Source: Erysipelotrichales bacterium
GTDB taxonomy: Bacteria > Bacillota_I > Bacilli_A > Erysipelotrichales > Erysipelotrichaceae
Assembly (NCBI GenBank): GCA_910575705.1
Contig: CAJTFG010000001.1
Coordinates: 745,217 to 809,216 of the forward strand
Length of the DNA stretch: 64,000 nt
Direction of reading: 5' to 3'
Numbering within the stretch: position 1 is the first letter of the stretch; every line of letters starts with the position of its first letter. The notes below the pieces were generated by a model. That model searched no databases and was not told where the DNA came from. It saw nothing but the letters and a program-made list of their open reading frames with translations. This document shows positions 1 through 64,000 of this stretch, piece after piece. A program made the position numbers and the translations under genes.

Positions 1-663
1 TTTGCGATATTTGTATTATTAACCAGAACGTTTGCCATTTATGGGATCGATCATTTGAAGCCGGCGTTTGCTTATGTCGGTACGACGGTTGTTTTACTTC
101 TGTTTTATTTGATCTTCGGCTATGCGATACTATTGCTTATAACGGCTAAGCTGAATCCTAAGGCATTTATTCGTAAGATCGCCAAAGTTGCGCTGTTTGG
201 CTTTTCTACATCATCCAGTGCCGCAACGCTTCCGTTAAATACCAAGACGACGACAGAAGAATTGGGTGTCAGTGAAGAGATCGCTTCTTTTACGCTTCCT
301 TTGGGTATGACGGTAAATATGAACGGTACGGCGATCATGCAAGTATTAGCGGCGATCTTCGTAGCGGCAAGTGCCGGTTATGAAGTTACGGTTGCCAATA
401 TCGCAGTGATCGCGGTCTTGGCGCTTGTATCTTCTATCGGTACACCTGCGGCTCCCGGAGCCGGTGCTGTTATATTGTTTACGATCTTGAGTGGACTAGG
501 GTATACGAATGATGCGGCATTGCTGGCATATTCTTTGATTTTAGCTATCAATCGTCCGATTGAGATGCTGGTAACTTCTCTGAATGTCGTAGGTGACTCC
601 GCAGCTTGTATCTATGTCGCAAAAAGTGAAGATATGCTGGATGAGGATATGTATAACAGCTGA
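1..663 (+). CDS. dicarboxylate/amino acid:cation symporter (C-terminal part)
   Basis: This is the C-terminal ~220 residues of a DAACS (SDF) family symporter, an inner-membrane carrier that imports dicarboxylates or acidic/neutral amino acids with Na+ or H+. The reading frame is open from base 1, so the gene starts upstream of the window. Visible family signatures are the serine-rich re-entrant loop STSSSAATLP and the NMNGT motif (usually NMDGT) of the substrate/cation site. Hydrophobic helices follow, then a charged tail ending in EDMYNS. A strong terminator follows directly. The substrate cannot be assigned from this fragment. Confidence 0.9.
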   Translation, partial: FAIFVLLTRTFAIYGIDHLKPAFAYVGTTVVLLLFYLIFGYAILLLITAKLNPKAFIRKIAKVALFGFSTSSSAATLPLNTKTTTEELGVSEEIASFTLPLGMTVNMNGTAIMQVLAAIFVAASAGYEVTVANIAVIAVLALVSSIGTPAAPGAGAVILFTILSGLGYTNDAALLAYSLILAINRPIEMLVTSLNVVGDSAACIYVAKSEDMLDEDMYNS

Positions 664-670
664 TGAAAAG

Positions 671-693
671 GCACGAAGATTCGTGCTTTTTTT
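671..693 (+). terminator. rho-independent terminator after symporter
   Basis: A 7-bp perfect stem, GCACGAA/TTCGTGC with a 2-nt loop, is followed by a run of seven T. It begins 8 bases after the stop codon of the symporter. Confidence 0.85.
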
Positions 694-726
694 GTAAAGA
701 TATATTTCGTTCATTTGCATACATTC

Positions 727-755
727 ATGACAAACTCGCATTGTTCGTATATAAT
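727..755 (+). promoter_or_regulatory. sigma-A promoter of the pyrophosphatase gene
   Basis: ATGACA at 727-732 and a perfect TATAAT at 750-755 are separated by 17 bases. The start codon of the pyrophosphatase lies 27 bases downstream of the -10 box. Confidence 0.6.
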
Positions 756-781
756 AACATTGTAAAAGAACGGAGGTTCCT

Positions 782-2383
782 ATGTTACATATCATCGGTC
801 ATAAAAATCCGGATACGGATTCTATTTGTGCAGCATTGGCCTATGCGGCTTTGAAAAACAAGCTGGGCTATGATGCCAGAGCATATCGTATAGGAGACAT
901 GAATGAGGAAACGATCTTTATTCTGAAAAAACTGAAACAAAACGCTCCGGAGTATTTGGGGAGTGCCAAAAACAGATTGTATGAGATCGAGTTTGATCAA
1001 CCGCTGCTGGTACATAAGCAGGATACGATCAAATACGCTTGGAATAAAATCAAAGGAAGCCGGGCAAAATCGTTGACGGTCATCGATGAAGATCAGCATC
1101 AGGTCGGAATGGTGTCTATGTCGGATCTGAGCCGGTTTTTGATGCGTGAATATATTGAATTTCCGCAATATATGCAGACGGCTTCTTTAAAGGATATTTC
1201 GGAAACTATAGGAGCCAGCATTCTCGTTCATCCCGAGACGTTTCAAAATAACGGTTCTGTCTTGTTTTTATCTTCTATGCAGGATATTAAGGATGTGAAA
1301 GGCAGCATTGTCGTATCGCATAATCATGAGGTATGCCGCAAATGCATAGAACAGCACCCGGCTTGCATCATCTTATTGAATATTACCGATTGTGATGAGC
1401 TGCTGCGCTATGCAAAGGAAAATGATATTGCTGTTTTACGAACGACGCATAGCATTATCCATGTATCAAGGGAAATTTATCAGGCGATTCCGATCCGTAC
1501 TTTGATGAGTACGAATACGGTAACTTTTGATTCAAAAAGCTTTGTGGATGATGTGTATAATCGCATATCGAAAACGAGGTTTCGCAGCTATCCGGTCGTT
1601 AATGAAGAAAATAAAGTGATCGGACAAGTATCCCGTTATCATCTGCTGGCGAGTGAAAAGAAGAAATTTGTGCTTGTCGATCATAATGAATTTACGCAGA
1701 GCATTGATGATATCGACAGCGGGGAAGTTGTGGAGATCATCGATCATCACCGTATCGGAAATGTAGAAACCGCTCATCCGATCATGTTCCGCAATCAGAT
1801 CGTCGGAAGTACCTGTACGATCGTGTACAATATGTATAAAGAATACGGCATTCAGCCGGATAAGCAGATCGCCAGTTTGCTGTTGAGCGGTATCCTTTCG
1901 GATACGATGAACTTTCAATCACCGACAGCAACGGATATCGATCGTACATGTGCGAAAGAGCTGTCAGAATTATCCGGTATCCATATGGATGAATTTGCGA
2001 AAGAGATCTTTGCGATCACAGCGACGTTGCATGGAAAATCTTACAGTGAGATCTTATATCATGATTTCAAAGAATACTCCATCCATAACTATAGTGTTGC
2101 GATCGGACAGATCAACATTTCCGATTTGCATGAAGTGTATTCTATTGAAAAAGAGTTTACGGAGTATATGACGATCATCAATAATGTGAATACTTTTGAT
2201 CTTGTATTAATGTGCTTCACGAAGGTAGATGGCAGTGGTTCTTATATGATCGGGATCGGTAAGATTCACGATGTGGTAAAAGAAGCTTTCAAGGATGAGA
2301 TAAAGGATAATTTTGTGCGGCACATCATGTCACGCAAGAAACAGATCGTGCCGAAGCTTACGGATGCGCTCAGTGATTATTAA
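782..2383 (+). CDS. ppaC: Mn-dependent inorganic pyrophosphatase with CBS-DRTGG insert
   Basis: This is a family II (DHH superfamily) pyrophosphatase that hydrolyses PPi to phosphate in the cytoplasm. It has 533 residues, far longer than the ~310 of the simple enzyme. The N-terminal metal motif GHKNPDTDS gives ligands H7, D11 and D13, and the second half carries VDHNE and DHHRIGN. Between them sit two CBS motifs and a DRTGG domain (about residues 65-300), the arrangement found in adenine-nucleotide-regulated CBS-PPases. A DHHA2 domain ends the protein. The start has a good site (CGGAGG) and a promoter upstream. In this family AMP/ADP inhibit and ATP or diadenosine polyphosphates activate, so regulation here is inferred from the domains. 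Confidence 0.92.
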   Translation: MLHIIGHKNPDTDSICAALAYAALKNKLGYDARAYRIGDMNEETIFILKKLKQNAPEYLGSAKNRLYEIEFDQPLLVHKQDTIKYAWNKIKGSRAKSLTVIDEDQHQVGMVSMSDLSRFLMREYIEFPQYMQTASLKDISETIGASILVHPETFQNNGSVLFLSSMQDIKDVKGSIVVSHNHEVCRKCIEQHPACIILLNITDCDELLRYAKENDIAVLRTTHSIIHVSREIYQAIPIRTLMSTNTVTFDSKSFVDDVYNRISKTRFRSYPVVNEENKVIGQVSRYHLLASEKKKFVLVDHNEFTQSIDDIDSGEVVEIIDHHRIGNVETAHPIMFRNQIVGSTCTIVYNMYKEYGIQPDKQIASLLLSGILSDTMNFQSPTATDIDRTCAKELSELSGIHMDEFAKEIFAITATLHGKSYSEILYHDFKEYSIHNYSVAIGQINISDLHEVYSIEKEFTEYMTIINNVNTFDLVLMCFTKVDGSGSYMIGIGKIHDVVKEAFKDEIKDNFVRHIMSRKKQIVPKLTDALSDY

Positions 2384-2388
2384 AAAGA

Positions 2389-2413
2389 GGAATGCTTATG
2401 TCATTCCTTTTTT
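2389..2413 (+). terminator. terminator after ppaC
   Basis: GGAATG/CATTCC forms the core of the stem around a 7-nt loop, with flanking A and T runs extending it, and six T follow. It ends transcription just before the htpG control region. Confidence 0.8.
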
Positions 2414-2454
2414 GTTTATATAAGAATAGGATAGAGAAATAAATATGACAGAAA

Positions 2455-2481
2455 CTAGCACTCATATATTGACAGTGCTAA
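2455..2481 (+). promoter_or_regulatory. CIRCE operator 1 (HrcA site) of htpG
   Basis: The left arm CTAGCACTC (2455-2463) and right arm CAGTGCTAA (2473-2481) are separated by exactly 9 bases. Each arm matches 8 of 9 positions of the CIRCE consensus TTAGCACTC-N9-GAGTGCTAA. The operator overlaps the -35 box of the htpG promoter, so HrcA bound here should block RNA polymerase. Confidence 0.9.
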
Positions 2482-2497
2482 GCAAATGGCATATACT
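2469..2497 (+). promoter_or_regulatory. sigma-A promoter of htpG
   Basis: A perfect TTGACA (2469-2474) and TATACT (2492-2497) lie 17 bases apart. Transcription should start near 2504, between the arms of the second CIRCE-like element. Confidence 0.88.
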
Positions 2498-2498
2498 G

Positions 2499-2525
2499 TT
2501 AGCAGAAGTTGTATTAGAGTGCTAA
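2499..2525 (+). promoter_or_regulatory. CIRCE-like operator 2 over the htpG start site
   Basis: The left arm TTAGCAGAA (2499-2507; 6 of 9 matches) and a perfect right arm GAGTGCTAA (2517-2525) again have a 9-base spacer. It covers the expected transcription start and runs up to the ribosome binding site. With operator 1 it makes a double HrcA control region. Confidence 0.75.
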
Positions 2526-2537
2526 CGGAGGTATAAC

Positions 2538-4466
2538 ATGAGCAGAAAAAAACAATTTAAAGCAGAGTCAAAGCGCTTGCTGGATTTAATGATCAATTCT
2601 ATTTATACGCATAAGGAAATCTTTTTAAGAGAGCTTATCTCCAATGCGAGTGATGCTATTGATAAGCTGTATTACCGTTCATTGACGGAAAATTTGAAAG
2701 ATGTCGATCGTGATGCTTTTGTGATTCAGCTGGAACTTGATAAAGACAATCGTACGATCACGATTCATGATAATGGATTGGGAATGAATAAAGAAGAGCT
2801 GGAACAGAATCTGGGAACGATTGCGAAAAGTGGTTCATTGTCTTTTAAAAAAGAGTTGGAAGAGCAGGAACATCAGGATGATGTAGATATCATCGGTCAA
2901 TTCGGTGTTGGATTTTATTCCGCATTTATGGTTGCCCGAAATGTTGAGGTAATCTCTAAGAAGTATGGAGAAGAACAGGGGTATATTTGGAAATCCAATG
3001 CGGCGGATGGATATACTATTGATGAGATCGACTGCGATCATAACGGAACGAGCATCACGCTGTTTTTGAAGGATAATACGGATGATGAGAATTTTGATGA
3101 TTATTTGCAGACATATGAGATTGAACGTCTGATCCGTAAGTATTCCGATTACATTCGCTATCCGATCAAGATGGAAGTAGAAGAACAAAGAGAAGTGAAA
3201 GCCGATACAGAGGAAGAAAACAGCGAACCGAAGTATGAAACCGTAAAGGAAAATAAAACGCTGAATTCTATGATTCCTTTGTGGAAAAGAAATAAGTCTG
3301 ATATTACCGATGAGGAGTATCACGAGTTTTATAAGGATAAATTCAATGATTACAGCGATCCGCAGAAAGTCATTCACATGAGTGTAGAAGGAAATGTTTC
3401 CTTTACGAGCTTGTTGTTTATCCCCGGGAAAACACCGATGAATTATTATTCTCAGGATTATCAAAGAGGATTGCAGCTGTATAGCCGCGGCGTCTTCATC
3501 ATGGATAAGGCAGAGGAATTGATTCCGGAATATTTCCGTTTTGTAAAGGGACTTGTGGATTCTCAGGATCTGAGCCTGAATATCTCTCGCGAGATGCTCC
3601 AGCATGATCGTCAGCTGAAGCTGATCGCCAACCGCTTGGAAAAGAAGATCAAATCGGAATTGATGACGATGCAGAAAAACGAGCGAGAAGAATATGAAAA
3701 ATTCTGGAATAATTTCGGTTTACAGATCAAATTCGGTATTTATAACAACTACGGAATGAATAAAGACGCTCTTCAGGATCTGCTCATGTTTTATTCTTCC
3801 AGCGAGAAAAAGCTCGTTACCTTGGACGAATATGTAGAACGGATGAAAGAAGGACAGGAATGCATCTATTTTGTCAGTGGCGATACCATTGATAAGATCG
3901 ATAAACTGCCGCAGTGTGAGCTTGTAAAGGATAAGGGATATGAGATCCTGTATCTGACGGATAACGTGGATGAATTCTGTATTCAGGTTTTGATGCAATA
4001 TAAAGATAAGAAGTTTAAAAATATCAATCAAGGTGATCTGAATCTGGAAAGTGAAGAAGAAAAGAAACAGTTGGAAGAAACGGCGGAAGAAAATAAAGAA
4101 CTTTTACAGAATTTAAAAGATGCGCTTGGGGATAAGGTGCAGGAAGTCAAGATTTCTTCTCGTTTGAAAACAGATCCGGTTTGTTTGACAAGCGATGAGG
4201 GGATGTCATTTGAGATGGAAAAGGTGCTCAGCGCTATGCCGGAAGGTAATCCGTATGGTATGAAGGCGACGCGCATTTTGGAAATCAATCCGAATCATGA
4301 GATATTCGGCGCATTGCAAAACGTATATGCTTCTGATCCGGATGCTGTAAAGGATTATGCGGAATTGTTGTATAATCAGGCATTGTTGATCGAAGGATTT
4401 GCGATTGATGATCCTATGGAGTTTTCCAGAAAAATATGTGAATTTATGATAAAGGCTGCGAAATAA
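2538..4466 (+). CDS. htpG: chaperone protein HtpG (Hsp90)
   Basis: This is the bacterial Hsp90, a dimeric cytoplasmic ATP-dependent chaperone that remodels client proteins under stress. The 642 residues match the family length. The GHKL ATPase motifs are in place: ELISNASDA (E32, N36, D39), the DNGLGM ATP-contact loop, GTIAKSG, and the lid-proximal GQFGVGFYSAF. A charged linker around residues 210-235 separates the N-terminal and middle domains. It is monocistronic, with a GGAGG site 8 bases before ATG and a terminator after it. The paired CIRCE elements indicate HrcA heat-shock control. In B. subtilis, by contrast, htpG is not in the HrcA regulon. Confidence 0.97.
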   Translation: MSRKKQFKAESKRLLDLMINSIYTHKEIFLRELISNASDAIDKLYYRSLTENLKDVDRDAFVIQLELDKDNRTITIHDNGLGMNKEELEQNLGTIAKSGSLSFKKELEEQEHQDDVDIIGQFGVGFYSAFMVARNVEVISKKYGEEQGYIWKSNAADGYTIDEIDCDHNGTSITLFLKDNTDDENFDDYLQTYEIERLIRKYSDYIRYPIKMEVEEQREVKADTEEENSEPKYETVKENKTLNSMIPLWKRNKSDITDEEYHEFYKDKFNDYSDPQKVIHMSVEGNVSFTSLLFIPGKTPMNYYSQDYQRGLQLYSRGVFIMDKAEELIPEYFRFVKGLVDSQDLSLNISREMLQHDRQLKLIANRLEKKIKSELMTMQKNEREEYEKFWNNFGLQIKFGIYNNYGMNKDALQDLLMFYSSSEKKLVTLDEYVERMKEGQECIYFVSGDTIDKIDKLPQCELVKDKGYEILYLTDNVDEFCIQVLMQYKDKKFKNINQGDLNLESEEEKKQLEETAEENKELLQNLKDALGDKVQEVKISSRLKTDPVCLTSDEGMSFEMEKVLSAMPEGNPYGMKATRILEINPNHEIFGALQNVYASDPDAVKDYAELLYNQALLIEGFAIDDPMEFSRKICEFMIKAAK

Positions 4467-4494
4467 AAAGGCCTTCGTAAATTACAAAAAGAAT

Positions 4495-4529
4495 ACAGAC
4501 ATTTGTCAAAGGACAGATGTCTGTTTTTG
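4495..4529 (+). terminator. terminator after htpG
   Basis: ACAGACAT/ATGTCTGT is an 8-bp perfect stem closed by a 14-nt loop and followed by TTTT. Confidence 0.75.
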
Positions 4530-4533
4530 TTAA

Positions 4534-4644
4534 AAGTTTGAACAGGGGTTGGCAAGATTACCGGCAATCGTTGTTAAAGAGATCGGAACTCTGGGTGTAA
4601 ATGGGGTGATGGGACCTGTTGGTCGATTGGATAAATTTTTTTAA
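4534..4644 (+). pseudogene. unidentified C-terminal gene remnant
   Basis: A short open frame without start codon or ribosome binding site reads, in part, ARLPAIVVKEIGTLGVNGVM and ends at TAA 4642-4644. Its own terminator follows at 4692-4713, although htpG already has one upstream. That pattern suggests the 3' stump of a deleted gene. I do not recognise the family. The rest of the 285-base gap between htpG and the next gene holds only the two terminators and the next promoter region. Confidence 0.3.
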
Positions 4645-4691
4645 AATAATGTTGTAGTTTCAAACTCAATCTCCTTGTAAATACTAATATT

Positions 4692-4713
4692 AAAGACTTT
4701 AGGTCTTTTTTTG
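4692..4713 (+). terminator. second terminator downstream of the remnant
   Basis: AAAGAC/GTCTTT forms a short stem with a 5-nt loop, followed by a T run up to 4712. Confidence 0.6.
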
Positions 4714-4769
4714 ATTCAAAAAGCAAGGATATGATAAAATGAATACACAGAGTGAAAGGGAGAATATGT

Positions 4770-5213
4770 ATGGCGATGCGTGATCCAAAGAAAACGATCG
4801 GTAATTTGATTCATAAGCAGAAAACCGTTTATATCAGTTCTGTCGATGAAGACGGGTTTCCTCATATTCGGGCGATGTTGGCTCCTCGGGTTATAGAAGG
4901 TATTCATACGTTTTATTTCTCTACTAATACGTCATCTTCTAAGATAGCACAGTATCGGCGTGAGCCTAAAGCCAGTATTTATTTTTGCGATCTTCGTTTC
5001 TTTCGAGGCGTGATGCTGATGGGTGTTATGGAAGTGCTGGAAGATCCGGAAACGAAAAAAATGATATGGGAAACAGGGGATAGGATGTATTATAAAAAGG
5101 GCGTAGGCGATCCGGATTATTGTGTTTTAAAGTTTACGGCTTTTAAAGGAAAGTATTACAGTAATTTTCATACTGAAACATTTGTGATCGACAAAGCCGA
5201 TAAAGCGCTGTAG
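4770..5213 (+). CDS. pyridoxamine 5'-phosphate oxidase family protein
   Basis: This is a 147-residue split-barrel flavin-binding protein of the PNPOx-like superfamily (general stress protein 26-like). The N-terminal strand pattern TVYISSVDEDGFPHIRAM, the SSSKIAQYRREPKASIYF segment and the following RGVMLMGVMEVL strand are typical. ATG 4770 is preferred over the in-frame GTG at 4752 because an AAAGGGAG site sits 6 bases before it. Members bind FMN, F420 or haem, and the cofactor and substrate cannot be fixed here. The gene is followed 19 bases later by the HAD gene, probably in one transcript. Confidence 0.8.
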   Translation: MAMRDPKKTIGNLIHKQKTVYISSVDEDGFPHIRAMLAPRVIEGIHTFYFSTNTSSSKIAQYRREPKASIYFCDLRFFRGVMLMGVMEVLEDPETKKMIWETGDRMYYKKGVGDPDYCVLKFTAFKGKYYSNFHTETFVIDKADKAL

Positions 5214-5232
5214 GGAAGGAGAGAGGATCGTA

Positions 5233-5850
5233 ATGATTAAACATGTGATCTTTGATATCGGAAATGTACTGGTTACATTTCATCCGGTATCTTATTTTAA
5301 AAAATATTTTGATGAAGCGACGGCCTCTTTTTTGTGCGATGAAGTATTTGCCAGTGAACAGTGGCGTTTCGTTGATCAAGGTATTTTATCCGAAGGAGAG
5401 GCAAAAGACTACTTTTTGAAGAAGCTGCCTTCCTATGCCATTCAGCTGCAAGTGCTTTTTGATAACTGGAAAGGTCTTATGACATTGAAGGAAGAGACGT
5501 ATGCATTATTGAAGAGGCTTCGGGATGACGGATATTGCCTGTATATCTTATCGAATATCGGAGAAGAATCGTATGCTTATTGTATACGTCATTTTCCATT
5601 TTTTGAAGATGTGAAAGGCGGGGTGTTTTCTTATCAGGAGAAAGTGGTAAAGCCGGATCCTGCTATATATGAGTGCTTATTGAATCGTTATAAATTATTA
5701 CCCGGGGAATGTATCTTTTTTGATGATGAGCCTGAAAATGTCAAAGCGGCATGTAAAATAGGAATTCATGCGGTTTTATTCCGAGATATTGCACAGGCTG
5801 AAAAAGATCTTGCGGATATTCTGGCAGAGGAAGAATATGCTGAGAGTTGA
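5233..5850 (+). CDS. HAD-IA family hydrolase (YihX-like phosphatase)
   Basis: This 205-residue haloacid dehalogenase superfamily phosphatase has motif I FDIGNVL near residue 8, the variant of DxDxT seen in YihX-type sugar-phosphate phosphatases. Motif II is LYILSNIGEE, motif III lies around KVVKPDPAIYE, and motif IV is FFDDEPENV. The nucleophile is the first Asp of motif I. The helical cap at residues ~20-85 is the C1 type. The likely substrate is a phosphorylated sugar or nucleotide. Its 3' end overlaps the following methyltransferase gene by 14 bases, so the two are translationally linked. Confidence 0.85.
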   Translation: MIKHVIFDIGNVLVTFHPVSYFKKYFDEATASFLCDEVFASEQWRFVDQGILSEGEAKDYFLKKLPSYAIQLQVLFDNWKGLMTLKEETYALLKRLRDDGYCLYILSNIGEESYAYCIRHFPFFEDVKGGVFSYQEKVVKPDPAIYECLLNRYKLLPGECIFFDDEPENVKAACKIGIHAVLFRDIAQAEKDLADILAEEEYAES

Positions 5851-7189
5851 TCAGATCGTAAAAGGAAGTGTGGAACAGCTGGATGTCCATGGTACGGGGA
5901 TTTTGGCGATCAACAGGGATCGCGTATATGTCGCAGACGTACTTCCGGGGGAGAGTATTCGTGTAAAGATCGTTAAAAAGATAAAAGAGGGGTATGTCGG
6001 TACCGTTGTACAGATCGATGTTCCATCTCCGTTGCGTATAGAGCCGCCATGCAAGATCAGTAAGATGTGCGGCAGCTGCCATTACCTTCACATAGATTAT
6101 GCACATCAGCTGAAAATAAAGAAAAAAGCAGTTATTTCTTTATGTATGGAAGAACATATGCCGCTGCATGTGCATGATGTCATAGGAATGAAAGATCCCT
6201 ATGCATATCGCAATAAGATCATCGCGGGATTTTCACGTGATAAAAAAGGGGCGGTCGTCACCGGTTTTTATGAGGAACACAGTCATCGTATCATACCGTA
6301 TGAACGATGTCGGATGCATGATGCAGTATGTGATCGCATCATACAGACTATCCGGAGATTATTGCAGGCATATCGAATAGAACCTTATGATGAAGACCGC
6401 AGAAAAGGAATTTTACGTCATGTATTAATACGTAAGGGTGTAGTTACGGGAAATATAATGGTCGTGCTTGTTACGGCACAGAAGGTGTTCCCCGGGGTGC
6501 GTAATTTCCTTCGTGATCTATTGAAAGAACATCCGGAAATCAGAACGATTATCCAAAATATAAATATGCGAAAAACAAGCGTTGTTTTGGGAAATGAAGA
6601 AAAGGTTCTGTATGGACCGGGATATATCGAAGATGTGCTTTGCGGTCTTCGATTCGGCATATCCTCTCGTTCTTTTTATCAGATCAATCACGACCAGTGT
6701 GAAGCTTTGTATAAGAAGGCGGTGGAATTGCTGCAGCTTAAGGGGAATGAAGTTTTACTGGATGCATACTGCGGGATCGGGACTATCGGTATGTATGCGG
6801 CTTCTCATGTCAAGGAAGTTATCGGTGTGGAATCCAACAAGGATGCCGTGAAGGATGCACAGGCAAATGCAAGGTATAATCGAATAAAAAATATTCGTTT
6901 TATATGTGATGATGCCGGATCGTGCATGGTCGGTATGGCACAGAGAAAACAGCATGTGGATGCGGTTATTATGGATCCTCCTAGAAGCGGCAGTACGGTG
7001 AAGTTCATGGAAGCCGTGAGCAGATTGAAGCCTGGAAAGGTTGTTTATATTTCATGTAGTCCTAAAACACAGATACGTGATTTAAAATATTTTGCAAAAT
7101 TGGGATATCATGCAAAGGAACTGTTTTTATTTGATATGTTTCCGCATACGTATCATGTTGAAAGTATAGTTCTGATGGTAATGAAATAA
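5837..7189 (+). CDS. 23S rRNA (uracil-5-)-methyltransferase, RlmD/RlmCD type
   Basis: This SAM-dependent m5U methyltransferase acts on 23S rRNA. A TRAM RNA-binding domain occupies residues 1-60. An iron-sulfur motif follows with C72, C78, C81 and C158 (CX5CX2C...C). The Rossmann domain shows LLDAYCGIGTIG and MDPPRSG, and the catalytic nucleophile lies in YISCSPKT. Its 450 residues match the family. ATG 5837, inside the end of the HAD gene, was chosen because an AGAGGAAG site precedes it and the protein then begins exactly at the TRAM domain. Firmicutes homologues modify U747, U1939 or both, and the specificity is not resolvable here. Confidence 0.9.
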   Translation: MLRVDQIVKGSVEQLDVHGTGILAINRDRVYVADVLPGESIRVKIVKKIKEGYVGTVVQIDVPSPLRIEPPCKISKMCGSCHYLHIDYAHQLKIKKKAVISLCMEEHMPLHVHDVIGMKDPYAYRNKIIAGFSRDKKGAVVTGFYEEHSHRIIPYERCRMHDAVCDRIIQTIRRLLQAYRIEPYDEDRRKGILRHVLIRKGVVTGNIMVVLVTAQKVFPGVRNFLRDLLKEHPEIRTIIQNINMRKTSVVLGNEEKVLYGPGYIEDVLCGLRFGISSRSFYQINHDQCEALYKKAVELLQLKGNEVLLDAYCGIGTIGMYAASHVKEVIGVESNKDAVKDAQANARYNRIKNIRFICDDAGSCMVGMAQRKQHVDAVIMDPPRSGSTVKFMEAVSRLKPGKVVYISCSPKTQIRDLKYFAKLGYHAKELFLFDMFPHTYHVESIVLMVMK

Positions 7190-7320
7190 AACATTCATTT
7201 TATTATAAACGAAACAATAGCGTGTATAAAAAATAAAAAGATCGAAACGTTCTAAAATGGATGCTTATTATGATATCATTTACGATTTACTTTACGGAAA
7301 TGAATAATGTAAGTATTGCC

Positions 7321-7349
7321 TTGTCCATATAGACAAATTAAGATATAAT
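7321..7349 (+). promoter_or_regulatory. promoter of the toxin-antitoxin operon
   Basis: TTGTCC (7321-7326) and a perfect TATAAT (7344-7349) have a 17-base spacer. The start codon of the antitoxin lies 20 bases downstream of the -10. The 130 bases between the methyltransferase gene and this promoter show no other feature. Confidence 0.75.
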
Positions 7350-7357
7350 ATGTCTAT
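7329..7357 (+). promoter_or_regulatory. inverted-repeat operator flanking the TA -10 box
   Basis: ATAGACA (7329-7335) and TGTCTAT (7351-7357) form a perfect 7-bp inverted repeat whose centres are 22 bases apart, bracketing the -10 box. Phd/YefM antitoxins and their toxin complexes normally autorepress through such palindromes. Confidence 0.6.
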
Positions 7358-7369
7358 GGAGGGATCGAT

Positions 7370-7654
7370 ATGCGGTTTTTACAAGAAACCATCAGACCAT
7401 CAGCTGATTTAAGAAACCATTATAATGAAATATCAAAACAATGCAGGGAAGAAAATACTGTAGTTATTGTAACAGTGAATGGCAGAGGTGATACCGTTTC
7501 GTTGGATTATGAGGAATACAAGCGAATGAAAGCACGAATTGAACTTCTGGAAATGCTTGCGGAAGCAGAAAATGATGTGAAAGAAGGAAAAATTGCTCCA
7601 GTTAGTGAAACATTTGAACAATTAAGAGATTTGTTAGGAGAGAAACCATTTTGA
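7370..7654 (+). CDS. Phd/YefM family antitoxin
   Basis: This 94-residue protein has the N-terminal Phd/YefM fold, with the pattern IRPSADLRNHYNEIS, then VIVTVNGRGDTVSLDYEEY and an amphipathic C-terminal tail that would wrap the toxin. It neutralises the product of the next gene and, by family precedent, represses the operon through the flanking inverted repeat. A GGAGGG site lies 6 bases before ATG. Its stop codon overlaps the toxin start, so production is coupled. Confidence 0.88.
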   Translation: MRFLQETIRPSADLRNHYNEISKQCREENTVVIVTVNGRGDTVSLDYEEYKRMKARIELLEMLAEAENDVKEGKIAPVSETFEQLRDLLGEKPF

Positions 7655-7968
7655 AGTATCAAATCATTCGAACAGATGTAGCGGACGCACAAATCAGAAG
7701 ACTCATCCTCTCTATTGCAGAAAAATTTGGTCGTGAAACAGCACTTCGAAAATTGAGTGAAATAGAAAAAAGAATAATGATTTTGTCTGATTATCCTGAT
7801 ATTGGAACACAGCCTAGATACCTTGCTTTAAAAAGGCAAGGATACAGGGTTTTAATCCTTGATAAAGATTTAGTTTTTTATAAGGTAAATGAAAGGCAAA
7901 AAGAAGTAGTTATCTATGCAGTGGTAGATCAAAGAGAAGATTTTTTAAGCATTATTCAAGGATTATGA
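7651..7968 (+). CDS. RelE/ParE family toxin
   Basis: This 105-residue type II toxin has the RelE/ParE beta-sheet fold. Diagnostic segments are the YPDIGTQPRYL turn, GYRVLILDKDLVFYKVNE and VVIYAVVDQREDF near the C terminus. Translation most likely starts at TTG 7651, which overlaps the antitoxin stop (TTGA); no upstream ATG fits, and this coupling is common in TA modules. Whether it is a ribosome-dependent mRNase (RelE) or a gyrase poison (ParE) is not evident from sequence alone. Confidence 0.88.
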   Translation: MKYQIIRTDVADAQIRRLILSIAEKFGRETALRKLSEIEKRIMILSDYPDIGTQPRYLALKRQGYRVLILDKDLVFYKVNERQKEVVIYAVVDQREDFLSIIQGL

Positions 7969-7998
7969 AGGGATCGCTGTGAAGAAGTGATTCCTTTT
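7968..7998 (+). terminator. probable terminator of the TA operon
   Basis: AAGGGATC pairs with GATTCCTT (one G-T pair), and TTTT overlaps the end of the stem. It starts at the last base of the toxin stop codon. The T tract is short. Confidence 0.5.
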
Positions 7999-8023
7999 AT
8001 ACTAAAAATTTCGATACATTAAA

Positions 8024-8113
8024 ACCGGAAGAAGAAATTATAATTGCATTAGTTATGAAATTTTTAATAAAAGAGAAGATCAAGGGATATGTAGCCTATG
8101 ATTGTTTAATTTA
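8024..8113 (+). pseudogene. unidentified short coding remnant
   Basis: The frame KNFDTLKPEEEIIIALVMKF continues to a TAA just before 8114 without a convincing start or ribosome binding site. Its codon texture is protein-like, but I cannot name the family. It lies between the TA operon and a decayed ATPase gene, so it may be another piece of the same eroded segment. Confidence 0.25.
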
Positions 8114-8293
8114 AAATATACACGACATATTGAGGCCGTTGTTCTGTTGCAAAAAAATAAAAATCGTTGAATGAGGGATATAAGTTATACTAATTTGTAT
8201 CTTTTTAATGGTTTTTAAATATATGTATAATCGTGTTTTATTTGCAATATATGATTGTGCATAATATTGAGTAGGGTTATAATGTGCGTATAA

Positions 8294-8811
8294 TTTGAAC
8301 GGAAGAATGAAACGAATGGTAAAAAGACTATTCTTATAGAAGGAGTACGTCGTATTGGCAAAAGCAATGTTGTTATTCAAGCAGTATACGCTTGTAGGTG
8401 GAACGCCAATGCCGGTCATAAAATTTCTTGAAAATAATAAAAGTTTTTTTGAAGCAGATAAAGAAAAAAGAGTAGTGTTTAAATAAATAAAAGAGAGAGC
8501 GCAGGTAGATTAATATGAGGAAACATTTTTTTGATTAGCGTATTCAATGATTTCTAATGAATGTTTTTCATATAGTGATCCAAGTGTAGGATTATCAATC
8601 AATGAAGTAAGAACGTATGTGAAATGTTATTTTGGAGATATATTTTTTTAGTAAGGTATGCTTTTGATGAAAATGAATTATTGGAAAAAGTATATAAACA
8701 GATACTTTTAGATAAGTTATCTTTGAATAAGGGGTTTACTGTACATGATTTGCATCATTATCAAACCTTCAAGCTATGTAGGAAATGTGTGTTTAGTATC
8801 AAGAAAAGATA
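8294..8811 (+). pseudogene. decayed AAA ATPase (ATP-binding protein, DUF4143 type)
   Basis: Three fragments in different frames align in order with the common Firmicutes/Bacteroidetes ATP-binding protein that joins an AAA domain to DUF4143. First comes KNETNGKK, TILIEG and the P-loop VRRIGKSNVV (8303-8430). Second is YTLVGGTPMPVIKFLENNKS (about 8384-8486), matching the family's GGMP region. Third are YSDPSVGLSINEV, YVKCYFGD, RYAFDENELLEKVYKQILLD and KLSLNKGF (about 8560-8750), matching the C-terminal half. Internal deletions, frameshifts and stops show the gene is dead. The intact family is about 400-480 residues. It is a likely past import next to the TA pair. Confidence 0.72.
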
Positions 8812-8835
8812 AATAAGCAATAGGGAGAAACGAAA

Positions 8836-9096
8836 ATGAAAAAGATTACCGAGGTTATAAGAGGAATCCAATATTCTTTACAATTTCAATATTTGCGAAC
8901 AGGGGCGACGAAAAACGGATGGAGAATGGGGCCTGATTTATATGCGAAATGCCCTCAATGTGGATATTATATGTCGTTGGATCCAGTACAAAATGAAAGT
9001 TGCCCTTGTGGTAATCTGACTAAAGATAGCGATTATGGAAGATTCGGAGCAAGAACCGGAGATGAATCTATAAAGATATATCAGAAGAAAAAATAA
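8836..9096 (+). CDS. small zinc-ribbon protein of unknown function
   Basis: This 86-residue protein has a single zinc-ribbon-like Cys set, CPQCGYYM with CPCG 17 residues later, in the middle of an otherwise polar sequence. A good AGGGAG site lies 8 bases before ATG. No membrane segment or signal peptide is visible. The four cysteines probably bind Zn2+, and nucleic-acid or protein binding is possible, but no function can be assigned. It is flanked by the ATPase remnant and an acetyltransferase gene. Confidence 0.7.
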   Translation: MKKITEVIRGIQYSLQFQYLRTGATKNGWRMGPDLYAKCPQCGYYMSLDPVQNESCPCGNLTKDSDYGRFGARTGDESIKIYQKKK

Positions 9097-9191
9097 CGCT
9101 GAATTCTAAATCATTTTGTTCATATTGGATCTATTGTCTATGACAGAAGATGAAAAGAGATGCGTTATATGGAAGTAAGGGAAGTGGAAGT

Positions 9192-10001
9192 ATGATAAAG
9201 TTTGTAACACCACAGCTGCAGCATGAAAAACTGGCGCAGGAGTATATGGAAGAACATCGCCGATACGGTGAATATACATTGCATGGTTCTGCTTTGCTGG
9301 ATAGTGAAAGAAGCTATGATCAATGGGTCGGTATGATCCATGGCAATCGCTGCCGGGAAACGGTAACAGAGGGATGGGTTTCGGCCAGTACGTATTTTGT
9401 GATGGATGAGGAAGAAAGAGAAATTATCGGCATGGTAGACATACGCCATGAATTAAATGAGTTTCTCAGAAGCTATGGCGGACATATCGGTTATGGAGTG
9501 CGCCCTTCTAAAAGAAGGCAAGGATATGCCTCTTTGATCTTACGCAAAGCATTGCAGTATTGTAAGCTTTTGCATATACAAGAAGTGATGATATCGTGCA
9601 ATGCGGATAATGAAGCCAGTAGAAGAACGATCTTATCGTGCGGTGGACAGTTGGAAAAAGAATTGACGAAGGATGGGCAGCCATATCAGATTTACTGGAT
9701 ACGATTGCCGGCAGTGAAGCTTTGTGAAATGGATGCCTCTGCTAAGAAACATATCCTGCAAACATCCTTTTATAGTCAGATACCGCTGCGATTGAAGAGT
9801 TTTCAAGGTAAAGAGAAAAAGAAACGAGTACTGTTAGAACGTATTATCGAAGAATTCGCTTATGAAGAGCTATATACGGAAAAAGAAGTGACCCGGCTTT
9901 TGTCATCTATATATGACGATGCGGTGCTGCTGCGTCGATATCTTATCATTTACGGATATATGCAGAGAAAGAAAGACGGGAGCTGTTACTGGAGAACATA
10001 G
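9192..10001 (+). CDS. GNAT N-acetyltransferase fused to DUF2087
   Basis: This two-domain protein has 269 residues. Residues 1-170 form a GNAT fold with the acetyl-CoA loop GVRPSKRRQGYAS and the HIGYGV strand before it. Residues ~195-269 are a DUF2087 domain (RLKSFQGKEKKKRVLLERI, YTEKEVTRLL, YDDAVLLRRYLIIYGYM), a winged-helix-like module usually found with regulators and acetyltransferases. ATG 9192 is chosen over the upstream ATG 9150 because homologous GNAT proteins begin at this point. The acceptor substrate is unknown. Confidence 0.85.
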   Translation: MIKFVTPQLQHEKLAQEYMEEHRRYGEYTLHGSALLDSERSYDQWVGMIHGNRCRETVTEGWVSASTYFVMDEEEREIIGMVDIRHELNEFLRSYGGHIGYGVRPSKRRQGYASLILRKALQYCKLLHIQEVMISCNADNEASRRTILSCGGQLEKELTKDGQPYQIYWIRLPAVKLCEMDASAKKHILQTSFYSQIPLRLKSFQGKEKKKRVLLERIIEEFAYEELYTEKEVTRLLSSIYDDAVLLRRYLIIYGYMQRKKDGSCYWRT

Positions 10002-10049
10002 ATCTATGAGGGGATCTTCTTTTTCACAAAAGAAACAGAGGTGATAACT

Positions 10050-10805
10050 ATGCTGATGCTCATATCTCCAGCGAAGAATCTGAAGCCTTTGGTAAGCGAT
10101 CATCCGCTAAGCATACCCGTATTTGCGAAAGAGAGCGAGCGCATTTTGAAAGAACTGAAAAAATATCGCCTGGAGGAACTGATGATGCTTCTGCAAGTAA
10201 AAGAGCCCCTCGCATTTCTTAACATGGAACGCTATCGGGAGATCGGTTATGATGATATGGGAACAGCGGCATTTCTTACTTACCATGGTATTCAATATAA
10301 ATACATGGACCATCGGGATCTTACGGATGATGATATTTTTTACGCAAACGATCATCTACGTATTTTATCCGGCTTTTACGGTATCGTGAGACCTCTGGAC
10401 AGCGTATATCCATATCGCTTGGAAATGCAGACAAAACTATCTATAGGAAAGCATGCGGATTTATATGCGTATTGGGGCGATCGATTGATGAAAGAAATAC
10501 GCAAAGAGTTGAAAAATCATCCGGAACCGGTTTTGTTAGATCTATGCAGTCAGGAATATACAAAGTCTTTCTATCCGTATTTGCGGGAAACAGATCGGTA
10601 TGTAAACATTGTATTTCGCATATGGAAAAACGGTAAGCTGAAAACGGAAGCAACGCAAGCCAAGATGGCCAGAGGAATGATGGTACATGATATGATCAAA
10701 TATCGGATGGAAACGTTGGATGATGTAAAAAGATTTCATAGCGGAGGATATGTTTATCATGATGAATGCTCCGATGAGCGAAGTCTTGTATTTATAAAAA
10801 AGTAA
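10050..10805 (+). CDS. yaaA: peroxide stress protein YaaA (UPF0246)
   Basis: This 251-residue DUF328 protein begins with the family hallmark MLMLISPAKNL. It also carries LSGFYGIVRPLDSVYPYRLEM and ends with the conserved HSGGYVYH and SLVFIKK segments. YaaA homologues lower intracellular free iron and protect DNA during peroxide stress and have a DNA-binding fold; the role here is by homology. ATG 10050 follows a GAGGTG site by 7 bases and is preferred over GTG 10041. It is probably monocistronic; no clear terminator is visible behind it. Confidence 0.9.
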   Translation: MLMLISPAKNLKPLVSDHPLSIPVFAKESERILKELKKYRLEELMMLLQVKEPLAFLNMERYREIGYDDMGTAAFLTYHGIQYKYMDHRDLTDDDIFYANDHLRILSGFYGIVRPLDSVYPYRLEMQTKLSIGKHADLYAYWGDRLMKEIRKELKNHPEPVLLDLCSQEYTKSFYPYLRETDRYVNIVFRIWKNGKLKTEATQAKMARGMMVHDMIKYRMETLDDVKRFHSGGYVYHDECSDERSLVFIKK

Positions 10806-10920
10806 GAAATGAAAAGAAATTATAAAAGCTATAGAAATTTCAGTGCGTATCCTGTATAGTTAAGTTAACGCATATCATATTGTTTGAAAGAGAATAATAT
10901 GTATGGAAAGGGGATAGGAA

Positions 10921-11382
10921 ATGAAACGGTTATGTGTTATTTTAATGGCTGTATGCATGTTGGCAGGCTGCAGCGGAGGAAAAGAGAAGAAGGTCATCTG
11001 TAAAGAAGAATACGATGGCGATGCTTATGTTTACGAGTTTTATGCTACAGGGGATACGATGAACTCTCATACCATCAAGGTCGATGCGGATTTGAAGGTA
11101 TGGGAATTGGATGAAGAAGATCTGTCCGAAGAAAATATTGAATCTACAAAAGAAATGCTGGATGAATATTATATGGATATCTATATGGGGCTGAAAGGGA
11201 TAAAGACGACATCTGCGATCGATGAAAATAAGACAAAGTATACAGCGACCATAGAAATCGACTTTTCTAAGGTAGATTTTAAGGAATTGGAAAAGGCGGA
11301 TCTGGTAGATGAGGGAACGCAGGAGATCTCATTGGAGATGACGTTGGAAGATTACAGTAACTGTACGGAAACAGAATTATAA
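10921..11382 (+). CDS. DUF1307 (YehR-like) lipoprotein
   Basis: This 153-residue protein starts with a type II signal peptide (MKRLCVILMAVCMLAGCSGG) with lipobox LAGC, so it is anchored outside the membrane at Cys17. The acidic mature part resembles the YehR/DUF1307 lipoprotein family, including ISLEMTLEDYSNC near the end. The function of that family is not established. Its ribosome binding site is AAAGGGG. The gene stands alone between yaaA and the glycogen operon and is followed by a terminator. Confidence 0.8.
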   Translation: MKRLCVILMAVCMLAGCSGGKEKKVICKEEYDGDAYVYEFYATGDTMNSHTIKVDADLKVWELDEEDLSEENIESTKEMLDEYYMDIYMGLKGIKTTSAIDENKTKYTATIEIDFSKVDFKELEKADLVDEGTQEISLEMTLEDYSNCTETEL

Positions 11383-11388
11383 TATATG

Positions 11389-11415
11389 GGCATGATAATG
11401 AATCATGCCTTTTTT
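11389..11415 (+). terminator. terminator after the DUF1307 lipoprotein
   Basis: GGCATGAT/ATCATGCC is a perfect 8-bp stem with a 5-nt loop and six T after it. Confidence 0.88.
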
Positions 11416-11589
11416 TATCGAAAGATCGCGTTATTTGTCAATGGAAAGAACGGTCATAAGAGGCGGTTTATGATAATATAATGATGATGCCGGGTATATG
11501 ACTTTGCGATGGAAAGACAAAAAAACCGTTAAAAAGGGTATTGACTTTTTTTAAGATGTTTGCATTGATTGATAAGGTTTTAACATTTT

Positions 11590-11606
11590 TTGAAAACGCA
11601 TACATA
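11590..11606 (+). promoter_or_regulatory. cre (CcpA) site upstream of glgCDA
   Basis: TTGAAAACGCATACATA matches the catabolite-responsive element consensus WTGNNARCGNWWWCAWW at every position. It lies about 38 bases upstream of the best -35 candidate, a position compatible with CcpA control of glycogen synthesis. Confidence 0.75.
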
Positions 11607-11643
11607 AAAGTTGATTTTCTTAAGGAAAAGGGTAGAATTTTCA

Positions 11644-11671
11644 TTGGAAAGTTATTATACTAAGTATATAA
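11644..11671 (+). promoter_or_regulatory. probable promoter of the glycogen operon
   Basis: TTGGAA (11644-11649) and TATATA (11666-11671) are 16 bases apart, ending 28 bases before the glgC start. A TATACT at 11656-11661 is an alternative -10 without a good -35. Confidence 0.45.
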
Positions 11672-11699
11672 AAATAAATTCCTAAGGGGGGATTTACAG

Positions 11700-12830
11700 A
11701 TGAGACAAAACAATATGGTGGCCATGATCCTGGCCGGAGGGCGCGGTTCTCGACTGCATGCCTTAACCAAAAAGATCGCGAAACCGGCCGTTTATTACGG
11801 CGGTAAATACCGTATCATCGATTTTCCTTTAAGCAACTGTGCCAATTCCGGGATCGATAATGTCGGCGTTCTGACACAGTATGAATCTACCTTGTTGAAT
11901 TCTTATGTATCGGCGGGTGGTCGCTGGGGTCTGGATGCAAAAGACAGCGGTGTCTATGTCCTGCCTCCAAGAGAAAAAGAGGATGCGGATTTAGGAGCTT
12001 ACCGAGGAACGGCAGATGCCATTTCTCAGAACATCGACTTTGTCGATACGTTCAATCCGGAATATGTACTCATTTTATCAGGGGATCATATTTACAAGAT
12101 GAACTATGCAAAGATGCTGTCCCATCACAAAGCGTGTGATGCCGACGCAACCATTGCGGTGCTTCCTGTTCCGATGGAAGAGGCCAGTCGTTTCGGAATC
12201 ATGAATACGGATGAATCCGAGAGGATCATCGAATTTGAAGAGAAGCCGGAGCATCCGAAGAGCAACTTGGCTTCCATGGGTATTTACATCTTTAACTGGA
12301 AATTGCTCAGAAAAATGCTGCAAGCGGATATGGATAATCCCGAGTCTTCTCATGATTTCGGAAAGGATATCATTCCGAAGATGCTGGCGGAGGGCAAGCG
12401 TCTGTATGCCTATAAGTTCCAGGGTTATTGGAAGGATGTAGGTACGATCGATTCCCTCTGGGAAGCAAATATGGATCTGTTAAGTAAAAACAATGAGTTG
12501 GATCTTGCCGATCAGAGCTGGAAGATCTATACCGAGGATGTAGCGACCATGCCGCATTATTTGGGGAAAGATGCACAGATCGTGCGTTCCTGTGTAAATC
12601 AAGGCTGCTATATCAACGGAAAGGTAGAAGGTTCTGTTTTGTTTACCAATGTCAAGGTAGCAAAAAATGCTCAGGTAAATGACTCTGTCATCATGCCGGA
12701 TGTTGAGATCGGGGAAGGTGCCGTTATCAATCGTGCGATCGTTGCCCAGGGTGTGAAGATCGATCCGGGCGCTGTTGTCGGCGATCCGAAAAGCGAGCAT
12801 ATTGAATTGATTTCAAAAAGAGTGAGGTGA
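11700..12830 (+). CDS. glgC: glucose-1-phosphate adenylyltransferase
   Basis: This is ADP-glucose pyrophosphorylase, the committed step of glycogen synthesis: ATP + glucose-1-P to ADP-glucose + PPi. Its 376 residues are the normal size. The nucleotidyltransferase loop [12 protein letters not shown], the [15 protein letters not shown] segment, the [10 protein letters not shown] glucose-1-P motif and the C-terminal left-handed beta-helix (for example [11 protein letters not shown]) are intact. AAGGGGGG precedes ATG. It is the first gene of glgC-glgD-glgA. In Firmicutes GlgC acts with GlgD as a heteromer. Confidence 0.96.
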
Positions 12831-12835
12831 CGGAT

Positions 12836-13951
12836 ATGTGCAATGCATTTGGAATCGTAAATTTTGAAGGACCGGATGTTCGCGTCAGCGGACTGGAAGA
12901 TTACCGTCCTGCCGGAGCATTCTCCTTTTTAGGGAGATATCGCCTGATTGATTTTCCTTTGTCTAATATGACGAACAGCGGAATCGATCGCATTGAAGTA
13001 TTTGTGAAAAACAGACAGCGTTCTCTGATTGAACATCTGGGAACCGGCCGTCATTACAATATTAACTCAAAGCGCGGAAAGCTTCATATCCTGCCTGTGG
13101 AAACAGGAGTACAAAATGATCTTTATAATCATGATGTAGCTGGTTATATGTATAATATGGGAACGATTGAGGAACTCGATCAGCCATATGTGATCATAGC
13201 GCCGAGTCATATGATCTTTCGTTATGATTTTTCCAGTTTTCTGGAAAAGCATATGGAGAGCGGTGCGGATATAACGATGCTGTATCATGTGGTCGATACG
13301 GCAAAAGAAACGTGCATCAATTGTGATGTTTTGAATCTGAATAAACAGAAAGGTGTTCTTTCTATCGATAAGAACCGCGGCAACTATAAAACGAGAAACA
13401 TTTCCATGGAAACGTATGTCATGAGCAAGGATCTGTTTGTCGATCTGGTAAAAAAAGCTGCCAATACATCTTCTTTATACAGCTTTAAGGATATCATCAA
13501 CGATGAATGTTCTGAGTTGGATATCCGCGGAGTTGCTCATAAAGGGTTCTTTGCGTGCATCAATGATTTCAAGAGTTACTATCGCACGAATATGGAACTG
13601 ATCGATTATGAAAAAGCGATGGAGCTGTTCTCCGATGATTGGCCGTTTTATACGCGAACCAATGATTCTGCGCCAACGCAGTATTATTCTACCAGCGATG
13701 TATGCAACAGCGTCATTACGAACGGCTGCAGTATCGAAGGTACTGTAGAAAACAGTGTGATCGGTCGGGGATGCATCATTAAGAAAGGTGCTATCGTTCG
13801 CAACAGCGTGGTTTCTCCGCAAGCAGTGATCGGAGAAGACGTACATGTGGAATATGCGGTCGTTGATAAAAAAGCGAAGATTTCACGCAAGAAGGATGTG
13901 CTTGGTGATGCACAAAATCCTTTGTATGTGAAAAGAAACGATAAGATCTGA
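12836..13951 (+). CDS. glgD: GlgD, regulatory ADP-glucose pyrophosphorylase subunit
   Basis: This GlgC paralogue of 371 residues keeps the nucleotidyltransferase and beta-helix folds (GRYRLIDFPLSNMTNSGID; later NSVIGRGCIIKKGAIVRNSV). It lacks the glycine-rich GGRGSRL catalytic loop, having LEDYRPAGAFSFLG in its place. That is characteristic of the non-catalytic GlgD subunit, which enhances GlgC activity. ATG 12836 has AGGTGA 7 bases upstream, overlapping the end of glgC. A GTG at 12827 that overlaps the glgC stop is an alternative start. Its stop overlaps the start of glgA. Confidence 0.93.
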   Translation: MCNAFGIVNFEGPDVRVSGLEDYRPAGAFSFLGRYRLIDFPLSNMTNSGIDRIEVFVKNRQRSLIEHLGTGRHYNINSKRGKLHILPVETGVQNDLYNHDVAGYMYNMGTIEELDQPYVIIAPSHMIFRYDFSSFLEKHMESGADITMLYHVVDTAKETCINCDVLNLNKQKGVLSIDKNRGNYKTRNISMETYVMSKDLFVDLVKKAANTSSLYSFKDIINDECSELDIRGVAHKGFFACINDFKSYYRTNMELIDYEKAMELFSDDWPFYTRTNDSAPTQYYSTSDVCNSVITNGCSIEGTVENSVIGRGCIIKKGAIVRNSVVSPQAVIGEDVHVEYAVVDKKAKISRKKDVLGDAQNPLYVKRNDKI

Positions 13952-15384
13952 TGCAGATTTTAATGGCAGCGGCTGAAGGATTGCCGTTTATCAAGAGCGG
14001 CGGTCTGGCCGACGTGATCGGATCCCTTCCTTTTGAACTTACCAAAAAAGGACATGAAGTCCGCGTTGTGCTTCCTTTATATTTAAAGATAGCACAAAAG
14101 CATCACCAGGACTTTCATTTGGAAAAGCAATTTTGCATTGACATCAATTATCGTCAGGCACAGGTAAATATCTGGGCAACGATGGTAAAGGATGTAAAGT
14201 TCTATTTCGTAGAGCATCAAGGATATTTTGAAAGAGAGAGCATGTATGGCTACGATGATGACGGAGAGCGTTTTGCTTACTATCAAAGAGCCATCGTAGA
14301 AATGCTCAATCAGCTGAATTATTTTCCGCAAATCATTCATTCTCATGACTGGCATACCGGAATGATACCGGCACTATGTAAGGAAACGCATGGATTTGAT
14401 GAACGCTACCGCAATATACGTCATGTGTATACGATTCATAATTTGGCATATCAGGGTAATTTCGGACCGGAGATGCTGAACAGCTGTCTCGGATTGGAGT
14501 GGCGCGTGTTTGATAACGGAAACGTCCGCTATGACGGCGGCATCAGCTTTATGAAATCGGGGATCCTTTATGCCGATAAGGTGACGACCGTTTCTCCTAG
14601 CTATGCACAGGAAATTCTGACACCGCAGTACGGAGAACATCTGGAAGCGGTATTGGAAATGCGGAAGTATGACCTTTGGGGTATCGTAAATGGTATCGAT
14701 ATTGAGGATTGGAATCCTAAAACAGATCGTGAGATCCCTTATAATTTCAATAAGGTAAATGTGATAAAGAAGAAAAAGCAGTGTAAGAATGCTCTTCAAA
14801 AAGAGATGGGGCTAGAAGTCAAAGACGATGTGATGATGGTAGGAGTAGTGTCTCGTCTGACATGGCAGAAAGGCTTTTATCTTCTGATGGAGCAGCTTTC
14901 TGAAATATGTCGTATGCCGATCCAACTTGTCGTTTTGGGAAGCGGTGAAGCGGAGATTGAAACAAAGATGGTGCAGTTGGAAGAGGGAAACAAGGGGAGA
15001 ATTGTATTCTATCGAGGATACAACGAATCTTTGGCGCATCGCATTTATGCAGCCAGCGATCTGTTTCTGATGCCGTCATTATTTGAACCATGCGGTATTT
15101 CACAGCTGATCAGCATGCGTTATGGCACATTGCCGCTTGTACGCGAAACAGGCGGTTTGCGGGATACGGTAGATCCATACAATGAATATGAGCATTCCGG
15201 AAATGGATTCAGTTTTGCGAACTATAATTCCGGTGAGATGATTCAGGTATTATGGAATGCGATCCACGTATATTACGACTGTCCGAAAAACTGGAAAGAG
15301 CTCGTTAAGAATGCTATGAACACGGATGTGAGCTGGGAAAAAAGCGCACAGATCTACGATCAGCTATATCACAGTTTATGGTAA
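13951..15384 (+). CDS. glgA: glycogen synthase (ADP-glucose, GT5)
   Basis: This GT5 glycosyltransferase extends alpha-1,4-glucan from ADP-glucose. The 477 residues are full length. The ADP-glucose motif KSGGLADVIGSLP lies near residue 16. The C-terminal GT-B half has FEPCGISQLISMRYGTLPLVRETGGL, and HDWHTG and IHNLAYQG are also conserved. The start ATG overlaps the glgD stop (TGATG). No branching enzyme (glgB) or phosphorylase (glgP) is adjacent; the next bases are a terminator and a repeat element. Confidence 0.96.
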   Translation: MQILMAAAEGLPFIKSGGLADVIGSLPFELTKKGHEVRVVLPLYLKIAQKHHQDFHLEKQFCIDINYRQAQVNIWATMVKDVKFYFVEHQGYFERESMYGYDDDGERFAYYQRAIVEMLNQLNYFPQIIHSHDWHTGMIPALCKETHGFDERYRNIRHVYTIHNLAYQGNFGPEMLNSCLGLEWRVFDNGNVRYDGGISFMKSGILYADKVTTVSPSYAQEILTPQYGEHLEAVLEMRKYDLWGIVNGIDIEDWNPKTDREIPYNFNKVNVIKKKKQCKNALQKEMGLEVKDDVMMVGVVSRLTWQKGFYLLMEQLSEICRMPIQLVVLGSGEAEIETKMVQLEEGNKGRIVFYRGYNESLAHRIYAASDLFLMPSLFEPCGISQLISMRYGTLPLVRETGGLRDTVDPYNEYEHSGNGFSFANYNSGEMIQVLWNAIHVYYDCPKNWKELVKNAMNTDVSWEKSAQIYDQLYHSLW

Positions 15385-15391
15385 AGGTAAG

Positions 15392-15414
15392 AACACAGCG
15401 TTGCTGTGTTTTTT
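15392..15414 (+). terminator. terminator of glgCDA
   Basis: AACACAGC/GCTGTGTT with a 3-nt loop is followed by a T tract. Confidence 0.85.
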
Positions 15415-15424
15415 GCTATGACAG

Positions 15425-15705
15425 GACAGAGGTTCGGTTCTAAGGGGCACGATTTCTGTTCACAACAGAATTGCGGTAGTGGAAGGAAGTCTTTGTCAGG
15501 AAGTCGGTCTCTGCGTCCATGGCTCCGGCGTTTTAGCTCTCAATTATCGTGACTTCGGAACCTGTGATTATGATAAAGATTGTCCTCGATATTATCCATT
15601 ATCTACTTCACAGCATGAATTGAATCGAAATGTCGCAACATTTGATGGGAAAAGCGTATCGAGGCATCCGTCTTTTTATCGAGGAGATTATCAGCGTCCG
15701 GCTCT
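15425..15705 (+). repeat. dispersed intergenic repeat, copy A
   Basis: This 281-bp segment shares three blocks, in the same order and orientation, with a segment at 20904-21196. They are GACAGAGGTTCG at the left end, GGGCACGATTTCTGTT about 20 bases in, and ATCAGCGTCCGGCTCT at the right end. The interiors look different. A 76-codon frame crosses it but has no ribosome binding site. I see no transposase and no long terminal inverted repeat, only ACAGAG/CTCTGT at the ends of this copy. It fills the gap between glgA and the IMP dehydrogenase promoter. Confidence 0.55.
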
Positions 15706-15799
15706 GTAGATATTCGACAATTATAATATGTATTATGATTCTATATGACATACAGAGGCGGCTTATTTTTATGTATTTTGAAAATATTTTCAAAGCTTC

Positions 15800-15828
15800 T
15801 TGACTTCACGTAGGCAAGTCTTTATAAT
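15800..15828 (+). promoter_or_regulatory. promoter of the IMP dehydrogenase gene
   Basis: TTGACT (15800-15805) and TATAAT (15823-15828) have a 17-base spacer. GACTT (15802-15806) and AAGTC (15816-15820) form an inverted repeat spanning the -35 and spacer, a possible operator. Confidence 0.8.
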
Positions 15829-15896
15829 AAGTAAAAATATTCAATTTTAAATGCGGAAAGTTTATGATTGAAACAATGGAAAAGGAGATGAAGACG

Positions 15897-17408
15897 ATGG
15901 CATATTTTTTTGATGAACCCTCTCGTACATTCAGTGAATATCTGATCGTTCCGGGATATTCTTCCAGTGAATGCACACCAGCAAACGTATCTTTGAAAGC
16001 CCCTTTGGTGAAGTTTAAAAAAGGTGAAGCCTCTTCCCTTTCTTTGAATATTCCAATGGTATCCGCTATCATGCAGTCCGTATCCGGAGAACGCATGGCA
16101 GTGGCTCTTGCCAGAGAAGGCGGAGTTTCTTTCATCTATGGTTCACAGACGATTGAAAACGAAGCGGCCATGGTTCGCCGTGTGAAAGCAACCAAAGCGG
16201 GATTTGTACATAGTGATTCTAATATCAAACCGGATGCGACATTAGCCGATGTACTTGCGAAAAGAGAAGAGACCGGTCATGCGACGATGGCGGTGACGGA
16301 TGACGGTACGAGTGACGGGAAATTACTGGGGATCATAACGAGCCGCGATTATCGTGTTTCCCGTATGGATCCGAATACGAAAGTCAGTGAATTTATGACG
16401 CCGTTTGATAAGCTGATCTATGGTAAAGACGGTTGTTCATTAAAAGAAGCGAATGATATCATATGGGATAATAAGCTCAATCAGCTGCCGATCATTGATG
16501 AACAGCAGCATTTGAAGGCGTTTGTATTCCGAAAGGATTATGATTCTCACAAGGAGAATCCGAATGAACTGTTAGATGACCATAAGCGTTATATCGTCGG
16601 TGCGGGAATTAATACCCGTGACTATGAACAACGCGTGCCGGCACTGGTGGAAGCCGGAGCGGACGTTCTTTGTATCGATTCCAGCGAAGGATTCAGCGAA
16701 TGGCAGAAACGCACTTTGGAATGGATTCGCAGCCGTTATGGAGATACGGTAAAGGTAGGAGCCGGAAATGTCGTAGATGCGGAAGGGTTCCGCTTCCTTG
16801 CGGAGGCCGGCGCTGATTTTGTGAAGATCGGGATCGGCGGCGGTTCCATTTGTATTACCCGTGAACAAAAGGGGATCGGACGCGGACAGGCAACGGCTAC
16901 CATTGAAGTGGCAAAAGCGCGAGATGCGTATTTTAAAGAAACAGGCATTTACATTCCTATTTGCAGTGACGGCGGTATCGTTCATGATTATCATATTACC
17001 TTGGCATTGGCGATGGGAGCGGACTTTGTTATGCTGGGACGTTATTTTTCTCGTTTTGAAGAATCTCCTACTAAAAAAGTTACCATTAATGGAACGTATA
17101 TGAAAGAGTATTGGGGCGAGGGAAGTGCGCGAGCACGTAACTGGCAGCGCTATGATATGGGCGGTTCTTCCAAGCTTTCCTTTGTGGAAGGTGTCGACTC
17201 TTATGTTCCATATGCCGGTATGTTAAAGGATAATGTAGAGCTTACATTAAGCAAGGTAAAGCATACGATGTGCAATTGCGGTGCGCTGACGATTTCGGAA
17301 TTGCAGGAAAAAGCGAAACTGACCCTCGTATCATCTACGAGTATCGTAGAAGGCGGCGCTCATGACGTAGTTGTAAAAGATAATACATATGATGCAAAGG
17401 TACAATAA
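15897..17408 (+). CDS. guaB: inosine-5'-monophosphate dehydrogenase
   Basis: IMPDH oxidises IMP to XMP with NAD+, the first committed step to GMP. This 503-residue form belongs to the clade starting [17 protein letters not shown]. The TIM barrel holds the catalytic Cys loop [11 protein letters not shown] followed by GIGRGQATA, plus [10 protein letters not shown] and [16 protein letters not shown] pair lies at about residues 95-220. ATG 15897 is chosen because AGGAG sits 8 bases upstream; earlier in-frame ATGs at 15864 and 15888 are too far from or too close to it. It is a single-gene unit with a strong terminator, and no guaA is adjacent. Confidence 0.93.
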
Positions 17409-17428
17409 AAAGAACTTCGGTTCTTTTT
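17407..17428 (+). terminator. terminator after guaB
   Basis: AAAAAGAAC-TTCG-GTTCTTTTT is a classic tetraloop hairpin with a T tail, overlapping the stop codon. Confidence 0.92.
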
Positions 17429-17544
17429 ATTATGGTTTATGAGTGATCGTTTCTTTGCGGCTGAAAAGAATAAACTTTTATTTCCTAGGTAATAAATAAA
17501 ATAGAGAATGTATTCATAGCTTTTAAATAAAGGACGGAATAAGG

Positions 17545-17572
17545 TTGAAAAGCGATAAGAAGCTGTTATAAT
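17545..17572 (+). promoter_or_regulatory. promoter of the His-rich peptide gene
   Basis: TTGAAA (17545-17550) and TATAAT (17567-17572) are 16 bases apart, 26 bases before the start codon. Confidence 0.7.
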
Positions 17573-17598
17573 CATAAATAGAAAAGGGTGAAGATATT

Positions 17599-17898
17599 AT
17601 GAAGAAAGCATTGTTGATGATGGGGGTCATCGGTTTGTTTCTGATAACGGGAACGGTATATATAAACAGCTATTATGAATGTGATGACAATGGGATAAGA
17701 AATTGTATGCAATCTGCATCACATGCGTATGATCGAATGGATCATCACAGGCAGTTTGACGAAGATGGGTATTATCCATGCGGCATGCCGGATTGTCCGC
17801 TTGCTTACGAGCATGATCATGAAAATGAGTATTATCATCATTATGTTAGGGATGAAGGATATGGCCATCGCCATGGACATGGAAATCATCATCGCTGA
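17599..17898 (+). CDS. histidine-rich exported or anchored small protein
   Basis: This 99-residue protein is not one I recognise. Residues 1-22 are a hydrophobic signal/anchor segment (KALLMMGVIGLFLITGTVYI). The rest is strongly polar and rich in His, Tyr, Asp and Glu. It has four Cys, including the pair CGMPDC, and ends GYGHRHGHGNHHR. The clustering of His and acidic residues outside the membrane suggests metal binding (Zn, Ni or Cu). It has its own promoter, an AAAAGGGTG ribosome binding site and a terminator, so it is a real gene. A role in metal buffering is inference. Confidence 0.7.
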   Translation: MKKALLMMGVIGLFLITGTVYINSYYECDDNGIRNCMQSASHAYDRMDHHRQFDEDGYYPCGMPDCPLAYEHDHENEYYHHYVRDEGYGHRHGHGNHHR

Positions 17899-17923
17899 GA
17901 ATACTATGGGAATATATTTCAAA

Positions 17924-17957
17924 TAATCTCCTTAAGCAATTTGTCGGGAGGTTTTTT
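17924..17957 (+). terminator. terminator after the His-rich gene
   Basis: ATCTCC pairs with GGGAGGT around a 14-nt loop, and a T6 run follows. Confidence 0.65.
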
Positions 17958-18036
17958 ATTTGCGATTTTATAAACAGACAGTTTGCGTGAAGATCTGTGA
18001 GGAAAGGACATCTTATATTTTTATGAGGATAACAAG

Positions 18037-18065
18037 TTTACGAAAAAAGGCAGAGGTGCTATAAT
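18037..18065 (+). promoter_or_regulatory. promoter of pgk-tpiA
   Basis: A weak -35 TTTACG (18037-18042), a 17-base spacer and TATAAT (18060-18065) preceded by TG (an extended -10, TGCTATAAT). Confidence 0.7.
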
Positions 18066-18093
18066 AGGTACGAACTAAAGGAGGGTTTTTATT

Positions 18094-19272
18094 ATGGCAA
18101 AAAGAACTGTAAAAGACTTGGATGTTGCCGGAAAACGTGTGATCGTTCGCTGCGATTTTAACGTACCTAGAAAAGATGGAGTTATTACGAACGACAACCG
18201 TATCGTTCAGGCGCTGCCTACCATCAAATATCTGATTGAAAACAAAGCCAGAATCATTTTGATGTCTCACCTTGGAAAGGTAAAAACAGAGGAAGATAAG
18301 GCAAAAAACAATTTGGAATGCGTTGCTGTTCGTTTAGGGGAACTGGTAGATACGAAGGTAACCTTCGTTCCGGAAACAAGAGGCGCTGCATTGGAAAAAG
18401 CGGTTGCGGAACTGAAAGACGGAGAGATCGTTGTTGTACAGAATACCCGTTATGAATCCGGAGAGAGCAAGAATGATCCGGAACTTGCGAAATACTGGGC
18501 ATCTCTCGGTGATCTGTTTGTAGAAGATGCATTCGGTTCTGTACATAGAGCACATGCTTCTACGGCCGGGATTCCTTCATTATTGCCAAATGCATTGGGC
18601 TTCTTGGTAGAAAAGGAAGTTACGATGCTGGAAAAAGCAGTAAAAACACCGGAACGTCCGTTTGTAGCGATCATTGGCGGAGCTAAGGTTTCCGATAAGA
18701 TCGCCGTGGTAGATAATTTGTTGAAGATCGCGGATAAAGTGCTGATCGGCGGAGGAATGGCATATACTTTCTTAAAAGCACAGGGATACAGTATCGGAAA
18801 ATCTCTTGTGGAAGAAGACAAGGTTGAACTTGCGAAAGAGTATCTTGCGAAAGCAAACGGAAAACTGATCCTGCCGGTTGATAATGTATGCGCTGATGCG
18901 TTTGCGGAAGATGCAAAAACGATGGTAGCCGGTAACGGAGAGATCCCGGAAGATTATATGGGATTGGATATCGGACCGAAATCCGTTGAACTGTACCGTA
19001 AGGAATTGGCCGGCGCAAAGACGGTCGTATGGAACGGGCCTATGGGCGTATTCGAAATGAAGCCTTTTGCGACGGGAACATTAGAAGTATGTAAGGCAAT
19101 TTCCGAATTGGAAGGAGCAACGACCGTTATCGGTGGCGGAGATTCCGCAGCTGCTGCAATTCAGTTGGGATTTGCGGATAAATTCTCTCATATCTCTACC
19201 GGGGGTGGAGCATCTCTTGAATTTATGGAAGGAAAGGAATTACCGGGAATTGCGGTAATCAGTGAAAAATAA
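18094..19272 (+). CDS. pgk: phosphoglycerate kinase
   Basis: This glycolytic enzyme converts 1,3-bisphosphoglycerate + ADP to 3-phosphoglycerate + ATP. The 392 residues are full length. It has the substrate-binding N-terminal [11 protein letters not shown] and MSHLGK, the NTRYESGE arginine, the hinge, and C-terminal nucleotide motifs NGPMGVFE and [18 protein letters not shown] precedes ATG by 8 bases. tpiA follows after a single base, so the two form a short glycolytic operon. Confidence 0.98.
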
Positions 19273-19273
19273 T

Positions 19274-20017
19274 ATGAGAAAACCTATTATTGTCGGAAAC
19301 TGGAAGATGAATAAGACGATTGCGGAAGCAGTTGCCTTTATTGAAGCAGTAGATCCTGTTTGCCATGATGGGGCTACCTACGGTGTAGGTACATCCTTTT
19401 TGGCATTGAACGATTCTATCAAAGCAGCGAAAAATTTGATCGTTGCGGCAGAAAACTGCCATTTTGAAGACAGCGGTGCATTTACCGGAGAAGTAAGTGT
19501 TCCTATGTTGGAAGAAATCGGATTGAAATATTGCATCATCGGTCACTCTGAACGTCGTCAGATGTTTGGGGATACAGATGAAACGGTAAACAAAAAAGCA
19601 AAACGTCTGATTGATGCCGGAATTACGCCGATCCTTTGTATCGGTGAAAGTGAAGCACAGTATGATGCCGGTGAAACAGAAAAGGTGATCCGTGATCAGC
19701 TGAGCGGAAGCCTGGCTGATCTGTGTCCGAAATGCGTCGGTAATATGGTAATTGCTTACGAGCCTATTTGGGCGATCGGAACAGGAAAATCTGCGACGAA
19801 AGAAGATGCACAGAAATGCTGTGCTATCGTACGTGATCAGGTAAAAGTCATGTATGGTGAAGAAGCTGCTGAGAATGTGCGAATTCAGTATGGCGGTTCT
19901 GTAAAACCGGAAAATATCGTGGAGTATATGGCTTGCCCGGATATTGACGGTGCCTTGATTGGCGGTGCCAGCCTGAAAGCGGACAGCTTCAAGGAAATTA
20001 TTGAAAAAACAAAATAA
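19274..20017 (+). CDS. tpiA: triosephosphate isomerase
   Basis: This enzyme interconverts glyceraldehyde-3-P and dihydroxyacetone-P. The 247-residue TIM barrel has GNWKMNKT (catalytic Lys), IIGHSERRQMFGD (catalytic His), YEPIWAIGTGK (catalytic Glu with loop 6) and the phosphate-gripping YGGSVKPEN and GALIGGASL. ATG 19274 begins the protein at the canonical MRKPIIVGNWKMN. A GTG at 19262 inside pgk is possible but not needed. No strong Shine-Dalgarno is visible, so coupling to pgk translation is likely. Confidence 0.97.
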   Translation: MRKPIIVGNWKMNKTIAEAVAFIEAVDPVCHDGATYGVGTSFLALNDSIKAAKNLIVAAENCHFEDSGAFTGEVSVPMLEEIGLKYCIIGHSERRQMFGDTDETVNKKAKRLIDAGITPILCIGESEAQYDAGETEKVIRDQLSGSLADLCPKCVGNMVIAYEPIWAIGTGKSATKEDAQKCCAIVRDQVKVMYGEEAAENVRIQYGGSVKPENIVEYMACPDIDGALIGGASLKADSFKEIIEKTK

Positions 20018-20046
20018 TAAAAGATCTTCCTTCGGGAAGATTTTTT
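20018..20046 (+). terminator. terminator of pgk-tpiA
   Basis: AAAAGATCTTCC-TTCG-GGAAGATTTTTT forms a strong tetraloop hairpin with a T tail. Confidence 0.93.
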
Positions 20047-20105
20047 AATGAAAAGAAACTTTTAAATTTTTGGAAATCACTTTATGAACGGATGAAAATC
20101 TGTTA

Positions 20106-20114
20106 TGCTATAAT
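20106..20114 (+). promoter_or_regulatory. extended -10 promoter of the M50 gene
   Basis: TGCTATAAT is an extended -10; no good -35 lies 17 bases upstream. It ends 17 bases before the chosen start codon. Confidence 0.45.
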
Positions 20115-20131
20115 AATAGAAGGAGATGTTT

Positions 20132-20776
20132 ATGGCGAATCTGACAGTAGAATATTTACTTTATGCGATACCCGCAATCGTTATTGGAATGACGATCCAT
20201 GAATTTTCACATGGATATGTTTCTTATAAATTAGGGGATGATACGCCGCTGGAACAAGGAAGGCTTTCTTTAAATCCTTTCCATCATATAGATCCATGGG
20301 GACTGTTGGCGTTGCTGCTATTTGGGTTCGGCTGGGCGAAACCGGTTCGTGTGAATCCATATCATTATCGTAACGGCAAAAGCGGAATGATGTGGACGGC
20401 GGTTGCTGGACCTCTTTCTAATTTTATCATCGCTTTTATTAGTGTCTTTTTGTATTTCCTTATAATTAAGGTGAATGGTATCTATGCTTCGGATGTATCT
20501 ATTTCTCTGATGCGCTTTTTCTCGATTAGTGCCAACATCAATATCGGAATGGGGATTTTTAATTTACTTCCGATTCCTCCGCTTGATGGATCTAAGATTT
20601 TGCTTGGTATCTTGGATGAGGAGACATACTTTAAGTTTTTGAATTATGAATACATAATATCGATCGCTTTGGTGCTTGTTTTAGCTACCGGAGCATTTGA
20701 CGGTATTCTGGGCAATGCCCGCGGTATCTTTCTCGATGCCTTTACTAATATTTCCATGATGTTGTTAGGGATATGA
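20132..20776 (+). CDS. M50 family site-2-protease-like membrane metalloprotease
   Basis: This 214-residue intramembrane zinc protease homologue resembles the SpoIVFB/YwhC type. The zinc motif HEFSH (H23, E24, H27) sits in the first membrane helix. The third-ligand region NLLPIPPLDGSKIL is near residue 150. Four or more hydrophobic segments are visible, and GWAKPVRVNP matches the family. ATG 20132 has AAGGAG 6 bases upstream, better than ATG 20126. The substrate is unknown. The gene stands alone between terminators. Confidence 0.88.
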   Translation: MANLTVEYLLYAIPAIVIGMTIHEFSHGYVSYKLGDDTPLEQGRLSLNPFHHIDPWGLLALLLFGFGWAKPVRVNPYHYRNGKSGMMWTAVAGPLSNFIIAFISVFLYFLIIKVNGIYASDVSISLMRFFSISANINIGMGIFNLLPIPPLDGSKILLGILDEETYFKFLNYEYIISIALVLVLATGAFDGILGNARGIFLDAFTNISMMLLGI

Positions 20777-20779
20777 TGA

Positions 20780-20808
20780 AAAAGATTATGCTGCATAATC
20801 TTTTTTGC
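20780..20808 (+). terminator. terminator after the M50 gene
   Basis: AAAAAGATTATG/CATAATCTTTTTT with a 3-nt loop; the stem is perfect. Confidence 0.93.
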
Positions 20809-20903
20809 TATTCTGAAGGAAGGGGAAAGAAAAAAGATGGGAATTCCATTCAGACGGAGATTAAGGGATTCGTTTGGAGGGGTGGAATGGAAATTAAAAA
20901 AAA

Positions 20904-21196
20904 GACAGAGGTTCGTTTGACATGGTGAGGATCGGGGTTCCGCTATATGAGGGCACGATTTCTGTTTATCATCAAATATTGGTAAACATGCAAGGTGCTG
21001 ACAAGGGATCAAAAGACACAGCTTTACAATGGGAAAGCATTCTTCCGATATCCCCATACGGAGAGTGGATGTTTCATTCAACTCCTTTTAACTCTGCCGC
21101 TTATGGGACACGCAGTGTTTATGCGATCACTCATACGGGAGGCTCCACATATGCAGGAGAATCCCGTCAAACTTATCGTCATCAGCGTCCGGCTCT
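20904..21196 (+). repeat. dispersed intergenic repeat, copy B
   Basis: This 293-bp partner of the element at 15425-15705 has GACAGAGGTTCG at 20904-20915, GGGCACGATTTCTGTT at 20951-20966 and ATCAGCGTCCGGCTCT at 21181-21196. Relative to copy A it carries about 27 extra bases between the first two blocks. An open frame (20922-21272) runs through and past it, without a convincing ribosome binding site. Both copies lie just behind a terminator and before a promoter. The bases on to 21336 show nothing else clear. Confidence 0.55.
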
Positions 21197-21336
21197 ATGC
21201 ATATATCGGGAATGCAGGAACGCTTCTGTATACTATAAAATCATAGAGGAGTCTTTCATATTTTTCATATGAAACTGTTTTCTTTAATATCTGTAACTTG
21301 TTACAAAATATTATGATAGAATTTTCAAAAAAGGAC

Positions 21337-21365
21337 TTGCAATATTTTATTTTTTCTTTTATACT
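21337..21365 (+). promoter_or_regulatory. promoter of the liv operon
   Basis: TTGCAA (21337-21342) and TATACT (21360-21365) have a 17-base spacer, 45 bases before livJ. Confidence 0.65.
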
Positions 21366-21409
21366 TTTTATAATCAATTATTTGAGGAACATAGAAAGAA
21401 GGAAACGTT

Positions 21410-22567
21410 ATGGGAAAATTTTTGAAAGTGATGGCCGTCGCGTGTATGTCGATGGCAGTATTGACCGGCTGCGGCAATAAAGAAGAAGATGCAGCTTCTG
21501 GAGATACGATTAAAATCGGTGTCAATTATGAGCAGACCGGTGGTGTTGCACAGTATGGTATTGCGCATATTCAAGGTCTGGAGATGGCAGCTGAGGAAAT
21601 CAATGCCAACGGCGGTATTTTAGGGAAACAGATCGAATTGGAAATTTTGGATAACAAATCTGAACTTCCGGAAGTTAGCTCTGTAGCACAGAAACTCGCA
21701 AAAGATAACGTAGTAGCGATCCTCGGACCTGCTACGTCAGGAAATACGAAACAGGCGTTCGCAACTGCTGAAGAAACAAAGATCCCGACGATCTCTGCTT
21801 CTGCAACAGATGATGCAACGACATTGAAGGCAGATGGTTCTGTAACTCCATATGGATTTAAGACTTGCTATTCCGATTCTTTCCAGGGTAAGGTTCTTGC
21901 TAATTTTGCCGATACGAAAGGATTCAAGAATGTTTTGGTTCTGTATGATGCATCAAGCGATTACGGAAAAGGTCTGAACAAGGCATTTACAGAAGCATAT
22001 AAAGGAAAGGTAGCCGGAGATGAGGCTTTCCAAAATACGGATACGGATTACAACATGTACCTGACAAAATATAAGGATGCTGGTGTAGATGCGATCGCTA
22101 TCCTTGGATATTATGAACAAGCTGGTCTGATCGTTAAGCAGGCAAGAGAGATGGGAATCGATGCTGCTATACTGGGACCGGATGGTTTGGATGATGTTCG
22201 TTTCAATGAATTGGTCGGTGAAGAAAATCTGAATGATATCTACTTCACGACACACTTTACGACCGTCGGTAACGATCCAGTCGTATCAAAATTCATTGAA
22301 GATTTCAAAGCAAAATATGACGGAGCTACTCCTGGTGCATTCCATGCGTTAGGTTATGATGAAATGTACTTCTTAGCAGATGCTATCGAGCGTGCTGGTG
22401 AGGCTACTCCGGAAAAGATCAAAGAAGCTTTGGAAAATACGGAATCTTTCGGAAAAGTGACAGGTACGTTCTCTATGGGAGCAGATCACGTTGCGAAGAA
22501 ATCCGTTAAGGTTGTTGAACTGCAGGGCGGAAAGCAGGTAAATGCAGAAACCGTTGATCCGGAATAA
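21410..22567 (+). CDS. livJ: branched-chain amino acid ABC transporter, substrate-binding lipoprotein
   Basis: This 385-residue extracellular binding protein of the Leu/Ile/Val (LivJ, Peripla_BP_6) family is the ligand receptor for the permease and ATPases that follow. The type II signal peptide ends at lipobox LTGC (Cys21). IKIGVNYEQTGGVAQYG, AEEINANGGILGKQIE and ILGPATSGNTKQA are hallmark segments. AGAAGGAAAC precedes ATG. A long hairpin between livJ and livH may stabilise the livJ message so that the receptor is made in excess. Confidence 0.93.
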   Translation: MGKFLKVMAVACMSMAVLTGCGNKEEDAASGDTIKIGVNYEQTGGVAQYGIAHIQGLEMAAEEINANGGILGKQIELEILDNKSELPEVSSVAQKLAKDNVVAILGPATSGNTKQAFATAEETKIPTISASATDDATTLKADGSVTPYGFKTCYSDSFQGKVLANFADTKGFKNVLVLYDASSDYGKGLNKAFTEAYKGKVAGDEAFQNTDTDYNMYLTKYKDAGVDAIAILGYYEQAGLIVKQAREMGIDAAILGPDGLDDVRFNELVGEENLNDIYFTTHFTTVGNDPVVSKFIEDFKAKYDGATPGAFHALGYDEMYFLADAIERAGEATPEKIKEALENTESFGKVTGTFSMGADHVAKKSVKVVELQGGKQVNAETVDPE

Positions 22568-22592
22568 GAAACTGCAGAAATGAATGATGATG

Positions 22593-22629
22593 AAATAGGT
22601 GAAAGAGTAGATATACATTTCACCTATTT
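22593..22629 (+). promoter_or_regulatory. livJ-livH intercistronic hairpin
   Basis: AAATAGGTGAAA pairs perfectly with TTTCACCTATTT (12 bp, 13-nt loop) and no T run follows. This suits a 3'-stabilising or processing hairpin more than a terminator. Confidence 0.6.
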
Positions 22630-22656
22630 GCTTTATATTGGAGAGGGATGAGGAAC

Positions 22657-23535
22657 ATGACACTGTTTTTGCAACAGCTGGTAAATGGTCTATCGCTTGG
22701 GAGCATATTTGCACTTGTAGCATTAGGGTATACCATGGTATATGGAATAATAAAACTGATCAACTTCGCTCATGGAGATATTTACATGGTAGGAGCATAT
22801 ATCGGTTATATGGCGATTACATCGTTGAAGGTAGGGTTATTTCCTGCCATCATCATTGCGATGATCACGTGTGCGGTACTTGGTGTTGTGATCGAAAAGA
22901 TCGCTTATAAGCCGCTTCGCAATGCATCGCGGATCACATCGTTGATCACCGCAATCGGCGTGTCATTGCTGCTGGAATATGTCATGATGTATTTCATGGG
23001 TGCCGGCGTGCGTACATTTCCGGATGTGATGGATAAAACAAAGATTGAATTTGCCGGTCTTTCTATAACATCGGCACAGCTGCTTATCTTAGGGACAACG
23101 TTGCTGTTGATGTTGCTTCTTCAGTTTATCGTCAAGAAAACGAAGATCGGTAAGGCGATGCGCGCCGTATCCGTAGATGCGGATGCTGCGAGGCTGATGG
23201 GGATCAATGTAGACAGAACGATTTCTTATACGTTTGCAATCGGGAGTGCCTTAGCTGGCGCTGCCGGTGTTTTGGTAGGCGTATATTATAATACGATTTC
23301 TCCTTTGATGGGTGTTACGCCCGGATTAAAGGCTTTTATCGCCGCTGTTTTTGGAGGTATCGGCGTCATTCCCGGTGCGATGTTCGGCGGTTTGTTCATC
23401 GGTGTAGCCGAGACGATGGTCGGTGTATATTGGAGCTCTTTGATCAAAGATGCTGTCGTATACATTATTTTGATCTTGATCTTGCTGATTAAACCGAGTG
23501 GGATTTTAGGCAAAAATGTAAAAGAGAAAGTGTAG
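22657..23535 (+). CDS. livH: branched-chain amino acid ABC transporter permease LivH
   Basis: This inner-membrane permease has 292 residues and about eight hydrophobic helices. The N terminus FLQQLVNGLSLGSIFALVALGYTMVYG and the NFAHGD motif identify LivH. MRAVSVDADAARLMGINVDR is the conserved cytoplasmic coupling region. ATG 22657 is chosen because GAGAGGG lies 9 bases upstream; ATG 22648 abuts that site too closely. It pairs with LivM to form the channel. Confidence 0.94.
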   Translation: MTLFLQQLVNGLSLGSIFALVALGYTMVYGIIKLINFAHGDIYMVGAYIGYMAITSLKVGLFPAIIIAMITCAVLGVVIEKIAYKPLRNASRITSLITAIGVSLLLEYVMMYFMGAGVRTFPDVMDKTKIEFAGLSITSAQLLILGTTLLLMLLLQFIVKKTKIGKAMRAVSVDADAARLMGINVDRTISYTFAIGSALAGAAGVLVGVYYNTISPLMGVTPGLKAFIAAVFGGIGVIPGAMFGGLFIGVAETMVGVYWSSLIKDAVVYIILILILLIKPSGILGKNVKEKV

Positions 23536-23544
23536 GGAAATCAT

Positions 23545-24501
23545 ATGAAACATTATGTTAATAAAAATACGATGACCTGGACACTTTTTGCGGCAGTTGT
23601 TTTTGCGCTGATCGAAGGACTGATCCTGGCAGATATATTAGATAGTTACTATCAGGTTACACTGATCACGATCTGTATCAATATCATATTGGCACTGAGT
23701 CTGAATCTGATCATCGGATACAGCGGCCAGTTTTCTTTGGGGCATGCCGGCTTTATGGCGATCGGTGCATATTGCGCTGCGCTTACCTTGGCAAAGCTGC
23801 CCAATCTTATGGGGTTGTTGTTGGGAATTTTGATCGGTATCGTTATTTCCGGCATCATTGCATTGATCATTGCGATCCCTACACTGCGGCTGCGCGGAGA
23901 TTATCTGGCGATCGCTACTCTGGGATTTTCCGAAGTTATACGAATCGCCATTTTGAATATGGATGTTACCGGCGGCGCTGCGGGATTAAGCAATATTCCT
24001 AAAATAACGACGTTTCCTGTTATTTATATATTCATTTTGATCACTCTGATCGTTATCGTGAATTTTGCCAGATCTTCCCATGGCCGCGCCTGTGCATCGG
24101 TACGTGAAGATGAAATCGCATCCGAGTCCATGGGTGTCAATACGACAAAGTATAAGACGCTGGCATTTGTGATCGGCGCTGCACTGGCAAGTGTAGGCGG
24201 AGCGTTATATGCTGCCTATTTCTATGTTATTAATCCGGGTACTTTCGGCTTTCAGAAATCTATCGATATTCTGGTGATCGTCGTTTTCGGCGGTATGGGC
24301 TCTTTGACCGGAAGTATCGTAGCCGCGATCATCCTAGGCTTTATTACGCTTGCTTTGCAATCGTTTGCGGAATTGCGCATGATCTTATATGCGGTGGCGA
24401 TCATCGTGATCATGATCTATCGTCCGAGCGGACTGTTCGGTAATAAAGAGTTGAATATCACGAAGTTGTTTAAGAAAAAAGAGCGAAAGGAGGCAAAATA
24501 A
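23545..24501 (+). CDS. livM: branched-chain amino acid ABC transporter permease LivM
   Basis: This second permease subunit has 318 residues. It shows the LivM signatures NLIIGYSGQFSLGHAGFMAIGAY and RLRGDYLAIATLGFSEVIRI, the coupling motif ASVREDEIASESMGVN and a basic C-terminal tail. It begins 9 bases after livH, with an AGGGAAA site, and ends 1 base before the livG start. Confidence 0.94.
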   Translation: MKHYVNKNTMTWTLFAAVVFALIEGLILADILDSYYQVTLITICINIILALSLNLIIGYSGQFSLGHAGFMAIGAYCAALTLAKLPNLMGLLLGILIGIVISGIIALIIAIPTLRLRGDYLAIATLGFSEVIRIAILNMDVTGGAAGLSNIPKITTFPVIYIFILITLIVIVNFARSSHGRACASVREDEIASESMGVNTTKYKTLAFVIGAALASVGGALYAAYFYVINPGTFGFQKSIDILVIVVFGGMGSLTGSIVAAIILGFITLALQSFAELRMILYAVAIIVIMIYRPSGLFGNKELNITKLFKKKERKEAK

Positions 24502-24502
24502 C

Positions 24503-25279
24503 ATGGCACTTCTTTCTATTAAAAACCTGACAAAGAATTTTGGCGGGCTGTGTGCGAATTCCAATATCAGTATGGAGATCGATGATGGCGAACTGGTAGG
24601 ATTGATCGGTCCTAACGGTGCTGGGAAAACAACCTTGTTTAACATGCTTACCGGCGTATATGAACCGAGTGAAGGAACGATTGATTTTGTAAGGGACGGA
24701 AAAGAAGTTCGCTTGAATGGGAAAAAACCGTATGTCGTAACGGCGTTGGGGCTTGCCCGTACCTTTCAGAATATACGCTTGTTTCAAAATCTCTCTGTTA
24801 TCGATAATGTTAAAATTGCGATGAATAAAGACGTAAAATGCGGTGTTGTTGCCAGTATCCTTCGTTTTCCTATGTTTTTCAAGGAAGAAGAACGCATAGA
24901 AAAGGAAGCGTTGGAGTTATTGGATATCCTGCATTTGGCAGATAAAAAAGATGAACTTGCCTGTAATCTTCCATATGGGGAACAGCGGCGTCTGGAAATT
25001 GCCAGAGCATTGGCGACAAGACCGAAACTTCTGTTTCTTGATGAGCCTGCGGCCGGTATGAATCCGCAGGAGACGGCGGAGCTGACCCAGTTGATCCGAA
25101 GGATCAAAGATGAATTTCATATCAGTGTTTTGTTGATCGAGCATGATATGTCTCTGGTCATGAATTTATGTGAGCGCATCTATGTGCTTGACTATGGAAA
25201 ATGTATAGCGAGCGGCACGCCTGCGGAGATTCAGACCAATAAGCGGGTTATCGAAGCTTATCTTGGCGAGGAGGTCTAG
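24503..25279 (+). CDS. livG: branched-chain amino acid ABC transporter ATPase LivG
   Basis: This 258-residue ABC ATPase has Walker A GPNGAGKTT, the LivG-specific GLARTFQNIRLF Q-loop region, the signature-like LPYGEQRRLEIARAL, Walker B LLFLDEPAAGMNP and the switch-His region LLIEHDMSLVM. It powers LivHM together with LivF. AAAGGAGG precedes ATG. Confidence 0.95.
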   Translation: MALLSIKNLTKNFGGLCANSNISMEIDDGELVGLIGPNGAGKTTLFNMLTGVYEPSEGTIDFVRDGKEVRLNGKKPYVVTALGLARTFQNIRLFQNLSVIDNVKIAMNKDVKCGVVASILRFPMFFKEEERIEKEALELLDILHLADKKDELACNLPYGEQRRLEIARALATRPKLLFLDEPAAGMNPQETAELTQLIRRIKDEFHISVLLIEHDMSLVMNLCERIYVLDYGKCIASGTPAEIQTNKRVIEAYLGEEV

Positions 25280-25281
25280 GC

Positions 25282-25986
25282 ATGCTGAAAATTGAAAATC
25301 TAAATATAAAATACGGAGCTATCCATGCGATTAAAGGAATCGATCTGGAAGTGCATGAAGGAGAGATCGTCACATTGATCGGTGCGAACGGTGCCGGAAA
25401 GTCTTCTATCCTCAGAGCGATCAGTGGTCTTGTGAAAGCGAGTGAGGGAACAATCTCCTTTATGGGGAATTCCTTGAATAAAGTGTCTGCACAGAATATA
25501 ATGAAGATGGGTATATCGCAGGTTCCGGAAGGTCGTCATATCTTTTCCGGTATGACCGTGTTGGAAAATCTTGAACTCGGTGCTTATCAGCGTAAAGACA
25601 AAGAAGGGATCCGCAAGGATCTGCAGGCAGTCTACGAACGCTTTCCAATCTTGGAAAAACGGAGCCGCCAAGATGCGGCAACGCTGTCCGGTGGAGAACA
25701 GCAGATGCTGGCCATGGGACGCGCTTTGATGGCGAAACCGAAGCTGCTTCTTTTGGATGAACCGTCTATGGGATTGGCGCCTATTTTGGTTCGTGAGATC
25801 TTCTCTATCATCGAAGATATCCATAAACAAGGCACTACGGTGTTACTGGTAGAACAAAATGCCCGAATGGCATTGAGCGTTGCGGATCGGGCTTATGTAC
25901 TGGAAACCGGGAAGGTTGTTATGAGCGGTACAGGAAAGGAACTTGCGGCTAGTGAAGATGTGCAGAAGGCATATCTGGGAGGATAA
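25282..25986 (+). CDS. livF: branched-chain amino acid ABC transporter ATPase LivF
   Basis: This 234-residue ABC ATPase has Walker A GANGAGKSS, the LivF-type QVPEGRHIFSGMTVLENL, signature LSGGEQQMLAMGRAL and Walker B LLLLDEPSMGLAP. It starts 2 bases after livG, with an AGGAGG site inside the livG end. It completes the five-component Liv importer. Confidence 0.95.
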   Translation: MLKIENLNIKYGAIHAIKGIDLEVHEGEIVTLIGANGAGKSSILRAISGLVKASEGTISFMGNSLNKVSAQNIMKMGISQVPEGRHIFSGMTVLENLELGAYQRKDKEGIRKDLQAVYERFPILEKRSRQDAATLSGGEQQMLAMGRALMAKPKLLLLDEPSMGLAPILVREIFSIIEDIHKQGTTVLLVEQNARMALSVADRAYVLETGKVVMSGTGKELAASEDVQKAYLGG

Positions 25987-25990
25987 CATT

Positions 25991-26638
25991 ATGTATGTGA
26001 AGAACAAGATGACAAAGGATCCGATTTGTATTGACATCAGCAGTAAGATCAGCGAAGCGGTAGATCTTATGAGTGAACATGGTCTTCATCGTCTTCCGGT
26101 CGTAAAAGGAGGCAAGCTGGCAGGTTTATTGACGGAAGGGCAGATCGCCCGCAAGGAACCGAGCAAAGCGACGAGCCTAAGCATTTATGAACTGAATTAT
26201 CTTTTGTCTAAGACGAGTGTGGATGCGATCATGATCCGAGATGTTATTACCATTCATGAAGATCGTCTTTTGGAAGATGCAGCATTGCTGATGCTGCGTC
26301 ATGATATCGGTTGTCTTCCGGTTATCAATGACAGCAACGATGTCGTCGGTATCCTGACACAGAACGATGTATTCGCCGCTTTTCTGGATATTCTCGGTTA
26401 TCGTGAGCGCGGCAGCCGAATTACGGTTCGCGTAGAAGATAAAATGGGAGCGATCGGGGAATTATCAAAAGTATTTGTAAAACATCAATGCAATATCACG
26501 CATGTCGGCGTATACCGCATCGAAAACGGAATGGCAGAGATCATTTTCCGCATAGATACGTTTAATACGGAAGCGTTGGAACATGATTTGAGCGAGAGCG
26601 GATATACTGTTTTGAATGTTACAAAAAATCCGAATTAG
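25991..26638 (+). CDS. CBS-pair plus ACT domain protein (AcuB-like)
   Basis: This 215-residue cytoplasmic sensor-like protein has two CBS motifs at residues 1-135 (MTKDPICIDISSKISEAVDLM and MIRDVITIHEDRLLEDAALLM) followed by an ACT domain (~145-215, RITVRVEDKMGAIGELSKVF). CBS pairs bind adenosine nucleotides and ACT domains bind amino acids. Only 4 bases separate it from livF, so it is part of the liv operon and could report branched-chain amino acid or energy status. That role is inference. ATG 25991 has GGGAGG 9 bases upstream; a longer frame overlapping livF is less likely. A terminator follows. Confidence 0.85.
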   Translation: MYVKNKMTKDPICIDISSKISEAVDLMSEHGLHRLPVVKGGKLAGLLTEGQIARKEPSKATSLSIYELNYLLSKTSVDAIMIRDVITIHEDRLLEDAALLMLRHDIGCLPVINDSNDVVGILTQNDVFAAFLDILGYRERGSRITVRVEDKMGAIGELSKVFVKHQCNITHVGVYRIENGMAEIIFRIDTFNTEALEHDLSESGYTVLNVTKNPN

Positions 26639-26660
26639 ATGGGTTTTACCCATCTTTTTC
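26637..26660 (+). terminator. terminator of the liv operon
   Basis: AGATGGGT/ACCCATCT with a short loop and a T tract after it. Confidence 0.88.
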
Positions 26661-26684
26661 ATTTATGAAAAAATTTTCATAAAT
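26661..26684 (+). promoter_or_regulatory. palindrome 1 upstream of opp
   Basis: ATTTATGAAAA and TTTTCATAAAT are perfect 11-bp inverted arms around 2 bases. Such a compact palindrome suits a dimeric repressor. It shares the TTTATGAA core with palindrome 2. Confidence 0.5.
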
Positions 26685-26714
26685 ATATCGCTTTTCATAT
26701 TTTGCAAAAAGATA

Positions 26715-26746
26715 TTCATAAAGCCCTTTATAAAAGGCTTTATGAA
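26715..26746 (+). promoter_or_regulatory. palindrome 2 upstream of opp
   Basis: TTCATAAAGCC and GGCTTTATGAA are perfect 11-bp inverted arms around 10 bases. No T run follows. It lies 63 bases upstream of the opp -35 box. Confidence 0.5.
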
Positions 26747-26808
26747 GAGAAGCAAAAATAATTATGTAAAAAAATGTAAAATAAGTTGTGAAATAAATGA
26801 AAAATGTA

Positions 26809-26837
26809 TTGAAAAAATGTGAGAAAAATTGTATTCT
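26809..26837 (+). promoter_or_regulatory. promoter of the opp operon
   Basis: TTGAAA (26809-26814) and TATTCT (26832-26837) have a 17-base spacer, leaving an untranslated leader of about 125 bases in which I see no riboswitch. Confidence 0.6.
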
Positions 26838-26969
26838 ATATATAAGTTCATTGATATGATGAAACATATTATAGAGCATCTCCTATATGGTGCGGCTTTA
26901 AAAAAGCAGGAATTCAATATGTTGCATCATATTATATGAACAGGAAAGAAAAAAGGAAAGGTGAAGGGA

Positions 26970-27893
26970 ATGTTTAAATACGTTTTTAAACGTGTTATGG
27001 TAGGAGTCGTAACCTTGTTTTTATTAGCGAGTGCTACGTTCTTCCTGATGAAATTTACTCCTGGTTCTCCTATTTCTTCGGAAAGGCTGAAAACAGAAGA
27101 AGCAAGACAGGCTGCCATGGAGAAATATCATCTGGATAAATCAATACCGGAACAGTATGTGATTTATATCAGCAATGTTCTTCGAGGTGATTTGGGAGAG
27201 AGTATGACAGCGAATACGAAAGGGCAGAAGGCAACGGATTTGATCGGCAAGTCCTTTCCGGTTACCGCTCGTCTGGGGACGGTCGCTTTCATAATTGCGC
27301 TGGTTGGCGGTATTGGGCTGGGAACGGCTGCTGCCTTATCCAAACGGAAATGGGTAAATAACCTATGTATGTTTGTGGCGACGATTGGAGTTTCCGTGCC
27401 GTCCTTCTTATTGGCGTTGTTAATGATCATCGTTTTGGGTGTTTGGTTGCATGTACTGCCGTTTATCGGTTTGAAAACTCCGGCCAATTACATTATGCCG
27501 GCAACTGCGCTGGCCTTATATCCGATCGCGACGATTGCGCGTCTGACACGCAGCAGTATGCTGGAGGTCATGAAGCAGGATTATATCATTCTGGCAAGAT
27601 CAAAGGGTACGCCATATAAGATGGTCGTTATTAAGCATGCGCTTAAGAATGCGATGTTGCCGGTAATCACGTATGCCGGTCCGATGTTTGCGTTCATGCT
27701 GACAGGAAGTTTCGTCATAGAGAGCGTTTTCTCGATTCCGGGTATCGGTCAGGTGATGGTATCCAGTATTCAGAACCGTGATTATAGTATGATCATGGCA
27801 GTAACCATTTTCCTTGGGGCGTTGGTTATTACCTTTAATATTTTGGCGGATATCTTATCTGCGGCGATTGATCCGCGTATTAAATTGAAATAG
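26970..27893 (+). CDS. oppB: oligopeptide ABC transporter permease OppB
   Basis: This 307-residue inner-membrane permease has the OppB/DppB N terminus (FKYVFKRVMVGVVTLFLLASATFFLMKFTPGSP region) and the coupling motif ARLTRSSMLEVMKQDYIILARSKG. The last helices (FVIESVFSIPGIGQ, IDPRIKLK) also match. ATG 26970 has AAAGGTG about 8 bases upstream and is preferred to GTG 26961. It is the first gene of oppBCDFA. Confidence 0.94.
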   Translation: MFKYVFKRVMVGVVTLFLLASATFFLMKFTPGSPISSERLKTEEARQAAMEKYHLDKSIPEQYVIYISNVLRGDLGESMTANTKGQKATDLIGKSFPVTARLGTVAFIIALVGGIGLGTAAALSKRKWVNNLCMFVATIGVSVPSFLLALLMIIVLGVWLHVLPFIGLKTPANYIMPATALALYPIATIARLTRSSMLEVMKQDYIILARSKGTPYKMVVIKHALKNAMLPVITYAGPMFAFMLTGSFVIESVFSIPGIGQVMVSSIQNRDYSMIMAVTIFLGALVITFNILADILSAAIDPRIKLK

Positions 27894-27904
27894 GAGGTTG
27901 CTAT

Positions 27905-28840
27905 ATGGAAGAGAACAAAGTATCTGATGTCACGCTATCTCCTGAACTGTTTGAGAAGCTGGATGATAGCGAAAAAAATGCAGAGAAGATTGCATATGAG
28001 AGTTCCACGTATCTGCAGGACGCGTGGAAACGCTTTAAACAGAATAAGCTTGCTTTGATCGGCTTGATATTTTTGCTGATCATGTTGGTATTGTCGATCG
28101 TTGTACCGATGATATCTCCTTATACGTATGACGGGCAGGATATGACCTTGCAGCATGCTGGTATGAGCATGGAACACCTTTTGGGGACGGATAAGTTCGG
28201 CCGTGATATGCTTGTGCGTATCATGTATGGTGGTCGTATTTCTCTGGCGGTCGGTTTTGCGGCAGCTGTGATTTCATTGTTTGTCGGTGTTGTATACGGT
28301 GCTATCAGCGGATATTGCGGCGGGAAAGTGGATATGGTCATGATGCGTATCGTTGACGCTATGTATTCCATTCCGGATATGCTGTATGTTATCATGGTCG
28401 TAGTTGCGATGGGGGCGAACTTCTTTTCCATCATGATCGGTGTCTGTCTGACATTCTGGATGGATATGGCAAGACAAGTGCGGTCGCAGGTCATGACATT
28501 GAAAGAACAGGAATTTTCTCTTGCGGCTTTTGTATTGGGAGCCAGCAAGTCACGTATCTTATTCAAACATTTGATTATCAACAGTATGGGGCCGATTATC
28601 GTAACGGTTACTATGATTGTGCCGCGTGCGATTTTCTATGAGGCGTTTTTGAGCTTCTTGGGGATCGGTATTGCGGCTCCGCAGGCTTCTTGGGGAACGC
28701 TGGCAAATGACGCTAAAGGTCTTGTCAGCACATATCCGATGGAAGTTATCTGGCCGGTGCTGGCAATCTGTCTGACCATGCTGTCGTTGAATTTTATCGG
28801 TGATGGATTAGGGGATGCCCTGGATCCTAAGAAGAAGTAG
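27905..28840 (+). CDS. oppC: oligopeptide ABC transporter permease OppC
   Basis: This 311-residue permease partner of OppB has a cytoplasmic N-terminal extension of about 45 residues, then LIGLIFLLIMLVLSIVVPMI, the LLGTDKFGRDMLVRIMYGGRISL motif, the coupling loop RQVRSQVMTLKEQEFSLAAFVLGAS and a C-terminal end at DALDPKKK. AGGAGG lies 7 bases before ATG. Confidence 0.94.
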   Translation: MEENKVSDVTLSPELFEKLDDSEKNAEKIAYESSTYLQDAWKRFKQNKLALIGLIFLLIMLVLSIVVPMISPYTYDGQDMTLQHAGMSMEHLLGTDKFGRDMLVRIMYGGRISLAVGFAAAVISLFVGVVYGAISGYCGGKVDMVMMRIVDAMYSIPDMLYVIMVVVAMGANFFSIMIGVCLTFWMDMARQVRSQVMTLKEQEFSLAAFVLGASKSRILFKHLIINSMGPIIVTVTMIVPRAIFYEAFLSFLGIGIAAPQASWGTLANDAKGLVSTYPMEVIWPVLAICLTMLSLNFIGDGLGDALDPKKK

Positions 28841-28853
28841 GAGGTGTAGAGTG

Positions 28854-29864
28854 ATGAGTATGTTGGAAATAAAACACCTTTCTACGGAATTTACGACAGA
28901 TAACGGGATTGTTCGTGCTGTTCGTGATGTATCATTGCATTTGGATAAAGGTGAAGTATTGGGTATTGTAGGAGAATCCGGTTCCGGAAAAAGTCAGACG
29001 ATGTTTTCTACTATGGGGTTGCTGAGTGCAAACGGAAAAGTCGTAGATGGTGAGATCTGGCTGAACGGAAAGAATATTTCTCCATTAGCATTTAAAGATA
29101 ACCGTGAATATGAGAAAGTGATGGATGATATTCGTGGAAATGATATGGCGATGATCTTTCAGGACCCGATGACGTTCCTGAATCCGGTTTTGCGCATTGA
29201 AACGCAGCTGATCGAACCGATTTTGAATCACCATCCGGAAATGGATAAAAAAGAAGCGGTTGCGAAGGCTATCGAACTGATGCGAAAGGTAGGGATTCCT
29301 TCACCGGAAAACCGTATCCGCCAGTATCCGTTCCAATTTTCGGGAGGTATGCGTCAGCGAATCATCATCGCGATTGCTTTAGCATGCGATCCGAAGGTAA
29401 TCATCGCGGATGAGCCTACGACGGCATTGGACGTTACGATTCAGGCACAGGTTCTTGATCTGATCGGCAATCTGAAAGATGAGATAGATTCCAGTATCAT
29501 TATGATTACTCACGACCTCGGTGTCGTGGCTTCGATATGCGATCGTATCGCCATTATGTATGGCGGAAAGATCGTGGAAACCGGTACGACGGATGAGATC
29601 TTCTATCAGCCGAAGCATCCGTATACGAAAGGGCTTCTTTCTTGTATTTCCAATCCGGAAGATCCGGATCGCAAAGAATTGCATCCGATTCCGGGATCTC
29701 CGCCGGATCTGTTGAATATTACAGAGGGATGTCCGTTTGCGGATCGCTGTGAATCCGCAATGAAGATATGTAAGATGAAAATGCCGGAGCGAAAGACATT
29801 CAGTGAGACACACGTTTGTTCCTGCTGGCTGCAGCATCCGCTAGCAGAAGGGAAGGGTGAGTAA
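28854..29864 (+). CDS. oppD: oligopeptide ABC transporter ATPase OppD
   Basis: This 336-residue ATPase has Walker A GESGSGKSQT, Q-loop MIFQDPMTFLNPV, signature FSGGMRQRIIIAIAL and Walker B VIIADEPTTALDV. The C-terminal oligo_HPY extension carries the cysteine cluster CPFADRCESAMKIC expected to hold a 4Fe-4S centre in this subfamily. ATG 28854 has AGGAGG 9 bases upstream. Confidence 0.94.
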   Translation: MSMLEIKHLSTEFTTDNGIVRAVRDVSLHLDKGEVLGIVGESGSGKSQTMFSTMGLLSANGKVVDGEIWLNGKNISPLAFKDNREYEKVMDDIRGNDMAMIFQDPMTFLNPVLRIETQLIEPILNHHPEMDKKEAVAKAIELMRKVGIPSPENRIRQYPFQFSGGMRQRIIIAIALACDPKVIIADEPTTALDVTIQAQVLDLIGNLKDEIDSSIIMITHDLGVVASICDRIAIMYGGKIVETGTTDEIFYQPKHPYTKGLLSCISNPEDPDRKELHPIPGSPPDLLNITEGCPFADRCESAMKICKMKMPERKTFSETHVCSCWLQHPLAEGKGE

Positions 29865-29866
29865 GC

Positions 29867-30838
29867 ATGAGCAATCCAATTCTGAAAGTTACGGATTTAA
29901 AAGTTCACTTTCCAGTTGCGGGCGGTCTATTTAGTAAAAAGCAGGTCGTTAAGGCTGTTGATGGTTTGAATTTTGAAATACTGCCAGGTGAGACGTTCGG
30001 TCTGGTTGGCGAGAGTGGCTGCGGAAAGAGCACCACAGGACGTGCTATTGTTAAAATTTATACACCTACCGAAGGAAGAGTCGAATTTGACGGTGAAGAT
30101 ATCACGAAGATCAAAGGCAAGGAATTATCAGAATTCCGCAAAAATGTACAGATGATCTTCCAAGATCCGTATGCGAGTTTAAATCCTCGTATGACTGTTG
30201 GTGAAATTATCCGTGAACCTATGGATATTCACAATATTTATTCAACGAAGGAAGAACGCGAAAACCGTGTTCGCGAACTTCTGGAAATCGTTGGATTGAA
30301 ACCCGACCATATTCGTCGCTATCCGCATGAGTTTTCTGGTGGACAAAGACAGCGTATCGGTATTGCCAGAACGCTTGCTTTGAATCCGAAATTCATCGTA
30401 TGCGATGAGCCTATTTCCGCATTGGATGTTTCCATACAGGCACAGGTAGTCAACCTGTTGGAAAACATTCAGGAGAAAATGGGTATTTCCTATTTGTTTA
30501 TCGCTCATGATTTGAGCATGGTAAAGCATATCTCCGATCGTATCGGCGTTATGTATTTAGGGAATATGGTAGAGATAGGAGAAGCCGATGATGTTTATAA
30601 CTCTCCGCTTCATCCTTACACGCAGGCTCTTTTATCAGCAGTGCCTATTCCTGATCCAAAAGTAGCCCGCCAAAAGAAACGTATCGTTTTGGAAGGAGAA
30701 CTTCCAAGTCCGATCGATCCGCCGAGCGGCTGTGTCTTCCGTACTCGCTGTCCGAATGCGACAGAGCGTTGTGCGAAGGAAAAACCGAAAACGGTGAAAG
30801 TCGGAAACCGGTCCGTGGCTTGTTTCCTATATGAATAG
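29867..30838 (+). CDS. oppF: oligopeptide ABC transporter ATPase OppF
   Basis: This second ATPase has 323 residues: Walker [27 protein letters not shown], signature [15 protein letters not shown], Walker [14 protein letters not shown], and the oligo_HPY tail with [14 protein letters not shown]. It starts 2 bases after oppD. With OppD it energises OppBC. Confidence 0.94.
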
Positions 30839-30855
30839 GCGAAAGGAGAAAGAAC

Positions 30856-32490
30856 ATGAAAAAATTATTGACATTAGCTACTTGCTGTTTGTTGGTTCTT
30901 GCTGGATGCGGAAGCAATGGCGGCGGAAGTAGCGATGGAGTTCTGAAAGTCGGTGTCGGCGGTGATATTGCACAGTTGGACCCGGCAGTAGCAGATGACT
31001 CCATTACGGCAAACGTTCTTAACCAGACATATGAAGGATTGTATTCACTGGATAAGGATGGAAACGCAGTACCAAATTTAGCAACTGCCGATGCAGAGGT
31101 TTCTGAAGATGGTCTGACGTACACGATTACATTAAAAGATGGGGTAAAATGGAGCGATGGCCAGGATCTGAAGGCTGAAGACTTCGTTTATGCATGGAAA
31201 CGTGCAGCTGCTATCGGTAATGCAGATTCTTATTATTCTCAGTTTATTACGTCAAATATCAAGGGCGCTGTAGAAGGCGGAGATATTGACAATATGCCGG
31301 ATTTCGGTGCTGTGGCAAAAGATGACAAGACAATTGTGATCACATTGAAACAGAGAACTCCGTATTTCCAGGCATTGTTGACGAATACGGTATTCTACCC
31401 GGTTCGTAAAGATTTCATCGAAGCTAACACGGAAGACTACAAGAGCAGTGACTGGGCAAATAGTACGGATGCACCTGTACTGAGTGCGTTTAAATTCACT
31501 TCTATCAACATCAAAGATGAAGTTGTATTGGCAAAGAATGAAAATTACTATGACGCAGAGAGTGTAAAACTGAATGGTGTAAGCTTTAAAGTTATGCCGG
31601 ATATGGATTCTGAAACGAATGCATTTAAAACGGGTGACTTGGATTTCGCTACTTCTGTAAACCGTGAAACGGCATTGCAGGATGATCTGAAAGACAATGT
31701 ATACGTTATTGATCCATTTGTATGTAACTACTTCATGCTGGTAAATGCCGGTAATGAAAATGACGGTTCCAGCGATGCTTTGAAAGCGTTGAAAGATCCT
31801 GAGATCCGCAAGGCTATCTCTATGGGTATTGATCGTGAAGCTATCCTGCAAGTATTAGGATACGGTGATCTGGCTTATGAATTGCACGGTCTTATTCCGA
31901 AGGGTATCCCGGGAACTTCTGGAGATTTCCGTGAAGAAGCTGACGAAGCTGCAAAATTGGCTGCTACAGATGTAGAAGCTGCTAAGAAGATCATGGAATC
32001 TAAAGGTTACAGCGCTGATAAGATGCTGACACTTACGTACAGCTACAATGACAATCAGATGCACAAAGATGTTGCGCAGTCTATGCAGGCGTCTTTGAAA
32101 AATATTTATGTAAATCTGGAACTGACTCCTTCTGAAAAAGAAGCATTCTTCGCTGCTCGTGACAAAGGTGACTTTGAACTTGCTCGTCATGCGATGACAG
32201 CTGATTTCATCGATCCAATGGCTTACTTGTCTATGTATTACGGTGCTGCTACAGCTGGTAATACGGTTGATGATACAAAATACGAAGAATTGGTTGACAA
32301 AGCAAATGCATTAGATGGTACAGAACGTCTGAGTGCTTTGCACGAAGCTGAAAAATATCTGATTCAGGAACAGAACTACATCATTCCATTGTTCGGATAT
32401 TCTGAACCTTATCTGTTGAATTCTTCCGTTAAGGGAATCACGTCTTCACCAGAAGGTCACTATCGTCTGCACAACGCATACTTTGAATAA
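30856..32490 (+). CDS. oppA: peptide ABC transporter substrate-binding lipoprotein OppA
   Basis: This 544-residue SBP_bac_5 family receptor captures extracellular peptides for OppBCDF. Its signal peptide ends at lipobox LAGC (Cys18), followed by a Gly/Ser linker. LKVGVGGDIAQLDPAVADDS, YTITLKDGVKWSDGQDLKAEDFVYAW and IRKAISMGIDREAIL are family landmarks. GAAAGGAG precedes ATG. Unlike many opp operons, the receptor gene is last. Confidence 0.94.
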   Translation: MKKLLTLATCCLLVLAGCGSNGGGSSDGVLKVGVGGDIAQLDPAVADDSITANVLNQTYEGLYSLDKDGNAVPNLATADAEVSEDGLTYTITLKDGVKWSDGQDLKAEDFVYAWKRAAAIGNADSYYSQFITSNIKGAVEGGDIDNMPDFGAVAKDDKTIVITLKQRTPYFQALLTNTVFYPVRKDFIEANTEDYKSSDWANSTDAPVLSAFKFTSINIKDEVVLAKNENYYDAESVKLNGVSFKVMPDMDSETNAFKTGDLDFATSVNRETALQDDLKDNVYVIDPFVCNYFMLVNAGNENDGSSDALKALKDPEIRKAISMGIDREAILQVLGYGDLAYELHGLIPKGIPGTSGDFREEADEAAKLAATDVEAAKKIMESKGYSADKMLTLTYSYNDNQMHKDVAQSMQASLKNIYVNLELTPSEKEAFFAARDKGDFELARHAMTADFIDPMAYLSMYYGAATAGNTVDDTKYEELVDKANALDGTERLSALHEAEKYLIQEQNYIIPLFGYSEPYLLNSSVKGITSSPEGHYRLHNAYFE

Positions 32491-32497
32491 CATTCCT

Positions 32498-32525
32498 ATT
32501 CTCATTCTCATATGAGAATGAGGAT
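32498..32525 (+). other. 14-bp palindrome after oppA
   Basis: ATTCTCATTCTCAT is followed directly by ATGAGAATGAGGAT, one mismatch from a perfect 28-bp palindrome. With no T run it is more likely an mRNA 3'-stabilising hairpin or operator than a terminator. Confidence 0.5.
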
Positions 32526-32539
32526 ATAAAACAGTGAAT

Positions 32540-32582
32540 ACACAGCGGCTCCTTCTCAGGAGTCTGTTGTGTGTTCTTTGTT
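32540..32582 (+). terminator. probable terminator of the opp operon
   Basis: ACACAGCGGCTCCT pairs with AGGAGTCTGTTGTGT with small mismatches, and a broken T tract TCTTTGTTT follows. Confidence 0.55.
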
Positions 32583-32605
32583 TCATGTCTAAGGAGGAAT
32601 GAACC

Positions 32606-33820
32606 ATGGTGCAAATCAAGACAGTAAAAGAGCAGTCCGCATTGCGGGATCAGATTTTGAAAGAACGGTTGGATGTGTTACTTCCTAAAGTTATGAAGGA
32701 AAGCAAAGCGGATGCCTGGGTCATTGCCAGCAAGGAATATCATGAGGATCTGATCTTTCCGTTGCTAGTGCCTGCTTCTTATATAACTGCAAGAAGGATA
32801 ACTTTGCTTGCTTTTATCAAAGATCATGATACGATACGTAGGTTTTCTTTAAGCCTTCCGGATGAAGATCTCGACCAATATTATGAAAGCTATTGGGAAT
32901 ATCAAAAGGAAACGCAGAGCGAGGCATTGAATCGTTTGTTTCATGAATTTGATGTGCAGCATATCGCGTGGAACACTTCAGAGGAAAGCGCTTTTGCGGA
33001 TGGTTTGAGCAGCGGTCTTTATAAGCAGTATCAAAGAGAGATTGATCCTTGTTATGTAGAGCGGTTTACGGAAGATAAACTGCTGCCGATAAAGCTTATG
33101 GAGATCCGTACAGAAACGGAAAAATCTTTATATCCGCATGTGATGGAAGCTGCTTTTGCGGTCATCGAAGATACATTTTCCAAACATACGATCGTACCGG
33201 GTGTTACGACTTGTGCCGATCTGGAATGGCATATGAAGCAGATGGTTCAGGATATGGGACTGGTATTTTGGTTCTCCCCTACGATCGATCTGCAAAGAGA
33301 AGGGGAAGGCCCGCGCTATTACGGCGTTATTGAAAAAGGAGACCTGTTGCACTGTGACTTCGGTATCCGCTATATGAATCTATGTACGGATACGCAGCGT
33401 AACGCTTACGTTGCGAAGGATGAAGAGACGCAGATTCCGGAAAAGATACGTAAAGGATTTGCGGCAAATAATCGCTTTCAGGATATTGTTCGGGAAAACT
33501 TTGCGTTGGGACGTACCGGTAATGATGTATTTACAGCTTCTGTAGAACAGGCGAAAAAAGAAGGTATTCGTCCATGTTTGTATTCGCATCCATGCAATGT
33601 ATACGGTCATGGCCCGGGAACGATTATCGGTTTGTATACACAGCAGGAAGAGATCCCTGTTCGCGGGGATATCCGTTTGGATCATGATACGGTATTTGCT
33701 TTAGAATTGAATGTACAATATGAAGATATGACGTTTTACAGTGAAGAAACCGTTCTGTTTGATACATCCGGTGTACAGTTTTTGTATCCGGGACGAGATG
33801 AAATTTATTTTATTAAATAA
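32606..33820 (+). CDS. M24 family metallopeptidase (Xaa-Pro peptidase-like), copy 1
   Basis: This 404-residue pita-bread metallopeptidase has all five metal ligands: HCDFG and CTDTQ (Asp, Asp), HGPGTIIG (His), FALELNV (Glu) and FYSEETVLF (Glu). The N-terminal ~160 residues form a creatinase-like domain. Homologues are Xaa-Pro aminopeptidases or dipeptidases, so a role in trimming imported peptides fits its position behind opp. TAAGGAGG lies 7 bases before ATG. A paralogue sits two genes downstream. Confidence 0.85.
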   Translation: MVQIKTVKEQSALRDQILKERLDVLLPKVMKESKADAWVIASKEYHEDLIFPLLVPASYITARRITLLAFIKDHDTIRRFSLSLPDEDLDQYYESYWEYQKETQSEALNRLFHEFDVQHIAWNTSEESAFADGLSSGLYKQYQREIDPCYVERFTEDKLLPIKLMEIRTETEKSLYPHVMEAAFAVIEDTFSKHTIVPGVTTCADLEWHMKQMVQDMGLVFWFSPTIDLQREGEGPRYYGVIEKGDLLHCDFGIRYMNLCTDTQRNAYVAKDEETQIPEKIRKGFAANNRFQDIVRENFALGRTGNDVFTASVEQAKKEGIRPCLYSHPCNVYGHGPGTIIGLYTQQEEIPVRGDIRLDHDTVFALELNVQYEDMTFYSEETVLFDTSGVQFLYPGRDEIYFIK

Positions 33821-33831
33821 GGAGAAGTATT

Positions 33832-34398
33832 ATGAAAAAGGGAATTTTATTGATTTTAACAGGTGCCAGCAGTGTCGGTAAGGGAGATATTCGCGACCTT
33901 CTCATGGAAGATGATGACCTTCATCTGTTTTATTCCATCTCTATGACGACGCGACCGAAAAGAGAAGATGAAATAGATGGCAAGGATTATTATTTCGTAG
34001 ATTATGAAGCATTTGCACAGGCGGTAAGAAATAAGGATCTTTTGGAGTTTGCGGAGTTTGACGGATATTACTATGGAACTCCTCGTAAACAGGTAGACTT
34101 TTTATTGAACTCCGGTAAAAATGTGTTGATCGAAGTGGAAGCACAGGGTGTTGGACAGATCAAACTGAAACATCCGGATGCGGTTTCGGTATTTGTTATG
34201 CCGGAAAGTATTGAGGAACTGGAAAAGCAGATCCGTCTGCGCTATAACGATGAAGCAAGTGCGAAGCGTCGCATTTCCAAGGCGAGCGTAGAGATGGAGC
34301 TGGCGTCTTTATTCGTGCATCAGGTAAAGAATACCGATCCTAAACAGGCTGCCGAACAGATCAAATCATACGTTCAGGAAGCACTGGGAAAGGAGTAG
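33832..34398 (+). CDS. guanylate kinase-like protein with altered P-loop
   Basis: This 188-residue protein aligns with guanylate kinase (GMP + ATP to GDP + ADP): YSISMTTRPKREDEIDGKDYYF, LEFAEFDGYYYGTP and LIEVEAQGVGQIK are conserved. The P-loop reads GASSVGKGDI instead of the usual GPSGVGKGT/S, so Asp replaces the Thr/Ser that follows GKG. The usual RG pair in the lid is also missing (RLRYNDEAS). It may be a divergent paralogue of a standard gmk elsewhere. It lies between two M24 peptidase genes, 11 and 3 bases from its neighbours. Confidence 0.8.
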   Translation: MKKGILLILTGASSVGKGDIRDLLMEDDDLHLFYSISMTTRPKREDEIDGKDYYFVDYEAFAQAVRNKDLLEFAEFDGYYYGTPRKQVDFLLNSGKNVLIEVEAQGVGQIKLKHPDAVSVFVMPESIEELEKQIRLRYNDEASAKRRISKASVEMELASLFVHQVKNTDPKQAAEQIKSYVQEALGKE

Positions 34399-34401
34399 CC
34401 T

Positions 34402-35703
34402 ATGTTGTTGAAAGAAAAAATATTGCCGTATCGCAAACAAGTGGAGATATTAGATCGCTGGTTGAAAAAGCGTTTGGATACGATCGTTCCGATGATCATG
34501 GATCGCTGGGATCAGGATATGTGGATCGTAGCGTGTGAAGAATATAATGAAGATCCGGTACTGGCATCTATGACGCCTTGTGCGATGATGACCGCGCGTA
34601 GGATCACGATTTTGGTTTTTTGCCGGAATGAAAATAGTGTAGAACGCTTTTCATTAGCTCGCCCGCATATCGGCTTGGATGATTATTACGAGTCGATCTG
34701 GACAAAGGCTACCGGCCAGAATTGGAATGTGCAAAGCGACAGCAAATATCAGAGTCCAGAAGATGAAACGCAGATGGAATGTCTGGAACGTCTGATTCGT
34801 ATGAAACAGCCGAAGAGCATTGCGCTGAACGTATCTGATTCTTTCGCTTTCGGCGATGGGATCAGTCATCGATTTTACTCTCAGATCAGCAGTATTGCGG
34901 AAAAGTTGAATATTCCGGTAGTACAGGGCGATAAGCTGTGTGTGAGCTGGCTGGAAACGCGGCTGGATGAAGAACTGGCCGCTTATCACGGGATCGTGGA
35001 AATTGCGCATGAAATCATTGATGAGGCATTTTCTTCTCAGGTGATCTTGCCGGGTGTTACGACAAATCTGGATGTGAAGTATTGGATGATGCAGAAGGTG
35101 ATCGATCTGGGATTGACGCCTTGGTTTGATTTTGAGGTTTCTATCAAACGCGAAGGAAAGCAGGAGTTTGAGAATGAGGAGATGACGATCCTGCCGGGTG
35201 ATTTTCTGCATTGCGATGTCGGTTTGAAATATCTGGCTTTATGTACGGATACACAGGAAAATGCCTATGTGCTGAAGGCAGATGAAACGGATGTCCCTGC
35301 CGGTTTAAAAGAGGGCATGCGTATCGCAAATCGCTTGCAGGATATCGTTATGGAGAATTTTAAAGAAGGACGCAGCGGTAATGAGATTTTGCGCTTGTCT
35401 CGTGAACAGGCGGAAGCGGAAGGTATCCGTCCATGCGTATATACGCATCCGATCGGTTATCATGGTCATGCGGCCGGCCCTACGATCGGTTTATGGGATA
35501 TGCAGCAGGGTGTACCGGGATTACAGGGAACATACCCGCTGTTTAACAACACGATGTATTCTTTGGAGTTGAATGCGACGATCCATCTTCCGGAGTGGAA
35601 TGACGATGCTTTTGTTTTCCCGCTGGAAACGGACATTATCTTTGCGAATGGAAAGGCTGTTTTTGCGAAAGAGCGACAGACAGAGTTTCATGTGATCCGA
35701 TAG
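34402..35703 (+). CDS. M24 family metallopeptidase, copy 2
   Basis: This 433-residue paralogue of the product of 32606-33820 shares DAWVIASKEY/DMWIVACEEY-type and TARRIT segments in the N-terminal domain. The metal-site motifs are HCDVG, CTDTQENAYV, HGHAAGPTIG, YSLELNA and FPLETDI. It carries a ~25-residue insert around residues 105-130 relative to copy 1. AGGAG lies 7 bases before ATG. It is probably a cytoplasmic proline-specific peptidase by family, and its exact specificity is unknown. Confidence 0.85.
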   Translation: MLLKEKILPYRKQVEILDRWLKKRLDTIVPMIMDRWDQDMWIVACEEYNEDPVLASMTPCAMMTARRITILVFCRNENSVERFSLARPHIGLDDYYESIWTKATGQNWNVQSDSKYQSPEDETQMECLERLIRMKQPKSIALNVSDSFAFGDGISHRFYSQISSIAEKLNIPVVQGDKLCVSWLETRLDEELAAYHGIVEIAHEIIDEAFSSQVILPGVTTNLDVKYWMMQKVIDLGLTPWFDFEVSIKREGKQEFENEEMTILPGDFLHCDVGLKYLALCTDTQENAYVLKADETDVPAGLKEGMRIANRLQDIVMENFKEGRSGNEILRLSREQAEAEGIRPCVYTHPIGYHGHAAGPTIGLWDMQQGVPGLQGTYPLFNNTMYSLELNATIHLPEWNDDAFVFPLETDIIFANGKAVFAKERQTEFHVIR

Positions 35704-35704
35704 T

Positions 35705-36598
35705 ATGAAGGAAGATGTTAAAAAGGGCGCTCTCTATCTGCTGGCGGCGTCCTTTCTTTTTTCCAGCATGCAGGCGGCATCGAAGGCTCTGTATTACATA
35801 TCCAGTTTTGAAAGGACGTTTTATTTCTCCATTGTAGCTGCTGTGTTATTTTTCGGTGTGTGTCGCTATCGAAAAGAACCGCTCGTCGGAAAACGTCCGG
35901 ATCTTTTGTTTATGCGTTCTTTGTTTGGCTTTCTTTCGACGATTTTTGTTTTTCTGTCTTCTACGAAGGATTTTCCGATTGCCAATGTATCGCTATTGAG
36001 TTCTACATCGACGATCTTCGCTTTATTAGCGGCTTGCATATGGCTGAAAGAGAAGATGACCAAAGGACAGATCACGGCATTGATACTTGCTTTTTTTGGT
36101 GTACTTGCGATTTTACAGCCAACGGTTACGGGAATTGAACTACCGGCTGTTTACGGGTTATTAGGCGGTTTATTTGCCGGTATTGCCTATACGGTCGTAC
36201 GGCGTTTGAAAGATGATGCGACTCCTTATACGATGACGTTTTATTTCATGGCGTTTTCTGCGCTTGCTTCCTTGCCGATCGTACTTGTTCAGGGATTTAC
36301 GCCGCTTCATTTAAAAGAAATAGCGCTTCTGATATTCATGGGGCTTTGTATGTCTTTTGCACAGTTGTTCCTAAGCTATGCTTATCGATATGCGCCGTCT
36401 ACGAAGATCAGCGTTTATTTGTATTCGCAAAACCTGTTTGCGCTTTTGATCGGTATTGCCGTTTTTCATGAACTTCCGGATATTATTTCTATTTTGGGAG
36501 GAATCGCTTTGATTGCGGCCGGTATATTAAATTTTTATGAAGTGAGAAAGGAAACAGAGTATGAAAGAAAAAATGAAGAAAGAATTTCAAACATTTGA
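35705..36598 (+). CDS. EamA/DMT family transporter
   Basis: This 297-residue drug/metabolite transporter superfamily member has ten hydrophobic segments in two EamA repeats (GALYLLAASFLFSSMQAASK; YGLLGGLFAGIAYTVVRRLK). The end of the first repeat shows the conserved acidic LKEKMTKGQITALILAFFGV. Such proteins export amino acids or other metabolites. ATG comes 1 base after the peptidase stop, and the 3' end overlaps the aminotransferase gene by 38 bases, so these genes are co-expressed. Confidence 0.88.
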   Translation: MKEDVKKGALYLLAASFLFSSMQAASKALYYISSFERTFYFSIVAAVLFFGVCRYRKEPLVGKRPDLLFMRSLFGFLSTIFVFLSSTKDFPIANVSLLSSTSTIFALLAACIWLKEKMTKGQITALILAFFGVLAILQPTVTGIELPAVYGLLGGLFAGIAYTVVRRLKDDATPYTMTFYFMAFSALASLPIVLVQGFTPLHLKEIALLIFMGLCMSFAQLFLSYAYRYAPSTKISVYLYSQNLFALLIGIAVFHELPDIISILGGIALIAAGILNFYEVRKETEYERKNEERISNI

Positions 36599-37760
36599 GG
36601 GTGGTTTGTTCAGTGATGTGGAAAAGGCCGACGTAGGAGATTCTTATCAGAAGCTTGGTGAACAAGGAGTCGCTTTGATGGGATGGGCAGATCCCTTTAC
36701 ACCGGATTTCAGCCTTCCCGAGCATGTGATGAACAAGACGTTGGAAGCGATTCGCTTACCCTTGTCTGCACATTATACAGCTCCTGTCGGTAATGACGAA
36801 TTAAAGGAGCTGATCGCCGAAAAATGCAAGGCGTTCAATCATCTGGATGTCGATCCGCGGCGCAATATCATTATTACACCGGGAAGTGACAGCGCACTGT
36901 TTTTCGCAATGTTCCCATTTATCGAAAAGGGAGATGAAGTGATGATACCATCTCCCAGTTATCCGAATAATTTTACGAATGTGAAGATGATGCAGGGGAA
37001 GGTCGTTCCGATCCCGTTATATGCGGAGGACGGTTATCAGCTGCGTATAGAAGAATTTGAAAAACGGGTGACCTCAAAAACGAAGATGGTCGTTTTAACA
37101 CATCCGAATAATCCAACAACAACTGTGTATAACCGAAAATCACTGGAAGATCTCAGTTCGTTTATTCAAAAGCATGATCTGATTCTTGTTTGTGATCAGG
37201 CGTTTGAAGATTTTACATTTGAAAATGAAATGATCACACCGGCTTCTCTTCCAGGGATGATGGAGCGTACGATCACGGTATGCAGTGTTTCCAAGGGGAT
37301 GGGATTAAGCGGCTATCGGGTCGGCTATATCGTTGCGGATGATAAGGTCATGGATGTGATGTACGGCTGTGCAGTCAGTGTGATTGGTGCGACGAATACG
37401 ATCGCTCAGGTAGCCGTTATGGAAGCTTTTAAGGATCCTTCCTTTATGGATACGTTTAAAAGAGCATATGATGTCCGCAGACATCGGGCATATGAGATTT
37501 TAAATGAAGTGCCGGGGGTTCACGTACAGCTGCCGCAGTCCGGTTTCCTTTGTTGGGTAGATGTTTCCGGGTTGGGAAACAGTTCGGATATATGTGCTTA
37601 TCTTATCAAGGAAGCTAAGGTAGCGCTGAATGACGGGGTTAATTACGGTCCGGGTGGAGAAGGACACTTGCGCATCGTACTTGGTGTTTATGAGGACGAT
37701 CAGAAGGTCATTGATGCATTGAACCGCATGGCGGATGCACTTCGCAAATACTGTGCATAA
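36561..37760 (+). CDS. PLP-dependent class I/II aminotransferase
   Basis: This 399-residue fold-type I aminotransferase has PLP-binding VCDQAFEDF, the Schiff-base lysine in SVSKGMGLSGYRVGYIV, LTHPNNPTTTVYN for the Asn, and a C-terminal LRIVLG arginine for the substrate carboxylate. It is closest in pattern to aspartate/aromatic-type aminotransferases. Specificity is unresolved. ATG 36561 has AAGGAAAC upstream and lies inside the transporter gene. Together with the peptidases and transporters it suggests amino acid catabolism. Confidence 0.88.
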   Translation: MKEKMKKEFQTFEGGLFSDVEKADVGDSYQKLGEQGVALMGWADPFTPDFSLPEHVMNKTLEAIRLPLSAHYTAPVGNDELKELIAEKCKAFNHLDVDPRRNIIITPGSDSALFFAMFPFIEKGDEVMIPSPSYPNNFTNVKMMQGKVVPIPLYAEDGYQLRIEEFEKRVTSKTKMVVLTHPNNPTTTVYNRKSLEDLSSFIQKHDLILVCDQAFEDFTFENEMITPASLPGMMERTITVCSVSKGMGLSGYRVGYIVADDKVMDVMYGCAVSVIGATNTIAQVAVMEAFKDPSFMDTFKRAYDVRRHRAYEILNEVPGVHVQLPQSGFLCWVDVSGLGNSSDICAYLIKEAKVALNDGVNYGPGGEGHLRIVLGVYEDDQKVIDALNRMADALRKYCA

Positions 37761-37778
37761 AATAAACAGGGGAATGCG

Positions 37779-38243
37779 ATGAAACGAAGATCAAAGATCT
37801 TATATGCTTTTTTGTGTTTGGTCATGTTGCTGTGCGTGAGTGCCTGTCATACAAGCAAATCGTTTACCTTTCAGATCGAAAACGGTGAGCAGATCAAGAT
37901 AACGTTGGATACGACAGACGGTTATGACTTGGTACAGGAAGACGGGAGGTTTGCGGTAGAGAAGGATGGTGACTATCTCTTGCAGGGTTATTTTCTAAGC
38001 GAAGACGGCTACCGTCAGAAGGAAGAACTCATCTTATCGGTTGATTTCATTGATATGAAAAGGATGGTACCGGATGAGGATCCGATGATGTATGTATATC
38101 AGCATGAGGGCAAGGCAGGATCTGAGGTAGATTATCTGTTTCGTGTAGAGGGTGCTGAGACGGGAGTGATCGTCGGCAGTTTGATGTCTTTTGAAGAGGC
38201 AGAGACGGCATTTTCCTTATTGGCATTTGAAAAAGTTAAATAA
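37779..38243 (+). CDS. putative lipoprotein of unknown function
   Basis: This 154-residue protein has a type II signal peptide ending at lipobox VSAC (Cys23). The mature part alternates short beta-like segments (FTFQIENGEQIKITLDTTDGY) and acidic loops; I do not recognise a domain. It starts 18 bases after the aminotransferase with an AGGGGAA site and is probably the last gene of that operon, since a terminator follows. Surface location is supported; function is not. Confidence 0.72.
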   Translation: MKRRSKILYAFLCLVMLLCVSACHTSKSFTFQIENGEQIKITLDTTDGYDLVQEDGRFAVEKDGDYLLQGYFLSEDGYRQKEELILSVDFIDMKRMVPDEDPMMYVYQHEGKAGSEVDYLFRVEGAETGVIVGSLMSFEEAETAFSLLAFEKVK

Positions 38244-38252
38244 TTATGAAGA

Positions 38253-38285
38253 AATGATGACATTGTGAGGTGTGATCATTTTTTT
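38253..38285 (+). terminator. terminator before the CRISPR locus
   Basis: AATGATGACA pairs with TGTGATCATT (one mismatch), loop TTGTGAGG, and a T7 run follows. It isolates the CRISPR locus from upstream transcription. The bases from here to 38390 show no gene. Confidence 0.75.
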
Positions 38286-38393
38286 AATTATATCGATGGA
38301 GCAGAGAATCTTATAATATAAACAATGTGAAAACTATGATAAATATGATATCATATAGTAAACGATTACATTTCCTTTTTATAAAGGGGGAAA

Positions 38394-38510
38394 TAAAAAA
38401 GCTGCACAAGGCAACTCTTTTATATCATCTAAATGATTGCTGCGTAGCAGCGCTTAAGCTAAAGCTTTATTTTAACTCGTTGTGTTATTTTGAATAGTAG
38501 CAAAGCTACA
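38394..38510 (-). ncRNA. tracrRNA of the type II-A CRISPR system
   Basis: Read on the minus strand, a 5' hairpin GTAGC-TTT-GCTAC leads into the anti-repeat ATTCAAAATAACACAA, complementary to the core of the CRISPR repeat. A CGAG bulge and TTAAAAT follow, pairing with the repeat's first bases GTTTTA. Downstream are AAGCTTTAGCTTAAGC (nexus), GCTGC-TAC-GCAGC, and a final GTTGC/GCAGC hairpin ending in T6 at about 38395. Its promoter is at 38516-38544. It is divergent from cas9 and directly adjacent. It would guide repeat processing by RNase III and form the dual guide with crRNA. Confidence 0.85.
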
Positions 38511-38518
38511 CTTATAAT
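38490..38518 (+). promoter_or_regulatory. probable cas9 operon promoter
   Basis: TTGAAT (38490-38495) and TATAAT (38513-38518) are separated by 17 bases, so transcription would start near 38525, about 26 bases before cas9. The -35 box lies within the DNA of the tracrRNA anti-repeat. A second TATAAT at 38312-38317 lacks a -35. Confidence 0.65.
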
Positions 38519-38544
38519 ATAACGAATAAATGGGAAGGGGTCAA
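38516..38544 (-). promoter_or_regulatory. tracrRNA promoter
   Basis: On the minus strand, TTGACC (38544-38539) and TATATT (38521-38516) have a 17-base spacer and would start RNA near 38509. Its -10 overlaps the -10 of the oppositely directed cas9 promoter. Confidence 0.65.
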
Positions 38545-38550
38545 GAGAAA

Positions 38551-41500
38551 ATGAATAAAGTAAGCGGAAATTATAGTATTAGTTTGGATATCGGAACAAA
38601 TTCTGTCGGATGGGCAGTAACCGATCGAAATTATCGTATTTTGAAATACCACGGAAAGAATATGTGGGGTGTTCGTTTATTTGAAGAAGGACAACCGGCG
38701 GCGGATCGCAGGATAAACCGCAGCTCCAGAAGAAGGCTAAAAAGAAGAAAACAGCGCATCGCTTTCTTGAGAGAATTGATCGGAGATATGGTACTTGCCG
38801 AAGATCCGGAATTTTTTGTGCGTCTTGATCATGCGTTTTTGACAAATGAGGATCGCGGATATCGGTATAATCTATTTAATGATAAAGATTTTAAGGATAC
38901 TGAATATTATCAAAACTATAAAACGATATATCACTTGCGAAAAGAACTTTGTGAAAATGACGCAAAGGCAGATCCCCGTTTGATTTATTTGGCGCTTCAT
39001 CATATTATCAAATACCGCGGTAATTTTTTGTATGAAGGTCAGGAATTTGAGGTTACAAGCAATCATCAAGTATTTGAAGATTTAAAAGAAGCGCTGGAAG
39101 CTCTTAAAGAGATGCATGCATGGGATATCGATCTGTCGGAAGACTTGTTAAACGATATGAAAGAAACGCTATGTGATTGCACGATGAAGAAAGCTGAGAA
39201 AAAAGATGCGATCATAGAGCTTTTTGTTGAAAGAGATAAAGATGTGAAGAGGATGATAACGGAAATCGTAAGTCTTTTATTGGGCAATACAGGTAATCTT
39301 ACCAAGCTGTTTCCTAAATCCGGGATACAGAAAGATGAAAAAGATTATAAAACAAGTTTTGACTCTAAGAATTACGATTCTGAGGCAAGCGTTATCGAAT
39401 CCTATCTGCAGGATGATTTTATCATTGTGGAACAATTGCATAGCGTGTATAGCTTCTGTCTTTTACAAGATATTTTAAAAGGGAAAAAATTCATTAGTGA
39501 TGCGATGGTTCAGAAATATGAGGATCATCATAACGATTTAAAGGAACTGAAAGATTTTATAAGGGAACATTATGATGCAGATGTTTATGACCGGCTTTTT
39601 CGAAGAAAAGATATAAAAGGAAATTACTATAGTTATATGCATAATATTCATGATTCCCAAAAGAATAAAACCGCAAAAGATGAATTTTACGCCTATATAA
39701 AAAAGATACTTTCTGATAAAAAAGAATTGGAAGAGCATCCCGTTGTCAAGAAAATTAAAGAAAAGATAGAAGAAGACACGTACTTTCCACGGCAGAATTC
39801 AAAAGATAACGGTGAGATCCCATATCAAATACATCAACAGGAATTGGAAAAAATAATAGAGAATCAAAAGAAATACTATCCGCAGCTTCGTGAAAATGAG
39901 TATAAGATTTTAGCGCTTTTCCGTTTCAGAATCCCTTATTATGTAGGGCCGTTAAATGATCATTCTCATGATGAATTTCATTGGATATCCCGTAAAGGGA
40001 TCCATAAGCCTATACGGCCTTGGAATTTTGAAGAGGAAGTGAATTTGGAAGAGAGTGCAGAAAAATTTATAAAAAGAATGACGAATACATGTACATATTT
40101 AATCGGAGAGCCTGTTGTTCCAAAGTGTTCTTTATTGTATTCGAGATATGAGGTGTTGAATGAGCTTAATAAAATCAAAATAGAAACCCGCATTGCTGAA
40201 AAACCTCAGTGTCTTACACCGGAAGTGAAAGATCGTATTTTGAACGAACTGTTCCTAAAACAGAAAAAAGTTACAAGCAAACATTTTCAGGCATATTTAG
40301 AAAAGAAGCAATACTATGGAAACGGTGATATTATCCGCATCACCGGATTTCAAAAAGAAGATGAATTTGCGTCCTCTTTAGCGCCGTGGATCGATTTTAT
40401 GAACATATACGGTGAAGGATTTAAAAACTCCTTTGAAGAAATTGAAACACTGATTGAATGGCTCACGGTGTATGAAGATAAGAAAATTTTAGAAAAACGC
40501 ATAAAGCAGGAATTTCCGCATTTAAAGAATAAGATTTCTTTGATCTGTAAATTGAAATACAAAGGGTGGGGAAGATTATCTAGAAAACTATTGTGCGATC
40601 TGAAAGGTAGAAGAGACGGTGAGAAAGTCTCTATCATGGATTGTTTGGAGAACACTTCTATGAACTTTATGCAGATCATTACTGATAAGAAGCTTGGTTT
40701 TTATAAATTGATAGAAGAAGAAAATGATTTGGATATCCCAAATGGTATCACTTATCAGATGGTAAATGATTTACAAGGTTCTCCGGCTTTGCGAAAAGCT
40801 GTATGGCAAACGGTGAATATCGTTGAGGAACTGGTACATGTTATGAAAAGAGAGCCGGAAAATATTTTCATTGAATTTGCCAGAGAGGATAAAGAAAAAA
40901 AGCCTACAGATAGCAGAGTAAAAAAATTAAAAAACATGTATAAAAAAATAGAAGAGGATGGTCTTATAGAATATATTAAGGGCACATATCCAGCTTTGCG
41001 TAAAGAAGATGAGCGCAAGGGGAATTTAGAGGAAAGGTTGCATCTCTATTATTTGCAGGAAGGAAAGTGCATGTATACTAGAGAACCGCTGGATATCAGC
41101 AGTTTGCATATGTATGAAGTCGATCATATTTTACCGCAGTCTTATATCAAAGATGACAGTATTGATAATAAAGCGCTTGTGCTGAAAAAAGAAAATCAAC
41201 ATAAAGGAGATCAGCTGTTATTATCCGGGGATATTATAAGAAAGCAAAAAGGATGGTGGGAGCACCTGCATAAATATGATCTGATTAGTGATAAGAAATT
41301 AAAAAATTTGACAAGAATGTACATGAATGAAAAAGAAGAACTGTCTTTTATTAACCGGCAGCTGGTAGAAACAAGACAGATCACAAAACACGTAACTAAT
41401 TTATTTAAAAATCATTATACGAACAGTCAGATCGTAAGTATCAAAGCAAGTCTGTCTAGTATTTTCCGAGAAAAGCATGAATTATATAAAATACGAGAGA

Positions 41501-42555
41501 TCAATGATTATCATCATGCACAAGATGCATATCTGGCGAGTGTAATCGGAACATTTGTGTTAAGAAAATATCCGACTTTACAAAAAGAATTTATATTTAC
41601 GGAATATTCACAGCTAGAAAAAATAAAGAGAAAAGTGAATTCTACAAAGGAACGCTATGGTTTTATCATCAATCAGATGGGAGATAAACAGATCTTTCAA
41701 CATGAGACCGGAGAATTGGTCTGGGATGGGGAAGAAACCTTAAAACGTGTGAAGAAAGCTTTTTCTTATAAGGATTGTTTTATAACGAAAAAAACGGAAG
41801 AAAAACGCGGGCAATTTTTTGATCTTACGATTAGTTCTATGGAAGAATTAAAGTCGACGTTAGAAAAAAATCCGCATAAAGTAATTCCCGTAAACAAACA
41901 TCGCTCTGATGTAAGAAAATACGGCGGCTTTACCGGCTTAGAGTATGCTTACGGTATTGCGATAGAGTATACGATCAAAGATAAAATAAAAAGAACGATT
42001 CTTAATGTGCCGATCCATCTTGTAGGCCATGAAGAAAAGTTAATGCAATATTTAAAAAAAGAAGCAAAAGCGGATGATATAAAAATTATAAAAGATAAAA
42101 TTCTTTTTCATCAATTATTTGAAACAGATGGTGGCCTTTATACGCTGGCTAGTGCTACGGAATGGCATAATGCCAGACAATTGCTGTTAAGCAAAGCTTC
42201 GCAAGAGATTGTATATCGTTTGTTGAATGGAAGAAATGTATCCAATGACGAAGCAAGAATGTTTTATGATGAATATTTGCAAAAGCTGCATGACTTTTAT
42301 CCGTTAATGAAGGGGGTTTATAAAAAGCTTGAGGAGAATAAGGAGAATTTTATAATTTCGGATAAGAAAGCTGCTATTGTAAAGGAACTATTGAAAATCA
42401 CAAAAGCAAATGCATCTACGGCAAATTTAAATGATGCAGAGTTTAAAATTTCTTCTTCAGTCGGAAGGATGTATAATAAAAAAATGGACTTAAATAAAAT
42501 AGAATTCATTACCCAATCCGTCACCGGCCTATTTACAAAAAGGTATCGCCTATGA
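38551..42555 (+). CDS. cas9: CRISPR-associated endonuclease Cas9 (type II-A)
   Basis: This RNA-guided DNA endonuclease has 1334 residues. All nuclease motifs are intact: RuvC-I LDIGTNSVGWAV (D13), RuvC-II IFIEFARED (E775), HNH YEVDHILPQSY (H859, with D858 and N882), and RuvC-III NDYHHAQDAYLA (H989, D992). An Arg-rich bridge helix (RRINRSSRRRLKRRKQRI) follows RuvC-I. The length, csn2 and gene order place it in II-A. ATG 38551 lies downstream of a GGAAGGGG site and starts at the canonical NYSISLDIG; ATG 38530 is too early for the mapped promoter. It overlaps cas1 by ATGA. The PAM is unknown. Confidence 0.97.
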   Translation: MNKVSGNYSISLDIGTNSVGWAVTDRNYRILKYHGKNMWGVRLFEEGQPAADRRINRSSRRRLKRRKQRIAFLRELIGDMVLAEDPEFFVRLDHAFLTNEDRGYRYNLFNDKDFKDTEYYQNYKTIYHLRKELCENDAKADPRLIYLALHHIIKYRGNFLYEGQEFEVTSNHQVFEDLKEALEALKEMHAWDIDLSEDLLNDMKETLCDCTMKKAEKKDAIIELFVERDKDVKRMITEIVSLLLGNTGNLTKLFPKSGIQKDEKDYKTSFDSKNYDSEASVIESYLQDDFIIVEQLHSVYSFCLLQDILKGKKFISDAMVQKYEDHHNDLKELKDFIREHYDADVYDRLFRRKDIKGNYYSYMHNIHDSQKNKTAKDEFYAYIKKILSDKKELEEHPVVKKIKEKIEEDTYFPRQNSKDNGEIPYQIHQQELEKIIENQKKYYPQLRENEYKILALFRFRIPYYVGPLNDHSHDEFHWISRKGIHKPIRPWNFEEEVNLEESAEKFIKRMTNTCTYLIGEPVVPKCSLLYSRYEVLNELNKIKIETRIAEKPQCLTPEVKDRILNELFLKQKKVTSKHFQAYLEKKQYYGNGDIIRITGFQKEDEFASSLAPWIDFMNIYGEGFKNSFEEIETLIEWLTVYEDKKILEKRIKQEFPHLKNKISLICKLKYKGWGRLSRKLLCDLKGRRDGEKVSIMDCLENTSMNFMQIITDKKLGFYKLIEEENDLDIPNGITYQMVNDLQGSPALRKAVWQTVNIVEELVHVMKREPENIFIEFAREDKEKKPTDSRVKKLKNMYKKIEEDGLIEYIKGTYPALRKEDERKGNLEERLHLYYLQEGKCMYTREPLDISSLHMYEVDHILPQSYIKDDSIDNKALVLKKENQHKGDQLLLSGDIIRKQKGWWEHLHKYDLISDKKLKNLTRMYMNEKEELSFINRQLVETRQITKHVTNLFKNHYTNSQIVSIKASLSSIFREKHELYKIREINDYHHAQDAYLASVIGTFVLRKYPTLQKEFIFTEYSQLEKIKRKVNSTKERYGFIINQMGDKQIFQHETGELVWDGEETLKRVKKAFSYKDCFITKKTEEKRGQFFDLTISSMEELKSTLEKNPHKVIPVNKHRSDVRKYGGFTGLEYAYGIAIEYTIKDKIKRTILNVPIHLVGHEEKLMQYLKKEAKADDIKIIKDKILFHQLFETDGGLYTLASATEWHNARQLLLSKASQEIVYRLLNGRNVSNDEARMFYDEYLQKLHDFYPLMKGVYKKLEENKENFIISDKKAAIVKELLKITKANASTANLNDAEFKISSSVGRMYNKKMDLNKIEFITQSVTGLFTKRYRL

Positions 42556-43421
42556 GCTGGCGAACGGTCGTGGTGACAAAGCAATCGAAGTTAAGTTATA
42601 AGAGCGGACATCTTATTATCCGTAACGAAGAAGTTACTATGATTCATTTATCTGAGATCAATACGATCATAGTGGATTCTACTGCTGTATCTATAACTTC
42701 CTATTTGATATGTGAATTATTGAAGGAAAAGATAAAGCTGCTGTTCTGTGATGAAAAATGTAATCCGATCGGCGAGGTCATTCCATATTACGGTGCGCAT
42801 AACACGAGCAAACGTATCTTGCAGCAAACGCAATGGAAAAAGGAAAGTCTGGAGTATATCTGGACAAGGATCATTTATGAGAAAATAAGCAATCAATCGG
42901 ATGTGATGAAGAAGTTTGAGATCTCCGGTTGGGAAAAGCTAAGGGAATATCTTCAAAATTTGAAAATAGGCGATATGACGAATCGGGAAGGACATGCGGC
43001 CAAAGTTTATTTTAATGCATTATTCGGCAAGTCTTTTTCCCGCGATCAAGATTCGGATATCAACGCTGCTTTAAATTACGGATATAGCATTTTACTTTCT
43101 AATTTTAATAAAGAGATTTGCGCAAACGGATATTTAACACAATTAGGCATGAAACATAAAAATGAATTTAATCCCTTTAACCTTACATCGGATCTCATGG
43201 AACCGTTTCGGGTTTTGGTCGATGAGATCGCTTATCTTAACATAGATAAAGCATTTAATCATGAATATCGTTTTGATTTGATCGATGTGTTGAATAAAAA
43301 GGTAAGAATAGACGGTAAAGAGCAGTTTTTGACAAATGCGATCAGCATCTATGTAAAAAGTGTTTTTAAAGCAATAGAAACACAAGATATAAAAGAACTA
43401 AAGTTCTTTGAATATGTATGA
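42552..43421 (+). CDS. cas1: CRISPR adaptation integrase Cas1
   Basis: This 289-residue subunit of the Cas1-Cas2 spacer integrase has an N-terminal beta domain (SGHLIIRNEEVTMIHLSEI). The helical catalytic domain carries the conserved Glu in NREGHAAKVYFNALFG and the His/acid pair in the region KHKNEFNPFNLTSDLMEPFR. The start overlaps the cas9 stop (ATGA) and the stop overlaps cas2. Confidence 0.96.
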   Translation: MSWRTVVVTKQSKLSYKSGHLIIRNEEVTMIHLSEINTIIVDSTAVSITSYLICELLKEKIKLLFCDEKCNPIGEVIPYYGAHNTSKRILQQTQWKKESLEYIWTRIIYEKISNQSDVMKKFEISGWEKLREYLQNLKIGDMTNREGHAAKVYFNALFGKSFSRDQDSDINAALNYGYSILLSNFNKEICANGYLTQLGMKHKNEFNPFNLTSDLMEPFRVLVDEIAYLNIDKAFNHEYRFDLIDVLNKKVRIDGKEQFLTNAISIYVKSVFKAIETQDIKELKFFEYV

Positions 43422-43738
43422 GTTACCGTTATATGAGGATCATTGTGTTCTTTGATTTGCCGTCTGTTACTTATCATGAAAAAAAGGTTTATGTGAAATT
43501 CCATGATTTTCTGGATAATGAAGGATTTATTATGCTGCAGGAAAGTGTTTATACGAAATTAGTATTAAATGGTTCGGTATCTAAAAGCGTAATGAAAAAG
43601 GTAAGGGATAATGCCCCTTCTAAAGGATTGGTTCAGGTTTTGACAGTGACAGAAAAGCAGTTTGCGCAAATTGAATGCATTACGGGAAGTTATCATTCGA
43701 ATAAGATGGAAAGTGAAGAAAGGTTAGTTATCCTATGA
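43418..43738 (+). CDS. cas2: CRISPR adaptation protein Cas2
   Basis: This 106-residue ferredoxin-fold partner of Cas1 begins near the strand MRIIVFFDLPSVT, with the conserved Asp, and contains NEGFIMLQESVYTKLVL. Translation may start at ATG 43418 (ATGA overlap with cas1) or at ATG 43433, which would give the common MRIIVFFDLP start. It overlaps csn2 by ATGA. Confidence 0.95.
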   Translation: MSYRYMRIIVFFDLPSVTYHEKKVYVKFHDFLDNEGFIMLQESVYTKLVLNGSVSKSVMKKVRDNAPSKGLVQVLTVTEKQFAQIECITGSYHSNKMESEERLVIL

Positions 43739-44424
43739 TCATGAGAATACGGGGATATGATATGGATATTGCGATTGAAGAGAATCAAAATGTTCTTTTG
43801 TGTATCCTTAATAAGAAGTTATATAGAAAAGTTATCGCAGATATGGAAGGTTTGATTGACGGAGAGGATGACAATGAGATCGTTATAGAAGATGACGATG
43901 CATTGTTGGACTATGATAAAGATGTGGTTTGTATTAGCGATTATTTCCATTTAGATTGTAACAATCGACAGCTATTGAATTTACTGGATAAAAAAGCAGA
44001 AAAAATGATCGTTCAAAGTCTTGATGATAATTTAGAATTTGAGATTTTATACAAGAAATTAACGCATGAGCTGCAAAAGGTTTTATTAGACTTGGAAATG
44101 GATATCGAGTATAGAAGTGACTTTGATATAGGTGAATTTTTAAAAATGGTCGATCTTAGATTTGCTCGGGGAAATACCAAAAATGTATTAGAACAACTAT
44201 ACGGATATTTAGATGTTATTTCTTGCCTTCGGTCTGTTAAATTGATTGTATTAGTAAACTTGCGCGCTAATTTTTCTATGGACGAAATATCACTAATATT
44301 TAAATATATGTCTTATAAAAAAATGAAATGGATATGTATTGAAGGAACAGATTGTGATATGATAGATGCAGAAAAGAAGTATTTAATAGATGAGGATCTA
44401 GTTGAATTTTCCTATTCAAAATAA
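43735..44424 (+). CDS. csn2: CRISPR-associated protein Csn2
   Basis: This 229-residue Csn2 is the ring-forming, dsDNA-end-binding adaptation protein that defines subtype II-A. Recognisable segments are the acidic region DNEIVIEDDDALLDYDKDVVCISDYFHLDCN and the C-terminal KLIVLVNLRANFSMDEISLIFKYM. Its final codons (YSK-stop and the bases around them) are complementary to the CRISPR repeat, see the separate entry at 44412-44427. A strand-internal extended -10 (44355-44363) may drive the array. Confidence 0.9.
   Translation: MIMRIRGYDMDIAIEENQNVLLCILNKKLYRKVIADMEGLIDGEDDNEIVIEDDDALLDYDKDVVCISDYFHLDCNNRQLLNLLDKKAEKMIVQSLDDNLEFEILYKKLTHELQKVLLDLEMDIEYRSDFDIGEFLKMVDLRFARGNTKNVLEQLYGYLDVISCLRSVKLIVLVNLRANFSMDEISLIFKYMSYKKMKWICIEGTDCDMIDAEKKYLIDEDLVEFSYSK
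44355..44363 (+). promoter_or_regulatory. candidate promoter of the CRISPR array inside csn2
   Basis: TGATATGAT is an extended -10 that would start RNA near 44370, about 98 bases before repeat 1. The short leader downstream shows no better promoter. There is no good -35. Confidence 0.3.
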
Positions 44425-44427
44425 CAC
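44412..44427 (+). other. second anti-repeat at the csn2 3' end
   Basis: CTATTCAAAATAACAC is identical to 16 bases of the tracrRNA anti-repeat. It is also the reverse complement of GTGTTATTTTGAATGG in each CRISPR repeat except for one position that would be a G-U pair in RNA. It spans the last codons and stop of csn2, 40 bases before repeat 1. Confidence 0.85.
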
Positions 44428-44467
44428 CGGTGTCGTGGCTGAAAAAAGCATAAAACTTTTATTTGAG
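44425..44467 (+). promoter_or_regulatory. CRISPR leader
   Basis: Only 43 bases separate csn2 from the first repeat. The leader ends in ATTTGAG directly against the repeat, the leader-anchoring sequence known from one group of type II-A systems, where Cas1-Cas2 integrates new spacers. The array therefore grows at this end. Confidence 0.75.
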
Positions 44468-45295
44468 GTTTTAGTGTTGTGTTATTTTGAATGGTTCCAA
44501 AACATGCCAACCTTTTTGTATGTAATAATGCAGGTTTTAGTGTTGTGTTATTTTGAATGGTTCCAAAACATCGATCAGCATACCCTGAATAAAGTCTTTG
44601 TTTTAGTGTTGTGTTATTTTGAATGGTTCCAAAACTCAAATAGAAAGATGGAGACAATGGTGGGAGTTTTAGTGTTGTGTTATTTTGAATGGTTCCAAAA
44701 CCGGACAGCTGCGTCTGCTGGCTCACGATACGTTTTAGTGTTGTGTTATTTTGAATGGTTTCAAAACCCCTCTTCTTAGATTGTGGGATGGGCAAAAGTT
44801 TTAGTGTTGTGTTATTTTGAATGGTTCCAAAACTGAATTCGAAGTTGAAAGCTTCACAGGCTGGTTTTAGTGTTGTGTTATTTTGAATGGTTCCAAAACG
44901 ATGCCGCCTGGTTCATGTCTTTGCCTGAAGTTTTAGTGTTGTGTTATTTTGAATGGTTCCAAAACACTGGATGGCGGCAGGAGAGCTCGTTGACGGTTTT
45001 AGTGTTGTGTTATTTTGAATGGTTCCAAAACATAACACAATATCCATTAACGGCGGAATGTGTTTTAGTGTTGTGTTATTTTGAATGGTTCCAAAACAAG
45101 TCTTGTCTTTGATGCTCGTTGTGATCAGTTTTAGTGTTGTGTTATTTTGAATGGTTCCAAAACCTCTCCGTTGCGCGCAAGAATATCTTGTTGGTTTTAG
45201 TGTTGTGTTATTTTGAATGGTTCCAAAACGATCAATCGCAAGAATCGGCATTCCGTAGTGTTTTAGTGTTGTGTTATTTTGAATAATATTAAAGT
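44468..45295 (+). CRISPR. CRISPR array, 13 repeats and 12 spacers
   Basis: The 36-base repeat begins GTTTTAGTGTTGTG and ends GAATGGTTCCAAAAC. Repeats start at 44468 and every 66 bases after that to 45260, so every spacer is exactly 30 bases. Repeat 5 (44732) has T for C near the end (GGTTTCAAAAC). The last repeat (45260) is degenerate after its first 25 bases, marking the leader-distal end. tracrRNA complementarity shows that the plus strand is the crRNA strand. I see no spacer matching elsewhere in this window. Confidence 0.98.
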
Positions 45296-45330
45296 ATATT
45301 CATTTTGTTAGGCAATATCATATAAAATAC

Positions 45331-45359
45331 TTGCATTTTTTATAGAAGCATATTAAAAT
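45331..45359 (+). promoter_or_regulatory. promoter of rplK-rplA
   Basis: TTGCAT (45331-45336) and TAAAAT (45354-45359) have a 17-base spacer. It lies 36 bases behind the CRISPR array, and no terminator is visible between them. Confidence 0.6.
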
Positions 45360-45389
45360 ACAAGAAGCCGCATTTTGATGTGGCCTTTC

Positions 45390-45431
45390 ATGCGTGGGAG
45401 AAGGTGCAGCCCTTCAATGAAACCACTGCAT
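45390..45431 (+). promoter_or_regulatory. probable L1-binding leader of rplK-rplA
   Basis: TGCGTGG and CCACTGCA close a hairpin with inner stem AAGG/CCTT, the asymmetric GGGAG side and CAATGAAA opposite. This resembles the ribosomal protein L1 site of rRNA and of L11 operon leaders, where L1 represses its own operon. A small GCCGCAT/ATGTGGC hairpin precedes it at 45367-45384. Confidence 0.5.
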
Positions 45432-45457
45432 AAGACAACAATTAGGAGGTGTGTCTT

Positions 45458-45874
45458 GTGAGCAAAAAAGTTGCAAAAGTTTGTAAGCTCCAGTTCCCTG
45501 CAGGAGGAGCAAAACCGGGACCTGCATTAGCATCTGCCGGAATCAACATGCCGCAGTTCTGTACTGCATTTAACGATGCGACAAAGGACCGTCATGGAGA
45601 TATGGTGCCGGTAATCATCACGGCATATGAAGACAAGAGTTTTGATTTTGTATTGAAGACGACGCCGGCTTCTATCATGATCAAGAAAGCTGCGAAGATT
45701 CAGAAGGCTTCCAGCAATCAGAAAGAGATCGCTGGGAAGATCACGGTAGATCAGCTGCGTGAGATCGCAGAATACAAAATGCCGGACTTGAACGCAAATG
45801 ATGTGGAAGCAGCGATGAAGATCATTGCTGGTACTGCTAGAAACATGGGCGTTGAAGTAGAAGGCTTTGAATAA
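45458..45874 (+). CDS. rplK: 50S ribosomal protein L11
   Basis: This 138-residue L11 of the GTPase-associated centre contains [30 protein letters not shown] and the C-terminal rRNA-binding domain ending [17 protein letters not shown] 45458 is the start, since AGGAGGTG lies 8 bases upstream and the protein then begins MSKKVAKV. nusG and secE, which usually precede rplK, are absent; the CRISPR locus is there instead. Confidence 0.97.
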
Positions 45875-45898
45875 GAAAGGGCGAAAGGTGAATAAATA

Positions 45899-46585
45899 AT
45901 GGCAAAAGTAGGAAAGAAATATGCTGAAGCTGCTAAAAAGATCGATCGCGCAAAAACTTATTCAATCGAAGAAGCAGTAGCATTAGCAAAAGAAGCGAGT
46001 TATGCGAAATTTGACGAGTCTGTTGAAGTTAGTTTTAAATTGAACGTAGACCCTCGTCATGCTGATCAGCAGATCCGCGGCGCATTGGTGCTTCCGCATG
46101 GGACCGGACGTACACAGAAAGTATGTGTTATCGCTCAAGGGCCGAAGGAACAGGAAGCGAAAGATGCCGGAGCTGATTTTGTCGGCGGAAAGGAATTGTT
46201 GGATCAGATCGCTAAAGGATGGTTTGATTTTGATGTTATCGTAGCCACTCCGAATATGATGGGAGAGCTTGGTAAATTAGGACGTGTTTTAGGGCCGAAG
46301 GGCTTGATGCCAAATCCAAAAACCGGCACGGTAACGATGGATGTTGCGAAAGCTGTTGAAGATATTAAAAAAGGTAAAGTAGAATACCGTGTTGATAAAG
46401 AAGGAAACATCAACCTGATGATCGGTAAAGTAAGCTTTGAAGACGCAAAGATCGCGGAAAACTTTAAAGCGATCTATAATACGATCGCCAAAGCTCGTCC
46501 GGTAGCTGTAAAAGGTACGTATATGAAGAATGTCGTGCTTTCTACGACGATGGGTCCCGGAATCAAGATCACGGTAGAAAAATAG
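45899..46585 (+). CDS. rplA: 50S ribosomal protein L1
   Basis: This 228-residue L1 stalk protein and translational repressor has [51 protein letters not shown] and the C-terminal [13 protein letters not shown]. It starts 24 bases after rplK with an AAAGGTG site. It likely represses the operon through the leader hairpin upstream of rplK. Confidence 0.97.
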
Positions 46586-46588
46586 TCT

Positions 46589-46617
46589 TTGACAAATACA
46601 GAAGAATTTTATAAAAT
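46589..46617 (+). promoter_or_regulatory. promoter of rplJ-rplL
   Basis: TTGACA (46589-46594) and TAAAAT (46612-46617) have a 17-base spacer, immediately behind rplA. Confidence 0.7.
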
Positions 46618-46636
46618 ACAGATGTTATCAATATAC

Positions 46637-46732
46637 CATAGACAGTAACGGCAGTAATGCTTAATCATGTTACCGAGGTAAGAAAGAATATACTACTTTC
46701 ACTCGCTTTGTCTATGCAGGCGAGTGTTTTTT
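46637..46732 (+). promoter_or_regulatory. ribosomal L10 leader with attenuator
   Basis: CATAGACA (46637-46644) pairs with TGTCTATG (46709-46716) to close the leader; the interior GTAACGG...GTTACCGAGG matches the L10 leader RNA. The 3' strand of that helix lies in the loop of a terminator CACTCGC/GCGAGTG plus T6 (46700-46732). The two folds exclude each other, so bound L10-L7/L12 complex can favour one of them. Confidence 0.8.
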
Positions 46733-46776
46733 ATACTCTGGTGTATTGTTACATATATATTCAGGAGGTGTGAACG

Positions 46777-47274
46777 ATGAACGAAGCGATCATCAATAGT
46801 AAAAAGGCTGTTGTCAGTGAAATTGCTGAAAAGATGAAACAGTCTGAATCAACTGTTGTAGTCGAATATCGCGGGCTTACCGTAGCGGAAGTCACAGAGC
46901 TTCGCCGCAATCTGCGTGCGGAAAACGTAGATTTCAAGGTGTATAAGAACTCTTTGGCACAGCGCGCTGCAGAAGAAGCGGGAATGACGGATCTGGCGAA
47001 AGACCTTGTTGGACCAAACGCGATTGCATTCGGTGGAGATGCTGTTGCTCCGGCTCGTGTTCTGGCAAAATTTGCGAAGGATCACGACAAACTGGTATTG
47101 AAGAGCGGTATCGTTGAAGGTAAGGTTGTGGATGCAGCTACCATCAAAGAACTGTCATCATTGCCGAACAGAGAAGGTATGCTGTCAATGCTGTTAAGCT
47201 GTCTGCAGTCACCGATCCGCGGTGTTGCATGCGCTGTTAAGGCAGTAGCTGACCAGAAAGAAGCAAATGCTTAA
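46777..47274 (+). CDS. rplJ: 50S ribosomal protein L10
   Basis: This 165-residue stalk base protein anchors L7/L12 dimers. It has [41 protein letters not shown] and a C-terminal helix for L7/L12 binding. AGGAGGTG precedes ATG by 6 bases. The L10 leader upstream gives autogenous control. Confidence 0.96.
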
Positions 47275-47299
47275 TTACATGTAATAGGAGGACATAACC

Positions 47300-47674
47300 A
47301 TGGCTAAGTTAAAAATTGAAGATATCTTATCTCATTTAGAAGAATCCAGTATTTTGGAATTGAAGGAACTCGTAGAAGCGATCGAAGAAAAATTCGGTGT
47401 TACGGCTGCCGCACCGGTTGCTGTAGCTGCTGCTGCTGATGCTGGCGCTGCTGCAGAAGGACCAAGTGAAGTAACCGTTACTTTGACAGACGTAGGTGGA
47501 ACGAAAGTTGCCGTTATTAAGGCAGTACGTGAGATCACTGGTCTTGGATTGGTTGATGCTAAGGGATTGGTTGACAAAGTGCCTAGCGTGATCAAAGAAA
47601 ACGTAAAACCGGAAGAAGCAGAAGAAATCAAGAAGAAATTGATGGATGCTGGTGCTTCTGTAGAAGTTAAATAA
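47300..47674 (+). CDS. rplL: 50S ribosomal protein L7/L12
   Basis: This 124-residue stalk protein recruits translation factors. It has an N-terminal dimerisation helix pair, an Ala-rich hinge ([19 protein letters not shown]) and a C-terminal domain with [33 protein letters not shown] lies upstream. A terminator follows. Confidence 0.97.
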
Positions 47675-47696
47675 TCAACCTGCTGAATGAAAAAAC

Positions 47697-47718
47697 GAAA
47701 AGCCGAAAGGCTTTTTGT
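47697..47718 (+). terminator. terminator after rplL
   Basis: AAAAGCC-GAAA-GGCTTTTT is a tetraloop hairpin with a short T tail. Confidence 0.85.
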
Positions 47719-47741
47719 CACCTGATAAAGGATGTGTCGCT

Positions 47742-48344
47742 ATGAATCATTATTTCACAGACAATCGTCATTTAAAAGAAAACCGGAAGGAACTGTCTTT
47801 CCGGTTTTGGTGTTTTACCTGTACGTTTGTTACCGATAACGGTGTGTTTTCGAAAGACGCTGTCGATTATGGAACGAGAGCGCTTCTAAACACCGTACAT
47901 GAACATGGACAGATGGGAAATTCTGTTTTGGATATCGGCTGCGGTTACGGTGTCATCGGTATCGTTTTAAAGAAAGAATTTCCGCATGCGGATGTCACGA
48001 TGGTGGATGTCAATCCCCGTGCTTTACAGCTTGCGAAGGAAAATGCCGTGCGTAATCAGGTATCTGTGAATGTTTTAGAATCGGATGGGTATGAAAATTT
48101 AGAGGGAAGTATGTTTACAGACATCGTGACTAACCCGCCGATTCGTGCCGGGAAGGCAGTGATTTATAAAATGTTTGAAGAGGCGTACGATCATTTGGAA
48201 GAGGACGGTGCACTCTGGGTAGTCATACGTAAAGCGCAGGGTGCGCTGAGCGCAAAAGCAAAGATAGAAAGTGTCTTTGGCAATTGTGAGATCGTACATA
48301 GAGATAAAGGATATTTTGTTTTGAAAAGCGTAAAAAGGAATTGA
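47742..48344 (+). CDS. class I SAM methyltransferase, RsmC-like (YbxB)
   Basis: This 200-residue rRNA guanine-N2 methyltransferase-like protein has the start MNHYFTDNRHLKENRKELSF, SAM motif I LDIGCGYGVIGIVL, and the substrate motif NPPIRAGK typical of RsmC/RlmG-type enzymes. It corresponds in position and sequence to B. subtilis ybxB between rplL and rpoB. ATG 47742 has AAAGGATG upstream; the frame extends further but without support. The target in the ribosome is inferred only from the family. Confidence 0.87.
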   Translation: MNHYFTDNRHLKENRKELSFRFWCFTCTFVTDNGVFSKDAVDYGTRALLNTVHEHGQMGNSVLDIGCGYGVIGIVLKKEFPHADVTMVDVNPRALQLAKENAVRNQVSVNVLESDGYENLEGSMFTDIVTNPPIRAGKAVIYKMFEEAYDHLEEDGALWVVIRKAQGALSAKAKIESVFGNCEIVHRDKGYFVLKSVKRN

Positions 48345-48369
48345 CATCTTGACAGGTTGTTGATATTAT
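48341..48369 (+). promoter_or_regulatory. promoter of rpoBC
   Basis: TTGACA (48341-48346) and TATTAT (48364-48369) have a 17-base spacer. A second TTGACA at 48349-48354 and an overlapping TATAAT at 48367-48372 are misaligned alternatives. Confidence 0.65.
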
Positions 48370-48451
48370 AATAAATTGCATAATACTAAAATATTATAAT
48401 GGGTTTTTATGCCCTTAAAAAGGCATGAAACATAGAGAAAGGATGGCGTAC

Positions 48452-51400
48452 ATGGGCAACAAACAGCATTATCGTATGGTCGCTTCCGGTAAAAAGGCAG
48501 AGCGTCGCGACTATTCAAAAGTGAGCGGCAATCTGGAGCTTCCTAACCTTGTGGAAATTCAGACGGACTCTTTTGAATGGTTTAAAAACGAAGGTATCGA
48601 AGAAGTATTTAATGAGATCTACCCGATTACCAATTATGGCGGGAATATCAAGCTGAAGTACCTTGGGTATGAATTTTGCGAACCGAAATATTCTGCAGAA
48701 GAATCCCAGTTTCGTGAATGCAACTATGCAGCACCTCTGAAAGCGAAGATGGAGCTGGAAATAACCGACAATACAACAGGAGAGGTTATTAATAAATGGG
48801 AGGACGTCTTCTTGGGGGATTTCCCTTTGATGACAGAAACCGGAACGTTTATCATCAATGGAGCGGAACGTGTTATCGTTTCGCAGATTGTGCGTTCTCC
48901 GGGTGCGTACTTTTCAACCGGTTATGAAGAAAAGACCGGAAAGGTATCGTATGCTTGTGAATTGATTCCTAGCCGCGGTACTTGGCTGGAATTCATGACG
49001 GAGATGAAGAAGACCGCTTCCGGCAGACTGATGAGCGTCAGCATTGACCGCAAGCGTAAGCTGCTGTCCTCTATTTTGTTTAAGGCATTAGGTATGTCTA
49101 TCGATCTGGATAAGAATATCGATGCGTTTGATACGACACAGATCAAGACGTTCCTTTCTGCAATGGGAAGAAATTTGATCGCGGATGTAGCACAGGATGA
49201 TGAAAAACGTGAATTTATGGATCTTTATCTGACGATGTTTACATCTTATTTCGGCAAGTATGAAGAAGTGGAACATACATTGCTGAATGATAAGGTAAAG
49301 ACGACGCAGGAAGCATTGCTTTCTATATATGAAAATCAGCGTTCTGATGAGATCCCGACGCTGGATGGCTCCATTACCTTGATGAATGCGAAGTTTTTTG
49401 ATCCACGCCGTTATGACCTGACGAAAGCAGGGCGTTTTAAGCTGCGCAAAAAGCTGAATGCGATTAATCGTACGGAAAATAATTATCTGGCACAGGATAT
49501 TTTGACCGCTGATGGTAAAGTGTTTATGAAGAGCGGCAAGATGATCCGCCGTGATGAACGCAATGAGCTGCGCAAAGAGTTGGAAAAAGGCGTGCATGTT
49601 TATGCGTTCCCATGCAATCCGTTGTTCCAGCATGAAGATCCGGTAGAAGTGCCGACATCTTATCATTTAGGACTTGTTGGACGTGTCCTGGCTTGTGATG
49701 TAGAGTTAAAAAATAAGACTTTGGATAAAGGCACTGTACTGATGGAAGCCGATGTAAAAGCGATAAAAAAGGAAATGGAAAAGATTTCTGTGCAGGGTGG
49801 CGTTATCGCAAAAGCGGTGACCTTGACAGAAGATAATATGCACGCTGTTTTGAACTTTGGGCAGCATTTATATACCTTGTCTCGCATTACGAGTGAGCAT
49901 GAGGATCTGAAGGATGCGGATGGAGAACTGCTCTGTGAAGGATTTGTTCCTCGTCATCGTCCGGAGGCATTGCGTGCGGATGCTTTAGAGATGATAAAGA
50001 ACACGGTGCGCTCCGGAAAAGAAGTAACTGTATGGTTGGTTGGAGCCGCAGTGCAGGAATTGCTCGTTCGCGGTGAAAACAGCGATGCTGTTGTCAAGAT
50101 CATCGGTAACGATCCATTTGCGAATAAGAATACGATTACGATTTCCGACATTTATGCTCTGTATTCTTATAATCTGAATATTATGGAAGATGTTGGCGAT
50201 ACCGATGATATCGATATGCTTGGAAACCGTCGTATCCGTTCTGTCGGGGAACTCGTTCAAAATCAATTCCGTATCGGATTGAGCCGTATGGAGCGAGTCG
50301 TAAAAGAACGTATGTCTATCGCAGAGATTACGACGCTGACGCCAAAGAAATTGACGAACATACGTCCATTGACGGCTGCTATCAAAGAGTTTTTCTCCAG
50401 CTCCCAGCTGTCACAGTTTATGGATCAGCAGAATCCGCTGGCAGAGTTGACAAACAAACGTCGTATATCTGCCTTAGGACCTGGCGGTCTGTCACGTGAG
50501 CGCGCAGGATTTGAAGTGCGTGACGTACATAGTTCTCACTATGGAAGAATATGCCCGATCGAAACGCCGGAAGGTCCGAATATCGGTTTGATATCCAACC
50601 TTACTTCTTATGGTAAGATCAATGAATACGGATTTATTCAGACGCCGTATCGAATTGTAGATAAAGACGGTAACGTGAAGGATGAAGCGGTCTATCTTTC
50701 TGCCGATGAAGAAGCGGATTATGTTATCGCTCAGGCTAATGAGGTTATCGATGGAAAGCTTGTCAACGATCGTGTTGTCGCACGTTTAAACGGTGATACG
50801 ATCATTGCGAAACGCGAAGAGGTGGAGCTGGCAGACGTCAGTCCAAAACAGATCGTTTCTGTCGCGACAGCTTGTGTACCGTTCTTGGAAAACGACGATG
50901 CTTCACGTGCCTTGATGGGTGCGAACATGCAGCGTCAGGCAGTACCTTTGCTGGATCCTCATTCTCCATATGTAGGAACTGGTATTGAATATAAGATCGC
51001 GAAGGACAGCGGTGTTGGTATCGTCGCGAAAGCGGACGGTGTTGTGGAATATGTCGATTCACAGCGCATCGTCGTTGCGGAAGCAGAAGGAAAGCGTACA
51101 TATAATGTGCGTAAATTCCAGCGTTCCAATGCCAGCACGAGCATCAATCAGCGTCCGATCGTATCCAAAGGGGAGAAGATCGAAAAGGGAGATATCCTCG
51201 CAGATGGTCCGTCTATGGAAAAAGGGGAACTGGCTTTAGGACAAAACGTTACGATTGCTTATATGACATGGTATGGTTACAACTATGAGGATGCCATCAT
51301 TATGAGCGAACGTCTTGTACGAGATGATGTGTATACTTCTATCCATATCGAAGAATATGATATCGATTGCCGTGAGACGAAGCTGGGACCGGAGGAGATT

Positions 51401-52642
51401 ACGAGAGATATTCCGAATGTTTCCGAGGCAGCCTGTCGTAATTTGGACGCTAACGGTATCATCATGGTTGGTGCTGAGGTGCAGGAAGGCGATATCCTAG
51501 TCGGTAAGGTAACACCGAAAGGCCAGAGTGAAGTATCTCCGGAAGAAAAGCTGTTATTGGCGATCTTCGGTGAAAAATCACGTGAAGTGCGTGATAATTC
51601 TTTGAAAGTTCCGCATGGCGGTGCCGGTATCGTGCATTCTATCCGTGTTTTCAAAAGAAGTGAAGGACATGAATTACCGCCGGGAGTCAATGAAACGATC
51701 AAAGTATATATCGTTCAGAAACGTAAGATCTCCGAAGGGGATAAGATGGCAGGACGCCATGGTAACAAAGGTGTCATTTCCAAGATCCTGCCGGTTGAGG
51801 ATATGCCATATATGCCAAACGGCGATTCTGTCGATATCATGCTGAATCCGTTTGGTGTACCGTCTCGTATGAACATCGGTCAGGTTCTGGAGATTCATCT
51901 GGGCTTTGCGGCTAAGAAATTGGGTGTGAAGTTTGCGACTCCGGTATTTGATGGTATCAATAATGAAGAACTTCAAGATATCATGAAAGAAGCCGGCATG
52001 ACGAAAGACGGGAAGACGATCTTATACGATGGACGTACAGGAGAGCCGTTTGATGAACGTATCTCTGTAGGTGTTATGTATATGATCAAGCTCGCGCACA
52101 TGGTAGACGATAAGCTGCATGCGCGTGCAACCGGACCATATTCTCTTGTTACGCAGCAGCCATTGGGCGGTAAGGCGCAAAACGGCGGTCAACGTTTCGG
52201 AGAGATGGAAGTATGGGCATTGGAAGCCTATGGAGCCGCTCATACGCTGCAGGAGATCCTGACGGTAAAATCGGATGATATTATCGGGCGTACGAAGACA
52301 TATGAAGCTATTATCAAAGGGAAGGATATTCCGGAACCGGGAATCCCGGAATCTTTCCGTGTCTTGAAGCATGAACTGCAGGCCTTGGCTATCGATGTGA
52401 AAATGTTGGATGAAGAAGGCAATGAAGTCGATTTGAAAAAGAACGACGGAGAAGAAGCCACTGCGCTTCCGCCGATTCAGCATCCGATCTTGGAACAGGA
52501 AGCGGATAAGGAATTAGACGCTGCGATTGATGAAGAGTTAAACAAAGAAATCGATGATATAGAAGAAGCAGATGATGAGGAATTACCAGAAGAAGTTCTT
52601 TTGGAAGAAGAACTTCTGGACGATGAAGAGAAGGAGGCGTAA
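48452..52642 (+). CDS. rpoB: DNA-directed RNA polymerase subunit beta
   Basis: This 1396-residue catalytic subunit of RNA polymerase is complete, from [21 protein letters not shown] to the [11 protein letters not shown] and [28 protein letters not shown] motifs, with an acidic C-terminal tail. The rifampicin region [20 protein letters not shown] has Asn668 at the position of E. coli His526. ATG 48452 is chosen because AAAGGA lies upstream and [10 protein letters not shown] is a normal start; ATG 48425 is an alternative. rpoC follows 3 bases later. Confidence 0.97.
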
Positions 52643-52645
52643 ACC

Positions 52646-55600
52646 ATGAGTGTAAACAATTTTGCCTCAATTCAGGTAAGTCTGGCTTCTCCGGAGAGGA
52701 TCCATGAGTGGAGTTACGGAGAAGTAAAGAAGCCGGAAACGATCAACTATCGTTCGCAAAAGCCGGAACGTGACGGATTGTTCTGCGAACGTATTTTCGG
52801 ACCTAGCAAGGACTGGGAATGCTATTGCGGTAAGTATAAAAAGGTGCGTTATAAAGGTGTCGTATGTGATCGCTGTGGGGTTGAGATCACCAAATCCAGC
52901 GTTCGCCGTGAACGCATGGGACATATCGAACTGGCTGCACCAGTAGCGCATATATGGTATTTGCGCGGAATTCCCAGCCGTATGGCACTGTTGTTGGATG
53001 TTACACCGAAACAGCTGGAAGAAGTTGTCTATTTCGTTTCCTGGATCGTAACGGATCCCGGAGATACGAAGCTGGCATATAAGCAGATATTGTCAGAAAA
53101 GGAATATCGTGAGAATGTTGCGATCTACGGACCGGGCAGCTTTAAGGCACAAACGGGTGCGGAAGCCGCTAAAACGCTTTTGGAAGAATGCGATCTGGAA
53201 GCGGAATATGCAAAAATTCAGGAAGAACTGAAAACGGCGAACGGTGAAAAGCGCAAGAAGCTGATCAAGCGTTTGGATACGGTGGAAGCATTCCGCAATT
53301 CCGATAACAAACCGGAATGGATGGTATTGAGCGTGATACCGGTGATTCCGCCTGATCTGCGTCCGATGCTGCAGCTGGATGGCGGTCGCTTTGCGACAAG
53401 TGATCTGAACGATTTATATCGCCGTGTCATTACCCGCAATAACCGTTTGAAAAAGCTGTTAGAGCTGGGAACGCCGGCCATCATCGTACAAAACGAAAAG
53501 CGTATGCTGCAGGAAGCCGTCGATGCGTTGATTGATAACGGCCGTCGTTCTAAACCGATTACCGGCGCCGGCGGACGGGCACTGAAATCACTGTCTCACT
53601 CGCTGAAAGGAAAACAGGGACGTTTTCGTCAGAATCTGCTTGGAAAACGTGTCGATTTTTCCGGACGCTCCGTTATTGCAGTAGGACCGGATCTGAAAAT
53701 GTATCAGTGCGGTATTCCGCGAGAGATGGCAATACAGCTATTTAAGCCATTTGTTATCAACGAAATTGTGAATCGTGAGATCGCATCCAATCCGAAGACA
53801 GCAGAAAAGCTGATCGATCGCTTGGATCCTCGCGTTTGGGATATTGTAGAAGAAGTTATCGACGGGTATCCGGTTCTTATGAACCGTGCGCCTACATTGC
53901 ACCGTCTGGGTATTCAGGCATTTAAACCGAAGCTGGTAGAAGGGCGTGCGATCCGTTTGCATCCGCTTGTATGTACGGCGTTTAACGCTGACTTTGACGG
54001 TGACCAGATGGCTGTCCATGTGCCGCTGAGTGAAGAAGCGAGAGCGGAAGCGTTGATCATGATGCTTGGTTCTAACAACATTCTCGGCCCTAAGGACGGA
54101 AAACCGATCGTTACGCCTTCTCAGGACATGGTTATGGGAAATTTCTATCTGACCATGGAAGAAACGGCGGAAGAATTCCGCAAGGAAGCGGAAAAATACC
54201 GTTCGGTTGATTGCGAAGAGGTTGCCAAGATGTGGGATGATTTCGCTGATCATGAAGGCCATGTGTATTATGATCTGAATGAGATCATGATGGCTTATGA
54301 AACAAAGCAGGTACATCTGCATTCACGCATTGCGGTATTAGCGGGAAGTTTGAAGAAAACAAGCTTTACGGAAGAACAGAATCATCAGTATCTGATGACG
54401 ACAGTCGGTAAGATCATCTATAACAATATGTTCCCTGCGGATTTCCCTTATTTGAATGAGATCAGCGCAGCGAATTTTGAAGCTACGCCGGATAAATACT
54501 TCCTGCCGATGGGAAGCAACGTCAAGGAAGCTATTCAAAATCTTCCAGTCGTGCCAGCATTCAAGAAAAAAGATTTGGGAAAAGTTATCGGAGAAGTGTT
54601 TAAGCGCTATTCTACCGAAAAGACATCCGAGATCTTGGATGAGATCAAAGACATGGGATTTAAGTATTCTACCGTAGCCGGTATTACGGTCTCTTTGGCC
54701 GATATCGAAGTTGCGCCGAATAAGCAAAACCATGTTGATTACGGTAAACAAAAAGCCGAAGAATTGAAGAAACTGCGCAATAAAGGAAAATTGACGATGC
54801 AGGAATGGGAACGTCACCTTAACAAGCTTTGGGCGGATGTAAAAGATGATATTGCCGAAGAGCTTTTGAATTCTTTGGAACGCAAAAATCCGATCAATAT
54901 GATGGCGCGCTCCGGAGCACGTGGTAATACGTCTAACTTTACTCAGTTAGCCGGTATGCGTGGATTGATGGCAAAGCCGAGTCAGTCGAAGTCTGCAAAA
55001 GGCGGCTATTCCCCTAGCATTATCGAGGTTCCGATCTATTCTTGTTTCCGTGAAGGACTGAATGTGTCTGAGTTCTTTATTTCCACGCACGGTGTGCGAA
55101 AAGGGCTGACGGATACCGCTTTGAAAACCGCAGAATCCGGATATTTGACACGCCGATTGGTAGATGTTGCGCAAGACGTTATCGTAAAACAGGAAGACTG
55201 TGGTACCGATAAGGGATATTGGGTAGAAGCGATCATCGACCGTAAGACGAATACGGTGATCGAAAGCTTGTATGACCGTCTTGTCGGACGCTACAGCAAG
55301 CAGCAGGTCATCGATCCGAAGACGAATGAAGTCATCATAGAATCCGATGAGTTTATGAATGAAGAGATCGCAAAACGGATCGAAGATGCTGGTATTGAAG
55401 GTATGTATATACGAAGTGCCTTTACATGTCGTTCCGTTTACGGTGTCTGCAAGAAATGCTATGGCCGCAATATGGCGACCGGCAAAGATGTAGAAGTCGG
55501 AGAAGCTGTCGGAATTATGGCTGCTCAGTCTATTGGAGAGCCTGGTACGCAGCTGACCATGCGTACGTTCCACACCGGTGGTGTTGCGAGCGCAGACGGC

Positions 55601-56494
55601 GGTGATATCACACAGGGTCTTCCTCGTGTCGAAGAGCTGTTTGAGGCGCGTACACCGAAAGGTGCGGCTGTGTTAGCGAAGATCACCGGCGAGATTACGG
55701 CAATCAATCAGTCGGAGACGTCTAACGGTATGGAAGTCGTCATTACGAATGATAAAGAAAGCATCACTCATAAGATCGGGCCTACGCAGGCGATTCGTCC
55801 TTGGATGAAGATCGGCGCTCATGTAGAAGGCGGCGATAAGATTACCGAAGGACAGGTAGCGCCAAAAGAGCTTCTGGAAGTAGCCGGTGTGCGTCAGGTA
55901 CAGAACTACATTTTGAAAGAAGTTAAAAAGGTATACCAATCTCAGGGTATCGAAATATCCGATAAGCATATCGAAGTTATGATCCGTCAGATGCTTCGTA
56001 AAGTGATCGTGTTAGAAGGGAATGATACGGAACTGAATCCGGGCATGCAGATTTCATTGGTGGAAATTACGAAAGTCAATCGTGATGCTTTGCTTAGCGG
56101 CAAGCGTCCGGCTACGTTCTCTCCGGTGCTGCTTGGTATTTCCAAAGCTTCTGTAGAAACCGATTCCTTCCTTTCCGCCGCATCCTTCCAGGAAACGACG
56201 AAAGTACTGACAGATGCGACGATCAAGGGAAAGAAGGATCATTTGATCGGTTTGAAAGAAAATGTCATTATCGGTAAGCTGATCCCTGCCGGAACGGGAT
56301 GTCATGCCGATCGCGAAACGAGTCAGTTGGTAGCCGAAAAAGCTGCGCAGCTGCGCGCAAAACGCGAAGAGCGCAATCACCATGATGAATCCGGTGATGG
56401 TTTCATGTCCTTTTTGCCTCAGCAGGATAAGATTACGGCAGAACAGATCAATGAGATCATGCAGGATGATGATCTGAGCGTCGTAGAAGAATGA
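52646..56494 (+). CDS. rpoC: DNA-directed RNA polymerase subunit beta'
   Basis: This 1282-residue subunit has the N-terminal zinc site C59, C61, C74 and C77, the catalytic Mg2+ motif [12 protein letters not shown] (D449, D451, D453), the bridge-helix/trigger-loop region ending [18 protein letters not shown], and the second Zn cluster [21 protein letters not shown] lies 7 bases before ATG. It is co-transcribed with rpoB and followed by a strong terminator. Confidence 0.98.
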
Positions 56495-56500
56495 TAAGTG

Positions 56501-56535
56501 TCCTCTATCTGTTTATGCAGATAGGGGATTTTTTT
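56501..56535 (+). terminator. terminator after rpoBC
   Basis: TCCTCTATCTG/CAGATAGGGGA with a 6-nt loop and T7. Confidence 0.92.
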
Positions 56536-56660
56536 AATGATAACGGTTTTTTCATGTGATGTAAGCCTGTTTTTTTATGTCTTTTTCGCGCAGAATATTA
56601 AAGAATCGACCTTGATGATATGAAAATAATAAAAAAACACAAAAAAAGTAAAAAAAGGAG

Positions 56661-56690
56661 TTGACTATAGAGGAAGAAGAGTGGTATTAT
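56661..56690 (+). promoter_or_regulatory. rRNA operon promoter
   Basis: TTGACT (56661-56666) and TATTAT (56685-56690) have an 18-base spacer. The bases upstream (about 56620-56657) are almost pure A tracts, an UP-element-like arrangement for strong rRNA transcription. Confidence 0.7.
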
Positions 56691-56723
56691 AAACGAGCGC
56701 AAAAATGAAGAGCGCGAGAAATC

Positions 56724-56748
56724 GATCTATGAAAACTGAACAGGAAGC
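56724..56748 (+). other. 5' arm of the 16S rRNA processing stem
   Basis: GATCTATGAAAACTGAACAG and the next five bases pair with 58359-58383 behind 16S, with a single mismatch. The duplex encloses 16S and is the expected RNase III substrate. Confidence 0.8.
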
Positions 56749-56799
56749 GTCAATTCAAAAAAAGAAGTCACGATAAGTGACAAAGGATAAAAGAAGAGT

Positions 56800-58337
<1,538 letters not shown>

Positions 58338-58506
58338 TAAGGAGAGAGGCAAGAAGGAGCTTCCTGTTCAGTTTTCACAGATCGAAAGAGATGTGAAGGT
58401 AGATCCTTGAAAACTGAATAACAGAAGACATAACAGAAGGTCGAAAACGTAAAGTTGAAAGATAACACGAGAAACAGAACTCGAAGCATCTTAGAAGACT
58501 CAAGAA
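58338..58506 (+). other. 16S-23S spacer with processing stems, no tRNA
   Basis: The 169-base spacer holds the 3' arm of the 16S processing stem (58359-58383) and the 5' arm of the 23S stem (58406-58424, CTTGAAAACTGAATAACAG, pairing with 61417-61435). I find no tRNA-like cloverleaf. Confidence 0.75.
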
Positions 58507-61403
<2,897 letters not shown>

Positions 61404-61460
61404 AAAGAGATGTGGACTGTTATTCAGTTTTGAGGGATAAGACCTCAGGAAAAAAGAAGA

Positions 61461-61575
61461 TCTGGTGAAGATGGCGGAGTGGACACACCTGTACCCATCC
61501 CGAACACAGAAGTTAAGCATTCCAGCGGCGACAATAGCCGGGCTTGCCCCGGTCAAGATAGCTCTTCGCCAGTTC
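61461..61575 (+). rRNA. 5S ribosomal RNA
   Basis: CTGGTGAAGATGGCGGAGTG at the 5' side, CCCATCCCGAACACAGAAGT in loop B/C and CTCTTCGCCAG at the 3' side give the 5S fold; the terminal CTGG/CCAG helix closes it. The length is about 115 bases. Confidence 0.93.
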
Positions 61576-61578
61576 TCC

Positions 61579-61608
61579 CCTCATACTCCCGTATGAGGCT
61601 TTTTTTTA
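61579..61608 (+). terminator. terminator of the rRNA operon
   Basis: CCTCATAC/GTATGAGG with a 4-nt loop is followed by C and eight T. Confidence 0.93.
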
Positions 61609-61609
61609 T

Positions 61610-61638
61610 TTGTAATCTCTCATAGATTCCTGTATGAT
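61610..61638 (+). promoter_or_regulatory. promoter of brnQ
   Basis: TTGTAA (61610-61615) and TATGAT (61633-61638) have a 17-base spacer, directly behind the rRNA terminator. Confidence 0.55.
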
Positions 61639-61671
61639 ATGTATACTTAGATACAAAAGGAAACGATATTT

Positions 61672-63000
61672 ATGAAGAAACTGAATTTTTTACAGATGTT
61701 ATCTATTTCGATGACATTGTTTGCCATGTTCTTTGGCGCTGGGAATATGATCTTTCCGCCCGCCATGGGCCAGCAGGCCGGAACGAATTTCTTTTGGGCG
61801 CTGTTAGGCTTCATCGTCACCGATGCGGGTATTGCGATCTTAGGTATTACCGCTGTTGTTTTAACGGGAGACTCTATGAAGGATCTGGGCAGCATCGTAG
61901 ACCGTCGATTTGCGAAATTTTTGGCGATTCTCGTATATTTGCTTATCGGTCCGCTGTTTGCTTTGCCGCGGACAGGAACAGTATCTCTGGAATTGGCTAT
62001 TTTGCCATTTATCGATAGCGAGTATGCTTTGTTATGCTCCGTATTGTTTACCGCTGTCTTTTTTGGCATTACCTATTTTCTCAGTAGCAATCCTAAAAAG
62101 ATCGTGGATATTGTCGGGAAGATGTTGACCCCGATCTTATTGATCAGTATCGGCGCAATCTTTGTGGCTTCCTTATTGCATGTGAACAGCGGTGCTGATA
62201 TGGGATATGGAATCATGCAGGTTCCAAATGGAGAATATGCAAGCATTCCGTTTTTTAAGGGAATGATCGAGGGGTATAACGCGTTGGATGGCCCTGCCGG
62301 TTTGGCATTTGCGATCATCGTTATTAGCGCTATTCAAAATTATGGTGTTACGGAGAAAAAGCAGATAGCAAAATATACTGTTCTATGCGGTCTGGGATCT
62401 GCTTTTCTGTTATCCATCGTTTATTTTGCTTTGACATATACCGGAGCGATCACGGGGATGAGTTCCTTCAGCAACGGCGGTGCATTGCTCAGTGCGGTTG
62501 CGAATCTTCTTTTCGGCAATGCCGGTGCCGTCATTCTCGGTATAGCGGTATTGCTGGCATGTCTGACGACTTCCATCGGACTTACAACATCGTTCGCAGA
62601 TTATTTCTCTGAAGAATATCCGCATATATCTTATAAAAAGATTGCCGGTGGTGTATGTCTGTTTAGTTTTTTGATCGCTAATATAGGTTTGAATCAGCTT
62701 ATAGCTGTATCACTTCCTGTATTGATCATGATATATCCTGTTTCGGTGGTTTTATTGGTGCTCTCCTTTTTCCGTGAGAAGATCGGCGGGTGCAAAATGG
62801 TATATATTCTCGGTATGTTGTTTACCCTCGCGGTTTCTTTTATGGATGGTTTGGCGAATGCCGGAATCTCATTAGGGGCACTGAGCGGATGGACGGCATA
62901 TTTGCCATTTCAAAATCTCGGGCTTGGGTGGGTCTTGCCGGCTGTGTTAGGAAGTCTAATCGGCTTTTTGCCTTTTTTGAATAAGAAAGTAGCTGAATAG
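61672..63000 (+). CDS. brnQ: branched-chain amino acid:cation symporter BrnQ
   Basis: This 442-residue LIVCS family carrier imports Leu, Ile and Val with Na+ or H+. The N terminus LNFLQMLSISMTLFAMFFGAGNMIFPPAMG and about twelve hydrophobic helices, with ISAIQNYGV and LTTSIGLTTSFADYF, are typical. AAAGGAAA precedes ATG. It has its own promoter between the rRNA operon and the rpsL region. The cell thus has both a carrier and an ABC route (livJHMGF) for the same substrates. Confidence 0.94.
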   Translation: MKKLNFLQMLSISMTLFAMFFGAGNMIFPPAMGQQAGTNFFWALLGFIVTDAGIAILGITAVVLTGDSMKDLGSIVDRRFAKFLAILVYLLIGPLFALPRTGTVSLELAILPFIDSEYALLCSVLFTAVFFGITYFLSSNPKKIVDIVGKMLTPILLISIGAIFVASLLHVNSGADMGYGIMQVPNGEYASIPFFKGMIEGYNALDGPAGLAFAIIVISAIQNYGVTEKKQIAKYTVLCGLGSAFLLSIVYFALTYTGAITGMSSFSNGGALLSAVANLLFGNAGAVILGIAVLLACLTTSIGLTTSFADYFSEEYPHISYKKIAGGVCLFSFLIANIGLNQLIAVSLPVLIMIYPVSVVLLVLSFFREKIGGCKMVYILGMLFTLAVSFMDGLANAGISLGALSGWTAYLPFQNLGLGWVLPAVLGSLIGFLPFLNKKVAE

Positions 63001-63044
63001 ATCGTTATTAGATCGAAATCTTATATTTGTTTCGAATAAGAATG

Positions 63045-63072
63045 TTGAAAATATAGAGGAAGAGGATATAAT
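63045..63072 (+). promoter_or_regulatory. orphan plus-strand promoter after brnQ
   Basis: TTGAAA (63045-63050) and TATAAT (63067-63072) are 16 bases apart, and no protein-coding frame follows. It points into the 3' end of the minus-strand peptide gene. Confidence 0.65.
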
Positions 63073-63078
63073 ATAAGT

Positions 63079-63226
63079 ATCTGAGTGAACAGGTGGAGAC
63101 ATCTGAAAAGGGACAAGTGCTAGCTTGCCCCTTTTAAAATGGGAGGCTCTGAGTGAAAGGCTCAAGAGTAAGACGGTTGGGCTCTCATAGATCGGTTATA
63201 TTACCGCCTTAATAAAGCGGCGGTAA
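63079..63226 (+). ncRNA. putative antisense RNA (antitoxin-like)
   Basis: The RNA predicted from the promoter at 63045-63072 contains hairpin AAAAGGGACAAG/CTTGCCCCTTTT (63106-63135) and hairpin TTACCGCC/GGCGGTAA (63201-63226). The second covers the last nine codons of the minus-strand peptide. Either hairpin could be its 3' end, so the length is uncertain. It would be antisense to the 3' part of that mRNA, like RatA or SR4 type I antitoxins. Confidence 0.4.
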
Positions 63227-63263
63227 TCACAAGGATCAGATAGAGTATGATCAAGTACTCCAT
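63201..63263 (-). CDS. 20-residue hydrophobic peptide, type I toxin-like
   Basis: Starting at ATG 63263 on the minus strand, the frame encodes MEYLIILYLILVITAALLRR and stops at TAA. It is a single membrane-spanning segment with a basic end, the shape of type I toxins such as Fst, TxpA or holin-like peptides. AAAGGAAGG lies 6 bases upstream. The frame overlaps the end of a leader ORF (63251-63298), suggesting translational coupling. No named family is recognised. A candidate -10 TATAAA is at 63360-63355 on the minus strand, without a clear -35. Confidence 0.5.
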   Translation of the reverse strand: MEYLIILYLILVITAALLRR

Positions 63264-63298
63264 ATTGCCTTCCTTTCTGAGCGCCTTTCAGGTCTCAT
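63251..63298 (-). CDS. Arg-rich 15-residue leader peptide
   Basis: On the minus strand, GAGGAGGTAACTTT-ATG is a very strong ribosome binding site and start. The frame MRPERRSERKAIWST ends at TGA, 13 bases inside the hydrophobic peptide gene. Translating it would open the second ribosome binding site. Its message segment TGAAAGGC can pair with GCCTTTCA in the 3' part of the same RNA (plus-strand 63154-63161). Confidence 0.45.
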   Translation of the reverse strand: MRPERRSERKAIWST

Positions 63299-63475
63299 AA
63301 AGTTACCTCCTCGACAATCTCTTACACATCGATCGTTGAATTTCCTAAAAGTTGTTTATAAATTTATTAAGACGATGTTCCGGATGCGAAAAAGAGGAAA
63401 AATGATGCAGGGAAAAATAAATGAAAGCGATTTTGCGTTTTTATTTCTGTATGTTCAAAAAAATATAAAAAAGCG

Positions 63476-63504
63476 TTGACAAGCTATCTGCAATCGATTA
63501 TTAT
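63476..63504 (+). promoter_or_regulatory. promoter of the rpsL (str) operon
   Basis: A perfect TTGACA (63476-63481) and TATTAT (63499-63504) have a 17-base spacer. Confidence 0.85.
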
Positions 63505-63513
63505 GTATAAGCA

Positions 63514-63585
63514 AGTGTATTTTTATGTGTTCCCGTTTAAGGGAACTTTATTTACACTGAATTATGACACACCCGGAAATGTGTG
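63514..63585 (+). promoter_or_regulatory. rpsL leader hairpins
   Basis: AGTGTA...TACACT encloses GTTCCC/GGGAAC (63529-63546), and a second hairpin forms from ACACAC and GTGTGT just behind. Such a structured leader suggests attenuation or ribosomal-protein control of the str operon, but I do not recognise a named family. Confidence 0.4.
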
Positions 63586-63611
63586 TTAAGAAACATTGAA
63601 AGGAGGATATT

Positions 63612-64000
63612 ATGCCAACAATTAATCAGTTAATTCGCAAAGGTCGTGAACAAAGCGTGAATATGTCTAAGTCACCTGCTTTGAATAGAGGATATAACTC
63701 CATTAAAAAGCGTCCTACGAACTTGAGCGCACCGCAGAAGCGTGGTGTTTGTACTCGTGTCGGTACGATGACGCCGAAGAAACCAAATTCAGCACTTCGT
63801 AAATATGCCCGTGTACGTTTGAGCAACGGAATGGAGGTTACTGCCTATATTCCTGGTATTGGTCATAACTTGCAGGAGCACAGTGTGGTTATGATTCGTG
63901 GAGGACGTGTAAAAGACCTTCCAGGTGTTCGTTATCACATTATTCGCGGCACGCTGGATTGCTCTGGTGTTGCGAACCGCGGACAGAGCCGTTCTTTGTA
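63612..64000 (+). CDS. rpsL: 30S ribosomal protein S12 (5' part)
   Basis: This is the first ~130 codons of S12, running off the window end. [41 protein letters not shown] and [20 protein letters not shown] are conserved. The lysines where streptomycin-resistance mutations arise (in TPKKPNSA and RVKDLPG) are wild type. AAAGGAGG lies 9 bases before ATG. It normally heads rpsL-rpsG-fusA-tuf. Confidence 0.97.

Follow-up and report, generated by a model that had tools for sequence, protein, structure and literature searches.

The 3′ end of csn2 in this type II-A CRISPR-Cas locus holds a 16-nt anti-repeat that is very probably one arm (arm A) of the array leader, whose RNA hairpin would mask the first CRISPR repeat and favor the newest spacer. 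The segment was found in the window, i.e., the whole 64,000-nt stretch of DNA analyzed here. At the level of sequence, this reading builds on complementarity to repeat 1, two leader arms, conservation in three arrays of the genome, and covariation with the repeat in relatives. The locus has the gene order cas9, cas1, cas2, csn2, and array, and includes a tracrRNA, as in type II-A systems. From the list of open reading frames and Pfam, cas9, cas1, and cas2 occupy 38530–43738 (+ strand), followed by csn2 (43735–44424, +), in which the Pfam domain Cas_Csn2 extends to residue 222 of 229. The array (44468–45296, +) comprises 13 repeats with a spacing of 66 nt, starting with repeat 1 at 44468–44503. 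The tracrRNA is encoded on the − strand at 38390–38503 (approximate ends), with its anti-repeat at 38497–38482 and the bulge junction AACGAG at 38481–38476. The final repeat (45261–45296) is degenerate, with decay beginning after GTTTTAGTGTTGTGTTATTTTGAATA, which is common for the oldest repeat. Downstream of the array lies an ordinary ribosomal protein L10 leader (Rfam RF00557, 46618–46742).

The segment CTATTCAAAATAACAC (44412–44427, +) comprises the last three codons and the stop of csn2 (TAT TCA AAA TAA) followed by CAC, and matches the tracrRNA anti-repeat at all 16 nt, as a preliminary description of this DNA had noted. Its proposed full-length pairing to repeat 1 also held when counted: 16 of 16 positions, including one G-U, pair with GTGTTATTTTGAATGG (44479–44494, repeat nt 12–27). 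The segment ends 40 nt before repeat 1, and 51 nt separate the paired arms. A chance match had been considered improbable, and indeed 0.06 matches with ≤2 mismatches are expected by chance in the whole window, while exact 14-nt matches genome-wide were all located in arrays, tracrRNA, or array leaders. The Csn2 product ends in SYSK, past the usual end in relatives, whose Csn2 proteins mostly end near IDENLNEF. The preliminary idea that the segment shaped the Csn2 C terminus was thus half right, in that the terminal SYSK looks like translated leader sequence, as a by-product.

The leader and repeat 1 together are predicted to fold at −36.7 kcal/mol (z −4.7 relative to shuffles) into a three-way junction. 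In this predicted fold, arm A pairs with the 3′ half of the repeat, arm B with its junction (44447–44467, +) pairs with the 5′ half, and a small hairpin (44428–44441, +; loop GUCGUG) is nested between the two arms, so that repeat nt 1–27 are nearly all paired to the leader and only the 3′ tail of the repeat is free. This prediction supports the earlier proposal that an RNA entering from upstream would fold repeat 1 into a tracrRNA-free hairpin. Arm B ends in ATTTGAG, the type II-A leader end, and folds resembling a three-way junction recur in many relatives. Predicted binding to the repeat in trans was tighter for the tracrRNA (−30.6 kcal/mol) than for the leader (−22.8 kcal/mol), hence any block would have to be a kinetic one, or depend on earlier formation of the cis hairpin. 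The array promoter would lie inside the csn2 end, where a possible extended −10 element, TGATATGAT (44355–44363, +), is conserved across three leaders with one change in the copy on contig C5. A simple sigma-70 scan listed no + strand promoter, and no strong −35 box was seen.

Two further arrays of the same genome, on contigs C2 and C5 (L009 3068–4076 and L010 147–826, − strand), have no adjoining cas genes; in each, the same anti-repeat lies 51 nt away from the stretch of the first repeat to which it pairs. They share the same leader and near-identical repeats (variants GAATAGGTAC and GAATAGTTCC), and it is in its 3′ portion that the repeat differs among the three arrays. When the three leaders were aligned, homology extended from ~44344 up to the array, which outlines a leader unit (44344–44467, +) made of ~80 nt from the 3′ end of csn2 and the 43 nt that lie between this gene and the array. 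Identity of the two copies to the window leader was 100% and 94% in arm A and 95% and 93% across 44428–44467, and dropped to background further upstream in csn2 DNA (44% and 52%); the csn2 tails of both copies are broken by stops. The sole arm A substitution, a C to T change in the C5 copy, keeps a G-U pair. Since cas-less copies retain the segment, and its distance to repeat 1 is kept while the csn2 stop moves (see below), we consider it to be a leader element and not, as first described, an element of csn2. Within the C5 array, two neighboring spacers are identical (GTTTTCCAATTCAGCAAAATCCTATCTATG; L010 ~615–750, − strand), from either a recent duplication or a double uptake, and the contig end beside this array (L010 1–100, − strand) may contain the beginning of a transposase gene from a mobile element.

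Next, we evaluated leader-repeat pairing across type II-A loci of the same order and class, gathered through Cas9 searches as a first set of 32 arrays and a later set of 23 (55 in total), with Kandleria vitulina, Sharpea, Thomasclavelia, and Traorella massiliensis among the relatives. A Csn2 search of genome contigs for close relatives gave no match, and a DNA pattern combining the leader end with the repeat identified 15 loci, two of which (L101 and L108) had no repeat copy within the next 70 nt. Two plasmid loci (L162 and L164) had no usable array, and pCAGO (L161) was left out as an apparent laboratory vector. Runs of at least 13 pairs are frequent in the window when G-U pairs are unlimited, and carry no information given the T-richness of the repeat; we therefore relied on shuffles and on own-versus-foreign comparisons. 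Specifically, leader positions −90 to −5 were paired with the first repeat of the same array and compared to dinucleotide shuffles (p ≤ 0.05), with DNA at −190 to −100 as control. A MAFFT leader alignment misplaced L047 and L081 and was left out of the pair counts.

Leaders beat their shuffles in 23 of 32 arrays of the first set (mean z −3.0; control DNA +0.09) and in 20 of 23 of the second (mean z −3.0; control 0.03), leaving 9 and 3 arrays, respectively, that missed p ≤ 0.05. In the first set, leaders mostly paired better with their own repeat than with foreign ones. Across the 55 arrays, arm A is mostly found ~40–60 nt ahead of repeat 1. The upstream gene, in contrast, has its stop anywhere from −16 to −148 (two cas-less arrays excluded), and this stop falls inside arm A in only 20. 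Judged from these sequences, leader-repeat pairing is conserved and covarying across related II-A systems; the comparison of csn2 ends in related loci proposed in the preliminary description thus found the complementarity present in relatives rather than absent from them. The leaders of L060 and L061 instead form a long self-hairpin with neither repeat nor tracrRNA complementarity, and perhaps handle the extra repeat in another way.

By analogy with published II-A leader work, the hairpin would act in this organism by blocking tracrRNA and benefiting the newest spacer. A promoter within the csn2 end would transcribe the array together with its leader, and the two arms would then clamp nearly the whole of repeat 1. 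The clamped repeat would keep tracrRNA off, so that no useless leader-derived crRNA would be made, and processing would be steered to repeat 2, making the newest spacer the first to mature. A role as a mimic feeding Cas9 or RNase III, or as an attenuator, is possible but unneeded; what has been documented for such hairpins is a block of tracrRNA at repeat 1.

Three other explanations of the segment can be weighed against the same data. If the anti-repeat were a DNA element for spacer acquisition, i.e., a Cas1-Cas2 or Csn2 site near the leader-repeat junction, the RNA fold would be incidental. The leader does end in the II-A junction ATTTGAG, where acquisition proteins act, and the segment is conserved in arrays that must go on acquiring spacers. 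However, published II-A junction determinants sit at the leader end, and arm A covaries with the repeat as base pairs and retains G-U pairs, which fits RNA, and together with arm B and the nested hairpin it makes up a single RNA fold; we thus view an acquisition element as unlikely. Alternatively, the hairpin could attenuate transcription or be processed to part the cas-gene mRNA from the array, consistent with its strength, its position between csn2 and the array, and the expectation that csn2 read-through would form it. An intrinsic terminator scan at the hairpin found no T tract and made no terminator call, and the two cas-less arrays keep the hairpin with no csn2 gene upstream, which together make this role very unlikely.

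The 16-nt identity to the tracrRNA anti-repeat might also mark a fossil second tracrRNA, as the preliminary description had suggested, or a stray duplication of the anti-repeat into csn2. Neither a lower stem, nor a nexus, nor a terminator follows after 44427, so that the segment lacks a tracrRNA body, the real tracrRNA lies at 38503–38390, and at the same place the leaders of relatives hold anti-repeats fitting their own divergent repeats. We consequently regard a fossil or duplication as barely credible: the two segments are identical because both pair with the same repeat.

A separate question is the small hairpin between the arms, whose loop is likely a docking site for tracrRNA, an explanation that would supplement the leader hairpin. 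Either tracrRNA, with Cas9, would be brought to the leader and passed on to repeat 2, or the loop would keep the tracrRNA toehold off repeat 1. The loop is conserved as GUCGUU in many Erysipelotrichales. In favor of docking, a position-blind scan of leaders against tracrRNAs in the first set repeatedly found it complementary to the anti-repeat/bulge junction of the tracrRNA, and in relatives (L046–L158) this matched element lies roughly at positions −22 to −45 relative to repeat 1. The loop/tracrRNA pairs covary: UCGUUG/CAACGA, UCGUUA/UAACGA, UCGCUA/UAGCGA, UCGGUA/UACCGA, UUACUAUGU/ACAUAGUAA, and UCGUUAUGU/ACAUAACGA.

As the idea was drawn from the first set, the test was then run on the second, in which 8 of 16 loops reached p ≤ 0.05 (mean z 1.70; Fisher χ2 86.0 on 32 df), with a signal along the tracrRNA that peaked only at −8 to +3, i.e., at the anti-repeat/bulge junction. 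When tracrRNAs were permuted among leaders, the observed mean was reached in 0 of 5000 permutations, and the same held when each distinct tracrRNA window was represented by a single array. Two loops noted before the corresponding tracrRNA was located also fit it, namely UCAUU/AAUGA in L104, a double change from UCGUU/AACGA, and CACAA/UUGUG in L157. An S. pyogenes-type tracrRNA was looked for in the sampled class and not present there, and Listeria was used instead: in Listeria monocytogenes, loop CUUGCUAUG matches tracrRNA CAUAGCAAG over 9 bp. We also considered the loop as a repeat-like relic and rejected this, as both tracrRNA bulge letters were complementary to the loop in 41% of 27 cases (~6% expected), and the repeat does not match the bulge. 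Finally, the loop element was predicted to be more open than the remaining leader in 20 of 25 cases.

On the other side, the match in the window itself is weak: its loop UCGU (44433–44436) is homologous to the tracrRNA-complementary UCGUU loop of relatives, but is complementary to tracrRNA ACGA (38480–38477, −) over only 4 bp, which is not significant (z −0.39). The match is absent in about one-third of arrays (L089, L090, L143, L153, L160, and L100), L163 and L160 showed no clear tracrRNA-matched loop, some pairings are short (5–6 bp), and the covariation statistics control relatedness only partly. The leader of L050 has no significant pairing with repeat 1, yet its hairpin loop UCGGUA matches its own tracrRNA UACCGA, meaning that the two leader features are separable. 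Taken together, the comparison of ~50 relatives suggests that many II-A leaders carry a loop that fits the tracrRNA of the same system. We found no account of such a loop in the literature searched, which covered Liao et al. 2022 through papers citing it, and its novelty is thus provisional.

Combining both features, we lean modestly toward a bifunctional II-A leader RNA, in which the arms would imitate tracrRNA and mask repeat 1, and the loop would imitate a bulge-extended repeat and capture tracrRNA. If so, the leader would both bar tracrRNA from the extra repeat and pass it to the repeat of the newest spacer, supplying a missing step in newest-spacer preference. The covarying loop makes it testable how the leader hairpin speeds tracrRNA binding at repeat 2, could serve to adjust crRNA levels in engineered arrays, and is, across the family, the part most worthy of experiments. 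The arms extend a known RNA mechanism to Erysipelotrichales-type gut bacteria, and the natural copies outline a minimal leader.

Among known systems, the closest is the II-A leader-repeat hairpin (Liao et al. 2022, Nat Microbiol 7:530, as cited in PMC12080349 and PMC13187072), in which leader RNA likewise pairs with the first repeat. According to these two papers, the hairpin formed with the first, extra repeat keeps tracrRNA off and prevents extraneous crRNA, and also lets the newest crRNA mature faster, possibly via contacts with the second repeat. Unlike the hairpin as described there, the window has two arms around a nested hairpin, with arm A running through the csn2 stop, and the nested loop of relatives fits tracrRNA. 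In type VI CRISPR-Cas13, too, a hairpin between the leader and the first repeat blocks extraneous crRNA, but it involves another effector and no tracrRNA, with no first-spacer benefit reported (PMC13187072). Type II-C systems face the same problem, as their extra repeat yields an extraneous crRNA, but solve it with terminators, guide-trapping hairpins, or mutated repeats, and not with a hairpin between the leader and first repeat. Compared to the tracrRNA anti-repeat, the window segment has the same 16 nt, but would act in cis, with no tracrRNA scaffold, nexus, or terminator downstream. Overall, the window element, ordinary in kind and informative in its setting, fits the II-A leader-repeat hairpin in all features that can be tested from sequence.
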